57,877 nt of DNA. Origin: Bacteroidetes bacterium QS_3_64_15. GTDB lineage: Bacteria; Bacteroidota; Rhodothermia; Rhodothermales; Salinibacteraceae. Position numbers and translations under genes: made by a program. A model generated the notes under the pieces. It was not told where the DNA came from and did not search any database. It saw nothing but the letters and a program-made list of their open reading frames with translations. Location of the stretch: NCBI GenBank assembly GCA_003022565.1, contig PXTN01000118.1, forward strand, positions 1-57,877, read 5' to 3'. Positions within the stretch are counted from its first letter, which is position 1. The number at the start of each line of letters is the position of its first letter. Shown here one piece after another: positions 1 through 57,877 of the stretch.

Positions 1-113
1 AGGAGCTGCTTGCTCACCGACCGGGTCGCCGGATAGAGACGAGTCCCCGCCCCGCCGGCCAGCAGGATGCCCTTTCGGGTGCGAGCTGAAGTCCTGTTTG
101 GGTTTTCACTCAT
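1..113 (-). CDS. rmlA: Glucose-1-phosphate thymidylyltransferase, N-terminal part (runs off window edge)
   Basis: Reverse strand from ATG at 113 reads [38 protein letters not shown], the RmlA nucleotide-binding signature; not in the supplied ORF track. Confidence 0.85.
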
Positions 114-158
114 CCCGTCAAAGCTGTTTTTCAACAAGGGGAAGCTTGGTCACAGTGC

Positions 159-247
159 GTGATGCGTGAGGAGTGATGCGTGAGGTACAAGTCGGTCTGT
201 ACTGCCTCCCTCACTCTTCACGTGTCACGCATCAAGTCACGCATCAA
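159..247. repeat. Facing heptamer arrays: GTGATGC GTGAGGA GTGATGC GTGAGGT (+) and TTGATGC GTGACTT GATGC GTGACAC GTGAAGA GTGAGGG (-)
   Basis: Read directly, between rmlB stop and rmlA start. Confidence 0.9.
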
Positions 248-1296
248 TTCGTCTCTCCCGTAGCGCCTTCGTCCGCGTCCCGCCCGACAGCCCGCACCCA
301 GTCGCGGTGCTCCACGTACCAGTCGACCGTCCGGCGCAGGCCCTCTTCGAAGTCGACCTCCGGCGCCCAGCCGAGGTCCGTCTCGATCTTACTCGCGTCG
401 ATGGCGTAGCGCCAGTCGTGGCCCGGCCGGTCCTCGACGAACGTGATGAGGTCGTGGTGAGAGCCACTGAGGGCGTCGGGACGCTTCTCGTCGAGAATGT
501 CGCAAATCTGACGGACGACCGCAATGTTCTGCTTCTTGCAGTCGCCCCCGATGTTGTACGTCTCGCCGACCCGCCCGCCGTGGAGGACCCGCAGCAGGGC
601 GCGGACGTGGTCCTCCACGTACAGCCAGTCGCGCACGTTCTCGCCGGTGCCGTAGACCGGAAGCGGCTCGCCGTCCACGGCATTGAGAATGACGACCGGA
701 ATGAGCTTCTCCGGGTGCTGGTAGGGGCCGTAGTTGTTCGAGCAGTTGGTGATGAGGACCGGCAGGCCGTAGGTGCGGTGCCACGCCCGGACGAGGTGGT
801 CGGCCCCCGCCTTGCTGGCGGAGTACGGGGAGCTCGGGTCGTAGGGCGTCTCTTCGGTAAACGCGCCCGTCTCGCCGAGCTCGCCGTAGACCTCGTCGGT
901 GGAGACGTGGAGGAAGCGGAAACCATCCGGCTCCCCCTGCTCCTCCCAGTAGGTGCGGGCGGCCTCCAACAGCACCTGCGTCCCCACCACGTTGGTCTGC
1001 ACGAACGCGGCGGGGCCGTCGATGGAGCGGTCCACGTGCGACTCCGCGGCGAGGTGGAGCACGCCGTCCGGCTCATACTCGCGGAAGAGGGCGTGCATCG
1101 CCGGGGCGTCGGTGATGTCTTTCTGCTCAAAGTGGTGACGGGAGTGGCCTATCACCGGCGCGAGGTTTTCGCGGTGCCCCGCGTACGTCAGTGTGTCGAC
1201 CGTGACGACGGTGGCCCCGGTTTCGCGGATGAGGTGCCGCACCACCGCCGAGCCGATGAAGCCGGCGCCGCCGGTGACGAGAAGCGTGTCGTTCAT
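244..1296 (-). CDS. rmlB: dTDP-glucose 4,6-dehydratase
   Basis: [23 protein letters not shown]..., [12 protein letters not shown], RfbB-type extended SDR; next to rmlA. Confidence 0.93.
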
Positions 1297-1736
1297 GAAA
1301 TCGTTTCGTCTCCGTCGCTTCGTGAATCTGATGGCTTCCCGCCCGTTTCGAGGTGGCTCTCCACCCACCGGACGACGGATTCGGCAATCTCAACGGCCCG
1401 CTCGTGCTCCTCCTCCGTCACTGGCTCCGTAGCTCCCGGATACCGCGTCTCGACGGCGTACTCGGTTAGAATAGAGGCCTCCCGGACCTCGTCGGGAATG
1501 GAAACGTCCTGCCGTTCCACACGGGTCAGCAGGTCCGTCAAGTCGTGCGTGAACGGGAACGGTGTATCAAGATGTATAAGCAGAGCCTTGATCGCCTTTT
1601 CGGCCGCCTGCTGAGCGTCAAAACACAAATCCTCCAGGTACACTTTGGGGAATGTATGGCGAGCTCGAATCAAGTTGCTCCGGGCCCGATCAATCCAGGC
1701 TTCCGGCTTATCCGGCGGAGGTCGCTCTTCCGGCAT
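1293..1736 (-). CDS. HEPN domain protein (toxin of HEPN/MNT pair 1)
   Basis: [15 protein letters not shown]...[34 protein letters not shown] is a typical HEPN pattern; ATGA overlap with rmlB start. Confidence 0.85.
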
Positions 1737-2037
1737 GGTATACCACTTGGCTGTCTCGAAGGGCCGACTTAATAATCAGTGCGTGACTATCAGCGTATTT
1801 TTCCAGATCTTCTGGGGTTACGACTACAATGTCAACCGGCTGACCGACACCGATGAGGTTCCGATAGATGCGCTGTGCCAATTTTCGACGGTGAACGTCC
1901 GATTTCACCACTAAGAGATCAAAATCACTGTGCGGACCCATCTCCCCCCGTGCCGCCGAGCCGAACAAGAGGATGCGTTCCGGGTCGGCCACCTCCACGA
2001 TGCGCTCGATGACGGTGTCGAGGACCGGGGACTCCAT
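1708..2037 (-). CDS. MNT-type nucleotidyltransferase (antitoxin of pair 1)
   Basis: ILLFGSAARGEMGPHSDFDLLVV (GS...DxD motif); overlaps start of downstream HEPN gene. Confidence 0.88.
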   Translation of the reverse strand: MESPVLDTVIERIVEVADPERILLFGSAARGEMGPHSDFDLLVVKSDVHRRKLAQRIYRNLIGVGQPVDIVVVTPEDLEKYADSHALIIKSALRDSQVVYHAGRATSAG

Positions 2038-2084
2038 GAGGAATGGGCGATGATTCGGTAGATTGCGCTGAACGCGCCGGGAGG

Positions 2085-2573
2085 TTACTCTTCCGAGGCG
2101 GCCATCCGGTCGAGGGTGTCGGCGAAGGCGCGAAGATCCTCGAAGACGAGCTCGGCGGTGTCGGGCAACCGTTTCATGAGGAGGTCGATCTGTTCGGGGT
2201 CGAACTCAAAAGCATACACGTTGCGGATCACGTGTCGGAATCCTCGATATCGGTCCAGTCGTTTTCGGGCCTCATTCGACAAGACCGGCGGCCGAATCCC
2301 GTTCAGCGCCGTATTCATCTGCTCCAACAATTCTTGGTGCCAGCTTCCGCCCTCCGGAACGGTCTGATCGATCCGCTCCGCTACAGTCGTGAAGACCCGC
2401 TCCAACCCTGCATAAAACCCATGCAAATTGAGCGCCACGGCATCGACACGATGGTCCGCTGGACGGTCAAGATCAACGTCGTCCCAAATGTCCTGGGCGC
2501 GATCTACCACCGCTTCGATCTGCTCGAGCTCTCGCCGAATGCGTCCCGCTACAGCAAGGTACGACTCTTTCAT
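2085..2573 (-). CDS. HepT-like HEPN ribonuclease-fold protein (pair 2)
   Basis: MKESYLAVAGRIRRELEQIEAVVDRAQD...RYRGFRHVIRNVYAFEFD; start overlaps upstream MNT stop. Confidence 0.75.
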   Translation of the reverse strand: MKESYLAVAGRIRRELEQIEAVVDRAQDIWDDVDLDRPADHRVDAVALNLHGFYAGLERVFTTVAERIDQTVPEGGSWHQELLEQMNTALNGIRPPVLSNEARKRLDRYRGFRHVIRNVYAFEFDPEQIDLLMKRLPDTAELVFEDLRAFADTLDRMAASEE

Positions 2574-2932
2574 AATTCGCGGCCCTCTCGCTGAATCACG
2601 TTGCGGAGCGACTCGGGACACTGCTCGATGCGAACCAAATCGACCGGGAACGGAGCGGCCTCGTCCTGGACGCGGGCCACCGCCTCGAAATAGTCCGCCG
2701 CGTCGAGCCCCCAGACGGCCAGGTCAATGTCCGATCGAGGGCCGAGGGGAATCTCCTCCCCGGCGATGGAGCCGAACAGCACGACACGATCAGCCCCGTA
2801 GGTCCGCCGAAGATACGCAGCCACCCGTCGAGCGGTCGTCCGCGCCCGGCGGCGGCGCCGTTCTTGCTCGCGACGGGCCTGCTCCCCTCGCCGACGCATC
2901 GTTGCCCGGTATGAAGCGTACGGGTCCGACAT
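2570..2932 (-). CDS. MNT-type nucleotidyltransferase (pair 2)
   Basis: RVVLFGSIAGEEIPLGPRSDIDLAVWG nucleotidyltransferase motif. Confidence 0.85.
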   Translation of the reverse strand: MSDPYASYRATMRRRGEQARREQERRRRRARTTARRVAAYLRRTYGADRVVLFGSIAGEEIPLGPRSDIDLAVWGLDAADYFEAVARVQDEAAPFPVDLVRIEQCPESLRNVIQREGREL

Positions 2933-3041
2933 TTGAATCGAAACGCCCCCGATCCGTCTGGGCTCTCGTCAGTGAGCATGAAACGAAAAATTGGACGAGA
3001 CAAACGCGGAGGAGGCCCTCCAGGGTTTCCGAGCGCCTGCT

Positions 3042-4886
3042 CTACAGCCACAGCAGCGAGATGACCGTCACCGATGTCGCCATCACGAGCAGGGTGACCG
3101 GCCAGCCCACCCGGGCGTAGTCGCTGAACCGGTAGCTACCCGGTGCCATCACCATCAGGTTGGTCTGGTACCCAATGGGCGTGAGGAAGCTTGCCGAGGC
3201 CGCCACCGCAACGATGAGCCCGAAGGCAATGGGGGGCGCGCCGAGGCTCGACGCTGCGGCCATCGAGATGGGCAGCATGAGCACGGCAGCGGCGTTGTTC
3301 GTAATGATCTCGGTCAGGAGGTTCGTCATGAGGTAGAGCGCCGCGAGAACTGCGACGGGGCCGAAGTCTTCGGTCGCGGACAGGACGCTCTGGGCCACTG
3401 CCTCTGCGAGCCCCGTGGTTTCGATGGCCTTGCCCAAGCCGAGGGCGGCGGCAATGACGACGAGCACCTGCACGTTGAGGGCCCGCTGCGCCTCCGCGAT
3501 CCGGATGCAGCCGGTCAGGATCATGAGAAGGGCCGCGATAAATGCCGCTGTGACGATCGGCACGGTCCCAGTCGCCGCCGCGAGCACCATCCCCCCCGCC
3601 AGCCCGAGGGCGAGCGGCGCCCGTCCCGAGCGATCGTCCTCCTCTTCCCCCTCGTCCTCCTGTCCCTCGGCACGGCGGGCCTGTCCGTCGCGAGGGGCCA
3701 CGAGGTAGAACTCCTCCCGGCTCCCGCTGCTCCAGCGCTCCTCGAAGTCGTCCGGCGCCTCCACGATGAGCAGGTCCCCCGCCTGCAGCTCCGTCGTCCC
3801 CACCGGGCTCGTCACCGGCTCGTCCTGTCGCTGGATGCCGAGGACCACGCCCTGGTACTTCTCCCGAAAGTTCGCCTCGCCGAGCGTTGTGCCTACCAGG
3901 TCGGACGACTCGGCAATGACCGCTTCGTAGAGGGGCAGCGTCTCGTAGCGCACCGGATCGTCGTGGTGCCCGTCGGGGTGCGGAAGCGTGCGCTTGAGGC
4001 CCGGGCGCTTCAACAGGCGCTCGCGGGCGGCGAGGCTCCCGTTGAACGCAAGAATGTCTCCTTGTTCAAGCGCCAGCTGGGGCCGGGCCTGCAGCACCTG
4101 CGTCCCCCGCCGGACGTGCGTCAGGTAGGCGTCGCCGAGGTCCCGAAGCTCGGCCTCCGCTACCGTTCGTCCCGACGGCGGTCGGGACGACTGGACGGTC
4201 ACCTTGACCTCAAACATGTTTTCGTCCAGCTCCTGCTCGGCCGCCGGGGCGGAGGTGCCCCGATCGGGCAGCAGCCGGTGTCCCCCCAGCACGAAGTACG
4301 CAATGACGACGAGCGCGGCCGGGACGCCGATCCAGGTGACATCGAACAGGTGGAGCGGCTCGTAGCCCTCGGCCTCCATCAGCCCCGCCACGATAAGGTT
4401 CGTGGAGGTGCCGACGAGCGTCGTCATGCCCCCGGTGATGGCCGCGTAGGAGAGCGGGATCATGAGCTTCGACGCCGGCACGCCCTGCGCGTCGGCCCAC
4501 TTTTGGAGACGCGGCGTCAGCATCGCCACGATGGGCGTATTGTTGAGCAGGCCCGAGAGGAACGACGTGGGCACCATGAAGCGGGCCAGGAGCGGCCCCA
4601 GGCGCGTGGTGTTGGGGAAGAGCACCCGGTCGAGCTTCGACAGGGCGTCGGTATGCTGCACGCCCCCGGCCACCACGTAGAGGGCGCCGACGGTGAGGAC
4701 GGCTGAATTGGAAAACCCGGCGAAGGCCTCTTCGGGCGTGACGACTCCCGTGACGAGGAGCACCGACAGTCCGCTCAGCAGCACGAGGTCCGGCCGCCCC
4801 CAGTCTGCGATCAGGGCACCGACGAGCCCAATCACCACCGCCACGGTGATCCAGGCGTTGAGGCCGAGACTGCCAAGCGAAGCCAC
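3042..4886 (-). CDS. SLC13/DASS-family permease with RCK_C (TrkA-C) domains
   Basis: 614 aa; multiple hydrophobic segments, LLNNTPIVAMLTPRL and ITNNAAAVLMLPI signatures, two central TrkA-C-like segments. Confidence 0.88.
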   Translation of the reverse strand: MASLGSLGLNAWITVAVVIGLVGALIADWGRPDLVLLSGLSVLLVTGVVTPEEAFAGFSNSAVLTVGALYVVAGGVQHTDALSKLDRVLFPNTTRLGPLLARFMVPTSFLSGLLNNTPIVAMLTPRLQKWADAQGVPASKLMIPLSYAAITGGMTTLVGTSTNLIVAGLMEAEGYEPLHLFDVTWIGVPAALVVIAYFVLGGHRLLPDRGTSAPAAEQELDENMFEVKVTVQSSRPPSGRTVAEAELRDLGDAYLTHVRRGTQVLQARPQLALEQGDILAFNGSLAARERLLKRPGLKRTLPHPDGHHDDPVRYETLPLYEAVIAESSDLVGTTLGEANFREKYQGVVLGIQRQDEPVTSPVGTTELQAGDLLIVEAPDDFEERWSSGSREEFYLVAPRDGQARRAEGQEDEGEEEDDRSGRAPLALGLAGGMVLAAATGTVPIVTAAFIAALLMILTGCIRIAEAQRALNVQVLVVIAAALGLGKAIETTGLAEAVAQSVLSATEDFGPVAVLAALYLMTNLLTEIITNNAAAVLMLPISMAAASSLGAPPIAFGLIVAVAASASFLTPIGYQTNLMVMAPGSYRFSDYARVGWPVTLLVMATSVTVISLLWL

Positions 4887-4970
4887 GAGAAAGACCGTCG
4901 AATGAGCTACAAGGCGCAGTCAGTTTCTCAAAGAAGGGAAAGGTCCCCTTCAGTCGAGGTGGTGTGCTTC

Positions 4971-5402
4971 TCAAAGAAACTGAGAGAATACAGAGCGGAG
5001 CCGCTCGATCTCATCAAGGCGATATTGAACCGCCTCGTACACAATGTTACGGTCGATGTCGAGGTAATCGTCGACGTCGAGGCAATCGTGCACGAGCGAG
5101 TTCCGAAGTCCAATCATGTCGGTCCATTGCTCGCGCATCTCCTCCCCGATCAGTCCTTCGGACTCGAAAATGTCAGGCAAGTCCCGAGCCCGTTCCACGG
5201 CCCCCAGGTTCTCATCGACGACCACGTGGCTGGCCATGTCGTTGATGGCCTCAATCGACAGTTGCAGAAATCGCTCAGCACTTCCGTAAAGGTGAGGGTC
5301 TTCGACGAATTCCGAGCGAGAGTATTGTTGCGTCGTCCTCAGAATATCGAGGTGCTTGCTGAGCTTCTGCAGTCGGTGCCGGAGCACGTTTACGTCAACC
5401 AT
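4971..5402 (-). CDS. HepT-like (DUF86) HEPN toxin (pair 3)
   Basis: MVDVNVLRHRLQKLSKHLDILR...FLQLSIEAINDMASHVV...IGLRNSLVHDCLDVD (RX4H); ORF 4971..5537 trimmed to ATG at 5402. Confidence 0.85.
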   Translation of the reverse strand: MVDVNVLRHRLQKLSKHLDILRTTQQYSRSEFVEDPHLYGSAERFLQLSIEAINDMASHVVVDENLGAVERARDLPDIFESEGLIGEEMREQWTDMIGLRNSLVHDCLDVDDYLDIDRNIVYEAVQYRLDEIERLRSVFSQFL

Positions 5403-5934
5403 GGGCCTTCTCTCGCAGGCGTTCTTTGAGGGCCTTGCGCTGCCGCCGAAAGTGGGGCTCGAAATCCCAGTACATGCGAGCGACCTTCGAGAAGAAGCAA
5501 CCGTGATGGAAATCGTCTCGGGCATAGAGAAGAACATTCGGGCGCAGCACCTCGAACTGCACCACGAGCGGTGCGTCGTTGAGCACGACGAGGTCGATCC
5601 AGTCCCGCTCCGCCGCCTCCATGCAGTCGGTGATCAATGGGACCTTGTGGTCGGTGGGCGCCCAACGGTCCGGATCGACGACGATGCCGAGGTCGAGGTC
5701 GCTGCGGTCCCGTTCCCGATCGGCCGCCACGGATCCAAAGACGTACGCCGCCCGCACGGCCGGATGCGCCGCAAACACTTCTCGGAGCCGATCTGCTTTA
5801 TCGTCGGACAGCATGATACATGCTTGCAATTCCATCCCCATCTCGACCCCGGCTCCCTCAATCTCTCTCAACGAACGTGGGATCGCGCCCGGCTCCAAGC
5901 GTCCCTCCACACTTCCACACGTCCGCACCTCCAC
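5395..5934 (-). CDS. MNT-type nucleotidyltransferase antitoxin (pair 3; true start possibly 5814-5840)
   Basis: AAYVFGSVAADRERDRSDLDLGIVVD; overlaps downstream HepT start. Confidence 0.85.
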   Translation of the reverse strand: MEVRTCGSVEGRLEPGAIPRSLREIEGAGVEMGMELQACIMLSDDKADRLREVFAAHPAVRAAYVFGSVAADRERDRSDLDLGIVVDPDRWAPTDHKVPLITDCMEAAERDWIDLVVLNDAPLVVQFEVLRPNVLLYARDDFHHGCFFSKVARMYWDFEPHFRRQRKALKERLREKAHG

Positions 5935-5938
5935 ACGT
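5907..5938. repeat. Four tandem degenerate 8-mers (CCACACTT CCACACGT CCGCACCT CCACACGT)
   Basis: Read directly; lies immediately 3' of the cysNC stop codon. Confidence 0.85.
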
Positions 5939-5940
5939 CT

Positions 5941-7839
5941 CTAAACGATGCCGCGTGCTTCGAGGGCCTCGATGATCTGGTCGACGCAGGCCTCCACGTC
6001 GTCCTCGTCGGTGTTCACGACCACGTCCGGATCCGAGGGTTCTTCGTAGGGGGCCGACACGCCGGTAAAGTTGGCGATCTCTCCGCGCTCAGCCTTCGCA
6101 TAGAGCCCCTTCGTGTCCCGCTCTTTGCAGACCTCCAGCGGGCAGTCGACGTGCACCTCCAGGAAGCGGTCGCGGACGTCTTGGGGCAACAGCTCTCGCG
6201 CCCGGTCGCGGTCCTCCCGGTACGGCGAGACGAACGAGCACATCGTGACATTCCCCTGCTCGAAGAAGAGCCGGGCCACCTCGCTCACCCGGCGGATATT
6301 TTCCGTCCGGTCGGCGGGTGTGAAGCCGAGGTCCCCGCTCAGGCCGTGCCGCACGTTGTCGCCGTCTAGCATCATCGTCTGGATGTCCTCGTCGAAGAGG
6401 CGCTCCTCGACGGCCTTTGCGATGGTCGACTTTCCGGCGCCGGAGAGGCCCGTCAGCCACACGACCGCGGCCTTGTGGCCGTTCTGCTTCTCGCGCTCCT
6501 CCCGCGGGATCTGGAGCCCTTCCCACGTCACGTTCGGAGAGGTCTCGGTCTCCACGTCGGGCTCGGTACGCTTCCCGTAGGGCGTCACGTCGGTCGCCAC
6601 ACCCCGAATCATGCCCGCGGCCACCGTGTCGTTGGTGTCCGGGTCGATCAGGATGAAGCTACCGGTCGACCGGTTGATCTTGTACGAGTCGACGAAAATG
6701 GGGTCGGCCGTCTCGATCTCCACCCGGCCGATGTCATTGAGCTCGAAGGTGTCAGCCTCCTCCCGGTGGAAGGTCTCCACGTTGGTGCGGTAGACGATCT
6801 TCGAGACGTACGCCTGGGTGCGTCGCGTGGTGTGCTGCAGGACGTAAGGGCGATCCTGCCGCATCGATTCCTCGTTCATCCAGCAGAGATCCGCGTCCAG
6901 CTGGCGGGTGACCTCCGGCTTGTTGCGGCTCCGCACAATCATCGAGCCGCGACTCACGTCAATTTCGTCGTCGAGCGTAACCACCACCGACTCGCCCGGT
7001 CCTGCTTCGTCGAGGTCCCCGTCCAGCGTCGTGATCGTGTCAACCTGGGAGGTGTACCCGGTCGGCAGGATCGTGACCTCCTCGCCGGGCCGGATCTTTC
7101 CGGACTCCACCTGTCCGGCAAAACCCCGAAAGTCCTGGTGGGGCCGAATCGTCGTCTGCACCGGAAAACGGAAGTCGACCTGGTTTCGGGTCGCCTCCGC
7201 CCGCACGGTCTCCAGCCGGTGGAGCAGCGTCGAGCCTTCGTACCAGGGCATGTTGTCGGAGTGATGCACCACGTTGTCTCCCTTCAGGGCCGAGAGGGGG
7301 ACGAACGTGATGTCCTGAACGTCCAGGTTCTCGGCAAAGTCCTTGTACTCGGCCACGATTTCGCGGAAGCGCTCCTCACTGTAGCCGACCAGGTCCATCT
7401 TGTTGACCGCCACGATGACGTGAGGGATCTGCAGCAGCGAGGTGATAAACCCGTGCCGCTTGGTCTGCTCCAGGACGCCATTCCGGGCGTCGATGAGCTC
7501 CACGGCCAGCTCCGCCGTCGAGGCGCCGGTGACCATGTTGCGGGTGTACTGCTCGTGGCCCGGCGTATCGGCGATGATGAACTTGCGGTTCGGGGTCGAG
7601 AAGTAGCGGTAGGCCACGTCGATCGTGATGCCCTGTTCCCGCTCGGCCCGCAGGCCGTCGGTGAGCAGCGCAAGCTCCAGCTCCTCGTCGTCCCGCTGGG
7701 TGTTGCGCTCGATCTCTTCCATCTTCTCCTCGAAGATTTCCTGCGTGTCGTACATGAGTCGTCCGATGAGCGTGCTCTTGCCATCGTCCACGCTCCCGGC
7801 GGTGGTGAAGCGCAACACGTCCATGTCCTGCGTTTCCAT
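5941..7839 (-). CDS. cysNC: Bifunctional sulfate adenylyltransferase subunit 1 / adenylylsulfate kinase (CysN-CysC fusion)
   Basis: GSVDDGKSTLIGRLMYD...DTPGHEQYTRNMVTGAS GTPase domain plus C-terminal WLTGLSGAGKSTIAKAVE...LDGDNVRHGLSGDLGF APS kinase domain. Confidence 0.95.
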   Translation of the reverse strand: METQDMDVLRFTTAGSVDDGKSTLIGRLMYDTQEIFEEKMEEIERNTQRDDEELELALLTDGLRAEREQGITIDVAYRYFSTPNRKFIIADTPGHEQYTRNMVTGASTAELAVELIDARNGVLEQTKRHGFITSLLQIPHVIVAVNKMDLVGYSEERFREIVAEYKDFAENLDVQDITFVPLSALKGDNVVHHSDNMPWYEGSTLLHRLETVRAEATRNQVDFRFPVQTTIRPHQDFRGFAGQVESGKIRPGEEVTILPTGYTSQVDTITTLDGDLDEAGPGESVVVTLDDEIDVSRGSMIVRSRNKPEVTRQLDADLCWMNEESMRQDRPYVLQHTTRRTQAYVSKIVYRTNVETFHREEADTFELNDIGRVEIETADPIFVDSYKINRSTGSFILIDPDTNDTVAAGMIRGVATDVTPYGKRTEPDVETETSPNVTWEGLQIPREEREKQNGHKAAVVWLTGLSGAGKSTIAKAVEERLFDEDIQTMMLDGDNVRHGLSGDLGFTPADRTENIRRVSEVARLFFEQGNVTMCSFVSPYREDRDRARELLPQDVRDRFLEVHVDCPLEVCKERDTKGLYAKAERGEIANFTGVSAPYEEPSDPDVVVNTDEDDVEACVDQIIEALEARGIV

Positions 7840-7845
7840 CAGCTC

Positions 7846-7894
7846 AGTGTCGAGTTTCGAAGTGCGAGTGTCGAGTTGTGCGGTTCGAATATCG
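7846..7894. repeat. Seven tandem degenerate heptamers (AGTGTCG AGTTTCG AAGTGCG AGTGTCG AGTTGTG CGGTTCG AATATCG)
   Basis: Read directly; between cysD and the cysNC start. Confidence 0.75.
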
Positions 7895-8012
7895 GGGGTC
7901 AACGTCTCACAGGGACCTCAGCGAGCGACGCCTGAACCGCCCCCTTTCGGTCCTTCGACGGCTCCTCCTACCCCTCAAAGGCCCAATGAGAAAATGACTC
8001 AATGAGAAATGA

Positions 8013-8924
8013 CTAAAAGTACCCTTCCCGCTTCCGCTCCTCCATCGCCGCCTCGGCGCGCTTGTCATCGGCCCGCGCCCCGCGCTCGGCCTGCTGCGTG
8101 GTGGCCACCTCGGCGATCACTTCGTCCAGCGTCGTGGCCGTCGACTCCACCGCGCCGGTGCAGGTCATGTCGCCGATCGTGCGGAAGCGCACCATTTTCT
8201 CCATGTAGTGCTCGCCGTCGCGGAGGTCGTTGTAGGGCGACTTGGGCAGAAGCACGCCGTCCCGCTCGAACATGGTGCGCTGATGGGCCAGGTACAGGCC
8301 AGGAATCTCGACGCCCTCCTGCGCGATGTACTGCCACACGTCCAGCTCCGTCCAGTTGCTGAGGGGAAACACCCGGAAGTGCTCGCCCTGTCCGCTCCGG
8401 CCATTGTAGAGGTTCCACAGCTCCGGACGCTGGTTCTTCGGGTCCCAGTTCCCGAACCGGTCTCGGTGGGAGAAGAAGCGCTCCTTCGCGCGGGCCTTCT
8501 CCTCGTCGCGGCGCGCCCCGCCCAGGGCCGCATCGAACCCGTGCTCTTCAATCGTATCGAGCAGGGTGACGATCTGGAGCTTGTTCCGGCTCGCGTCCGG
8601 GCCCTGCTCCTCCTTCGCCCGCCCGGACTCAATCGTCTCTTCGACGCTGCCGACGATGAGGTTCAGGTCATGCCTCTCCATCAGGTTGTCCCGGAATTCG
8701 ATGGTCTCCGGAAAGTTGTGGCCCGTGTCGACGTGCAGAATCGGGAACGGCACCTTCGCCGGATAGAAGGCCTTCCGGGCCAGGTGGATCATCGTGAGGG
8801 AGTCTTTGCCCCCACTGAACATGAGCACAGGGTTGTCGAACTGGGCCACCGTCTCTCGTATGACGTGGACGGCCTCCGACTCCAGCCACTCGAGATGTTC
8901 GGACGTGTCGGTAGGAACGGTCAT
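8013..8924 (-). CDS. cysD: Sulfate adenylyltransferase subunit 2
   Basis: HLEWLESEAVHVIRETVAQFDNPVLMFSGGKDSLTMIHLA...PFPILHVDTGHNFPETI. Confidence 0.95.
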   Translation of the reverse strand: MTVPTDTSEHLEWLESEAVHVIRETVAQFDNPVLMFSGGKDSLTMIHLARKAFYPAKVPFPILHVDTGHNFPETIEFRDNLMERHDLNLIVGSVEETIESGRAKEEQGPDASRNKLQIVTLLDTIEEHGFDAALGGARRDEEKARAKERFFSHRDRFGNWDPKNQRPELWNLYNGRSGQGEHFRVFPLSNWTELDVWQYIAQEGVEIPGLYLAHQRTMFERDGVLLPKSPYNDLRDGEHYMEKMVRFRTIGDMTCTGAVESTATTLDEVIAEVATTQQAERGARADDKRAEAAMEERKREGYF

Positions 8925-9406
8925 GAATCGTTAGGTCGAGAATTCTGAACAGTTTGGCGCAACGAGAGCACCATGATCATGGAACGCGACGTCCGGAATG
9001 CCCCCATCTGCCAGCGCTTACTTCCTCGATGCTCCTCCCCAGGGGCTCCTCAGGGCCGCGTTTGCATAGCTGAGGTCCCTGAGCGCCACACGTCTGAGAT
9101 CCGACAGCATAGAAGCGGCCATCAGCACTGGACGCCGGAGACGCACAACAGGGAGAAGACTTGGCTCCACCTGGATGGGCTGGAGCCTTAGAGAACGTCG
9201 CAATCGGTATCGAAAAATGCAACGCCTGTTTCCCTGCATCGATGCGTTTCGTCCCGTGACACAGATTCCGCTTCCTTGATTTGTTGTTCTTCATGCAATT
9301 TATTTCGCCTTCCCGCCTACTTCCTACCACCCCTAGTCCCGTTCTCCGTTAGCCGTAGGTGCTCAGGCGACTCGCCTTTTGCCGACCGGCTCCCCCTCTT
9401 TTTCCC

Positions 9407-10493
9407 ATGCCCCGCCCTTCCACATCAAACAGCGCCCTCGCCACGGAGGACGCGTCCATCCCGCTCGCTCGGCCGAGCGTGACCGAGCACGAACGGGCGT
9501 GCGTACAGGACGTGTTGCAGTCGCAACAGCTGTCCCGGGGCCCGTACCTCGAGGCCTTCGAGGACGCGATGGCCCAGCGGTGCGGCACCGAGCACGCCGT
9601 CGCCGTGAGCAGCGGGACGGGGGCGCTGCACTGCATTGTGGCGGCCCTCGATCTGCCGACCGGCGCCGAGGTAATTACGACGCCATTCAGCTTCGTCGCA
9701 TCGTCGAACGTGCTGCTGTACGAAGACCTGCGACCGCGCTACGTCGACATCGATCCGTCGACCTACAACCTCGACGTGGACCGCGCGGCCGACGCCATCA
9801 CGCCGGAGACCGAGGCGATTCTCGCGGTGGACGTGTTCGGGGTGCCGGCCGACTGGCCCGCCCTCTCCGCCCTCGCCGACGAGCACGACCTCCGTCTCAT
9901 CGACGACGCCTGCGAAGCGATCGGCGCGGCGGTGGAGAACCGGGCGATCGGGGGGTGGGGGGACGCTGCAAGCTTCGGGTTCTATCCGAACAAGCAGATC
10001 ACGACCGGCGAGGGCGGCTGCATCACGACCGACGACGCGGTCCTGGCACGGCGCTGTCGATCGCTGCGCAATCAGGGCCGGTCCCCACAGCCGTCGGACC
10101 GCATGCGCCATGACCGGCTCGGGTACAACTACCGGCTCGACGAGATGTCGGCGGCGCTCGGGGTTGCCCAGCTCGACCGGCTCGACACGGGCCGAGCGCA
10201 GCTGGTTCGTGTATGTCGTTCGCCTGCGCGACCACTTCGCGGAGGACGCCCGGGACCAGCTCATGGCCCACCTTCAGGCGAACGGGATTGGCTGCGCGCC
10301 GTATTTTCCCCCGATCCACTTACAACCGCACTACCGCGATCGATTTGGCTTCGCGCCGGGCGACGTTCCGGTATGCGAAAAGGTCGCGGCGCGGACGCTT
10401 GCCCTGCCATTCCACTGCGATCTTTCACAAAGACAGGTCGAGCGCATAGGGGAGGTTATCGCTCAGAAAGTTCCAGGGCTGCCGCGCACGTAG
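9407..10493 (+). pseudogene. DegT/DnrJ/EryC1/StrS-family PLP aminotransferase, disrupted by internal deletion and frameshift near 10190
   Basis: Frame 1 ends ...GYNYRLDEMSAALGVAQLDRLD; the C-terminal part RSWFVYVVRLRDHFAEDARDQLMAHLQANGIGCAPYFPPIHLQPHYRD continues in frame +1 (ORF 10110..10493); about 35-40 family-typical residues are missing at the junction. Confidence 0.8.
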
Positions 10494-10511
10494 CGTCCCT
10501 TCTCCCGGAAA

Positions 10512-11366
10512 ATGGATTCTTCACTCCGTCCCGTTCTCATCATTGGCGCCGCTCGGTCGGGCACGAAGGTGCTTCGCCGAATGCTTGCCTCTTCCCCCGA
10601 CTGCGCTGTCGTGCCGTACGGAATTCCCGCGGTCTGGAGGCAGGAAAACGAGTCCCATCCGAACGATGCCCTGCCCCCCAGCTCCTGTACCGAAGAAACG
10701 GCAATCCGCATCCGGCGCGCAATTCATCGGCTCGCGGAGGGTCCACCAACGGCTTCTCTCTTGGTTGAGAAGACTTCGGCCAATACATTGCGGGTGCCAT
10801 TCGTGGAACGCGTATTCCCGGACGCCCGGTTCATCCATCTGGTGCGGAACGGCGTTGATGTGGCGGAGTCGGCCCGGCGCCGCTGGCAGGCCCGCCCGAG
10901 CTTGGCATACCTAGTCCGTAAGGCCTTATTTCTCCGGTGGGTCGGCGTGCGGCACGGACTGAAATACGTCTGGCGCTGGCTCCGAAACACCGGGTCAGAA
11001 TCGTCACAGCTCTGGGGACCGCACTATCCGGGAATGGAGAACGACGTGACGGAGTCTCCCCTGCTCCACGTCTGTGCGCGCCAGTGGCGTGCCTGCACTC
11101 AATCGGCCCTCGATGCGTTGGGGGAATATCCCGACAATCGGATCTTCAGACTCCGCTACGAGCAATTCGTTACGGATCCGGGCACCGTGAATCGGCTGGC
11201 CGACTTCTTAGGAATGACCGCCCCGGACTCCATGCTCGGCTACCACCGTGCCAACATCGAGGATACGTTTGTCGGACGCGGACGAAGACGCTTGACAGAC
11301 GCCGAGCAGAGGGCCATCCGTCCAATCCTTCGCCCCTCTCAGAACCAGCTCGGCTACCAACATTAG
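10512..11366 (+). CDS. Sulfotransferase-family protein
   Basis: PVLIIGAARSGTKVLRRMLASS (5'-PSB loop), RFIHLVRNGVDVAES (3'-PB region). Confidence 0.85.
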   Translation: MDSSLRPVLIIGAARSGTKVLRRMLASSPDCAVVPYGIPAVWRQENESHPNDALPPSSCTEETAIRIRRAIHRLAEGPPTASLLVEKTSANTLRVPFVERVFPDARFIHLVRNGVDVAESARRRWQARPSLAYLVRKALFLRWVGVRHGLKYVWRWLRNTGSESSQLWGPHYPGMENDVTESPLLHVCARQWRACTQSALDALGEYPDNRIFRLRYEQFVTDPGTVNRLADFLGMTAPDSMLGYHRANIEDTFVGRGRRRLTDAEQRAIRPILRPSQNQLGYQH

Positions 11367-11583
11367 AAGTCGGTTCGTGAGATCGAGCATCCCTAACGGC
11401 AGACTATGCCACATTTTCGGGCCACGGCGAGGCCTCCCAGGATTGAGGAAAGACTGCGGGCTCTTGCCAATTCGGCGCTTCACAAGCCACGTCGACTCGC
11501 TGATTCTTGGTTCCCGAAACTTCTCCGCATAGCGAAAGTGTCCCCCCTCAAAGACGCTTGTCCCTGCTGCGTCGAAATAGTAA

Positions 11584-12231
11584 ATGGTTGTGTGGAAGCG
11601 TGCCTTCGATGTCGCATCCGCTTCTCTATTGCTGGTGGCGTGTGCTCCTCTTCTCGCCGTGGCGGCGATCGCCATCTATATTGATATGGGGCGTCCTATT
11701 TTTTTCGTCCAGAAGCGGGCCGGTCGGCACGGGCGCCCGTTCCGAATTCTCAAGCTCCGAACCCTCTGCGCGAAGGAAGATGACAAGGAAAGTGCCCCTC
11801 CCTCCCCGATCTTAGACGCCACCGCAGTGGGTCGCGTGCTTCGAAGGTGGGCCATTGACGAGCTCCCCCAGCTCTGGAATGTGCTTCGGGGAGACATGAA
11901 CATCGTTGGGCCGCGCCCCGTGCTTCTTCCGGAAGCGCGCGGCTACGACGATCGCCAGCGGAATCGTCTTACAGTCCGACCCGGCCTGACGGGATGGGCC
12001 CAGATCCATGGACGGAATGCCCTACCGTGGCACGAGCGCGTAGAACTTGATCTCTGGTACGTGAACCACGCGACAGTCTGGACGGACCTGAAAATTCTAC
12101 TCTATACCCCCGTCGTGCTCCTGGCCGGCACCGGCGTGGTCGGTCCCGGTACACAGGATCCATCTACGGACGAGGTTCGAAGCCAGTCGACCTCGAAATC
12201 GATCTCTGCAGAGTCGGTGTCGGAGGCGTGA
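11584..12231 (+). CDS. Bacterial sugar transferase (polyprenyl-phosphate glycosyl-1-phosphate transferase)
   Basis: KRAFDVASASLLLVACAPLLAVAAIAIYIDMGRPIFFVQKRAGRHGRPFRILKLRTL...RRWAIDELPQLWNVLRGDMNIVGPRP...VRPGLTGWAQI. Confidence 0.93.
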   Translation: MVVWKRAFDVASASLLLVACAPLLAVAAIAIYIDMGRPIFFVQKRAGRHGRPFRILKLRTLCAKEDDKESAPPSPILDATAVGRVLRRWAIDELPQLWNVLRGDMNIVGPRPVLLPEARGYDDRQRNRLTVRPGLTGWAQIHGRNALPWHERVELDLWYVNHATVWTDLKILLYTPVVLLAGTGVVGPGTQDPSTDEVRSQSTSKSISAESVSEA

Positions 12232-13445
12232 TTCCGATGCACATCGTTTGTCTTTACTTCCACTACGCCTCTCCGGACTGTCCCTCCGGAGCACGTGCGT
12301 ACTCGCTTCTTCGAGGCCTCGGCCAGAAGCATCAGGTTACGGTCTTCACCGGCAAACACTACTATCACCTCCGCCAGTCTCAGCATTTCGATTGGGAGCC
12401 ACCCGGCGTTACGGTGCGCATGCTCGACGTGCCATACGAGAATCAGATGGCTGCCGCCCGGCGCCTCACTGCGTACGCTTCGTTTGCGGCCTGGGCTGGC
12501 GTCCAGGCCGGCCGTATTTCCAGTCCAGACCTCCTGTATGCGATCTCGACCCCTCTGACGACTCCGATGGCAGCGGTGCTCGCTTCTCGTATTCAAGGAA
12601 TCCCGTGGGTCCTTGAGATTCGAGACCTGTGGCCCGATTTTCCGATTCAGATGGGCGCAATTTCCTCTCCCGCCCTCCAGCACATACTCCGCTGGACGGA
12701 GCGGCACTTGTACCACGATGCCGCCCACGTCGTGACAGTCTCGCCAGCTATGACCGATCATGTACGGAGCATGGGCTTGGATGCCTCGCAGGTAACGACG
12801 CTTCCGCAAGGGACCGATCTGTCCCTCTTCGACCGGCCTGCGGCCCCTTCCTCCAGCGATCTGCGGGAAAGACACGGCCTCTCATCGCGCCATATCGTTC
12901 TTTACGCTGGCGCACTCGGCCGTGCGAACGACCTCCCGACCCTGTTGAAGGCTGCCGAGCACTTGAGGCACCGTTCCGACACAACCTTCGTGTTTATCGG
13001 TCACGGATTCCACGAGCCGGATGTCCGGTCCACTTCGCACCGCCTCCCGAACGTCCGATACGTATCCGCACAGCCCCGTCACGAAATGGTGTCCTGGTTT
13101 CGCCTTGCTACCCTCTCCATTGTTTCTTTCCGCGACCTCCCTGTGTTAAGCACTAATGCGCCCGCCAAGCTGTTCGACAGCCTGGCGGCAAGCACGCCGG
13201 TCATCGTCACAAACCCGGGATGGATGACGCGTCTCATTCGGACGCACGAATGCGGATGGACCGTGCCCGCTTCCTCCGCATCCGCTCTCGCCGAACAGAT
13301 CAACACGGTCCTCGATCAGCCCAAAGCCTGCCGAGCCGCCGGGGAGCGCGGAGCCGAGTTGGCCCGGGCTCGGTTCGATCGGGCAGCCCAGGTCCCAGCG
13401 CTCCAGTCGATTTTTTCGCGGGTCGTTTCAGCAGCTTCCTCTTAG
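12228..13445 (+). CDS. Glycosyltransferase family 4 (WbuB-like)
   Basis: HIVCLYFHYASPDCPSGARAYSLLRGLGQKHQVTVFTG...PTLLKAAEHLRHRSDTTFVFIGHG. Confidence 0.88.
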   Translation: MIPMHIVCLYFHYASPDCPSGARAYSLLRGLGQKHQVTVFTGKHYYHLRQSQHFDWEPPGVTVRMLDVPYENQMAAARRLTAYASFAAWAGVQAGRISSPDLLYAISTPLTTPMAAVLASRIQGIPWVLEIRDLWPDFPIQMGAISSPALQHILRWTERHLYHDAAHVVTVSPAMTDHVRSMGLDASQVTTLPQGTDLSLFDRPAAPSSSDLRERHGLSSRHIVLYAGALGRANDLPTLLKAAEHLRHRSDTTFVFIGHGFHEPDVRSTSHRLPNVRYVSAQPRHEMVSWFRLATLSIVSFRDLPVLSTNAPAKLFDSLAASTPVIVTNPGWMTRLIRTHECGWTVPASSASALAEQINTVLDQPKACRAAGERGAELARARFDRAAQVPALQSIFSRVVSAASS

Positions 13446-13652
13446 CAATGGCATCGTGTGTCCCCTTCGCAGCGCTCCCTCTTCGTTGGGCCGGCCGCCC
13501 CCCTCTTCGACGGCGCACGAGCTGCTTCCGTCTACTGGAACGAACTCCCATTTGATGAGCCGGTTTGCAGAGGCTCAACTGTCGAAGAGTGACTCACGAG
13601 GGCACACGGCTCTGTCCAGGAGTGTTCGACTCGACCTGTTTTCTTTTGATTT

Positions 13653-15215
13653 ATGATGACCTCCAAACTAGAGCAATTCCCATCGTGGACGTGGCTCCGC
13701 GGGCGGATTCCCCTCCTGCTCGTCCTGCCGGACCTGCTGGTCCTGTACGGCGGCCTCCTCCTCGGCTACCGGATTCGGTTCGGCGAGTGGCTGTGGCCCC
13801 ACGCGACCGAGTGGGGCGTTGCCTCCCTCCTCGTCCTGGGCGTCTACGGGGGCGCGCTGGTCGCGAGCGGCGTGTATCGCCTGTCGCCCCGCCTGATGCA
13901 TCTCTCGGAGTTCATTCGAGTGGGCACGTGGCTGATCGGCGCGTGGGGCCTCTCGATCCCGCTCACCTACGCGGTGGATCCTGCCGACGTACCCCCTCGG
14001 GGCGTGATGGCCGTACTGGGGCTGGCGGCCCTCGTCGGCGTCCTGGGCGTCCGGGCCGGGGCGCGTCGTCTGCTGGAGCATCTTTCCACCGCACCCGACG
14101 AACCGGCCTCCGGGATGGCGTCGACCTCCCTGCGGCTGGACGACCTTGTCCCCCGCGACCCTGTGGAGATCAACCGCTCGGCCCTGCGCGACGTTCTCTC
14201 CGACCGTACCATTCTAGTAACTGGCGCGGGCGGGTCGATCGGATCGGAACTGAGCCGTCAGCTGGTGTCCCTCAATCCCTTCCGGCTCACATTCGTGGAC
14301 GTCAGCGAGCACAACCTGTACCGGCTCGAAAAGTCGCTGCGCACGGAGCGCTATGATGGCGAGATGGACTTTTGCATCGCCGACGTGCGCGATGCATCCC
14401 TCATGGACGACCTCTTCGCCCGCCTTCAACCCGACGTGGTGCTCCACACGGCGGCCTACAAGCACGTGCCCCTGATGGAGCGCCACCCCGCCGAGGCCTT
14501 CCGCAACAATACGCAGGCGTCGGTCAACCTGCTCACCCTCTGCGAGGAGCACGACGTCGACCAGTTTGTCTTCGTCTCCACCGACAAGGCGGTGAATCCC
14601 GCCAGCGTGCTCGGGGCGACGAAGCAGCTGGCAGAGTGGTATGTGCGCACGGGCGGTGGGGCCACGCGGTGCAGTACGGTGCGCTTCGGCAACGTCTTCG
14701 GAACGCAGGGCAGCGTCGTCCCCCGGTTCGAGGAGAAGTTGGCGGCGGGCGAGCCGGTGCCCATCACGCATGCGGACATGGAGCGCTACTTCATGAGCCC
14801 AGAGGAGGCCTGCGGCCTGATCCTGCAAACCCTTCTCCTGAATGCCCATCCCACCCACATCTTCCGCATGGGCGACCCGATCCGTATCCGGTGGCTGGCC
14901 GAACGCCTCATCGAGCACTGGTACCCGCACGTCGACCCGGAGACGATGATCGAGTACGTGGGGCGGCGGCCCGGGGAAAAGATGAGCGAGCAGCTCGTGG
15001 AGAACGAGGAATCGGCCCACCCCACCGACCATCCGAGCATCCTGGGGCTCGACGGGCCGGTGCCGTACACCCGCGCCGAGCTCGACGCGCACCTGCAGCG
15101 GCTCCAGTCGGTCTCCTCCCCCACCCGCGAGTCGCGGGAGCACCTGCGCAAGCTGCTGCTCAACACGCGCCCCGATGGGCGTGAGACGGCTGAGAGCGTG
15201 AAACGTGAGGTGTGA
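13653..15215 (+). CDS. CapD/WbpM/FlaA1-like nucleotide-sugar dehydratase, shortened N-terminal region
   Basis: DRTILVTGAGGSIGSELSRQLVSLNPFRLTFVDVSEHNLYRLEKSL...HTAAYKHVPLMERHPAEAFRNN...FVSTDKAVNPASVLGATKQLAE. Confidence 0.9.
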   Translation: MMTSKLEQFPSWTWLRGRIPLLLVLPDLLVLYGGLLLGYRIRFGEWLWPHATEWGVASLLVLGVYGGALVASGVYRLSPRLMHLSEFIRVGTWLIGAWGLSIPLTYAVDPADVPPRGVMAVLGLAALVGVLGVRAGARRLLEHLSTAPDEPASGMASTSLRLDDLVPRDPVEINRSALRDVLSDRTILVTGAGGSIGSELSRQLVSLNPFRLTFVDVSEHNLYRLEKSLRTERYDGEMDFCIADVRDASLMDDLFARLQPDVVLHTAAYKHVPLMERHPAEAFRNNTQASVNLLTLCEEHDVDQFVFVSTDKAVNPASVLGATKQLAEWYVRTGGGATRCSTVRFGNVFGTQGSVVPRFEEKLAAGEPVPITHADMERYFMSPEEACGLILQTLLLNAHPTHIFRMGDPIRIRWLAERLIEHWYPHVDPETMIEYVGRRPGEKMSEQLVENEESAHPTDHPSILGLDGPVPYTRAELDAHLQRLQSVSSPTRESREHLRKLLLNTRPDGRETAESVKREV

Positions 15216-15239
15216 AACGTGAGGCGTGAAACGTGAAGC
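15198..15239. repeat. Six perfect-period tandem heptamers GTGAAAC GTGAGGT GTGAAAC GTGAGGC GTGAAAC GTGAAGC
   Basis: Read directly; overlaps the last codons and stop of the CapD-like CDS. Confidence 0.95.
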
Positions 15240-15271
15240 GTCCTGATTCAGAACTACAGCAACAAGACACC

Positions 15272-15343
15272 ACACCCTAACACTCCAACACTCCAACACC
15301 CCTACGCCCCCACGCTCTCACACCCCCACGCTCCCACTCGCCC
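15272..15343. repeat. Nine tandem degenerate 8-mers (ACACCCTA ACACTCCA ACACTCCA ACACCCCT ACGCCCCC ACGCTCTC ACACCCCC ACGCTCCC ACTCGCCC)
   Basis: Read directly; strict 8-nt spacing of the AC start. Confidence 0.92.
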
Positions 15344-15361
15344 TCTCCCCCATTCCCGAAT

Positions 15362-16537
15362 ATGCACGTCCTCGTGGTTCCATCCTGGTACCCGACCACC
15401 GAGGCGCCGCTGCGGGGCATCTACTTCGCCGAGCAGGCCCAGATCCTCCACGATCACGGGTTCACGGTGGGCGTCGTTTACCCCGAACAGCAGAGCCTAC
15501 GACACCTCTCCTGGGATGCCCTTCGGCGAAAACATTTCCAGACGGCATGGACGACGAACCACGATGTGCCTGTCCTCCGCCGGTACGGGTGGAACGTGTG
15601 GTGGCGCGCTCCACCGGGGATGCGGGTCCGGGTCCGGCACGCCGTTCGCCTTGCTCATCAATACGTGGGTCGGCACGGCGTCCCCGACGTGATCCACGCC
15701 CATAGCGCCCGCTGGGCCGGTGCGGCGGCCGCCCGGATGAGCGATGCCTTGGACGTGCCCTTCGTGCTCACGGAGCATTTCAGCGGCTTCGTGCGGAACG
15801 AAATTTTTCCCTGGCGGTGGCCCCTCGTCGAGACCGCATACCGGCACGCCCACGGTCGGGCAGCCGTGAGTTCGGTCCTCAAAGACGCCCTCGCGGAGTA
15901 CGGACTCGCTGCGCCCAACGAGATTGCCGTACACCCCAATCCCGTTCGGGCCGCTCTATTCGCACGCCCCCCAGACGGGCGCCCTGCGCCCCCGCCCTTC
16001 CGGCTCGTAACAGTAGCCGGACTCAACCCCCGAAAGAATGTTGGGGATTTACTGGAGGCTTTCGCACAGGCGTTCGCTGGATCGGAAGCGGCTTCGCTCA
16101 CCCTCGTGGGCGACGGTCCGCAGCGGGGGGCACTGGAGGACCACGCCCGCCGGCTCGGGATTGCCTCTCAGATCACCTTTCGGGGCCGGCTGGAACGGAC
16201 AGCCGTGCGGGACGCACTTTGGAACGCCCACGCCTTTGTGCTGTCGAGCCGCTACGAGACGTTTGGGGTGGCCCTCGTCGAGGCGATGGCGACCGGACTG
16301 CCCGTCGTCGCCACACGGTGCGGCGGCCCTGAGGACATCGTGACGGACGAGACGGGGCGCCTCGTCCCGACAGAGGACCCCGAGGCCCTGGCCGAGGCCC
16401 TCCGCACGATGCGGGAGCAGTGGGCCTCGTACGACCCGAACGACATTCGGGCATACGTGCTCGACCGCTACGGACCGGAACCTTTCGTTCGGCGCACGCG
16501 ATCATTCTATCGTCACGCTCGGGCCGCAGCCCCGTAG
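15362..16537 (+). CDS. Glycosyltransferase family 4
   Basis: MHVLVVPSWYPTTEAPLRGIYFAEQAQ...VAGLNPRKNVGDLLEAFAQAF...SRYETFGVALVEAMATGLPVVATRCGGPEDIV. Confidence 0.92.
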   Translation: MHVLVVPSWYPTTEAPLRGIYFAEQAQILHDHGFTVGVVYPEQQSLRHLSWDALRRKHFQTAWTTNHDVPVLRRYGWNVWWRAPPGMRVRVRHAVRLAHQYVGRHGVPDVIHAHSARWAGAAAARMSDALDVPFVLTEHFSGFVRNEIFPWRWPLVETAYRHAHGRAAVSSVLKDALAEYGLAAPNEIAVHPNPVRAALFARPPDGRPAPPPFRLVTVAGLNPRKNVGDLLEAFAQAFAGSEAASLTLVGDGPQRGALEDHARRLGIASQITFRGRLERTAVRDALWNAHAFVLSSRYETFGVALVEAMATGLPVVATRCGGPEDIVTDETGRLVPTEDPEALAEALRTMREQWASYDPNDIRAYVLDRYGPEPFVRRTRSFYRHARAAAP

Positions 16538-16696
16538 CGCATCTGCGCGTGAGCATTTGTGCGTGCTGGATCACCCGCAGGCACGCACACACGCCCACAC
16601 GAAATCCACGCCCACTCCCGCGCCCCTGCACGCCGGAGCAGCTCCGGGGCGAGACGAGGAAGCAAGACCGCTCTACAAACGTTTTCTCACGTCCGT

Positions 16697-19600
16697 ATGG
16701 CGTCCCTCCATCGCGCATTCTGGATCGCGCTCACGTGCGGACTGGCACTCTCGCTCCCGATCCCAGACGCGGCCCAGGCCCAAGACGACTTCGATGCCTC
16801 GTGGTACGACCCCGAGGCCCCGCACCTCCAGATTGGCGTGACCACCGATGGGGTCTATCGCGTGACGGCCAATGCCCTCCAGGACGCGCTGCCGGCGGGG
16901 ACGGCGCTGTCCGACATTTCCCCGGAGACGATTCGTCTGCTCGAAAACGGGGAGGAGATCCCAATTCAGGTGGAGGGGGCCGCGGACGGGTCGCTCGACC
17001 CGTCGGACACGGTCACGTTCGTGGGGCGCCGCAACCGAGGGGCGGATGAGATCTGGGCGTACAACTACGATGCCTCGGCGCAGAGCAGCACATACCGGAG
17101 CCTGTACAGCGACACCACGTACTACTGGATGACCTGGGGCGGCGAGGACGGCCGTCGGTACGAGAGCACGTCCGCGTCCTCGACCTCCACGACGACGGCC
17201 CTCCGCGACACGGCTCGCATCGAGCAGGACCAGTACTACTACTTTGGGCGCCCGGGGAGTACCGGCAATCCCCTCTACACCGAGTCGGAAGGCTACTACT
17301 GGCAGCGGTTTCGGCACAACGACACGTCCCCGATTTCGGACACCTACACCCTTCCGGTCGGCCGCCGCACAGACTCGGACGACACGCTCGACCTCACACT
17401 CCGCTTCGACGCCGAGACGAACTCCTGCCACCGCGTCGAAATCGAGGGGGAACTCCTCCAGTCAGATGGGTCCCTGGCCTTTGAACCCCTCACCACCGTG
17501 GAGTGGGACGCGTTCAACCGCACCACGGTCGAGACGTCCATCTCCCAGAACCAGGTCCCAGAGTCGGGACTGACGCTGCGCCTCACGTCCTACAACGACG
17601 GGTTTTTGGAGGATCTCAACTGTCCTGATCCGTCGAGCACCCCCAACTACGTGCTGTTTGACTGGGCGGAGGCCGTCTACACGCGGTCGCTGGCGGCCCA
17701 AAACAACCAGCAGCGGTTCGTGGTGCCTACGGCCGACGCGACCACCCTCGATCTGACGGGCCACACGGGCGACTCGGTGCACGTCTACAGTCCTGCCTCC
17801 GCCCGGCGATACTCGGGCACGCTCGACGGGAACGCAGCGTCCGCGTCCATCGCGCCCCCGATGGCATCAACCCCATATTGGACTGTGGGGGACGCCGGGT
17901 ACAAAGAGCCCGTCGCCATCGAGCCCGACGCGTCGAGCGACTGGTCAAACCCGGACGCCCACGGCGCCGACTACCTCCTCCTCACCACCGAGGCGCTCCT
18001 CCCCGCCGCCCAACAATTGGCCGACCATCGCCGGTCGCACGACGGCTACGAGGTGGAAGTGGCCCTGGTGCAAAACGTCTTCGACGAGTTCGACTACGGG
18101 CGGGCCACCCCCATCGCCATCCGGCGGTTCGTGCGGTCCACGCAGGAGTGGGATCCCGCCCCCCGGTTTCTCTCCATCTTCGCCGATGCCCAGTATCCCA
18201 TCCGTGACGGCTCGGTCGACACGATTTATCCCGAATGGAGCGTCCCCTCCTTTGGCTTCGCCCCGTCGGACGGGTGGTTTGCCATGCAGTCCGACGGCCC
18301 CAACGACTGGTCGGAGCTCCTCGCCGTGGGGCGCATCCCTGTGCGGTCCGTGGCGCAGGGGGAGCTCTTCGTCGAAAAACTGGAGACCTACGAGACGGCC
18401 CCCCTGGAGCGGTGGCAAAAGCGGATGCTCCTCCTCGCGGGGGGGACCAACGAGAGTGAACAGAGCCAGCTTCAGTTCTACTCCAATCGCTGGGGCGAGA
18501 TCGCGGCGGACACGGTGGCGACCATCGACGGGGATCCGGTGCCCGTCCACACGGGAGCCGACACGATTCGGTACTATAAAAAGGCGAACGCGCCCCTTGA
18601 CGACACCTTTCAAGACTCGCTCGCCGTCGACCTGAAGCGGGGGGCCGGGTGGCTCAACTACTTTGGCCACTCCGCTGCCCAGACGTGGGAGATCGTGACG
18701 GATCCACCGTCGGAGTTCGACAATGCCGGGCGCCTGCCCATCGTCATCTCGCTCGGTTGCCGCACCGGCTCCTTCGCCGGGGGTCGATTCGAGGAAAAAA
18801 GTGCCCCGTCCTTGGGCGAACAACTCGTCGTGGGCTCCGTGCGGCCCGACGGCACCCCACGCGACGGGGCGCTGAACGGCGGCATTGCCCACTTCGGCGA
18901 GTCGGCCCTGGGCAACCTCATTCCGTCCGCCCGCATTAACGACGCTCTCGTCCAGCGCGTCTTCGTCGACACCATGCGGGTGCTGGGCGAGGCCATCCGG
19001 TCGGCCAAGGCCGAGATCAACGCCGACTTTGGGAATAGCGACTTCTACGTAAAGCACCTTCTGCAGTACGGGCTGCTGGGGGACCCGGCCACGAACATGG
19101 CCCTCCCCGCCCAGCCCGACCTCCACGTGTCGTCGGATCTCATCGCCACCGACCCGACAGTCCCGGTGCCTTCCGACGAACTGACCGTGACGGCCCGCCT
19201 CCAGAATCGAGGCCTCATCCCGTCCGACAGCGTGACCGCCCGCCTCACGTGGGAGCGCCCCGACGGGACGATTACCCAGCGCACGCGCTGGATCGACCGC
19301 TTTCGGCTCGAAAAGACACTCTCCTTCTCGTTCCCCCTGGACGAGCGCGCCATCGGGCCCAACACGTTCCGCGTCACCGTCGATCTCGACAACGAATACG
19401 ACGAGGCCAACGAGACGAACAACACGGCCGAGCGCACGCAGGTGGTGTTCGACACGGGCGTCGCGCTCCTCTCCCCCACCGACTTCGGCACGGTGACGTC
19501 CGAGGAGCCCTCGCTCGAATTCACGGTTTCCGGGCAGGCCACGGACCGGGTTCCGGTCGTGCTCCAGCTCGACACGGTGCCCGACTTCTCGTCGCCGGCC

Positions 19601-21721
19601 CGCCGGGAGGTGCAGCGCGAGGTTAGCGATCTTCGGGGCACGTGGCAGCCGTCCGGCCTCTCCGAAAACGAGACCTACTACTGGCGCGCCCGACTGGCGG
19701 ACGCCAACGCGAACACTTGGCGAACGGCCCGCTTCACCATCGCCCCAACCGTCCCCGAGCGATCGTGGCTCCAGCGCGACCAGCTTTTTTCGGCAAACGA
19801 GAATTCACGACTCCGGCGCACGGGTCGCTCGTGGAGGTTTAATGAATACAGCCGGAACGTTTTGACCTTCTCCGAGCGGGGGCAGGGATCTCGCGTGAAC
19901 GGATTTATTGTCGACGGCACCATGCGTTACGAGTACCTGCAGCTCGGATTCGGGGTGCTCGTCCTCGATGGCACTAGCGGCGAAGTGCGGGCCAGTGAGT
20001 CGTTTCCAACGTACGACCTCCGGGACGACCTTGAGGACGACGTGGGCGACCAGCAGGAGGCCATCGACGCCCTTGCGTCGTTTCTCGACGACGTGCCGGA
20101 AGAGGGCGATTACGTGTTCGTGCGAACCCGACACCTCGCCCGCCAAAGCGACGCGTCGATCCCGGACGAGGTGAAGTCGATGTTTGCAAACCTGGGCTCA
20201 GCGGCTATCGACACACTGTCGTACCGGTACGTCTGGGCCATGAAGACGCGGAAAGGACACTCCGGCGAAACGGTCGAGCGCGTGTCCCCGCCCTCGGAGG
20301 CCGATGAGGTGAATGAGATAAACCTCGGGTCGGAGCCCTCCTTTTCGCACGCCTCCGGCACCACGATCTCGTCCCGGATCGGGCCAGCCAGCGACTGGGA
20401 CTCGCTCCGCTGGAGCGGCACGGCTCCGGACGCCGAGGACATGATTTCGCTCGACGTCCTCGCCGCAGACTCGACGATCCTCATCGACGATCTCAGCGGA
20501 CCTTCGGGGGAGCGATCCCTTTCCGCCATCGATGCGCAGGAGCACCCCCGCCTTCATTTCCGCGCTACCCTCACCGACTCGACGAGTCGTACGGCCCCTC
20601 AACTCAATGAGTGGAGCGCATCCTACACGGGCGTCCCTGAACTCGCCGTCGACCCGTCCCGCCTAGGCACCATTCCCGACACCCTCTTGCAAGGCGAACG
20701 GGTCTCCGCCTCCATTCCGGTCGTCAACTTTGGCCCGGTGGCGAGCACGCCCGTTCGGGCACGCGTCACCCTGCAGGATGCCTCGAACACGACCACCACC
20801 CTGTTGACCGACACCCTTTCGGCCCTCGCTCCCAACGGCGGCCGGGACACTACCTCGCTGGCCTTTTCGACTACGGAGTTTCCGGGGAATAATTTGATTA
20901 CGGTGGAGGCCAACACGGACGGCCCGCCCGAGCGCCTCCCAAGCAACAATACGAGCGTCCGGAACCTTTTCGTGGAGCAGGATCAAACGCCGCCGGCCGT
21001 CCAGGTGCTGGCCAACGGGCGCGAAGTCCCCCCCACCTTCGAGGACGAATCCTTCCAGGCCCCCCAGCTCCCGTTCGTCTCCACACAGCCAACCCTTGAA
21101 ATCCTCATTAGCGACAACAACCCGAACCTCACCCTTGACGACACGAGCCACGTCGACGTGTACTTCAAGGGCGGGCTTCCGGAACGCGATCCGGGACTCG
21201 GGTCGCTCTTTCAACGCATTCCCTTCACCAGCGACGCGCTGGCGTTCATGCCGCCGGACTCGGGCAGCACCGAGGTGCGGCTGCTCTTCGAGCCCGACCT
21301 GCCGATGCGGGACTCGACGTATACGTTGAAGGTGGAGGCCGAGGATGCACGGGGAAACAAGATTGAGCCGTACCAGGGGAGCTTCCGCATCCAGCAGGAG
21401 CAGGTCATTAAGGACTTGTACCCGTATCCCAACCCGATGAACACCCACACGACCTTCGCCTTCCGGGTTGAAGGCGGGCAGAACGAGGCGCTCCGCGACT
21501 TTACGCTGCGCATCTACACCCTGTCTGGGCGCCTGGTGCGCCAGTTCGACGAGAGCGACCTCGATCATCCGCTGCGCGTGGGCTGGAATACGCTGCGCTG
21601 GAACGGTCGCGACGAAGACGGGGACCGGGTGGCGACGGGCGTGTATCTCTACCGAGTGGATGTCGAGGGCGCCGAAACCTCGTTTCGGGGCGATGTCGAA
21701 AAGATCAGCGTGATCCGGTGA
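16697..21721 (+). CDS. C25 (gingipain/PorU-like) family cysteine peptidase with type IX secretion/FlgD-like C-terminal domain
   Basis: Signal peptide-like N-terminus; DYLLLTTEALLPAAQQLADHRRSHDGYEVEVALVQNVFDEFDYGR...AIRRFV; NYFGHSAAQTWEI and VISLGCRTGSFAG candidate His/Cys sites; C-terminal YPYPNPMNTHTTFAFRVEGGQ...LRIYTLSGRLVRQF...WNGRDEDGDRVATGVYLYRVDVEG. Confidence 0.85.
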   Translation: MASLHRAFWIALTCGLALSLPIPDAAQAQDDFDASWYDPEAPHLQIGVTTDGVYRVTANALQDALPAGTALSDISPETIRLLENGEEIPIQVEGAADGSLDPSDTVTFVGRRNRGADEIWAYNYDASAQSSTYRSLYSDTTYYWMTWGGEDGRRYESTSASSTSTTTALRDTARIEQDQYYYFGRPGSTGNPLYTESEGYYWQRFRHNDTSPISDTYTLPVGRRTDSDDTLDLTLRFDAETNSCHRVEIEGELLQSDGSLAFEPLTTVEWDAFNRTTVETSISQNQVPESGLTLRLTSYNDGFLEDLNCPDPSSTPNYVLFDWAEAVYTRSLAAQNNQQRFVVPTADATTLDLTGHTGDSVHVYSPASARRYSGTLDGNAASASIAPPMASTPYWTVGDAGYKEPVAIEPDASSDWSNPDAHGADYLLLTTEALLPAAQQLADHRRSHDGYEVEVALVQNVFDEFDYGRATPIAIRRFVRSTQEWDPAPRFLSIFADAQYPIRDGSVDTIYPEWSVPSFGFAPSDGWFAMQSDGPNDWSELLAVGRIPVRSVAQGELFVEKLETYETAPLERWQKRMLLLAGGTNESEQSQLQFYSNRWGEIAADTVATIDGDPVPVHTGADTIRYYKKANAPLDDTFQDSLAVDLKRGAGWLNYFGHSAAQTWEIVTDPPSEFDNAGRLPIVISLGCRTGSFAGGRFEEKSAPSLGEQLVVGSVRPDGTPRDGALNGGIAHFGESALGNLIPSARINDALVQRVFVDTMRVLGEAIRSAKAEINADFGNSDFYVKHLLQYGLLGDPATNMALPAQPDLHVSSDLIATDPTVPVPSDELTVTARLQNRGLIPSDSVTARLTWERPDGTITQRTRWIDRFRLEKTLSFSFPLDERAIGPNTFRVTVDLDNEYDEANETNNTAERTQVVFDTGVALLSPTDFGTVTSEEPSLEFTVSGQATDRVPVVLQLDTVPDFSSPARREVQREVSDLRGTWQPSGLSENETYYWRARLADANANTWRTARFTIAPTVPERSWLQRDQLFSANENSRLRRTGRSWRFNEYSRNVLTFSERGQGSRVNGFIVDGTMRYEYLQLGFGVLVLDGTSGEVRASESFPTYDLRDDLEDDVGDQQEAIDALASFLDDVPEEGDYVFVRTRHLARQSDASIPDEVKSMFANLGSAAIDTLSYRYVWAMKTRKGHSGETVERVSPPSEADEVNEINLGSEPSFSHASGTTISSRIGPASDWDSLRWSGTAPDAEDMISLDVLAADSTILIDDLSGPSGERSLSAIDAQEHPRLHFRATLTDSTSRTAPQLNEWSASYTGVPELAVDPSRLGTIPDTLLQGERVSASIPVVNFGPVASTPVRARVTLQDASNTTTTLLTDTLSALAPNGGRDTTSLAFSTTEFPGNNLITVEANTDGPPERLPSNNTSVRNLFVEQDQTPPAVQVLANGREVPPTFEDESFQAPQLPFVSTQPTLEILISDNNPNLTLDDTSHVDVYFKGGLPERDPGLGSLFQRIPFTSDALAFMPPDSGSTEVRLLFEPDLPMRDSTYTLKVEAEDARGNKIEPYQGSFRIQQEQVIKDLYPYPNPMNTHTTFAFRVEGGQNEALRDFTLRIYTLSGRLVRQFDESDLDHPLRVGWNTLRWNGRDEDGDRVATGVYLYRVDVEGAETSFRGDVEKISVIR

Positions 21722-22892
21722 CGGGTTCTTTGAGACTGCTGTCGTTCAGTAAACGACGATAAAGGTTCACGAGGCGCTCGCCCATCGTCTCCCAGCGGTA
21801 CTGCGGGGCCGCGGCGCGGGCATTCTCGGCGCACTCTCGGTACCGTTCCGGGTGGGCCTGCCACGCGTCGAGCACGTCGAGGACAGCCCCCGGCTCGCCC
21901 GGCGGCACCACCGCACCGCACTCGTGCTGCTCCACGAAGCGCCGCCAGCGCGGAAAGTCCGAGCAGATGATGGGCAGGCCGTAGTGGAGGTACTCGTAGA
22001 ACTTCGTGAGCAGAGAGCCCATGTGGTTGGGGTGCGGTTCGCAAAGGGCCAATCCCACGTCGGCCCGGCAGTAGTGCGGCGGCATGGCCGAGGGCCGAAC
22101 GTAGGTGTCCCAGCCTGTGCGTTCGAGGACCGCCCCGAGCCCTTCACTCCGGACTTGCTCTTCGACCTGGATCCGCTGATGGTCGCGGTGACACACGCCC
22201 ACCAGGTCGAGGGTCTCGGGCCGGTCGGCACGCCGGATCTGCGCGGCGAGGTCCACCATCGTGCGGAGGCCGCGGCTGTCGGAGAGGGTGCCGGTGTAGA
22301 GGAGGCGCGTCGGCGTCTCGCTGATTTCTACGGCGTCCACCGGATCCTCGCCCCCGATTGGGCGAAAGTAGTTGGCGATGTAGGTATGGGGCACCGCATG
22401 GCCGTCCACAATCGACCGGTAGCTCTCCTCGGCGAGCAGCACGTGGTCGACCCACCGGAATGCCCACCGCTCCAGCGCCCGGAGCCCTCGCCCCAGCAGC
22501 GCCCCCTTCGAGCGGTAGTTCTCGTGCATGTCGTAGACCACCCGGGCGCCGATCGTCCGTTTCAGAAGGAAGGCGAGGGGAAGGAGCTCTGGGTCGTGGA
22601 TCTGGTAGAGCGCGGCGTCGAGCGCCCCGGCCATGCGGAAGACCTTCGGTTGAAGAGCAAGCCGGGCGCCCCGACTCGAAGGGATTGGCAGCGCATGGAT
22701 GGGGATTCCGTTTACGCGTTCGGAGCGCTCGTGGGGAGCAATGAGGTGCGCGTCGAACCCTGCGTCGCGGAGCGAGGCGAGCTGCTTGTAGAAGATGCGC
22801 GGGTCAAACGGATGGTGCACCGTCGTCACGTGCACGACTCGGACCGAAGATTTGCGTTCGTGCCCATTTTTCATCTTAGACCCTGTCAGCAA
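21705..22892 (-). CDS. Glycosyltransferase family 4
   Basis: VVHVTTVHHPFDPRIFYKQLASLRDAGFDAHLIAPHE...RLLYTGTLSDSRGLRTMVDLAAQI. Confidence 0.88.
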   Translation of the reverse strand: MLTGSKMKNGHERKSSVRVVHVTTVHHPFDPRIFYKQLASLRDAGFDAHLIAPHERSERVNGIPIHALPIPSSRGARLALQPKVFRMAGALDAALYQIHDPELLPLAFLLKRTIGARVVYDMHENYRSKGALLGRGLRALERWAFRWVDHVLLAEESYRSIVDGHAVPHTYIANYFRPIGGEDPVDAVEISETPTRLLYTGTLSDSRGLRTMVDLAAQIRRADRPETLDLVGVCHRDHQRIQVEEQVRSEGLGAVLERTGWDTYVRPSAMPPHYCRADVGLALCEPHPNHMGSLLTKFYEYLHYGLPIICSDFPRWRRFVEQHECGAVVPPGEPGAVLDVLDAWQAHPERYRECAENARAAAPQYRWETMGERLVNLYRRLLNDSSLKEPVTGSR

Positions 22893-23445
22893 TTTTACGA
22901 ACTGGGTACAGACAAAATTTCGTGCACACTACAAAATCTGAACCAGAGTAGTGCCTGACGGTTCGCGCGGCCACCGTTTAGGCCTATTGAGGAGAATCCC
23001 CAAGGCGTGGTGATTATACCAGACAGGGATGGACCCTACCAGCTAAATACTACCAATCAGCCATCAAGATATTAAAATATACTACCGAAAGCTCGAATAT
23101 TTTTTCTTTTCAGACTATATCGAATGGGTAAAAGAAAATACCAGACGTATACTCCCAGGTACTTTTTCTTTAAAAAGATAAAATATGTTGATTTCAATAT
23201 TATTCATAATCTACACGAAGATCTTTGGCTCATGAGTAGCTGTACTCACAACATTATTTCCAACGTTACTTTTAGATGGTAGGGAGTTTGGTTCAATTAT
23301 AACGAAGAGAAGAGAGTTCCATCTCCAGCATGTTGGGTTCGAGACTGTGCCGACAGACTAGACATCATCCCAAATAAGTGGGAGTTCATTGATTGGTAAT
23401 CTATTATATAATATACACTTCATATCAAATAACTTTTCAGAGTCA

Positions 23446-24402
23446 ATGTCCGATGGCTTCCCCCCCGCCTCCGATGCGGTCGTAATCTGCACCCGGAACC
23501 GACCGAGGGAGTTGAAGCAAACCCTTCGAAGTGTAGCGTCCCAATCTGGCGCAGAGGAACGACTGGTTCTCGTTATCGACGGGAGCGACCGCGATGACGC
23601 GGAGCGCACGGCCGACGTCGTCCAAAACTGGCGCGACGAGAAGTTGCCATTCCACTACCATCGATACTCCGGCACGCCGGCGGGCACGCGCCAGCGCAAC
23701 GCTGGAATCGACTTGCTGCCGGAGTCGGTCGATGTCGTTCACTTCATCGACGATGACGTGACGCTACAGCCCGGTTACTTCGATAGGCTCGCCGAGGCAC
23801 TGCGCCGTCATTCTCGCTTGGGCGGAGTAGGGGGACTCATCACAACGCCCAACGACTCCTCCCCCCGCCCTCCCGTCCACTATAGACACCGCCTGTTCCT
23901 ACTCCGCACCGACCAGCCGAGCCGCGTCCTTCCCTCCGGTCAAACCACACCGGCGTGGCCGACCGGAGAAGGGAACATACAGCCTGCAGAGTGGCTCAGC
24001 ACCTGTGCGTCAAGCTACCGGCGCCGTGTTTTTCAACGGCACCGTTTCGATCCGAATGCCGTGGGCCCGTCTCCTCGCCTTGAAGACCTCGACTTTTCAT
24101 TTCGCGTGGCCCAAGACGCCCCCCTTGCCGCGGCCCCTGACGCCAGGTGCGTGCATCACGTCTCGGCACGAAACCGTCGCAGTACCTCGGCCACGACCCA
24201 GGAGCGCCTTGTTCGACGATACTGGTTCGTTGAAAAGAACATGGATCGCCCGCTGAACCGCCTTGCGTTCTGGTGGAGCGTCGTGGGTCAACTCGTGGCC
24301 CTCGCGGTGTCCTCGGACCCGGACAGCAGTGCGGCCCTGCGGGGCCTACTCCGCGGCATCCGCACGGTGCTCACGCGCGACCATCCGCTGCTGGCCCGGT
24401 GA
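23446..24402 (+). CDS. Glycosyltransferase family 2
   Basis: DAVVICTRNRPRELKQTLRSVASQSG...LVIDGSDRDDAER...VVHFIDDDVTLQPGYFDRL. Confidence 0.88.
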   Translation: MSDGFPPASDAVVICTRNRPRELKQTLRSVASQSGAEERLVLVIDGSDRDDAERTADVVQNWRDEKLPFHYHRYSGTPAGTRQRNAGIDLLPESVDVVHFIDDDVTLQPGYFDRLAEALRRHSRLGGVGGLITTPNDSSPRPPVHYRHRLFLLRTDQPSRVLPSGQTTPAWPTGEGNIQPAEWLSTCASSYRRRVFQRHRFDPNAVGPSPRLEDLDFSFRVAQDAPLAAAPDARCVHHVSARNRRSTSATTQERLVRRYWFVEKNMDRPLNRLAFWWSVVGQLVALAVSSDPDSSAALRGLLRGIRTVLTRDHPLLAR

Positions 24403-24584
24403 CGGGTCCGGCGCTGCCATCCAGCACGACGGCCGCGGCCCATCTTCCCCAACCGGGAGGAGAGCAGTTTCCGTTCGAATTCGCACAGACGACGGCTCCG
24501 GCGCCCCTTTTCCACTTCACTTCTTCCCGGTCCAGTCGCTATGTTGGAGGCATAGCGCAATTCTTGACACGACCTCTCCCGCAC

Positions 24585-25655
24585 ATGAAGTACGCCGTTA
24601 TCATGGCCGGAGGCATCGGCACTCGCTTCTGGCCCGCCAGCCGCAAGGAGCACCCCAAGCAGTTCCTCGACGTCTTCGGCGACGGGACGCTCATCCAGAA
24701 CACTGTCGCGCGGCTCCAGGGCCTCGTGCCCCCGGAGCGCTGCCTCATCGTCACCCACGAGCGGTACGTGGAGAAGACGCAAAAACAACTCCCGGCCGTG
24801 CCCGAGGAGAATATTCTCGCCGAGCCGATCAGTCGCAACACGGCCCCGTGCATCGCCTACGCCGCCACGACGCTCGCCAAGCGGGATCCGGAGGCCACCA
24901 TGGCGGTCCTGCCGGCCGATCACGTGATCGGGAACGTGGAGCAATACCACAAAACGCTCGACGTGGCGTTTGAGACGGCTCGAGAGCGCAACGCCCTCGT
25001 CACCATCGGCATCGAGCCGACCCATCCGTCCACCGGCTACGGCTACATTCAGTACGACGGGGCCGACGAGGAGGAGACCGAGCTTCAGGCGTGCCCGGTG
25101 CAGACCTTCGCCGAGAAGCCCGACCAGTCCACAGCTGAGCGGTTCATCGACGCCGGCGACTTTTTGTGGAACAGCGGCATGTTTATCTGGCGGGCCGACA
25201 CGATCCTCGACCAGATCGAGACCCACCTCCCCGACGCCCACGAGGCCTTTGCCCCGGTCCGCGAGACTGACGGCGAGATCGACGCAGAGACGCTCACGAA
25301 GGCCTTCCAGAACAGTCCGCGCATCTCGATCGACTACGGGGTGATGGAGCAGGCCGACACGGTCTACGTGGTGCCGGGCGCCTTCAACTGGAACGACGTG
25401 GGCGACTGGCGGGCCGTCTACGACCTGAGCGAGAAGGGCGAGCACGGAAACGTGATTGAGGGCGACGTCATCATGCAGGACTCCAGCCGGTGCCTCGTCC
25501 AGACCGAGGAGCGCCTCGTTGTGCTCGTCGGCATTAACGACCAGGTGGTGGTCGACACCGACGACGCCGTCCTCGTCTGCGACCGCGAGAGCGCTCAACA
25601 GGTGAAGCAGGTCGTGGAATACCTCCACGCGCACCAGTTTGAGGAGTACGTCTGA
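24585..25655 (+). CDS. manC: Mannose-1-phosphate guanylyltransferase
   Basis: MKYAVIMAGGIGTRFWPASRKEHPKQFLDVFGDGTLIQNTVARL...FAEKPDQSTAERFIDAGDFLWNSGMFIWRADTIL. Confidence 0.93.
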   Translation: MKYAVIMAGGIGTRFWPASRKEHPKQFLDVFGDGTLIQNTVARLQGLVPPERCLIVTHERYVEKTQKQLPAVPEENILAEPISRNTAPCIAYAATTLAKRDPEATMAVLPADHVIGNVEQYHKTLDVAFETARERNALVTIGIEPTHPSTGYGYIQYDGADEEETELQACPVQTFAEKPDQSTAERFIDAGDFLWNSGMFIWRADTILDQIETHLPDAHEAFAPVRETDGEIDAETLTKAFQNSPRISIDYGVMEQADTVYVVPGAFNWNDVGDWRAVYDLSEKGEHGNVIEGDVIMQDSSRCLVQTEERLVVLVGINDQVVVDTDDAVLVCDRESAQQVKQVVEYLHAHQFEEYV

Positions 25656-25788
25656 GTACGACAGCGGTCGGCGGACGACCGACGGCGGAAATCATCGAGA
25701 TCGAGGAGCATCGCGGCGGTCCGCGGTCTGCCCTCACGTGAAGCGAAACAGGGATCGTCTTCTCCTGACCGGTTGCGGCCGTCCGGAA

Positions 25789-26487
25789 TCAGAGGTACCG
25801 GTGCAGGTAGTCCATCACGGCATCGGGGCCGTCGAGGCGGGCGGCAGCCCGCGTGTCGTCGCCGCCAATCTTGATGGTAACGGCCTCCCGGTTCATGTCC
25901 TGCAAGGCCGCGAAGGCGTCCTCGTCCGTCACGTCGTCCCCCAGGTAGACGGGCACGCGGTCGGGGTGCGCCTCCGCAATGCGATGAACAGCGGTGCCCT
26001 TCGTGAGCCCCGCAGGCCGGAGCTCCACCACCTTCTTGCCCCAGATGGCATCGAGCACCTCCGGCAGGTCGGCGAGCCACTCGTCGAGCCGCGCCCGTAT
26101 CCCCGGCTCGTCCTTCACGTCGCGGTAGTGCACCGCAAACGACTGGTCCTTCTCCTCCACCCGAAGCCCCTCGATCGACGGCACAGACGTGCGAAGGCGG
26201 CGGAGCGCCTCGGCGGCGGCGTCGGACATGAGATTGTTCGTCTCCCGCCCCACGATGCCCTCCTGCGCCCCGTGCAGTCCAATGGCGCGGTACGGGCGAT
26301 CGAGGAACGACGAAAGCGCCTGCAGGTCGCGCCCCGTCACGATCCACAGGGGATAGTGCGCCTCCAGCTCTCGGAGGAGGTCGGGCGCCTCGGGGTGCGG
26401 CACCGCTGCCTCCGGGTCGTCGACGATGGGGGCGAGCGTGCCGTCGTAGTCCAGAAAGAAGAGGGGATCGTCAACGACGGGGGGCAT
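25789..26487 (-). CDS. otsB: Trehalose-6-phosphate phosphatase
   Basis: PLFFLDYDGTLAPIVDDPEAA...VYLGDDVTDEDAFAAL HAD-IIB motifs; next to otsA-like gene. Confidence 0.9.
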   Translation of the reverse strand: MPPVVDDPLFFLDYDGTLAPIVDDPEAAVPHPEAPDLLRELEAHYPLWIVTGRDLQALSSFLDRPYRAIGLHGAQEGIVGRETNNLMSDAAAEALRRLRTSVPSIEGLRVEEKDQSFAVHYRDVKDEPGIRARLDEWLADLPEVLDAIWGKKVVELRPAGLTKGTAVHRIAEAHPDRVPVYLGDDVTDEDAFAALQDMNREAVTIKIGGDDTRAAARLDGPDAVMDYLHRYL

Positions 26488-26549
26488 GTGGCTGTACGGG
26501 TCGATGCGTACGGTCAAAGTGCGAGGAGACTGCCCTCCTGTCAGACAGC

Positions 26550-26604
26550 GTGAATCGTGATGCGTGACTCGTGACTGGAGTCGAAGCCGCCCTCACGCAT
26601 CACT
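26550..26604. repeat. Heptamer array GTGAATC GTGATGC GTGACTC GTGACTG plus short inverted arm (TCACGCATCAC)
   Basis: Read directly; the inverted arm covers the otsA stop codon. Confidence 0.88.
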
Positions 26605-28012
26605 CCTGGATCGAGCTGAGGAAGTTGCCCGCCCAGTTGTGCACGTCGAGCGTCTCGGTGGTGTCCTTGAGCCCGTCGATCCGCTTCTCGCGCTCCTGCC
26701 GGGGCATTTCGAGGGCGGTGCGGATGGCGGTGGCCACGCCGCCGTGGTCGTAGGGGTTCACCTGCACGGCCTCGGGCAGCAGGTAGGCCGCGCCGGTGAG
26801 CTCCGAGAGGATGAGCACCCCGTCCTGCGAGGCAGTAATGAACTCCTGGGTGACTACGTTCATGCCGTCGCGGAGGGGCGTGATGAGCGCGGCGTCGGCC
26901 GCCCGGTAGAAGGCGCAGAGCTCGTACTGCGTGTACGTGCGATAGCGGTAATTGACCGGCACCCAGCTGTCCTGGGCAAAGCGGCCGTTGATGCGGCCCA
27001 CCACCTCGTCGACCTCACGCCGGATTTTCTGATAGGACTCCAACTCCGTGCGGCTCGGCGTGGCGATCTGGAAGAAGCTCACGTTGCCGTGGTACTCGGG
27101 GTTGTCCTCCAGAAACTTCTCGAACGCCAGCATGCGGGAGCGGATGCCCTTCGTGTAGTCGAGCCGGTCGATGCCGATGACGATGTGATCGGAGCCGAGC
27201 CCGTCCCGAAATTTCTGTCCTTTCTGCCTGATGGACTCGTCGTGGGCCATCTCCTGGAACCGATTCACGTCGATCCCAATCGGGTGCGCCTCCACCCGGG
27301 TCACCTGCCCGTCGTACCGAACCCGGTTGCCATCCACCTCAGCGCCGAGCAAGACGTCGGCGCTCTCGATAAAGTTGTCGACGTACTCTTCCACGTGGAA
27401 CCCGATGAGGTCGCACCCCAGCATGCCGCGGAGCAGCTCGCGCGACCACGGCAGGATGCGAAAGATTTCCATGGCGGGCCACGGAATGTGCCAGAAGTGC
27501 CCGATCGTGGCATCCGGTCGCTCCTGCCGGATGAGGTTGGGGGACAGCATCTGGTGGTAGTCCTGAATCCAGATGACATCTTCCCCGCCCCGCTCCGTCT
27601 CGTCGAGCACGGCCTCGGCGAAACGCTCATTGACGTGGCGGTACGTTTCGATGAACTCCTCATTCAGCTCGAGGTGCTGGATGAGGTAGTGCGACAACGG
27701 CCAGAGAATTTGATTGGCCATGCCATAGTAATACCCGTCGAGCTCCTCGGTACTCAGCGGCACGCGCCGCACGAGGAAGTCCGGATCGTCGGCCGGATAC
27801 TCTTGACGCTCCGGCAGGTCCGGCTCCTCGCCCATCCCCACCCACAGGCCGCCCTGCTCTTCGAGGACGGGGAGGAGGGCCGTGGTGAGCCCGCCCACCG
27901 ACGTTTCCCACCCCTCGTCGGTCTGTCGAATAGGGACGCGGTTCGCGACTACGGTTACACTCAAGGCAATGTCGGTGGCGTCGTGAAGGAAACATCGGAT
28001 CTGGTGTTGCAC
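26600..28012 (-). CDS. otsA: GT20 trehalose-6-phosphate synthase (glucosylglycerol-phosphate synthase not excluded); true start probably internal near 27970
   Basis: SVTVVANRVPIRQ...VIWIQDYHQMLSPNLIRQERPDATIGHFWHIPWPAMEIFRILPWSRELLRGMLGCDLIGFH...GIDRLDYTKGIRSRMLAFEKFL. Confidence 0.87.
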   Translation of the reverse strand: MQHQIRCFLHDATDIALSVTVVANRVPIRQTDEGWETSVGGLTTALLPVLEEQGGLWVGMGEEPDLPERQEYPADDPDFLVRRVPLSTEELDGYYYGMANQILWPLSHYLIQHLELNEEFIETYRHVNERFAEAVLDETERGGEDVIWIQDYHQMLSPNLIRQERPDATIGHFWHIPWPAMEIFRILPWSRELLRGMLGCDLIGFHVEEYVDNFIESADVLLGAEVDGNRVRYDGQVTRVEAHPIGIDVNRFQEMAHDESIRQKGQKFRDGLGSDHIVIGIDRLDYTKGIRSRMLAFEKFLEDNPEYHGNVSFFQIATPSRTELESYQKIRREVDEVVGRINGRFAQDSWVPVNYRYRTYTQYELCAFYRAADAALITPLRDGMNVVTQEFITASQDGVLILSELTGAAYLLPEAVQVNPYDHGGVATAIRTALEMPRQEREKRIDGLKDTTETLDVHNWAGNFLSSIQE

Positions 28013-28535
28013 CTCCGCTCCGCGGACCGACGTCCGAAGAGGGTCTAACTTAAGTTGCGACCTGCGGCGCTGTTTTCGGGGAGACGGAGAAGGGCTGACC
28101 GCAGACCGTGGAACAGGACGTTTCTCAGCAGTCCGCGGCCCGACGTCATTGAGGCAGCACTCTTAGCTCCCACAACGCAGGCCGGTCTGCTGGATGACCC
28201 TATGCGAAGGGGCTTCATGTAATGGAGAGGTGTTCACCAGCATACCAGTTTCTGAGAAGGAAGGCAAAAATAATCCGCACGCATCCGGCTCGCTGCTGGG
28301 CGGTGCGCCCTGTTACAGTCGGTTCCTTGGGCCCTCTCGAACCCAGTTCTGCCAAATTCGTTTTTTGCGATGCCGTTATGGTCCGACCGGCACGGCGGAG
28401 TACAGTTCGGCCAGACCGGTTGTCGCGGTGTTCGTTGTCGTGGCATTCGGCGCCTTGTACACTCGCCCTCGGTCGATGGTGTCAGTCCCGCTTGCCCCCG
28501 GTCTTCGTCTTCAATGCAGGAGGTAATAGGTCCCG

Positions 28536-28979
28536 ATGACGTTCCCCGACCCCGACTCGTTCCGCGAGATCGACCACACCGGCGACATTGGAATTCAGGT
28601 GACCGCCCCGACGCTGCCCCGCCTCTTCGAGCGGGCGGCCCTCGGCACGTTTCACGTGCTCACCGACCTCGACGCGGTGCAGACGCCGGATGCGACGAGC
28701 ATCGCGGTGGACGGGCGCGACCGGGAGGCGCTCATGGTGCGGTGGCTCTCCGAACTCAACTATCGCCACACCGTCGACAACGTCCTCTACGCCTCGTTCG
28801 AGGTAGCGTCCATCGATAACGCTAACGACGGCCTCACTCTCACGGCTACCGCCCGCGGCGAGCCCATCGACCCCAATCGGCACACCGTCTACACCGAACT
28901 CAAAGCGATCACGTTTCATGGCCTCGACGTGCATAAAACGGACAACGGCTGGGCCGTGCAGGTGATTTTTGACATGTGA
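28536..28979 (+). CDS. Archease
   Basis: FREIDHTGDIGIQVTAPTLPRLFERAALGTFHVLTDL...LMVRWLSELNYRHTVDNVLYASFEV; next to rtcB. Confidence 0.9.
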   Translation: MTFPDPDSFREIDHTGDIGIQVTAPTLPRLFERAALGTFHVLTDLDAVQTPDATSIAVDGRDREALMVRWLSELNYRHTVDNVLYASFEVASIDNANDGLTLTATARGEPIDPNRHTVYTELKAITFHGLDVHKTDNGWAVQVIFDM

Positions 28980-29046
28980 TTTTGGCTGGAACTGCCTGAC
29001 CTGTCGCGACCGGTTCCCCCAATCGGAGACGCCGTTATTCTGGTGC

Positions 29047-29147
29047 GTGATACGTGAACCGTGATGTGGGCTTCACCGCGTGCGCTTTCTCACGCCTAAT
29101 GCATCACGTTTCACTCGTCTCACGTTTCACTCGTCACGCCTCACGCA
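29047..29147. repeat. Facing heptamer arrays: GTGATAC GTGAACC GTGATGT (+) and GTGAGGC GTGACGA GTGAAAC GTGAGAC ... GTGAAAC GTGATGC (-)
   Basis: Read directly in the archease-rtcB gap. Confidence 0.88.
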
Positions 29148-29224
29148 TGCCCCGGCAACCTCTTTCCGACTCGATTCGTTTCTACAAGGCCTGCCTTCCT
29201 CCACCAACCAGTCGCTTTCCCGCC

Positions 29225-30670
29225 ATGCCCAACTACGATCTCGAAAAGCTCGACGACTACCGCTGGCGCGTTCCGAAGCAGGGTCGCATGCAGGTGCCCG
29301 CCCGCCTGTACGCCACCGAAGAGATGCTGGAAGACATTCTCTCGGACGACGCCCCCCAGCAGGCGATCAACGTGGCCCACATGCCCGGCATCGTGGAGGC
29401 GTCGATGGCCATGCCCGATATTCACTGGGGCTACGGCTTTCCCATCGGCGGCGTGGCTGCGTTCGACGCCGACGATGGGGTGATTTCGCCTGGGGGGGTG
29501 GGCTACGATATTAACTGTGGCGTACGTTTGTTATCGTCCAAGTTAAAAAAAGAAGATCTTGACCGGCGCGACACCGAGCGTCTCGTCGACGCCCTTTTCC
29601 ACCGCGTGCCGACCGGCGTGGGGTCGTCCGGCGCCCTTCGCGTCGATCATTCGACGCTGCCTCGCGTGCTGAAGAACGGCGCCGAGTGGGCTGTGAACGA
29701 GGGCTACGGCTCCGACGCCGACCTCGACGTGATCGAGGAGGGCGGGCAGGTAGACGGGGCCGATCCCGACGCGGTGTCCGCCCGGGCGAAGGAGCGGGGC
29801 TTGCCCCAGCTCGGCACGCTCGGCTCCGGCAACCATTTCCTGGAGGTCGGCTACGTGTCGGAGATCTACGATGAGGAAGCCGCCCGCGTGATGGGACTCG
29901 ACGAAGGCAGCGTTACCGCCATCATCCACTCCGGCTCGCGGGGCTTCGGGTACCAGGTGTGCGACGATGCGCTGTCGGACATGGACAAGGCGATGAACAA
30001 GTACAACATCGAACTGCCCGACCGCCAACTCGCCTGCACGCCCATCGACTCGCCGGAAGGACAGAAGTACATTCGCGGCATGCAGTGCGCCATCAACTAC
30101 GCCTTTGCCAACCGGCAAGTGATGGCCCACAACACGCGCCTTGCGTTTGAGGACGCCCTCGACGTGACGCCCCGCGAGCACGGCCTGCGCACGGTCTACG
30201 AGGTGGCGCACAACATCGCCAAGTTCGAGACGCACCGCGTGAACGGTGGCGAGCAGGAGGTATGCGTGCACCGGAAGGGGGCCACGCGGGCGCTCCCGGC
30301 GGGGCACCCGCTCGTGCCGGGCCGGTATCAGCACGTGGGCCAGCCCGTCCTCATCCCCGGCGACATGGGCCGCTACTCGTACGTTCTCGTCGGCACCGAC
30401 GCGGCGATGGACGAGACGTTCGGCAGCACGTGCCACGGCGCCGGGCGCCAGATGAGCCGTCGCCGGGCCCGCAAGATGGCGGGCAACCGTAACGTCACCG
30501 CCGAGCTGGCCAACGAGGGCATCATTGTGCGCGGGGAGAGCAGCCGCACGGTCCGGGAGGAGATCTCGGAGGCCTACAAAGACGTGGCCGACGTGGTGGC
30601 GGCTGTGGAGGGCGCGGGCCTCTCGAAGAAGGTGGCGCAGCTCCGGCCGCTCGGCGTGATCAAAGGGTGA
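29225..30670 (+). CDS. rtcB: RNA-splicing ligase RtcB
   Basis: VPARLYATEEMLEDIL...VAHMPGIVEASMAMPDIHWGYGFPIGGVAAFDADDGVISPGGVGYDINCGVRLL. Confidence 0.96.
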   Translation: MPNYDLEKLDDYRWRVPKQGRMQVPARLYATEEMLEDILSDDAPQQAINVAHMPGIVEASMAMPDIHWGYGFPIGGVAAFDADDGVISPGGVGYDINCGVRLLSSKLKKEDLDRRDTERLVDALFHRVPTGVGSSGALRVDHSTLPRVLKNGAEWAVNEGYGSDADLDVIEEGGQVDGADPDAVSARAKERGLPQLGTLGSGNHFLEVGYVSEIYDEEAARVMGLDEGSVTAIIHSGSRGFGYQVCDDALSDMDKAMNKYNIELPDRQLACTPIDSPEGQKYIRGMQCAINYAFANRQVMAHNTRLAFEDALDVTPREHGLRTVYEVAHNIAKFETHRVNGGEQEVCVHRKGATRALPAGHPLVPGRYQHVGQPVLIPGDMGRYSYVLVGTDAAMDETFGSTCHGAGRQMSRRRARKMAGNRNVTAELANEGIIVRGESSRTVREEISEAYKDVADVVAAVEGAGLSKKVAQLRPLGVIKG

Positions 30671-30802
30671 AGGGAAAGGGGGAAGGGGAGAGTGAGGGCG
30701 CGGGGGACGAGGTGCACTGTACCACCGGGCCGGTGGGGTCTACCTGAGTAAGAGCTGCGCAAGACGGTGTGACATTTCCGCGATCCGAGACGGAGGCTGC
30801 CA

Positions 30803-31042
30803 TCAGCCCTCATTGCCTACCGCTTCCCCCGTGTCCACTTCCCCGTGCCGATTGTCTTCCGTGATGCCTGCCACCAGTTCGGCGAGCGCGTACTCCTTCG
30901 GCGCGACGATCTCAATGGTGATCACGCCGTCCTCCTCTTTGATCTTTACGACCGATCCTTCCCTGATCTGAGCCCGATCAGCGAGCGGACGGGGAATGCG
31001 TACCCCGAAGCTGTTGCCCTGTTTTTTCACCTTCTGCCGCAT
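30803..31042 (-). CDS. MazE/AbrB-type antitoxin-like DNA-binding protein
   Basis: MRQKVKKQGNSFGVRIPRPLADRAQIREGSVVKIKEEDGVITIEIV. Confidence 0.82.
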   Translation of the reverse strand: MRQKVKKQGNSFGVRIPRPLADRAQIREGSVVKIKEEDGVITIEIVAPKEYALAELVAGITEDNRHGEVDTGEAVGNEG

Positions 31043-31122
31043 GGTCCGTGATGCGTGAATTCTTGAGCTACGAGTCTATGCTCTCACATTCTCACGCCCT
31101 CCTCCGTCCGCGCCGCTGGGCC

Positions 31123-31154
31123 TCCACACGTCCACACCTTCACGCTTCCACACC
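31123..31154. repeat. Four tandem degenerate 8-mers TCCACACG TCCACACC TTCACGCT TCCACACC
   Basis: Read directly; heptamers GTGATGC GTGAATT lie just upstream at 31048-31061. Confidence 0.88.
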
Positions 31155-31212
31155 TCCCCCTCCCCCATTCTCCCATCTAGTACCCTCGCACGCACAGTCT
31201 CCAACCAAACGC

Positions 31213-32328
31213 TCACTCGCTCCCTCCGACTACCGGCGCACTGCCATCCTCCGGGGCCTCCAGGCGCGTCCGGAGGGCGGGCAGGGCATCGGGATAGTGC
31301 TCGCGGACGTACGCCACGAGCTTCTCTCGGATCTCGCAGCGCAGGTTCCAGAGCGTTGGGGCATCCTTGGCACTCGCGATCGCTCGGAGGGTGACGGTCC
31401 GTTCTGACGTGTCTGTCACCTGCAGTCCCACCACATCCTCGTCCCAGTGCTCCGACGCCTCGACGATGCGCTGCAGCTCCTCGCGCAGGTCCTGGACCGG
31501 CACTGAATAGTCGAGGTAGAGGAAGACCGTCCCGATGAGGTCCGAGGAGGTCCGGGTCCAGTTCTGGAAGGGTTTTTCGATGAAGTGGGTGATGGGCAGG
31601 ACGATGCGTCGCCGATCCCACACGCGGACTACGACGTAGGTGAGCGTGATCTCTTCGACCCATCCAAACTCGCCCTCGACGATGACCACGTCGTCGACCC
31701 GAATGGGCTGGCTGAGAGCAATCTGGATCCCCGCGACAAGGTTGCCGAGGGTCCGTTGAGCCGCGACGCCCACCACGATGCCCACGATGCCCGCCGAGGC
31801 CAGCAGGCCGGCGCCGAGCTCGCGGAAGGACTCGTACTGCATGAGAACAATCCCGGCGGCGATGATAATGATGGCCGTCGCGGCAACACGGCGCAAGATA
31901 CGCGTCTGCGTGACAACTTTCCGGGCCTCCACGTTTTCCGGAACGCCCGTTTTGTAGCGCTTGGAGACCGCCTCTTCCACGGCATAGAGAATGGCTACAA
32001 GGAGCCAGGCCACCCCGACGATCACGAGGATCCGAAGGCCATTCTCAAGGATGAGCTGAGCCAAACCGGAGACCGACGCCTGAACAGTGGGGAGGGCGGC
32101 GTAGACGCAGAGCGCAGGCACAAGAATGCGCATGGGCCACCGGATTCGGCGCAGCAGTGCCCCACGAAGGGGCAACGTCCAATCGGTCTCCCGCGTGAAG
32201 GCGCGGAGGAGACGGTGCAGACCAGCGTAGAGGAGCCCTCCAAGCACAGCAGCCCCTCCGAGAATGAGCAGCACTTCAAGTCCAGCGCGGCCCGTCGAGA
32301 ACAGCGAATCAGCGGTGAGGTCCTGCAT
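31213..32328 (-). CDS. Small-conductance mechanosensitive channel (MscS) family protein
   Basis: GLLASAGIVGIVVGVAAQRTLGNLVAGIQIALSQPIRVDDVVIVEGEFGWVEEITLTYVVVRVWDRRRIVLPITHF. Confidence 0.93.
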   Translation of the reverse strand: MQDLTADSLFSTGRAGLEVLLILGGAAVLGGLLYAGLHRLLRAFTRETDWTLPLRGALLRRIRWPMRILVPALCVYAALPTVQASVSGLAQLILENGLRILVIVGVAWLLVAILYAVEEAVSKRYKTGVPENVEARKVVTQTRILRRVAATAIIIIAAGIVLMQYESFRELGAGLLASAGIVGIVVGVAAQRTLGNLVAGIQIALSQPIRVDDVVIVEGEFGWVEEITLTYVVVRVWDRRRIVLPITHFIEKPFQNWTRTSSDLIGTVFLYLDYSVPVQDLREELQRIVEASEHWDEDVVGLQVTDTSERTVTLRAIASAKDAPTLWNLRCEIREKLVAYVREHYPDALPALRTRLEAPEDGSAPVVGGSE

Positions 32329-32370
32329 ACCGGAATGAATGGTGGGTGCAAGTACGCGTGACGGACCCTC

Positions 32371-35300
32371 CTACTCGGTCAGCTCCGTGGCCTCATCAAA
32401 CTCGACGCCCACGAGCGTCGATACGCCCTGCTCCTCCATCGTGACCCCGTACATGCGGTCCGAAAGGTCCATGGTGCGCTGGTTGTGGGTGACGAGAATG
32501 AACTGGGTGTCGGCCTCGAAGCGGCGCACGAGGTTCATGAACCGCTCCACGTTGGCGTCGTCGAGGGGGGCGTCCACCTCGTCGAGCACGCAGAAGGGGC
32601 TGGGCTTCACGAGGTAAATGGCGAAGAGGAGGGCCGTGGCCGTGAGGGCCTTCTCGCCGCTGGAGAGCTGGTCGAGCGTGACGGGCCGTTTGCCGCGGGG
32701 CTTGGCGATAATTTCGATGGCCGAGTCGATGGGATCGTCCGGATCCTCAAGCTGCAGCTCCGCGGAAGCGCCTTCCCCGAAGAGTTCGGCGAAGATGTTG
32801 CCGAAGCTCTCCTTGATCTCGTCGAAGGTCTCCATGAAGCGCGCCGAGGCCTTCGTGTTGAGCTCCTCAATCGTGTCGAGGAGCGTGTCTTCGGCCTCCT
32901 CCAGGTCCGTTTTCTGCTCTTGGAGAAAGTCGAGGCGTTCCTTCTCCTCCTCGTACTCGTCGAGCGCAAGGGGATTGACGTCGCCGAGCGCATTGATGGT
33001 GCCCCGGAGACTTTTCACCTCAGACTGGGCCTCAGATTCGTCGAAGTCGTCGGGCACAGTCACAGGATTGTCGGCCAGGTCACGGTCGTAGTCCGCATGA
33101 ATGCTGTCAAGAAGATCCCGGGTGCGCGTCTCGACCTCCGCGAGCGCAACGGCGGCCTCGTTTTTCTGCTGAAGGGCCTCTTCCCGCTCCCGACGAATCG
33201 ACCGGAGGCGGGCCTCCACGTCGTCGATCTCGGCCTTCGTCTCCTGCAGGGCTGTCTCCGCCTCTTCCACGGCCTGGTCCCACGTCCCACGCTCGTCGCG
33301 GAGGGATTCAATCTGTGCGTCCAGCTCGGTCTGTTGGTCGAGGGCCTCCTCGATGTCCGATTCGAGCGCCTCGATTTCGGCCTTGCGCTCGCCGGTGCGG
33401 CGGTCAATGTCGTCGATCTGCGTGCGGGCCCGGTCGAGATCCTGCTCCAAGTTGTCGACCCGATTCCGCGCCTCTACGGCCGCCACCTGGGCCTCGCTGA
33501 AGGCGTCGACGGCAGTCCGCTCGCGCTCTTCGGCCGCCGCGAGCGCCTCCTCCGCCTCGGCTCGTTCCTGGCGGCGCGTCGTCATCGTGTCCTCGGCCGC
33601 CTGCGCCTCCCGGCGCAGCGTGTCGACGCGGTCCCCGTGGGCGGCCAGGTCTTCGTCGATCTCGTCGAGGCGCTCCTGGAGCTCCGTGCGCCGCTCGTCG
33701 ACCGACTCGCGCTCGTAGCGGAGCCGCTCCAGCCGCTGCTCGGCGTCGGCGAGGGCCGTCTCTGCCTCCTCCACCGCCGATTCGTAGGAGGAAAGGTCGA
33801 TTTCTTCGAGCGCCGCCCGCGCCTCCGCCACAGTGTCCTCCTGCTCCTCACAGGCATCCTGCAGTTCGCCCCGCTGCTCGCACGCCCGTTCCAGCTGCTC
33901 GCGGCGTCCCAGTCGGCTGGCGGCGGCGGACACGTCGTCCTTCTGGCTTCCGCCCTGAAGCACCCCGCGGGCATCGACCCACTCGCCGGTGCGGGCGAAG
34001 AGGCGAATTGATTGGGACTGCTCCTGGGGCTGCTCCACAAGCGCCTCCGCGTCGTCGAGCGTGTCGACGAGGTAGCAGTCGTGCAGCAGCACGTCGGCCA
34101 GGGGCTCGTGGTCGGACTCCGCCGTGCGGACCTTCTCGCGAAGAGAAACGGCGCCGTCGGGGGGCGGGGCGCTCGGCACTTCATCGGGGAGCCGATCGAG
34201 CACGATGAAGGACGTTTGCCCCTTCTCGGCATCGCGCAGGCGGGCGATGGCGGCCCGCGCCTCCCGGGCGGTCGGCACCACGACGCACGACGCGAGGTCG
34301 CCCAGGGCCGCGTCGAGTGCCACGCGCACGTCGTCGTCGCAGTTCAGCACGTCGGCCACAGTGCGGAGGTCGTCGAAGAGGTCCTCCGCGGCCAAAAACT
34401 GCACGGCGTCCGAGAACTCGTCGTAGCTCGCCACGAGCCCTTCGAGAAGCTCCACCTCCGCGGCGGCCGCGTCGCGTTGTCGCTCCAGGTCCCGGAGCTC
34501 CTCGTTCGCCGCCTCCAGGGCCTGCTCGCGGTCGTCGCGCTCGGCCTCCGCCTCGTCCAGAGCCGTTCGGGCCTCTTCTAGGGCCTGTACGGCGGCCTCG
34601 TGGTTGGCGTCGGCCTCGTCGATGCGATCGTCGAGTGCCTGGGCGTTCTCCGCCAGATCGTCGAGCTGATCCTGCGCGCGGGCCTTCTCTTCCTCTAGCA
34701 GCTCCTGGCGGTTCGTGAGTCGGTCGAGTTCGCGGGTGCGCTCAGCGTATGCGTCCTCGGCCGCCTCGGCGTCCTGGCGGAGCTGACGAACCTGCTCGCG
34801 GAGCTCGTTTGCGGCTGCCGTCGCCTCGTCGCGCTCGGTTCGGGCCTCCTCAAGGGTCGCCTCCGCCTCTTCGAGCGCCGGGCGCGCCTGCTCCAGGGCA
34901 CTCTCCAGGCGCTGCACCTCGTCGGTGAGGGCCTTGCGCCGCTCGCGGGCCTCCTGCTGGGCCTGCTGGGCCTCGTCGCGGTCGCTGCGGGCGCGGGTCA
35001 GGCGCTCGCGCTGCAGGCGCTGCTCCGCTTCGAGCTCTCGCACGCGGGCCCGATGCTCCTGCAGGGCCTCCCGGCGCTCCTGGAGGGTTTCCTCCTGTAC
35101 CTCGAAGGCGTCACGCAACTCCTCGAGCCGACGCTCGGTCGTCCGCTCGTCCTCCGCCAGCGACGCGGCCCGCTCCCCGTGCTCCTGTTCTTTCGCCTCC
35201 AGCTCCTCCTGCCGCTCTTCGAGCCGGTGGTACTCGACCTGAGCGAGCAGCAGCTCCAGGTGCCGGAGCTCCGCCTCCGCCTCCCGGTACTGCTGCGCCT

Positions 35301-35931
35301 TTTCGGCCTGCCGCTCTAGGCGCTCCACCTGCGCACCCACCTCGTCGGTCAGGTCGCGGATGCGCTCCAGGTCGGTCTGCGTGCTGTCGAGCTTGCGGAG
35401 GGCCTGGCGCCGGCGCATCTTGTAGCGCGTGATGCCGGCCGCCTCCTCGAACATGCGACGGCGATCCTCGGTGGAGCCGGACACCAGCTCGTCGACCATC
35501 TTCAGCTCAATCACCGAATAGGCGTCGGCCGCCATGCCCGTGTCCATGAACAGGTCGGCAATGTCCTTGAGGCGGCACGTCGTCCCGTTCATCAGGTACT
35601 CCGAGGTCCCGTCCCGAAACAGCCGGCGGCCAATGGTGACCTCCGAGTACTCCGTCGGCAGCACGCCGTCGGTGTTTTCGATGGTGAGCTCCACCTCGGC
35701 CATCCCGAGCGGACGGCGGTCCACCGTGCCGTTGAAGATGAGGTTTTCCATCTTCTCGGACCGCAGCACCGTGGGCCGCTGCTCCCCGATCACCCAGCGG
35801 ATGGCGTCCACGATGTTCGACTTGCCACACCCGTTCGGCCCCACGATAGTCGTCACCCCGGGATCGAAGGTGAGCGTGGTGGCGTCGGCGAAGCTTTTGA
35901 AGCCCTGCAGTTCGAGTTTGCTGAGGTACAT
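32371..35931 (-). CDS. smc: Chromosome segregation protein SMC
   Basis: MYLSKLELQGFKSFADATTLTFDPGVTTIVGPNGCGKSNIVDAIRWVIGEQ; coiled coils; LSSGEKALTATALLFAIYLVKPSPFCVLDEVDAPLDDANVERF. Confidence 0.96.
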   Translation of the reverse strand: MYLSKLELQGFKSFADATTLTFDPGVTTIVGPNGCGKSNIVDAIRWVIGEQRPTVLRSEKMENLIFNGTVDRRPLGMAEVELTIENTDGVLPTEYSEVTIGRRLFRDGTSEYLMNGTTCRLKDIADLFMDTGMAADAYSVIELKMVDELVSGSTEDRRRMFEEAAGITRYKMRRRQALRKLDSTQTDLERIRDLTDEVGAQVERLERQAEKAQQYREAEAELRHLELLLAQVEYHRLEERQEELEAKEQEHGERAASLAEDERTTERRLEELRDAFEVQEETLQERREALQEHRARVRELEAEQRLQRERLTRARSDRDEAQQAQQEARERRKALTDEVQRLESALEQARPALEEAEATLEEARTERDEATAAANELREQVRQLRQDAEAAEDAYAERTRELDRLTNRQELLEEEKARAQDQLDDLAENAQALDDRIDEADANHEAAVQALEEARTALDEAEAERDDREQALEAANEELRDLERQRDAAAAEVELLEGLVASYDEFSDAVQFLAAEDLFDDLRTVADVLNCDDDVRVALDAALGDLASCVVVPTAREARAAIARLRDAEKGQTSFIVLDRLPDEVPSAPPPDGAVSLREKVRTAESDHEPLADVLLHDCYLVDTLDDAEALVEQPQEQSQSIRLFARTGEWVDARGVLQGGSQKDDVSAAASRLGRREQLERACEQRGELQDACEEQEDTVAEARAALEEIDLSSYESAVEEAETALADAEQRLERLRYERESVDERRTELQERLDEIDEDLAAHGDRVDTLRREAQAAEDTMTTRRQERAEAEEALAAAEERERTAVDAFSEAQVAAVEARNRVDNLEQDLDRARTQIDDIDRRTGERKAEIEALESDIEEALDQQTELDAQIESLRDERGTWDQAVEEAETALQETKAEIDDVEARLRSIRREREEALQQKNEAAVALAEVETRTRDLLDSIHADYDRDLADNPVTVPDDFDESEAQSEVKSLRGTINALGDVNPLALDEYEEEKERLDFLQEQKTDLEEAEDTLLDTIEELNTKASARFMETFDEIKESFGNIFAELFGEGASAELQLEDPDDPIDSAIEIIAKPRGKRPVTLDQLSSGEKALTATALLFAIYLVKPSPFCVLDEVDAPLDDANVERFMNLVRRFEADTQFILVTHNQRTMDLSDRMYGVTMEEQGVSTLVGVEFDEATELTE

Positions 35932-36154
35932 AGACCCGATGCGTCGTCACAGAGAGGCACTGCGCGTCGTCCAGGGAACCAACTCGGCGCAACGCGCCAA
36001 CCTGGGCGGGGCGAGATTAGTTCAAGGAAAGAGATCGACTGCCGTTTTGCAAACGAGATGGATCGCCCGAAAATCCCGGTATATCTCCGTCTCGGACGGG
36101 ATGCCCCCTCCACGACCAGTCGATTCTGTTATTGTCTCGTCCCAGGAAGCATCT

Positions 36155-36793
36155 CTACAGACCAAAGCGAAGCAGGAGCGACCACGTTCGGGTTTTTCCC
36201 CTCGCCGGGAACGCCACCTCGAAGGGCTGGTCCTCCACGTTTCGGGCCACGTTCCTCAATCCCCAAGCCCGGCGTGCAGTGAAGCGTAGCCGCCGGTCCC
36301 GAATCGGAATCGTTGCCCCAATCCCCGCAATGATCCCCACGTTGGTCCGACGAAAGAACGAGATTCCCGTGTTGAAGGCCACGTCGAGGTCGTCCGGCGT
36401 CTGGCGTTCGAACAGCTTGACGGCCCCGAAGCCCCCGGCCTCTCCGTGGACGACGACCGACCGCACGGCGGGCGTCTTCAGGTGAAAGAGCAGGGGCAGT
36501 TCGAGGTATCCCGCGCCGTACTCGATTCCGCCGTCCTCCTCCGCTCTAATTTCCGCGCCTTTCTGATTCAGAAGGAGTTCTGGCTGAATCGAGACGGAGC
36601 CGAGGAGGGGCTGCCGCACCACAAGTCCCCCACCAACCGTCGCGTAGCTTGCCGGGTCGGCGTCCGGAGACTGCATCGTCACCTGGGTGACGCCCAGCGT
36701 GAGCCGATACTGGCGGTGCTCCTGCCCGTGGCTCGGGGACGCCTGGGCCCCGAGAAGGCCTGCCAGAACGAGAGCACCGATGACAAATCGCAT
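36155..36793 (-). CDS. Outer membrane beta-barrel family protein (PorT-like)
   Basis: Signal peptide MRFVIGALVLAGLLGAQASPSHG; VQQPLLGSVSIQPELLLNQKGAEI-like barrel pattern. Confidence 0.65.
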   Translation of the reverse strand: MRFVIGALVLAGLLGAQASPSHGQEHRQYRLTLGVTQVTMQSPDADPASYATVGGGLVVRQPLLGSVSIQPELLLNQKGAEIRAEEDGGIEYGAGYLELPLLFHLKTPAVRSVVVHGEAGGFGAVKLFERQTPDDLDVAFNTGISFFRRTNVGIIAGIGATIPIRDRRLRFTARRAWGLRNVARNVEDQPFEVAFPARGKTRTWSLLLRFGL

Positions 36794-37188
36794 GATGAAT
36801 GGGGCTCTGATCCGATCAGAACCTGTTTTGCGAGTGGATGCGAAGCCGAGACACAGTGGGCGACGCACATGAACGGTGCCCAAGCGAGCCCTGTAGCTGC
36901 GCTACCGGGCGAGTGCAGAAACCGTTCTGTGCGAGATCCACGAAGTCGCAGGCCGTAGACATCTCGCCAAACAGGTTCTCAAGGTTCGATCGGGGCGTCG
37001 GGGCAGAAATAAGAACGCTCGGCGAAACGGAGAGCATGGACGACGGATCCCGGAGGGCGAGGGCTCCTCGTTGAGAACCGGTCTCGTCCGTGAGAGCGCT
37101 CCCGGATCCACGCCGCTATGGTCACAGCAAACGTGTGGGCCCGTACGGCAGTCCGCCGACCGCGGTCTACCGTCGAGGACAACTGTAG

Positions 37189-39342
<2,154 letters not shown>

Positions 39343-39370
39343 CGTTTAAGTCCGGGACGGCCGTCCGGAG

Positions 39371-39529
39371 GTGAATCCATTCACAGATGAGCGGGCGGGG
39401 GCGACGCTCGATACGCTTCTGGAACCGAGTGATCTCCGCGTTGACGCCGTGCAGCCGATGGACCTGTTTCTGCACACCCTGCACGTGGAGACGGTCGTTC
39501 GGTTGACACATTCGAGGATTGAGGGTTGA
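39371..39529 (+). pseudogene. C-terminal remnant resembling 23S rRNA (uracil-5-)-methyltransferase (RumA/RlmD family)
   Basis: VNPFTDERAGATLDTLLEPSDLRVDAVQPMDLFLHTLHVETVVRLTHSRIEG*, read manually; resembles the family C-terminal pattern ...QPVDMFPQTxHVExV...; no upstream catalytic domain because ligA ends at 39342. Confidence 0.55.
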
Positions 39530-39534
39530 GGATC
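39514..39534. repeat. Heptamer array GAGGATT GAGGGTT GAGGATC (left flank of four-helix gene)
   Basis: Read directly. Confidence 0.8.
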
Positions 39535-39594
39535 GCGGGGGAAGCGGCCGTAATTCGTGGATTCGGCAGCAGAACTCTTTACGAAAGAAATAGG

Positions 39595-39978
39595 CTACGA
39601 ACCCGTGTTGCAGAATCCGTCGGCGCGCTGGATCATTCGTCGGAGCATGGCACCGATGTGTGCCCAGGAATCGTCGAATTCAGAGTATTCTTCCTCGTTG
39701 AGGTATCCGCAGGAGCGGGCATGATCGAGCCACGATTGCGTCTCCATCGCTTCGCCAAGCGCCTGGGTCACCTTGTTGATGAAGGCTGCACGATACTGGC
39801 GTCGAGCCCAGGCTTCTGCCAAGAGGGCGGTGACCGCCCGGGAGGACCGTCGAATCTGATCCGTCAGTGCGTACTTCTCCTCTTCAGGAAATTGCTGGGA
39901 CCGCTCGAAGATCCTTCGGGCGTGCCGGTGCGCCATCCGGTAGACCTTGAGGTCTCGAAAACTTTCAATCTTCGGCAT
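39595..39978 (-). CDS. Four-helix bundle protein (23S rRNA intervening-sequence protein/S23 family)
   Basis: MPKIESFRDLKVYRMAHRHARRIFERSQQFPEEEKYALTDQIRRSSRAVTALLAEAWARRQYRAAFINKVTQALGEAMETQSWLDHARSCGYL. Confidence 0.9.
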   Translation of the reverse strand: MPKIESFRDLKVYRMAHRHARRIFERSQQFPEEEKYALTDQIRRSSRAVTALLAEAWARRQYRAAFINKVTQALGEAMETQSWLDHARSCGYLNEEEYSEFDDSWAHIGAMLRRMIQRADGFCNTGS

Positions 39979-40063
39979 AGAAGCATCTGCAAAATCGACA
40001 GAAAAAGCCGGGTCCGGAAGACACATCCGGCCGTCAATCCATAACGTCGAGCCGGTCGATCTC

Positions 40064-40091
40064 ACGATTCGACCCTCGACTCTCGATCCTC
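40064..40091. repeat. Inverted heptamer array (minus strand GAGGATC GAGAGTC GAGGGTC GAATCGT)
   Basis: Read directly; opposite orientation to 39514-39534. Confidence 0.8.
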
Positions 40092-40139
40092 GGATTTTAT
40101 CACGTTCATTGCTCATCTCTCCAACTGCCTGGCCCTCAC

Positions 40140-41147
40140 GTGAAAAAAACGGCGTTCATAACTGGCGGCACCGGCTTCGTCGGCAGCCATCTCGTCGAAG
40201 AACTCTTGCGCCGCGACACCCATGAGGTGCGGTGCCTCGTGCGGTCCGACCCGAAGTGGCTGGCAGACCTGGACGTCGAGTACGTCCGCGGGGACCTCTC
40301 GGACGTGGAGGTGCTCTGGACCGCGCTCGACGGGGTCGACGAGGTGTACCACGTCGCGGGCCGGACGCGGGCGCCGACGGAGGACGCCTTCTACGAGGCC
40401 AACGTGCAGGCGGCGCTCAACCTCATGGGCGCCGTCCAGCACGCCGCGCCGGACCTCGATCGCGTGCTGGTCACGAGCAGCCTGGCGGCGGTCGGTCGCT
40501 GCGAGGAGGGCGTGGCGACAGAGGGCGTGCCCCTCCAGCCGGTGAGCATGTATGGTCGCAGCAAGGCGCAGATGGAGACGGCACTCCGCGACCGGCCGGA
40601 GATGACGCCCGAATCGTACGCGGAGGCCCTCCCCCTCACGGTCGTCCGCCCGCCCGCCGTGTACGGCCCGCGCGACCGCGACATCCTCGACTTCTTCCAG
40701 GCCGTCAAGCGACACGTGTGTCCCATCGTCGGGAGCGGATCGGCGCGAATCCTGAGCCTTGTGCACGTCCGCGACCTCGCCGCCGGAATGGTCGAGGCCT
40801 GCCGCCACCCCGACACGGTCGGCGAGACGTACTTCCTTGGCAGCGAGCGGCCCCACACCTGGAACGAGGTGAAGCGCGCCGCCACCGCGGCACTCGACAC
40901 GTGGGCCGTCACAGTGCCGGTGCCGGGCCCCCTCGTTGGACTCGTCGGTGCGGCGTCCGACACCTGGGGCACCCTTACCGGCACCCATCCGCCCTTCAAC
41001 CGCGACAAGGCCCGCGAACTCCGGCACGCCTGCACCGCCTGCGCCATCAACAAGGCCCAGCAGGACTTCGGCTATCGCCCCTCTATCGGGCTGGACGAGG
41101 GCGTGGCCGGGACCATTCGGTGGTACCAGTCCCACGGCTGGCTGTGA
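40140..41147 (+). CDS. NAD-dependent epimerase/dehydratase (extended SDR)
   Basis: KKTAFITGGTGFVGSHLVEELLRRDTHEVRCLVRSD...SMYGRSKAQMETALRD; GTG start. Confidence 0.9.
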   Translation: MKKTAFITGGTGFVGSHLVEELLRRDTHEVRCLVRSDPKWLADLDVEYVRGDLSDVEVLWTALDGVDEVYHVAGRTRAPTEDAFYEANVQAALNLMGAVQHAAPDLDRVLVTSSLAAVGRCEEGVATEGVPLQPVSMYGRSKAQMETALRDRPEMTPESYAEALPLTVVRPPAVYGPRDRDILDFFQAVKRHVCPIVGSGSARILSLVHVRDLAAGMVEACRHPDTVGETYFLGSERPHTWNEVKRAATAALDTWAVTVPVPGPLVGLVGAASDTWGTLTGTHPPFNRDKARELRHACTACAINKAQQDFGYRPSIGLDEGVAGTIRWYQSHGWL

Positions 41148-41260
41148 CGCCGAGGTCGGTCGGGGCAGCTGCGAATCCTTGTCGCGGGTGTGCCGTACAT
41201 GCAAACCACCCCAGGCGGGGAGCCCGCATCTCTTCCACGACCAAATGCATTCGTCCTACC

Positions 41261-44200
41261 GTGAGCAGCCTCGGATTCAACACGGGCTACATCGAAGAAC
41301 TGTACAAGCAGTATCAGGAGGACCCCGACAGCGTCAGTGAGAGCTGGCGGGAGTTCTTTGCCGATTACGATCCGGACGCCACGTTCGTCCCCGCCACGAA
41401 AACGACCACGGAGACCCCGACGACCGGTGACGGCGAGGCGACCACGCCGCCTCCGGAACAGCCCACTGAAACGGAGCCGGAGGCCCGCGAGGCACCGCCC
41501 GAGTCGCCTCCCTCCCGCCCCGCTCCGGAGACGGAGGACGGTGTGGTGGACCCCCTGCGCCCAGCCTCCGCCCCGGCAGTCGACGAGGACAAGGCGGACG
41601 TGACGGCCATGACGGGTCCCTCGGCGAAAGTCGTCGAGAACATGGAGGACAGCCTCGGCATCCCGACGGCCACCTCCGCACGTACCATTCCGGTGAAGCT
41701 GCTGGAGGAAAATCGCACGCTTCTGAACGACTACCAGAAGCAGGTCGGCGGCGAGAAGGTCTCCTACACCCACATCATCGCCTACGCGATGGTGCAGGCC
41801 ATGCAGGAATACCCCGATATGAACACCACCTTCCGCCGTGACGACGAGGGGACCCCGGAGCACGTGAAGCCCGATCAGATCAACCTCGGGCTCGCCATCG
41901 ACGTAGAACGCCGGGGCGAACGCACGCTCCTAGTGCCCAACATCAAAGACGCGGGCAGCCTCAACTTTGCGGAGTTTCTGGGAACGTACAACAGCATCGT
42001 CGGGCGGGCCCTCGACGGGGACCTCGACCTGTCGGACTTCCAGGGCACTACGGCCACCCTCACCAACCCCGGCATGATCGGTACGTCGATGAGCGTGGCG
42101 CGCCTGATGCCGGGCCAAGGGGTCATCGTGGGCGCCGGTGCCATCGGCTATCCGCCGGAGTACCGCGGCTACGATCCGGAGGTTGCGAGCAAAGCGGGCG
42201 TCTCGCCGGTCATGACACTCACCTCCACCTACGATCACCGCGTCATTCAGGGGGCCACCAGCGGGGCCTTCCTCAACTACATCGAGGAGCTCCTGATGGG
42301 CGATCGCGGTTTCTACCAGGATGTGTTTGCGGACCTGGGCGTGCCCCACCAGCCGTTCCGCATGGCGACGGACTCCACGCCACAGCTCGGCCAACCTCAG
42401 CCGCAGGATGAGCTCGACATGACAGAGAAGCAGGCGGCCGTCCTCCAGCTCATCCGGGCCTACCGGGTCCGCGGCCACCTGCAGGCCGACACCAACCCGC
42501 TGGGCTACGAGTGGCAGTACCACTCCGAGCTCGACCCCGCCACCTACGGCCTCACCGTGTGGGACCTCGATCGCGAGTTTATCACCGGCGGCCTCGGCAG
42601 CGAAGAGAAGCTTCCCCTGCGCGAGATCCTGTCCATCCTGCGGAAGGCTTATACCAACAAGATTGGGACGGCCTTCATGCACATCTCCGATCCCGAGGAG
42701 AAGCGGTGGATCCAGAACCGGATCGAGCCGATGCGGAAGGCCGAGCCCCCCTCCGAGGAGGAGCGGCGCCGCATCGTACAGACGCTCAACGCGGCGGAGG
42801 CCTTCGAGCGCTTCCTGCACACCAAGTACATCGGCCACAAGCGCTTCTCGCTGGAGGGCGCGGAGACGATGATTCCGATCATCGACACCCTCCTCTCCGA
42901 CGCCGCCGACGACGGCGTGCAGGACGTGGTGGTGGGCATGGCCCACCGCGGCCGCCTCAACGTGCTGGCCAACATCATCGGCAAGCCCTACGAGGAGATC
43001 TTCTCCAAATTCGAGGGCAACATCGACCCGAACACCACCCAGGGCTCGGGCGACGTGAAGTATCACCTCGGGGCCAAGGGCGACGTCACCTCCCCCGATG
43101 GCAACACGCTCGGCGTGTCGCTGGCCTCCAACCCCAGCCACCTGGAGGCGGTCAATCCCGTCGTGGAGGGCATGTCGCGGGCCAAGCAAAACCTGCTGCG
43201 CGACGCGCATCCCGAGGCCGACGAGAACGACTACCACGACGCCGTGATGCCGCTGCTGGTGCACGGCGACGCGGCCTTCCCGGGCCAGGGCGTGGTGGCC
43301 GAAACCCTAAACCTCAGCAAGCTGCGCGGCTACACCACCGGCGGCACCGTCCACCTGGTCATCAACAACCAGATTGGCTTTACGACGCCGCCGGGGGCTG
43401 CCCGGAGCTCCACCTACGCCACGGATTTGGCTCAGGCCATCGAGGCGCCCATCTTTCACGTCAACGGCGACGACCCGGAGGCGTGCGTCCGCATCGCGCG
43501 GCTGGCGTTTGAGTACCGCCAGCGCTTTAACAAGGACGTGGTCATCGACATGATGTGCTACCGCGTCCACGGGCACAACGAGGGCGACGAGCCCACCTTT
43601 ACGCAGCCGCTGCTCTACGAAAAGATTGAGCAGAAGCGGTCCCCGCGCAAGCTCTACACCGAGATGCTCCTGCGCCGCGGCGACATCGAGCCGGACGAGG
43701 CCGAGCAGATGCTCGACGACTACCGGAATCGTCTGCAGGAGGCCTTCGACCGCACGAAGGACCTGGAGGAGAAAGACGCCGAGGAGGCCCTCGAGGAGCG
43801 CATGCAGCGGAAAGGACCCACGCGGCTCCCCACGGTCGACACGACGGCGGAGCGCGAGCACCTGGAGCGGGTCGTGGAGGTGCTCACGGACTTCCCCGAC
43901 GACCTCAACGTCCACCGCAAGCTGGAGCGGCTCTTCGGCAAGCGCGACGAGCTATTCTACGAGCAGGAGCGCATCGACTGGGCCTTTGCCGAGGCGCTCG
44001 CCTTCGGCTCGTTGCTGCAGGAAGGCACGCGCGTCCGCCTCAGCGGGCAGGACTCGCGCCGCGCCACCTTCAGCCAGCGCCACGCCGTCCTCATCGACCA
44101 GGAGACCGGCGAAGAGTACACGCCGCTCAATCACCTGAGCGACGACCAGGCGCGGCTCCTGATTTATGACAGTCTACTGTCGGAGTACGCCGTCTGTGGC

Positions 44201-45013
44201 TTCGAGTACGGCTACTCGGTGATGGACTCGGAGGCGCTGACCTGCTGGGAGGCCCAGTTCGGCGACTTTGCCAACGGCGCGCAACTGGTGTGGGATCAGT
44301 TCGTGAGCGCCGCCGAGGAGAAGTGGGGCCAGACCTCCAGTCTCGTGGCCCTTCTGCCCCACGCCTACGAGGGCCAGGGGCCCGAGCACTCGTCGGCCCG
44401 CCTGGAGCGCTTCCTCCAGCTCTGTGCCGAGCAGAACATGATCGTCGCCAACTTCTCCACCCCGGCCAACTACTTCCACGCCCTGCGCCGGCAGGTGGCG
44501 CGCGACGTGAAGAAGCCGCTCATCATCATGACGCCCAAAAGCCTGCTTCGGCATCCGAAGTGCGTGTCTACGCCCGATGACCTGACCGGCGGCGGCGTGG
44601 AGGAGGTCCTTCCGGCCGAGACGGACCCGGCCGACACCACGCGCCACATCCTCTGCAGCGGCAAGGTCTACTACGACCTCATCGAGGCGCTGGAGGACGA
44701 CAAGCGGCGCGACGACATTGCGATCACGCGCCTGGAGCAGTTCTATCCCTTCCCGGAGGCGGAGCTGCAGGAAGAGCTGGAGCGCTACGCCGAGGCCGAC
44801 GAGACGGTGTGGGTCCAGGAAGAGCCGCAGAACATGGGCGCCTGGTCATTCGTGCACCCGCGGCTCGACGACCTGCTCGAAGCGATTCACGGCCCGTGCG
44901 AGCAGCGCATTCAGTACGTGGGTCGACCTGCTAGTGCCAGCCCGGCCACCGGCTCCGCCAAGGTGCATGACCGCGAGCAGGAGCAACTCGTCGGCGATGC
45001 GATCGACGTGTGA
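41261..45013 (+). CDS. sucA: Multifunctional 2-oxoglutarate dehydrogenase/decarboxylase: E1o fused to E2 catalytic domain (Kgd-type)
   Basis: GTG start: VSSLGFNTGYIEELYKQYQEDPDSVSESWREFF; E2-like domain ...SYTHIIAYAMVQAMQEYPDMNTTF...LTSTYDHRVIQGATSGAFL; E1 domain ...DVVVGMAHRGRLNVLANIIGKPYEEIFSKFEGN... Confidence 0.93.
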   Translation: MSSLGFNTGYIEELYKQYQEDPDSVSESWREFFADYDPDATFVPATKTTTETPTTGDGEATTPPPEQPTETEPEAREAPPESPPSRPAPETEDGVVDPLRPASAPAVDEDKADVTAMTGPSAKVVENMEDSLGIPTATSARTIPVKLLEENRTLLNDYQKQVGGEKVSYTHIIAYAMVQAMQEYPDMNTTFRRDDEGTPEHVKPDQINLGLAIDVERRGERTLLVPNIKDAGSLNFAEFLGTYNSIVGRALDGDLDLSDFQGTTATLTNPGMIGTSMSVARLMPGQGVIVGAGAIGYPPEYRGYDPEVASKAGVSPVMTLTSTYDHRVIQGATSGAFLNYIEELLMGDRGFYQDVFADLGVPHQPFRMATDSTPQLGQPQPQDELDMTEKQAAVLQLIRAYRVRGHLQADTNPLGYEWQYHSELDPATYGLTVWDLDREFITGGLGSEEKLPLREILSILRKAYTNKIGTAFMHISDPEEKRWIQNRIEPMRKAEPPSEEERRRIVQTLNAAEAFERFLHTKYIGHKRFSLEGAETMIPIIDTLLSDAADDGVQDVVVGMAHRGRLNVLANIIGKPYEEIFSKFEGNIDPNTTQGSGDVKYHLGAKGDVTSPDGNTLGVSLASNPSHLEAVNPVVEGMSRAKQNLLRDAHPEADENDYHDAVMPLLVHGDAAFPGQGVVAETLNLSKLRGYTTGGTVHLVINNQIGFTTPPGAARSSTYATDLAQAIEAPIFHVNGDDPEACVRIARLAFEYRQRFNKDVVIDMMCYRVHGHNEGDEPTFTQPLLYEKIEQKRSPRKLYTEMLLRRGDIEPDEAEQMLDDYRNRLQEAFDRTKDLEEKDAEEALEERMQRKGPTRLPTVDTTAEREHLERVVEVLTDFPDDLNVHRKLERLFGKRDELFYEQERIDWAFAEALAFGSLLQEGTRVRLSGQDSRRATFSQRHAVLIDQETGEEYTPLNHLSDDQARLLIYDSLLSEYAVCGFEYGYSVMDSEALTCWEAQFGDFANGAQLVWDQFVSAAEEKWGQTSSLVALLPHAYEGQGPEHSSARLERFLQLCAEQNMIVANFSTPANYFHALRRQVARDVKKPLIIMTPKSLLRHPKCVSTPDDLTGGGVEEVLPAETDPADTTRHILCSGKVYYDLIEALEDDKRRDDIAITRLEQFYPFPEAELQEELERYAEADETVWVQEEPQNMGAWSFVHPRLDDLLEAIHGPCEQRIQYVGRPASASPATGSAKVHDREQEQLVGDAIDV

Positions 45014-45061
45014 TCCGGAGCACTTGCCAAGTCCAATTTCTCCTCCACCACACCCCCAATC

Positions 45062-45325
45062 ATGTTCGACGTACCGAAGAAAATCCTCCGGGCAGAAGAC
45101 GGTACCCCCGTCGCTGTTCAGATCGAGTACGACGATTGGAAGCGTATTGAGGAGAAACTACAGACGCTCCCGCTGGACTCCGCTGAAGACAACGACGAAA
45201 CTGCGTTCGAGCGGGTCCTGAATGCTTCCCAAGGCACCTGGACGGCGGGCGATGGGCTGGAGTACCAGCGTCGTCTCCAAGCTGAATGGGATCGATCGGA
45301 CAATCTCTCCGACCCCGACTCATAG
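45062..45325 (+). CDS. Putative VapB-type antitoxin
   Basis: Small protein directly upstream of PIN-domain gene, 9-nt gap to the downstream ATG. Confidence 0.65.
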   Translation: MFDVPKKILRAEDGTPVAVQIEYDDWKRIEEKLQTLPLDSAEDNDETAFERVLNASQGTWTAGDGLEYQRRLQAEWDRSDNLSDPDS

Positions 45326-45334
45326 CTGGTGGGT

Positions 45335-45712
45335 ATGGATACCTCCGTTCTTCTGGATTCGGTGATCCTCATCGATCACTTCAACGACATCGACAAGGCA
45401 ACAGATTACCTCCGGTCTGTCCGTACGGACGCGGTGTTGTCCGTCGTGACCCGTGCGGAAGTTCTAGTTGGCTTTGAGTCCGAGAAGGCCCGAAGTCGAG
45501 GCGCCGCCTTGCTCAATCATTTTGCGTGTCTCCCGATCACCGTGGAGATTGCTGATCGCGCTGCCGTTCTGCGTCGCAATCGCGGATGGAAGCTGCCGGA
45601 CGCCTTTCAGGCAGCTCTCGCAAAGCAACACAGTCTCTCCCTCTCGACCCGAAACATACGGGATTTCGACGCAGACCAGCATCCGTTTGTAGTGGTCCCG
45701 TACACACTCTGA
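45335..45712 (+). CDS. PIN-domain toxin (VapC-like)
   Basis: MDTSVLLDSVILIDHFNDIDKATDYLRSV...VVTRAEVLVGFES...KLPDAFQAALAKQHSLSLSTRNIRDF. Confidence 0.88.
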   Translation: MDTSVLLDSVILIDHFNDIDKATDYLRSVRTDAVLSVVTRAEVLVGFESEKARSRGAALLNHFACLPITVEIADRAAVLRRNRGWKLPDAFQAALAKQHSLSLSTRNIRDFDADQHPFVVVPYTL

Positions 45713-45812
45713 GGTTACGGTCGTAAATCTCTCATTTCCCCGACCCCCCCTCCGTTCGACCAGGATCTCGAGCGATCTACTGAGCAAGGGGCTCGCGCAC
45801 TATATAGAAAAA

Positions 45813-45838
45813 GGGACGGATCCGTGAGGACCCGTCCC
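45813..45838. terminator. Hairpin GGGACGG...CCGTCCC (probable terminator for vapBC/rpsU convergence)
   Basis: Inverted repeat read directly between convergent genes. Confidence 0.65.
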
Positions 45839-45847
45839 TGATTGGGG

Positions 45848-45876
45848 CGCCGAACCCGTCTCCAAACGGTTCGGCG
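45848..45876. terminator. Hairpin CGCCGAACC...GGTTCGGCG (probable rpsU-side terminator)
   Basis: 9-bp perfect stem, just downstream of rpsU stop. Confidence 0.65.
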
Positions 45877-45893
45877 TCAAAATGGAAGGCGGC

Positions 45894-46106
45894 CTACTTG
45901 AGCTTCCGGTTGTCGCCTCGCTTCTCTTCGCGGTGGCGGCGGCGCCGCGCCCGCTTTGCATCGAGGCGCTTCTCTTCCGAGGGCTTCATGTATGTCATGT
46001 TCTGCCGGTACTCCTGCAGCACACGACTGCGGTTGACCTGACGCCGGAAGCGCTTGAGAGCACGATCAATGTCTTCGTTGTTTCGGACTTTGACACCAAC
46101 AGACAA
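45894..46106 (-). CDS. rpsU: 30S ribosomal protein bS21, TTG start
   Basis: (M)SVGVKVRNNEDIDRALKRFRRQVNRSRVLQEYRQNMTYMKPSEEKRLDAKRARRRRHREEKRGDNRKLK; TTG at 46106 preceded by GGAGGGATCTACC. Confidence 0.92.
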   Translation of the reverse strand: MSVGVKVRNNEDIDRALKRFRRQVNRSRVLQEYRQNMTYMKPSEEKRLDAKRARRRRHREEKRGDNRKLK

Positions 46107-46129
46107 GGTAGATCCCTCCGTAGGGAGTT
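46107..46129 (-). promoter_or_regulatory. Strong Shine-Dalgarno (GGAGGG) in a potential UCCC/GGGA hairpin upstream of rpsU
   Basis: Minus strand ...AACTCCCTACGGAGGGATCTACC|TTG... Confidence 0.7.
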
Positions 46130-46241
46130 TGGTTCTGAGATACAGCGGGTTGTGATCAAAAGGGTCCCCCGGAAACGCAAGGCCGAGAGGCATGTTTCTC
46201 CCTGCGTCCTGTCTCCTTATTTTGCCTGACGGCGTTTTCCA

Positions 46242-46838
46242 ATGCGGCTCCCCTCGTCCCTCGTCCTCGCGACCGGCAACCCCGGCAAGGTCGACGAGCT
46301 TCGGGCTCTGCTCGCCGACCTTCCGCTCACGCTCCGCCCCGCCAGCGACCTCGACGCTCCCCCCGACGTGACCGAGGACGCTGATACCCTCGACGGGAAC
46401 ACCCGAAAGAAAGCACGCGCATTCCACGAACACACCGGCCTTCCCACCCTCGCCGACGATACAGGGCTGGAGGTGGCGGCGCTCGACGGCGGCCCGGGCG
46501 TCCACACCGCCCGGTTTGCCGGACCTGACGCCACGCCCGACGACAACAAGCGCCGCCTGCTGGACGTGATGGAGGGGGTTGAGGATCGCCGAGCCCGCTT
46601 CCGCACCGTCGCCGCCCTCGTGGAGGACGACGGCACTACGCGGACCTTCGAGGGCATCTGCTCCGGCACCATCACGACCGAGCCGCAGGGGGACGGCGGT
46701 TTTGGGTACGACCCGCTCTTTCTGCCGGACGGCCGCGACCAGACCTTCGCGGAGATGCCGGCGGCGGCCAAGAACGAGGTCAGTCATCGCCGCAAGGCCC
46801 TGGATGCCGTCCGCCAATTCCTGGCAAGTGGGGACTGA
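46242..46838 (+). CDS. rdgB: Non-canonical purine NTP pyrophosphatase (RdgB/HAM1)
   Basis: LVLATGNPGKVDELRALLADLPL...LPTLADDTGLEVAALDGGPGVHTARFAG...FGYDPLFLPDG. Confidence 0.95.
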   Translation: MRLPSSLVLATGNPGKVDELRALLADLPLTLRPASDLDAPPDVTEDADTLDGNTRKKARAFHEHTGLPTLADDTGLEVAALDGGPGVHTARFAGPDATPDDNKRRLLDVMEGVEDRRARFRTVAALVEDDGTTRTFEGICSGTITTEPQGDGGFGYDPLFLPDGRDQTFAEMPAAAKNEVSHRRKALDAVRQFLASGD

Positions 46839-46850
46839 CGCATACTGTAA

Positions 46851-46871
46851 AGGCGTCCCGGCGGGACGCCT
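46851..46871 (+). terminator. Hairpin AGGCGTCCC-GGC-GGGACGCCT
   Basis: 9-bp perfect stem just after rdgB. Confidence 0.75.
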
Positions 46872-46923
46872 CTTCAGGAGCCTTCCTCCTACGTTCCAAT
46901 CGGAAATCCCGACCCTTTTCTAC

Positions 46924-47376
46924 ATGATTGCTCTGGTTCAGCGCGTCTCCGAGGCCTCGGTCGACATCGACGGCGACACCGTCGGCGCCATCGGCGACGG
47001 CCTGCTCATCCTGCTCGGCGTCCACGAGGACGATACGACGGCCCAGAGCGAGTGGTGCGCGAAGAAGTGTGCCCACCTGCGCGTCTTTCCCGACGCCGAC
47101 GGCAAGATGGATGAGTCGCTCCTCGACACCGGGGACGATGCGCTCGTGGTCCCTCAGTTTACGCTATACGGAGACGTGACGCGCGGGAACCGTCCCTCTT
47201 TCACGGAGGCCGCCCCACCTGACCGGGCCGACCGCCTCTACGAGCACTTCGTCGCCGAACTGGAGGGGCATCTCGGCCAAGAGGTCCCCACTGGCGAGTT
47301 CGGCGCGCTGATGGATGTCCATCTCACGAACGACGGGCCTGTAACCCTCTGGGTAGAGCGCCGCGCCGACGAATGA
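46924..47376 (+). CDS. dtd: D-aminoacyl-tRNA deacylase
   Basis: MIALVQRVSEASVDIDGDTVGAIGDGLLILLGVHEDD...VVPQFTLYGDVTRGNRPSFTEAAPP. Confidence 0.95.
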   Translation: MIALVQRVSEASVDIDGDTVGAIGDGLLILLGVHEDDTTAQSEWCAKKCAHLRVFPDADGKMDESLLDTGDDALVVPQFTLYGDVTRGNRPSFTEAAPPDRADRLYEHFVAELEGHLGQEVPTGEFGALMDVHLTNDGPVTLWVERRADE

Positions 47377-47599
47377 GGTGCGCGACTGTTGGGCTCCAGC
47401 GGGGGGTCGTGGAGCCTCGCAGTTCAAAACTTTCTTCGTCATTCCCTGTGATAGTTTTTTCTGTCGTGGAGGTGGAGAATTTTGCACGTGGCAGGTCGCG
47501 GGATGCACTCGAAGACCAGAAATCGCGCTGCATACTGGTCAACCCGAGGGCCAAGCGTGTATGACAAGTAAACTCCCTCCCACTGTCGTCGCCGTCATC

Positions 47600-48388
47600 A
47601 TGGACCACTTTCCCCTATCAAATCGAAGTGTTTCCATTGTCCTCACGATTGCCGCGACGCTCTTGCTGACTCGGTGCTCGCTCCTGTCTGAGCAGGACTC
47701 CTCCTCGGCCCTCGACTGTTCGGTTCAAAACATGCCCACTCCGACGGAAATGGGCTGCTCCTCACTGACTGATCTTCGAGAGGCGCAACTCCTGTCGGTC
47801 TGGCTCACCGGCAAGCTGCGTCCGGATACCACCCTGACGGGGCGTTTCTGCCAGGATCTCGATCGGCTCCGAGAGCAGTTTTCCGACTCGTACCCCGTGG
47901 TGGCCAATCGCCGCTTTCAGGCAGCGTGGACCAGCCGAGAACTGGCGCTCAAGTTTGATGGATCGTCGGCGACGGCCATCCGGGAGGGAACGTACGAGGG
48001 CTGGAAGGAACTTCCAAGCTTCCTCTGTCCCGACACTCTACTGTCACCCCCCGACAAGCTTGGATGGGGACAGGTGGGATTCGACGAAGTGTACAATATG
48101 AAGGAAGTGGCGAACCAGTACGAGCGTGTTTTGCCGGGATTACGTGTCGGCGAACCAAACGCATATACGTTCGCCGGCTTCTCTACCCATCCTATTCTTC
48201 CTCTCTGGAACGGAGAAACGCTGGGTTTAGTGTTCACCGGCGGATCGTCCCACGCTCCATTTTACTTTTTCCGCGTCACCAACGGCACCCCCAAATTCAT
48301 CGAACGGTGGGATGGAGAAGGTAATCCACCGAAATGGTTGAAAGACGCCCGGGAAGCATGGGAGAACGGGTACACACCGGAATCCTGA
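47600..48388 (+). CDS. Hypothetical lipoprotein
   Basis: N-terminal SIVLTIAATLLLTRCSLLSEQ lipobox-like; no recognised domain. Confidence 0.6.
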   Translation: MDHFPLSNRSVSIVLTIAATLLLTRCSLLSEQDSSSALDCSVQNMPTPTEMGCSSLTDLREAQLLSVWLTGKLRPDTTLTGRFCQDLDRLREQFSDSYPVVANRRFQAAWTSRELALKFDGSSATAIREGTYEGWKELPSFLCPDTLLSPPDKLGWGQVGFDEVYNMKEVANQYERVLPGLRVGEPNAYTFAGFSTHPILPLWNGETLGLVFTGGSSHAPFYFFRVTNGTPKFIERWDGEGNPPKWLKDAREAWENGYTPES

Positions 48389-48474
48389 GCGTTCTCTCTG
48401 ATCATGCCTACTATCCACAAGCGAGCGGCGGATTGGATGTCTGCAGGCTGGCCGGAAGGTGCGTCTCGCCGGTG

Positions 48475-48533
48475 AGGTGGCGGTGGTGGGGAGCGGCCCG
48501 GCCGGCCTCGCCGCCGCCCAGCAGCTCAACCGC
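48475..48533. repeat. 59-bp exact inverted repeat, copy A (other copy 49334..49392)
   Basis: aggtggcggtggtggggagcggcccggccggcctcgccgccgcccagcagctcaaccgc equals the reverse complement of 49334..49392, compared base by base. Confidence 0.97.
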
Positions 48534-49333
48534 AGGCGGTCGTCCGTGACGAACGTGCCATCGTCTTTCCGCTCCACACCCATTGACGCAAACGGATTGG
48601 TGTCCGGCCCCGTGAAGCCGATGGCCACGAGCACGAGGTCGGCCGGCACGCGGAAGTCGGGGTCGAGCACGGTCTTGTCGGCCCGGCGGCCGTTTTCGTA
48701 GGTCCACTCCACGCGCTGGGCCCGCAACTCGTCGACGTGCCCGTCGCCGTCGCAGTCGGCCAGCGCGGTGGTGTTGACGGCAAACTTCTCCTCGCCCCCC
48801 TCCTTCTGGGCGTAGGTCTTCTCGTGCACCTGCGCGGCCTCCGGCCAGGGGTTGTCCGAGGAACGGTCGGCGGACGGCTTCTCGTTGATGCCGATCTGCA
48901 CAACCTGATTCGCCCCCTGCCGGTGGGCCGTGGCCACACAGTCAGCGCCCGTGTCGCCCCCGCCCAGGACGACGACGTTTTTGCCTTGGGCCGTCACGCC
49001 GCCCGGGACCGGTTGCCCTCGTTGACGGCGGTTCTCCTGCGGGAGGAAGTCCATCGCCGGCAGTACGCCGTCGAGGTCGGTGCCGGGCACGGGCAGCTCG
49101 CGGTGTCCCTGCGCGCCGAGGGCGAGGCAGATGGCATCGTGACCGGCCCGCAGCTGATCGGGCGTGAGGTCGGCGCCCACCTCTGTCCCCGTCACGAACT
49201 GAATGCCCTCCTGCCGAAGCTGGTCGACGCGTCGCTCTATGCGGTGCCGGGCGAATTTGAAGTCCGGGATGCCGTACGTCATGAGGCCGCCGATGGCGTC
49301 GTCGCGCTCGTAGACCGTGACGCGGTGGCCGGC

Positions 49334-49392
49334 GCGGTTGAGCTGCTGGGCGGCGGCGAGGCCGGCCGGGCCGCTCCCCACCACCGCCACCT
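49334..49392. repeat. 59-bp exact inverted repeat, copy B (inside gltD, encodes QVAVVGSGPAGLAAAQQLNR)
   Basis: See copy A. Confidence 0.97.
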
Positions 49393-49838
49393 GATGGTCG
49401 GTCCGCTCGGCGGGCGGCTCCGGCTGAATCCAGCCCTCTTCCCAGCCTCGGTCCACAATGGCCCGCTCGATGCTCTTGATGGCCACGGCGTCGTCGTTGA
49501 CGGCCAGCACGCACGAGTCCTCGCACGGGGCCGGGCACGTGTAGCCGGTGAACTCGGGAAAGTTGTTGGTGGCGTGGAGCTGCTCCAGCGCCGCCTTCCA
49601 GTCGCTGCGGTGGACGAGGTCGTTCCACTCGGGAATGCGGTTGCCGATGGGACAGCCGCTCATGCAGGTGGGCACGCCGCAGTCGACGCAGCGCTCGCCC
49701 TGGTCCTGCAGGGCCTCGGGGCTCCAGTCGGGACGCCAGATTTCGTCGTAGTCGGCCGTGCGCTCGGTCGGGGGACGCTTGCCGATGGGCTGGCGCTCGT
49801 GCTTCCGGTAGCCGTCGGGATGGTGTTCGCGGGGCATG

Positions 49839-49878
49839 GCGTTTGGGCGTCGTGGCGTGTGGGAGTATGGGCGTGGGG
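49839..49878. repeat. Five tandem 8-mers GCGTTTGG GCGTCGTG GCGTGTGG GAGTATGG GCGTGGGG in the gltD leader
   Basis: Strict 8-nt spacing read directly. Confidence 0.85.
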
Positions 49879-49928
49879 CGTGCGCTCTCTCGTGCGCTTT
49901 CTGAGAGCCCGTAGCGCCAGGCAACTCA

Positions 49929-49956
49929 GACTCACGTTTCACGCGTCACGCATCAC
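49929..49956. repeat. Four tandem heptamers, minus strand GTGATGC GTGACGC GTGAAAC GTGAGTC
   Basis: Read directly; encodes the last residues (VMRDA) and stop of gltB. Confidence 0.95.
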
Positions 49957-52900
49957 CGCAGCTACGGGGGTCGGCTCCGACGGCGAGGGAGGCACGGACG
50001 GCCGGATGTCGTCTCCCTGCTCAAGGTTCGCCTCCACCTGTCGGGCGAAGGCCTCGGGCATGACCTTGCGGAACTGGTCGACGCGGTGGTCCCACTCGGC
50101 CAGTATGCGCTCAGCCTTGGCGCTGCCGGTGTGGTGCCGGTGCATCTCGACGAGACGGCGAACAAGGCGGCGGTCCCGCTCGCCGGTGAGCCGCTCGACG
50201 CGGACCATTCCCGTGTTCACCTTCTCCTCGAACGTACTCGCTTCATCAAACACATAGGCCTCCCCGCCGCTCATGCCCGCGCCGAAGTTGCGCCCCGTGT
50301 CGCCGAGGACGACCACCACGCCCCCGGTCATGTACTCGCAGCCGTGGTCGCCCACGCCCTCCACCACCGCCTGCACGCCGGAATTGCGCACCGCAAAGCG
50401 CTCGCCGGCCTGTCCGTTGACGTACGCCTCGCCGCGCGTCGCGCCGTAGAGCGCCACGTTGCCGAGGAGGATGTTCTCGTCGGCCTCATAGCCGGCGCTC
50501 TCGGGCGTGCGGAGGATGATGCGTCCCCCGGAAAGGCCTTTGCCGACGTAGTCGTTGGCCTCGCCCGCCAGGTTGAGCGTGACGCCGGAGGCGAGAAACG
50601 CACCGAAGCTCTGCCCGGCGACGCCCTCCAGATCCACCTGAATGGTGTCCTCGGGCAGCCCCTCAGGCCCGTAGCGGCTGGTCACCTCGGAGCTGAGCAT
50701 GGCCCCCACCGTGCGATCCCCGTTTGAGATGGCGTGCTCGATGTGAACCGGGGCCTGATCCTCCAGAGCCGGGCGCGCCTCATCGATGAGCGTGTGGTCG
50801 AGCTTGCAGTCCAGGCCATGATCCTGCTCCATCGTCTTCCGCGGGTCGTCGTCGCTGGACGAGCGGTGCAGGATCGGGCTAAGGTCCAGTCGGCGGGCCT
50901 TGGGATGATCGGTGTCGGTCTGTTGGAGCTTGTCGGTGCGGCCCACCATCTCATCGACCGTGCTAAAACCAAGGTCGGCCATGATTTCGCGCAGCTCCCC
51001 GGCCACGAAGTGCATGTAGTTCATCACGTGCTCGGGTCGGCCCACGAACTTCTCGCGCAGCTCCGGGTCCTGCGTGGCAATGCCGACCGAGCAGGTGTTG
51101 CAGTGGCACTTGCGGAGCATGATACAGCCGAGGCACACGAGCGCCCCGGTGCCGAAGCCATACTCCTCGCCCCCCAGCAACGCGGCGATGGCCACGTCGC
51201 GCCCCGTCTTGAGGCCGCCGTCCACTCGCATCCGAATGCGGGAGCGGAGATCGTTCTCCAGAAGCACCTGCTGTGCCTCCGACACGCCCAGCTCCCACGG
51301 GAGCCCCGCGGACTTGATGGAGGTCTTCGGCGAGGCGCCGGTGCCGCCGGACTGCCCGCTGATGAGCACCGCGTCGGCCTTGGCCTTGGCCACGCCCGCG
51401 GCGATGACCCCGATGCCGGCCGCCGCCACGAGCTTCACGTGCACGTCGGCGCTCGGATTGGCGTTCTTCAGGTCGTGGATGAGCTGCGCGAGGTCCTCGA
51501 TCGAGTAGATGTCGTGGTGCGGCGGGGGCGAGATGAGCGACACGCCGGGCGTGGTGTAGCGCGTCTTGGCGATGAGGTCGTTCACCTTTTCGCCCGGCAG
51601 GTGCCCGCCCTCGCCCGGCTTCGAGCCCTGCGCCATCTTGATCTCGATGTGGTCAGCGTTCGTCAGGTAGCTGCTCGTGACGCCGAACCGCCCGCTGGCC
51701 ACCTGCTTGACCCGGCACTCGCGCTCGGTGCCGAAGCGGTCCACCTGCTCGCCCCCCTCGCCCGTGCTCGCCTTGCCGCCGAGGCGGTTCATGGCGACGG
51801 CGAGCGTCTCGTGCGCCTCCGGGCTCAGCGAGCCGAACGACATGGAGGCGGTGAAGAACCGCTGCACGACGGACGAGACCGGCTCCACCTCGCCGATCGG
51901 AATGGACTCGTCGGGATCGGTGTCGAAATCAAGCAGGCCCCGGAGCGTCTGGTGTGTGTTGGTCTGCTCGTTGACGAGGGCCGCAAACTTGTCGTACGCG
52001 CCCTGGCGGTTCTGGCGCACCGCGTGCTGCAGCCTGCCGATCGTCTGCGGGTTCCACTGGTGGTGCTCCCCGTCGCGCCGCCAGTAGAGCTCACCGCCCG
52101 TTTCGAGCTCGGGCGACCCCGGAATCGTCGCGTCGAACACCGTCCGGTGCCGCTCGCGGACGTCGGCCTCAAGTTCATCGATCCCCGCGCCTTCGATGCG
52201 GGAGGTGGTGCCGAAGAAGTAGTCCTCGACGACCTCGGAATTGAGGCCTACCGCCTCGAAGACCTGCGCGCCCTTGTAGCTCTCCAGCGTGGAGATGCCC
52301 ATCTTGGCCATCACCTTCAGGAGGCCCTGCTCCACGGACTGGATGTAGCGCTCGATCGCCGTGGCGGCGTCGGCCACCTCGTCGCTGCGCGCGGCAAGGT
52401 CGCGGACGGTGGCGTAGGCGAGGTAGGGGTGGACGGCGTCGGCCCCGTAGCCGAGCAGCGTGCAGAAGTGATGGACCGCACAGGGCTGCCCGCTCTCAAG
52501 AACGAGCCCGGCGTGGGTGCGCCGGCCCGCGCGGATCAGGTCGTGGTGGACGGCGCCGACGGTGAGGAGGCTGGGAAGAGGAATGCGGTCGCGCCCCACG
52601 GCCCGGTCGGAGAGGAAAAGGAGCTCGGAACCGTCGTCGACGGCCTGTCGGGCGTCGCGCCGAACGCGCTCGACGGCCTGCTCGAGACTCGTGTCCCGCC
52701 CGAAGGTAGTGTCGATTGTCGTCGATTGGATCCCCTTCGAGTCCACGTGGTGGAGCGCCTTCAGCTCCGCGTCGCCGAGGATGGGCGAGTCGAGGTGGAG
52801 CTGCCGACAGTGCTCCGGTCCCTCCGTCAACAGATTGCCCTTACGTCCGACGTGGCTTTCGAGCGAGGTGACCAGCTCCTCGCGGATGTAGTCGAGGGGC

Positions 52901-54540
52901 GGGTTCGAAACCTGCGCGAAGAGCTGCTTGAAATACGAAAACAGGGTCTTATTCTGGTCCGACAGGACGGCGGGCGGCGTGTCGTCGCCCATCGCGCCCA
53001 CCGGATCCTTGCCGTCCTCCACCATCGGCTGCATGAGGCGGCGCACGTGCTCCCGCGTGTAGCCGAAGGTCCGCTGGCGCCGGGAGAGGGCGTGCGGGTC
53101 GCCGTTCAGGTGCAGGTCCGCCTCCGGCACGAGCGCGCCCCGCGGCGTGTCGCCGGACACGAGGGTGCGGAGCCGGGTCCGCTGTTCGTCGAGCCACCGG
53201 GCGTACTTCTCGTCGGTGAGGCGCCCGAACACCTCCTCTTCCGGCACGATGCGCCCCTCCTCCGCGTCGGCGAGGAACAGCTGGCCCGGTTGGAGCCGGT
53301 CCTTCCGCGCCACACGTTCGGGCGGCAGATCGATCACGCCGGCCTCGCTGGCCATCACGAGGCGGTCGTCGTGCGTCACCCAGTAGCGACAGGGCCGCAG
53401 CCCGTTGCGGTCGAGCACGGCGCCGACGCTGTCCCCGTCGGTGAAGGCCACGAGGAGCGGCCCGTCCCACGGCTCGATGAGGGTGGAGTGGTAGTCGTAC
53501 CAGGCCCGCCGGGCCGGATCCATGGTGTCGTCCTTGCGCCAGGCCTCGGGAATGAGCATGCGCAGGGCGTGGGGGAGCGACCGCCCGCTCTCCACGAGCA
53601 GCTCCAGTACGTTGTCGAGCACCGCCGTGTCGCTCTGCGCCTCGGTGGTGATGGGCCGGATGCGGTCGAGCTCGTCCCCGAACGCGTCTGTCCGAAGGTC
53701 GCCCTCCCGCGCCCGCATCCAGTTGAGGTTGCCGCGGAGGGTGTTGACCTCGCCGTTGTGGATGATGTTGCGGTACGGGTGCGCCAGGCGCCACGCCCCC
53801 AGCGTGTTGGTGGAAAAGCGGGAGTGGACCAGCGCGAGGGTCGACCGCACGCGGTCGTCGGACAGCTCCGGGTAGTAGCTCCGGACCTGCGCGTTTGTGA
53901 GGAGCCCTTTGTAGACCACCTTCCGCCGATCCAGCGAGCAGATGTAAAATGTCTCACTGTCCTTCAGGCCGCTGTCCGCCACGTCGTTCTCGATGAGGCG
54001 GCGGAGAATGTAGAGCTGCGCGTCGAGCGCCTCCGGCGATACTGGCTCCGTGGGCCGCACGAAGAGCTGCCACACGTCCGGCTCCGTCGCACGGGCTGTA
54101 GGACCCAACTCAGACGCGTCCGTGGGCACGTCGCGCCAGGCGATCGTTTCAAATCCTTCGGCCTGCACGCGCCGATCAATGAAATCGCGGAGCGCCGACT
54201 GGACGCTCTTGTCGGCCGGGAGAAAAAGCTGCCCGACGCCGTACGAGTCTGCGTCGCCAAGCCCCGACACCACATCCTGAAAGAACGCATGCGGCTTCTG
54301 GATCAGGATGCCGGCGCCATCGCCCGTGTTGTCCTCGGCTCCGCGGGCGCCGCGGTGGTCGAGGCATTCGAGCACGCCGAGGCCTTCCTCAACCATGGCG
54401 TGGCTCTTCTCGCCGTCGAGGTCCATGAGGACGCCGACACCACAGTTCGATCGGCTTCGCCGGGGGCCAAGTGCCGGACGGGTTGAGGATGGCACGAGGG
54501 ATGGGGGTGGGGAGGAGTGACCCATGATCGTGTCGTGCAC
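49939..54540 (-). CDS. gltB: Glutamate synthase large subunit
   Basis: NCGVGVLMDLDGEKSHAMVEEGLGVLECLDHRGARGAEDNTGDGAGILIQ; MAQGSKPGEGGHLPGEKV; CIMLRKCHCNTCSVGIATQDPELREKFVG. Confidence 0.96.
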   Translation of the reverse strand: MHDTIMGHSSPPPSLVPSSTRPALGPRRSRSNCGVGVLMDLDGEKSHAMVEEGLGVLECLDHRGARGAEDNTGDGAGILIQKPHAFFQDVVSGLGDADSYGVGQLFLPADKSVQSALRDFIDRRVQAEGFETIAWRDVPTDASELGPTARATEPDVWQLFVRPTEPVSPEALDAQLYILRRLIENDVADSGLKDSETFYICSLDRRKVVYKGLLTNAQVRSYYPELSDDRVRSTLALVHSRFSTNTLGAWRLAHPYRNIIHNGEVNTLRGNLNWMRAREGDLRTDAFGDELDRIRPITTEAQSDTAVLDNVLELLVESGRSLPHALRMLIPEAWRKDDTMDPARRAWYDYHSTLIEPWDGPLLVAFTDGDSVGAVLDRNGLRPCRYWVTHDDRLVMASEAGVIDLPPERVARKDRLQPGQLFLADAEEGRIVPEEEVFGRLTDEKYARWLDEQRTRLRTLVSGDTPRGALVPEADLHLNGDPHALSRRQRTFGYTREHVRRLMQPMVEDGKDPVGAMGDDTPPAVLSDQNKTLFSYFKQLFAQVSNPPLDYIREELVTSLESHVGRKGNLLTEGPEHCRQLHLDSPILGDAELKALHHVDSKGIQSTTIDTTFGRDTSLEQAVERVRRDARQAVDDGSELLFLSDRAVGRDRIPLPSLLTVGAVHHDLIRAGRRTHAGLVLESGQPCAVHHFCTLLGYGADAVHPYLAYATVRDLAARSDEVADAATAIERYIQSVEQGLLKVMAKMGISTLESYKGAQVFEAVGLNSEVVEDYFFGTTSRIEGAGIDELEADVRERHRTVFDATIPGSPELETGGELYWRRDGEHHQWNPQTIGRLQHAVRQNRQGAYDKFAALVNEQTNTHQTLRGLLDFDTDPDESIPIGEVEPVSSVVQRFFTASMSFGSLSPEAHETLAVAMNRLGGKASTGEGGEQVDRFGTERECRVKQVASGRFGVTSSYLTNADHIEIKMAQGSKPGEGGHLPGEKVNDLIAKTRYTTPGVSLISPPPHHDIYSIEDLAQLIHDLKNANPSADVHVKLVAAAGIGVIAAGVAKAKADAVLISGQSGGTGASPKTSIKSAGLPWELGVSEAQQVLLENDLRSRIRMRVDGGLKTGRDVAIAALLGGEEYGFGTGALVCLGCIMLRKCHCNTCSVGIATQDPELREKFVGRPEHVMNYMHFVAGELREIMADLGFSTVDEMVGRTDKLQQTDTDHPKARRLDLSPILHRSSSDDDPRKTMEQDHGLDCKLDHTLIDEARPALEDQAPVHIEHAISNGDRTVGAMLSSEVTSRYGPEGLPEDTIQVDLEGVAGQSFGAFLASGVTLNLAGEANDYVGKGLSGGRIILRTPESAGYEADENILLGNVALYGATRGEAYVNGQAGERFAVRNSGVQAVVEGVGDHGCEYMTGGVVVVLGDTGRNFGAGMSGGEAYVFDEASTFEEKVNTGMVRVERLTGERDRRLVRRLVEMHRHHTGSAKAERILAEWDHRVDQFRKVMPEAFARQVEANLEQGDDIRPSVPPSPSEPTPVAAVMRDA

Positions 54541-54663
54541 CTTTTCGTATGTGGGCCGCGTATTGGCGGCAGCCGCGCCGAACGGCAGTTTTTAGCAATC
54601 CGTGTAAAGGGACTCCATAGATGAATGAAAGAGCTATTAGTATCAAACCACGATTCGGGGCAA

Positions 54664-54705
54664 AGCGCTTCCAGTCACTACTTCTTTACAAGAAAGCGCT
54701 TCCAG
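54664..54705. promoter_or_regulatory. Two direct copies of AAAGCGCTTCCAG, candidate operator
   Basis: Core AAGCGCTT palindrome repeated about 30 bp apart in the divergent gltB/amidohydrolase intergenic region. Confidence 0.4.
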
Positions 54706-54768
54706 AAGTCCGTACCATTTTGATGTACCGTTCTTTCGTAAGACTTTTCGTTTGACTCACGGCGTCCG

Positions 54769-56400
54769 ATGACCTCCTCGCCCGACCTGCTCCTGCACAG
54801 CGCGCAGATCTATACCGTCGACGACCAGCGGCCGACTGCCACGGCTCTCGCCGTCCGCGACGGCCGGTTTGTCGCCGTTGGGGACGCCGATGAGATGGTG
54901 GCGGCCTTCCCCGAGGCCCCGCGAATCGACGCGGGCGGTCGCACGGTCGTGCCCGGATTTATCGACGCCCACGCCCACCTTCAGGAATTGGGCCTTTCCC
55001 TGCACCGGGCCGACCTCACGGACGCACAGTCACCGACCGGCGTCGTGGAGCAGCTTCGAGACTTTGCGGCCGACCACGACCTTCCCGACGGCGCCTGGCT
55101 CCGCGGGCACGGCTGGGACCAGACGGACTGGACGGTCCCGCGTTCGCCCACCCGAGCCGCCCTGGATTCGGCGTTCCCCGAGCGGCCCGTGTGGCTCACC
55201 CGGACCGACGTGCACGCCGGCTGGGCAAACACGGCCGCCCTGGAGGCCACCGTCGGGCTGGACCGTCTCCGCCGGATGAGCGATCCGGATGGGGGGCGCA
55301 TTGAACGAGATGCCGACGGCACCCCGACCGGCGTCCTCGTCGATGCGGCCATGGCCCCGGTCGAGGCCCACCTCCCGTCCCCGACCGCGGCGCAGAAGGA
55401 GCGCGCCCTCTCTACAGCCCTCCGGCACGCCGCCCAACACGGCATCACCGGCCTTCACGATGCAGGCGTCGATCTCGACACCATTCGTCGCTTTCAGCGC
55501 TTCATCGAGGTGGATCAGTTTCCGCTCCGCGTCTACGCCATGATCGACGGGCGCGGCGACGCCTTCGACCACTTCTGCGACGACGGGCCCGTCCGCCGTC
55601 CCTCCAGTCGCCTCGACGTGGCGTCGGTCAAGTTTTTTGCCGACGGGGCCCTGGGCAGCCGCGGCGCCGCCCTGCTCGACGACTACGCCGACGATCCGGG
55701 CAACCATGGGCTGCTCCTCCACGACGAGTCCTCTTTTCGGCGGAACGTGCAGGCGGCGGTCGAGTGCGGCTTTCAGGTGAACACACACGCCATCGGCGAC
55801 CGCGCGAACCGGGTCGTACTGGACGCTTACGAGGCCGCGATGGAGAGGTGCGCGGCGCCGGTCCGGCGACCGCGCGTCGAGCACGCCCAGGTTGTCCATC
55901 CCGACGATTTTTCCCGGTTTGGCGACCTCGGGGTGATTGCTTCTGTTCAACCCAGGTTCCCAACCAGCGACAAGGACTGGGCCCCGGCGCGCCTCGGCCC
56001 CGATCGGCTCGACGGTGCATACGCCTGGAAGAGCCTCCGGGAGGCCGGTGCGCCCCTTGCGTTTGGGTCCGACGCTCCCGTCGAGCCCATCGACCCGATT
56101 CGGGGGATCCACGCCGCCGTCACCCGCCAGGACGACGACGGGCATCCCGACGAGGGCTGGCGCCCCGAGGAACGAGTGTCCCGCCAGACCGCTCTCCACG
56201 CCTACACGCAGGGCGCCGCCTACGCCGGATTCTGGGAGGACAGCCTCGGATCCATCACGCCCGGCAAGTGGGCCGACTTCGTGGTGCTTTCTCAGGATCT
56301 CCTGAGAGTTCCTGCCTCCCGCCTTCTCGACACGACGGTCGTCGCCACGTACCTCGACGGATCTCCGGTTTATGCCTGCGACGACTGGCCGGAGGCGTGA
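54769..56400 (+). CDS. Amidohydrolase (YtcJ-like family)
   Basis: DLLLHSAQIYTVDDQRPTATALAVRDGRFVAVGD...VVPGFIDAHAHLQELGLSL...HAIGDRANRVVLDAYE...FGSDAPVEPIDP. Confidence 0.92.
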   Translation: MTSSPDLLLHSAQIYTVDDQRPTATALAVRDGRFVAVGDADEMVAAFPEAPRIDAGGRTVVPGFIDAHAHLQELGLSLHRADLTDAQSPTGVVEQLRDFAADHDLPDGAWLRGHGWDQTDWTVPRSPTRAALDSAFPERPVWLTRTDVHAGWANTAALEATVGLDRLRRMSDPDGGRIERDADGTPTGVLVDAAMAPVEAHLPSPTAAQKERALSTALRHAAQHGITGLHDAGVDLDTIRRFQRFIEVDQFPLRVYAMIDGRGDAFDHFCDDGPVRRPSSRLDVASVKFFADGALGSRGAALLDDYADDPGNHGLLLHDESSFRRNVQAAVECGFQVNTHAIGDRANRVVLDAYEAAMERCAAPVRRPRVEHAQVVHPDDFSRFGDLGVIASVQPRFPTSDKDWAPARLGPDRLDGAYAWKSLREAGAPLAFGSDAPVEPIDPIRGIHAAVTRQDDDGHPDEGWRPEERVSRQTALHAYTQGAAYAGFWEDSLGSITPGKWADFVVLSQDLLRVPASRLLDTTVVATYLDGSPVYACDDWPEA

Positions 56401-56521
56401 GGTGCCCTACCGATGCCTGTCGAAACCAACCGGCCCCCTCCCGATTCGAACGGATGGAGCCTTCGGGCCCATCCTCCGGACTCCTCGTATCTACACTCAC
56501 TGCGCACTCCTTGCTTGATCC

Positions 56522-57019
56522 ATGGCTGACTCGTCTACGCTCTCTCCTCCCAACCCCGAAGGCGTCCGCATGACGGACGTCTCCAAGAAATCCGACTCAG
56601 CCCGTACGGCCGTCGCCGCCGGGCGCGTGCATCTGGGCGAGGAGGCGTACCGGCGCGTCCGCGAGCACGACATCGGAAAAGGGGACGTCCTCACGACGGC
56701 TCAGATTGCCGGCATTATGGGGGCAAAACAAACCGATAAGCTCGTCCCTCTTTGCCACGATGTCACGATCAACAGCGTGGAGGTCGACTTCACATTCAAC
56801 GAGGAGGAGCAGGCCATCGACATTCGGGCCTTTGCCAAGTCCTTCGGGGTGACGGGAGTGGAGATGGAGGCGCTCACGGCGGTCTCCATCGCTGGGCTTA
56901 CGATCTACGACATGTGCAAGTCGGTCACCAAAGACATCCGCATTGGGGACGTGCACCTGCGAGCCAAGACGGGAGGGCAAAGCGGCAACTGGAAGAGCGC
57001 GTCGGAGAACGGCTCCTGA
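56522..57019 (+). CDS. moaC: Cyclic pyranopterin monophosphate synthase
   Basis: TDVSKKSDSARTAVAAGRVHL...KGDVLTTAQIAGIMGAKQTDKLVPLCHDVTINSVEVDF...TGVEMEALTAVSIAGLTIYDMCKSVTKDI. Confidence 0.96.
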   Translation: MADSSTLSPPNPEGVRMTDVSKKSDSARTAVAAGRVHLGEEAYRRVREHDIGKGDVLTTAQIAGIMGAKQTDKLVPLCHDVTINSVEVDFTFNEEEQAIDIRAFAKSFGVTGVEMEALTAVSIAGLTIYDMCKSVTKDIRIGDVHLRAKTGGQSGNWKSASENGS

Positions 57020-57069
57020 TCGACGCCCTTGGCGCCTCTCCATTCTGCTCGGCTCGCTCGCCCCGCTGT

Positions 57070-57684
57070 ATGGCTTCCGCTGACGATCCAGACGCGTCCC
57101 ACGACCGGGTGGCACAGTTCACCTCGTTTGCCACCGTCGGCGCCCTCGGCCTCACGCAGGACCTGACGCACGCAGTTCTCGAAAGCATCGGCGACCTGGA
57201 GGGCAGCGACCCGGAACTGGTGGCCGAGGAGACGCTGTCGCTCGTGGCGACGGCGACGGCCCGCGCGGCCGAGGTGGGCCTGCAGGACGAGCCGGAGTAC
57301 GCCCCCACGATTGTCGAGACGCTCCTCAACCTGCCGTTTACGTACCGGAACTACCTCCTCGGCAAAGCGATGGTGGCCGAGGAGCGCCCGGAGCTGTCGG
57401 ACGTGGCGGAGGAGGTGCAGAACCGCCTGCAGGGCAAGCGCGAGTTTTACATGACGCATCTGCCCGAAGGCCAATTCCCGGGGCCGCACGCGCTGAAGGA
57501 CAAGATGGAGCTGTGGATGGGGCGCGTGAGTCCGCCGAAGCTGCCGGAGACGCCCCAGGAGCGCCTCGAATCCCTGGGCCTCGTGGAGCCGACCGTCGCC
57601 CACCTCAAGCTCGTCCTCGCCTACGGGCGCCGGGGAGAGCCGCCGATGGCGACGAAGGAGGATGTTGCTCCGGGGTCATCGTGA
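57070..57684 (+). CDS. Hypothetical protein
   Basis: Long ORF with ATG, alanine/glutamate-rich helical composition, follows moaC; no recognised domain. Confidence 0.6.
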   Translation: MASADDPDASHDRVAQFTSFATVGALGLTQDLTHAVLESIGDLEGSDPELVAEETLSLVATATARAAEVGLQDEPEYAPTIVETLLNLPFTYRNYLLGKAMVAEERPELSDVAEEVQNRLQGKREFYMTHLPEGQFPGPHALKDKMELWMGRVSPPKLPETPQERLESLGLVEPTVAHLKLVLAYGRRGEPPMATKEDVAPGSS

Positions 57685-57877
57685 CTGAGCGTCCCCCCTC
57701 CAGCCAACGTGCCATACGTTGTGTCCGGTGGGGCTGCGGAAAGAAACCGTCCAGACGGCTCCTCCGACGGCGACACTGCTAAGTAGGTCAGTGAAAGAAC
57801 ATTATGGCTATTCGGCGATGTAGTGGGGCGAACTTTCTGTCCCTTCCATTGCTGTGTCCTCTGTTATGTCCCACCGA

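Follow-up and report, generated by a model that had tools for sequence, protein, structure and literature searches.

Repeats between bacterial genes are generally sorted by their sequence. Under such a scheme, elements whose sequence turns over while their shape and place last would be missed by homology searches. In the trnL (tRNA-Leu UAA) intron of Nostoc and Calothrix, the P6b region carries heptanucleotide repeats of two classes, Class I (TDNGATT) and Class II (NNTGAGT); in Nostoc the repeats pair into a hairpin, variation falls mostly in unpaired positions, and class replacement has occurred repeatedly and independently (PMC4476775, PMC3488679). Geobacter metallireducens has 'global regulator binding sites' of classes 1-3 (GTTGCTYN, TCTCCGTS[Y] and MTYCTGA), proposed to be IHF/HU sites (PMC2700814). 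The TAACTGA repeat is a near-fixed unit that lies 5' of start codons, for the most part in the same orientation; one inverted set is reported from the Beggiatoaceae genome studied (PMC4679880). The omega/ParB protein of pSM19035 is a ribbon-helix-helix protein that sits on unspaced 5'-WATCACW-3' heptads (PMC9499535).

We analysed a 57,877-nt stretch of DNA (the window) from a genome in the genus of Salinibacter ruber. The second contig of one comparison genome, G003, matches S. ruber plasmid pSR35 at 100% with identical coordinates, which identifies this member of the genus as S. ruber DSM 13855 or the same strain; the window genome belongs to another species. All six GTGANNC arrays listed in an initial annotation of the window are present, as are the inverted partners that it had placed near the first and fourth of them (Table 1). 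Its description of a degenerate heptamer in fixed phase, not produced by slippage of one perfect unit, was borne out; the family is genome-wide, and position 7 is indeed often C (215 of 296 units). The window contains 0 tRNAs and 0 Rfam families, and its elements are intercistronic rather than in P6b of a trnL group I intron.

Table 1. Arrays, arms, neighbouring genes and the dispersed repeat; positions are those of the window unless a locus or contig is named.
Feature	Position	Strand	Remarks
5' arm, GTGATGC GTGAGGA GTGATGC GTGAGGT (4 units)	159..186	+	
3' arm of the 159-186 element	208..243	-	first 3 units (208-228) contiguous and of GNNTCAC type, the rest degenerate
Degenerate octamer array CCTCCACA CTTCCACA CGTCCGCA CCTCCACA	5904..5940	+	related period-8 class
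Six-unit array, the originally reported finding	15198..15239	+	no opposite arm found
Degenerate octamer array AACACTCC AACACTCC AACACCCC TACGCCCC ...	15279..15345	+	separate, in the same gap as the 15198-15239 array
Trehalose-phosphatase gene, otsB-like	25789-26517	-	
Arm, 4 units	26550..26577	+	otsA-otsB gap
Opposite arm to 26550-26577	26590..26603	-	12 bases off; at the 3' end of the glycosyltransferase-20 gene
Glycosyltransferase-20 gene, otsA-like	26600-28012	-	
Archease gene	28536-28979		flanks the archease-rtcB gap on the other side from rtcB
5' arm, 3 units	29047..29067	+	archease-rtcB gap
3' arm to 29047-29067	29101..29144	-	units at 29101-29114 and 29117-29144
rtcB	29225-30670		flanks the archease-rtcB gap
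Two-unit array	31048..31061	+	no partner arm found
Array, 4 units	49929..49956	-	3' end of gltB (49939-54426, -)
Longer dispersed repeat	L174:4218-4440, L170:13485-13634, L188:17955-18170		four further places, on C1, C8, C75 and C92

Wider counts were taken from a 586-kb sample, made up of the window and 33 stretches picked mainly around arrays, with genes called by a simple codon-score script; the window genome is incomplete (84%, 131 contigs), and several of the tests are post hoc. The sample holds 77 arrays of at least three GTGANNN units, against 0 after dinucleotide shuffling, three rounds of which gave two-unit arrays only and none of three or more units. Counted as overlapping matches, (GTGANNC)x3 occurs 68 times in the whole genome and the reversed pattern 0 times, so the arrays are not confined to the window; both outcomes are in line with what had been proposed. 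Lag identity peaks at 7, 14, 21 and 28 in the gaps of the sample and not in its genes. A consensus-free scan for four-period arrays returned 52 gaps of the sample for period 7 and 17 for period 8, with 0 in shuffled gaps for either, each list including one N run (16 gaps at period 8 without it). Periods 5 and 6 gave 10 and 7 and each of periods 9-11 gave 1, where shuffled gaps had 3, 1 and 0; the excess is mainly at periods 7 and 8. Chance or composition as the origin is rejected by the shuffled and reversed-pattern controls together with the consensus-free scan, and a MAG or assembly artefact is unlikely, since G003 (S. ruber DSM 13855) has the same elements.

Besides the octamer arrays in Table 1, sites of the CCTCCACA / GCGTNTGG type lie at 31120-31165 of the window and at L177:17857, L181:11454 and L194:4892. 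Of 13 members of the genus that were checked, 12 have the three-unit GTGANNC pattern, which is patchy in other families of the order. Among public genomes, the four-unit pattern occurs in at least 120 stretches, from Chloroflexota, Desulfobacterota, Verrucomicrobiota, Bacteroidota, Proteobacteria and others. One genome of the same order (G055, loci L339-L368) carries another heptamer, GTGCNNA (mostly GTGCAAA), with 77 matches in long near-perfect arrays; these are mostly perfect tandem arrays, and the single pair seen is inward. As a separate observation, an identical array, GTGATGC GTGAAGC GTGAGCC, lies inside a longer dispersed repeat at seven places (Table 1), for which a search of plasmids gave 0 matches.

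Inspection of whole gaps showed that the arrays are two arms of one element, composed of (GTGANNC)n, a spacer and (GNNTCAC)n. Neighbouring opposite arrays at most 100 bases apart face inward in 111 cases and outward in 1 across all sets, counts that include related loci, and all 23 pairs from named loci of other phyla, which come mainly from separate genomes, are inward. The inward rule means that the arms work together as a single unit of dyad symmetry. A second family, GTATTKC, in which GTATTGC and GTATTTC alternate near-strictly, is arranged likewise (11 pairs inward, 0 outward), and both arms of an element always belong to one family (78 + 11 concordant, 0 mixed). The initial annotation was right that the repeats are real; it missed the inward-facing arm pairs, which are half of the structure, as well as the other heptamer and octamer families with the same habit and the keeping of place while sequence is replaced. 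Adjacent units avoid carrying the same NN (0.05-0.07 versus 0.11-0.13 expected), and units at lag 2 share it above expectation (0.17-0.40), giving a 14-nt superperiod. Spacer length is a multiple of 7 in 27 of 84 cases (p = 3e-5).

The 49 array-bearing gaps of the sample comprise 36 co-directional, 10 convergent and 3 divergent ones, a depletion from divergent gaps that is borderline (p = 0.06). Elements lie inside operons, between gltB and gltD, otsA and otsB, archease and rtcB, and ilvB and ilvH; further operon sites are the gap after leuA, HlyD-AcrB-OEP (acrA/acrB/OEP-type) efflux genes, and ilvD with an aconitase-C (leuD-like) gene. This location argues against an intrinsic terminator after the last gene.

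Two other features concern gltB and rtcB. Between gltB and an amidohydrolase gene (54769-56400), the window has two AAAGCGCTTCC motifs at 54640-54710, with about 40 bases from one to the other; several species keep the pair in this divergent gap, whose remaining sequence drifts, and it is likely an operator. In G008 (C124), G010 (C4) and G012 (C54), the RtcB match is split into two parts (1-98 and 96-481), which lie some 1.5 kb from each other within one open frame of about 1000 aa. The split resembles that caused by an intein; its place is the same in the three species, and G000 lacks it.

The 5' arm begins at the stop codon, and its first GTGA provides the stop TGA in 12 elements. Of 35 stop codons near an array, 21 share its register, and the first unit serves as the stop in 12 of the 13 overlapping cases, which means that genes do not merely run into arrays, because units 2 and 3 would then serve equally often. 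Unlike this trend, the partnerless arrays at 15198 and 49929 have the stop in their third unit (TGA at 15213-15215 for the gene at 13653-15215, and at 49941-49939 for gltB). The intergenic location given in the initial annotation needs correction for these two arrays, which are not purely intergenic: each runs into the end of a gene and contributes its stop codon. Supply of stops in three frames by TGA units was rejected as a general reason for the arrays: it fits GTGANNC and fails for GTATTKC, which contains no stop.

The predicted RNA folds of the elements have a mean of −32 kcal/mol (median z −4.3), with −44.3 kcal/mol for 156-250 of the window. Facing NN positions pair at 0.275, against 0.355 with arms re-dealt among loci (z = −3.7), so the helices stay short; those of at least 12 bp occur in 1.2% versus 9.7% (p = 0.004). 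The GTATTKC family, by inspection, reaches a similar end, one arm tending towards GTATTTC and the other towards GTAGTGC or GTGGTGC. Outside the genus, NN pairing looks high at 0.61, but the null there mixes genomes and the figure supports no conclusion. Core changes on the sense strand show no G.U preference, with 12 that preserve G.U against 19 of the A.C type. The NN of the 5' and 3' arms, read in the sense direction, do not differ (p = 0.40), identical double core changes occur in 3 of 294 unit pairs, and the arm lengths of a pair are uncorrelated (rho −0.09).

Orthologous gaps were matched by reciprocal best hits and adjacency. Between G000, which is incomplete, and G006 (80% aa identity), the element is in both at 11 gaps, in G000 only at 7, in G006 only at 0 and in neither at 28 (Fisher 2e-6); both samples are array-enriched, and the odds ratio is unbiased if the two selections are independent. 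At one site (L178:8902 in G000 and its G006 counterpart), the element and the flanking gene ends are almost identical in species that otherwise share about 80%, possibly reflecting recent transfer.

The more closely related G011 and G003 (96.6% aa identity; about 25 elements in this one species pair) share 20 sites, versus 1 of 98 gaps without a G011 element. Unit gain and loss, for which a strain comparison had been suggested, is seen here as 14-nt unit changes. At 5 of the 20 shared sites the family differs, GTGANNC in one genome and GTATTKC arms in the other, both arms having switched together, with flanks about 93-98% identical and a gap that is not alignable; the exchange runs both ways. 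The gltB-gltD gap likewise has a GTATTKC inverted pair in G001, G003, G010 and G011 versus the GTGANNC array in the window, and the archease-rtcB gap has an inverted GTGANNC pair both in the window and in G005. Place and shape are kept over evolution while the sequence is swapped, which suggests that shape matters more than letters: where a position is shared and its sequence swapped, structure would be what is kept.

We tentatively propose, at somewhat less than an even chance, that the elements are transcribed, helix-interrupted intercistronic stem-loops conserved as structure. Each array would be one arm of a short stem-loop, mostly between co-transcribed genes, beginning at or just 3' of the upstream stop codon and, we infer, folding in vivo. 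The arms would pair via the repeated 5-nt core, CGTGA/TCACG or, in the GTATTKC family, CGTAT/ATACG, and leave the two variable positions per heptamer largely unpaired, giving short helices with small internal loops between them. Because every unit has the same core, several pairing registers would be available and 7- or 14-nt unit gain or loss in one arm would be tolerated; sliding of the stem by one unit would explain both this tolerance and the absent arm-length correlation. The element would be kept in place for its structure, and its sequence family swapped whole. The likeliest role would be at the mRNA level, as a stem-loop that separates cistrons and protects 3' ends, and the simplest reason for the reduced NN pairing would be that the stem is kept below the uninterrupted duplex length inviting RNase III. 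In favour of such stem-loops are the inward arrangement, arms of one family, orthologous sites that are shared and can switch family, lowered NN pairing with few long helices, the predicted folding, the operon sites and the stop codons in register, with the class switches of the Nostoc trnL P6b stem as a precedent. Against them stand the lack of a positive RNA signature in core changes, arms and double changes, the uncorrelated arm lengths, spacers in multiples of 7, for which a free RNA loop has no need, the strict inward orientation, which base pairing does not explain, and the partnerless arrays at 15198 and 31048.

Some of these same points would suit a DNA operator. The heptamer would then be a half-site for a small, omega-like DNA-binding protein stacking on unspaced 7-bp repeats, the arms would form a two-sided nucleoprotein element, GTATTKC would call for a second protein, and the octamers for one that reads 8 bp. 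The 7-bp step, the fixed core with free positions, its overlap with the omega heptad (TCAC inside WATCACW), the continuation of the 7-bp lattice across the spacer, the missing RNA wobble signal and the reduced NN pairing would all fit. We nevertheless consider it unlikely: no reader protein is known, and the omega repressor itself was rejected as a candidate, with family PF07764 over cut-off in 0 of 60 relatives. Moreover, a reader would have to change where the place is kept while the family switches, and omega operators mix orientations whereas the Salinibacter arms are strictly inward. The parS half-site GTGAAAC was set aside as an explanation, since the parS palindrome is outward and only one NN variant fits. 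The inward rule is accounted for neither by stem-loops nor by heptad operators.

An origin without function also seems improbable. Here 7- and 14-nt slippage and template switching would enlarge arrays in tolerated gaps, long perfect repeats and palindromes being avoided because they are unstable. Such a process could leave the 14-nt unit gain and loss between G011 and G003, the lag-2 enrichment and the period-7 excess across several sequence families, and heptanucleotide repeats are abundant in bacteria (review, PMC4679880), but it does not fit near-perfect cores, positions common at 80% protein identity, arms always of one family or a single orientation. A selfish or mobile cassette, with arms as the ends of a miniature element that inserts 3' of stop codons and replaces older copies, is somewhat less likely still: the single orientation resembles that of terminal inverted repeats, replacement at one site is wholesale and a longer repeat has the same array at seven places, but spacers are unique, arms vary among copies, sites are shared through vertical descent, the gaps showed no clean empty site flanked by a target duplication, and REP/RAYT mobility was rejected since Y1_Tnp (REP transposase) presence does not track arrays, with 0 in array-rich G000, G011 and G023 (G000 and G023 being incomplete).

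If the pattern is borne out, an intercistronic element has gone unnoticed in dozens of operons of a model halophile that is in culture, and there would be a testable frame for why heptamers dominate bacterial tandem repeats; the inward-only rule in many phyla calls for a mechanism. We regard as conceivable, though doubtful, a bacteria-wide intercistronic class set by architecture and not by sequence, of which STRRs, Nostoc P6b and the Geobacter pairs would be local cases. Its architecture, equally speculative, would combine a 7- or 8-nt lattice, two inward arms of shared core, helices kept short by avoided pairing, a stop-codon anchor and interchangeable sequence families. We found no paper describing the Salinibacter elements in a search that covered subscription journals thinly, and literature searches with the array sequences gave unrelated matches only.

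Among known systems, REP/BIME elements with Y1 transposases are likewise intergenic, palindromic and multi-copy but have no tandem heptamers. The omega heptads share unspaced 7-bp units and the TCAC/GTGA core; they are plasmid partition sites in mixed orientations (PMC9499535), and their protein family was not found here. STRRs and TAACTGA are similar in being intergenic heptamer arrays, patchy across distant phyla, with 7-nt strain indels (PMC4679880). The Salinibacter arrays share with STRRs direct heptanucleotide tandem repeats, intergenic and in many copies, but neither cyanobacterial origin nor motifs. The G. metallireducens sites are alike as tandem octamers or heptamers, mostly in opposite-strand pairs at variable distance and in many copies, but by inspection their consensus units differ, and family switching and orthologous positions were not analysed in that study (PMC2700814). 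The comparison with cyanobacterial heptanucleotide repeats made in the initial annotation was apt, but a paired structure is nearer: by analogy, the closest described counterpart is the stem-loop in the Nostoc trnL intron, with its two classes of degenerate heptanucleotide. Common to both are a degenerate 7-nt unit on both stem sides, unit-length indels, variation mostly at unpaired positions and replacement of the motif class at the same site. The trnL P6b repeats occupy one site in a cyanobacterial group I intron, whereas the Salinibacter elements, built from other motifs, lie between cistrons at dozens of places in Rhodothermota, and, unlike in trnL P6b, their facing NN pair below chance.

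Follow-up and report, generated by a model that had tools for sequence, protein, structure and literature searches.

A conserved non-AUG start codon and an extended Shine-Dalgarno sequence at rpsU of Rhodothermales: a candidate site of feedback control by bS21

The rpsU gene is carried by the minus strand of the window, i.e. the whole stretch of 57,877 nt analysed here, which comes from a 2.6-Mb assembly (G000) that is 84% complete and has no 16S gene. It extends from 45894 to 46106 and codes for ribosomal protein bS21 (70 amino acids plus the stop codon); the TIGR00030 (S21p) profile identifies the product with a score of 56 bits (cut-off 28.95), and orthologues were found in 39 of 41 relatives and in 149 of 150 genomes of the class. 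A strong intrinsic terminator, made of a 12-bp stem and a T run, lies 3' of the gene (45812–45839, minus strand) and, together with the divergent orientation of rdgB, makes rpsU a single-gene transcription unit. Upstream, on the same strand, is a GAAAC-N16-CGT motif (GAAACATGCC...CGT; 46175–46198), which recurs with a spacer of 16 or 17 nt, at -91 to -109 from rpsU, in 11 of the 12 congeneric genomes and in two other genera of the family, g3 and g7. The motif has the appearance of an ECF-sigma promoter; this putative promoter would imply a leader of roughly 60 nt. Comparison of the leader with Rfam gave no match near the gathering score and nothing convincing.

As described in the initial annotation, the minus strand reads AAACTCCCTACGGAGGGATCTACC-TTG from 46130 to 46104. 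The TTG (46104–46106, minus strand) does serve as the start codon of rpsU, at a position used across relatives, and GGAGGGATC is found eight bases ahead of it. The core of this Shine-Dalgarno (SD) sequence, GGAGG (46115–46119, minus strand), ends 8 nt before the TTG, is invariant throughout the genus and is complementary to CCUCC of 16S rRNA; the spacing and strength attributed to it beforehand were confirmed. It abuts a GATC extension (46111–46114, minus strand) able to pair with 16S GAUC (1530–1533), without a U to face A1534. Pairing through GGAGG and GAUC amounts to -15.4 kcal/mol in the window, a value calculated with the 16S tail of relatives, the G000 assembly having none, and to -18.3 kcal/mol in G010, G015 and others. 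The tail of G010, a congener, is GGATCACCTCCTAGAG, and the intact anti-SD GGATCACCTCC is present in congeners G010, G001 and G012 as well as in G031 and G038. Tails of relatives mostly end with GGATCACCTCCTA, as noted for Salinibacter ruber and Rhodothermus marinus, two species which show no SD signal at the genome level, retain the anti-SD and have the last U changed to A (PMC3155529).

Alignment of the leaders, the check proposed with the annotation, revealed that the strong SD is kept across the genus, the family and several further families, with the TTG as the conserved start. Such conservation, together with the strength of the pairing, sets the SD apart from a chance match. In the family of the window, 21 of 23 rpsU leaders pair with the 16S tail at -8 kcal/mol or below, and 18 at -13 kcal/mol or below. 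The GATC extension is kept in family f1 and recurs in f5, f7, f8 and f12. Among 82 Rhodothermales leaders, the extended SDs are of the types GGAGG-GAUY (17), GGAG-UGAU (9) and GGAGG-R-GAUC (3), and none is the perfect GGAGGUGA, which is common in Flavobacteria leaders and has further cases in the Ignavibacteria/Chlorobi group. At the step facing A1534/C1535, every extended SD thus seems to have either a missing or a mismatched base; this trait, apparently new, was noticed post hoc and is offered as a lead rather than as a demonstrated feature. Extended rpsU SDs with an inserted or altered base (GAAAGGTAGGTGA, AAAGTGGGTGA) were also seen in Ignavibacteria-like leaders (L055, L057, L063, L074, L086 and L088), many of them followed by a GTG or TTG start.

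The surroundings had been described as SD-poor, and they are. For the 54 genes called in the window and in a ribosomal-protein contig, the median pairing of the SD region was -3.6 kcal/mol, versus -5.3 and -4.4 for upstream and downstream mock regions, and the best of the 54 reached -12.8, weaker than the -15.4 of rpsU. The 640 kb of congener G010 on which the genome-wide statistics are based gave the same picture: a median of -4.0 for 420 called genes versus -4.8 (upstream mock) and -4.6 (downstream mock), the best other gene being at -16.7 (1 of 420) and rpsU at -18.3. The gene caller was blind to SDs, and the mock windows are partly coding, which somewhat inflates the mock values; applied identically to E. 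coli, the method did recover SDs (-6.2 versus -4.0 and -4.4). Hence none of the three observations named in the annotation as counting against its proposal (an SD not conserved upstream of rpsU, a start codon lying downstream, SD usage common genome-wide) was made.

A few other SDs deserve mention. The only other strong one within the window precedes an archease gene (28536–28979, plus strand) located directly before rtcB; this SD (AGGAGGTAAT, -12.8 kcal/mol) is absent from relatives and probably due to chance, and archease was not retained as a second regulated gene. The only gene among the 420 of G010 whose pairing comes near that of rpsU is an HNH-endonuclease-like one (L266, position 1658, plus strand), with GAGGAGGGATC before its ATG (-16.7 kcal/mol). 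A wider SD regulon was not apparent: GGAGGGATC-N3-5-DTG has five matches in the genome versus two for the reversed control, and the four besides rpsU are unconvincing as gene starts. The rpsR gene, a second SD gene in some Bacteroidia, has an ATG start and no SD here.

Compared with the other ribosomal protein genes of nine genomes (with our own duplex energies, a 14-nt tail and the S10-spc-alpha genes only), rpsU had the strongest SD in G000, G003, G004, G015, G031 and G035; leaving out the S17 start, which had been misplaced, brought it to first place in G010 too. In these seven genomes it was both the winner and below -13 kcal/mol, the combination used by McNutt et al. (PMC9976891). It did not rank first in G026 nor in G038, a member of a family that has mostly lost the SD.

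Automatic reading of 82 of the 84 Rhodothermales whole genomes gave TTG for 62 and GTG for 20, but ATG for none; of the two leftover leaders, read by eye, that of G125 has TTG and that of G071 most likely CTG, so that 83 of 84 start with TTG or GTG and one probably with CTG, these genomes being related and the counts hence not independent. In the genus of the window the same site carries TTG in 10 genomes and GTG in two. One ATG start, without SD, was found in L041, from a Rhodothermales genome of a separate named collection. Elsewhere, ATG starts rpsU in 19 of 20 genomes of a Balneolales-like sister order of the same class (GTG in the other one) and in all 27 Flavobacteria-type leaders, while GTG or TTG is found in 22 of 40 leaders mostly of the Ignavibacteria/Kapabacteria/Chlorobi type. 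Other ribosomal protein genes of nine Rhodothermales genomes begin with ATG in 194 cases out of 199 (97.5%), all five exceptions being rpsC; this count omits S10 and S17 (uS10, uS17), both of which the conserved-start method misplaced at internal codons. Several relatives have an in-frame TGA within the rpsU SD, which leaves TTG or GTG as the only possible start there. TTG and GTG replace each other inside f1 and inside f2, and f5 differs from the other families in the same way, ATG being almost absent, a pattern which argues for selection against AUG at rpsU in Rhodothermales. The conserved non-AUG start is apparently new, and it goes beyond the initial annotation, which had presented the TTG as a weak start added to the circuit: the non-AUG start is practically universal in the order.

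The SD is less widespread than the start codon. No strong SD was found in 35 of the 82 Rhodothermales leaders (about 43%), mostly those of f4, f13 and f15 plus part of f5, f9 and f14, and TTG or GTG is still kept there; the SD and the non-AUG start are therefore separable. The genomes sampled from f4 and f13, in which rpsU is likewise without a strong SD, carry C1533U in the 16S tail. As the tail is normal in the single f15 genome seen (G038), a link between loss of the rpsU SD and change of the 16S tail is suggestive only. In the genomes sampled from genus g33 of f13 the anti-SD core is altered as well: the tails at L293 (G125), L306 (G148) and L307 (G134) are GGATTACCTCTC or GGATTACCTCTA, with a core CCUCU instead of CCUCC, and rpsU of the same three genomes has no more than AGGTATC or AGGTACC to offer, a weak match (-7 kcal/mol) for the CCUCU tail. 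Another oddity is found in f15: around the TTG of SD-less leaders (L202–L204, L208, L210–L212, L216 and L217), AGTCAGTTGGCATTTCAT is strongly conserved, and the protein has four additional residues at its N-terminus.

Since many families retain TTG or GTG after loss of the SD, the start codon need not belong to a regulatory circuit. The SD could do nothing more than let ribosomes devoid of bS21 make bS21, with no real feedback, the TTG or GTG being a leftover or a means of setting the dose; in Flavobacterium johnsoniae, ribosomes lacking bS21 do perform worse on SD-less mRNAs (PMC9976891). The start codons themselves fit this poorly. If the codon were a neutral leftover, decay to ATG would be expected, and only one transition separates GTG from ATG, yet TTG and GTG swap in several lineages while ATG turns up just once, in the SD-less L041. 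We therefore hold this explanation to be rather unlikely.

Sequestration of the SD by a local hairpin, also put forward in the initial annotation, was not supported. The small putative hairpin, UCCCU-ACGG-AGGGA (46113–46126, minus strand; MFE -5.6 kcal/mol), can indeed be drawn over the SD both in the window and in the genomes nearest to it, and a CACUC-NNN-GAGUG stem recurs in most f5 leaders with a strong SD, where it is somewhat better than in shuffled sequences. Either could in principle mask the SD until temperature, the binding of bS21 or another signal opens it. When SD-bearing leaders were folded after shuffling of their upstream part, however, 41 to 54 shuffled leaders out of 100 folded as well as the real ones for the window and its closest relatives (G000, G003 and G004), and in many relatives with the same SD (G014, G015, G020 and G031) the hairpin has a different register or is absent. 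Neither conservation nor covariation of a stem covering the SD was thus found, and a hairpin switch is very improbable; the structure in the window is probably no functional element, and we rejected it as a part of the system.

From the above, we consider it fairly probable that bS21 feeds back on its own synthesis through the rpsU leader, in a variant of the Flavobacterium circuit. By analogy with the latter, most mRNAs of the lineage would be translated without SD-anti-SD pairing. On a 30S subunit lacking bS21, the 16S tail would be free to pair with the extended rpsU SD (GGAGG plus GAUC), in a duplex of about 9 pairs that bypasses one rRNA base, and this pairing would drive initiation at UUG, a weak start codon. 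With ample bS21, the tail would be held by this protein and its neighbours and the SD would become unreadable; UUG deprived of SD help would initiate poorly, and bS21 synthesis would drop. This reading builds on the conservation and rank of the SD, the SD poverty of the genome, the conserved non-AUG start and the SD-less rpsR; it supposes that the tail is occluded in Rhodothermia, that rpsU responds to the level of bS21 and that UUG sets the gain. We found no experimental work in the literature on such a loop in Rhodothermia.

The occlusion step is where bS21 itself differs. In F. johnsoniae, Tyr54 of bS21 stacks on A1534, and for Chlorobia, whose bS21 has no Tyr54, a modified occlusion has been suggested (PMC9976891). 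The Tyr54 hallmark of Bacteroidia, the residue that redirects the 16S tail there, was not found in Rhodothermales bS21: its place is taken by Arg55 in all 12 sequences aligned, so that the tail may be occluded differently or not at all and the mechanism, if present, would be at least modified. Without occlusion, rpsU could be served by plain SD-dependent initiation on complete ribosomes with an unoccluded anti-SD, the SD being kept because the start is weak; compensation of a weak start codon by a strong SD is common. But SD-region pairing is weaker than in mock windows genome-wide, as described for SD-blind Bacteroidota, and the one gene singled out encodes bS21, as in Bacteroidia and Chlorobia, which makes ordinary initiation of this kind quite unlikely. 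Within the feedback loop that we favour, the obligatory non-AUG start might be a second element which, with the imperfect SD opposite A1534/C1535, would make translation of rpsU depend almost entirely on free-tail ribosomes; we put this forward as a tentative refinement that may well prove wrong.

Only a few cases of specialised ribosomes in bacteria are well supported, and ribosomes deficient in bS21 are one of them. That a class other than those tested so far shows the same leader signature, with a different bS21 tail, suggests an early origin of the loop in Bacteroidota or more than one origin, and that Tyr54 is dispensable for it. The near-total avoidance of AUG at rpsU leads to a testable prediction on the contribution of the weak start, and the natural SD losses found alongside changes of the 16S tail provide a comparative test.

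The closest known system is that of F. johnsoniae, where ribosomes without bS21 gain initiation on the extended rpsU SD (McNutt et al. 2023, PMC9976891). The same loop was predicted for most Flavobacteriales and Sphingobacteriales, about half of the Chitinophagales, some Cytophagales and all Chlorobia; Rhodothermia go unmentioned in the text of that paper and of related ones, though supplementary tables may include some, and among the papers searched none named Rhodothermota together with the Shine-Dalgarno sequence. The comparison with Flavobacterium drawn in the annotation is apt because the same rpsU signature is found in Bacteroidia and Chlorobia. As in F. johnsoniae, the genome is SD-poor with an intact anti-SD, and the extended rpsU SD outranks the other ribosomal protein genes, its duplex with the tail being below -13 kcal/mol for the genome of the window and for most of its family. 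Several points differ, however: the start is TTG or GTG here and ATG there, the SD has an imperfection opposite A1534/C1535, and Tyr54 is missing. The lack of Tyr54 and the sizeable fraction of SD-less leaders given above also speak against a uniform circuit.

Two E. coli genes offer other parallels. The UUG start of rpsT (bS20), conserved in some families, was proposed to serve autoregulation, and autogenous control by bS20 has been neither confirmed nor refuted according to a review (PMC10931766). Like rpsU here, rpsT is a single-gene ribosomal protein unit with a weak UUG start; it differs in the protein encoded, and an extended SD has not been described for it. The infC gene starts with AUU, and its product, IF3, discriminates the start codon directly. 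As in infC, a component of initiation would have its synthesis tied, through a rare start codon, to the state of the initiation machinery; unlike in infC, the sensor proposed here is not IF3 but the 16S tail.
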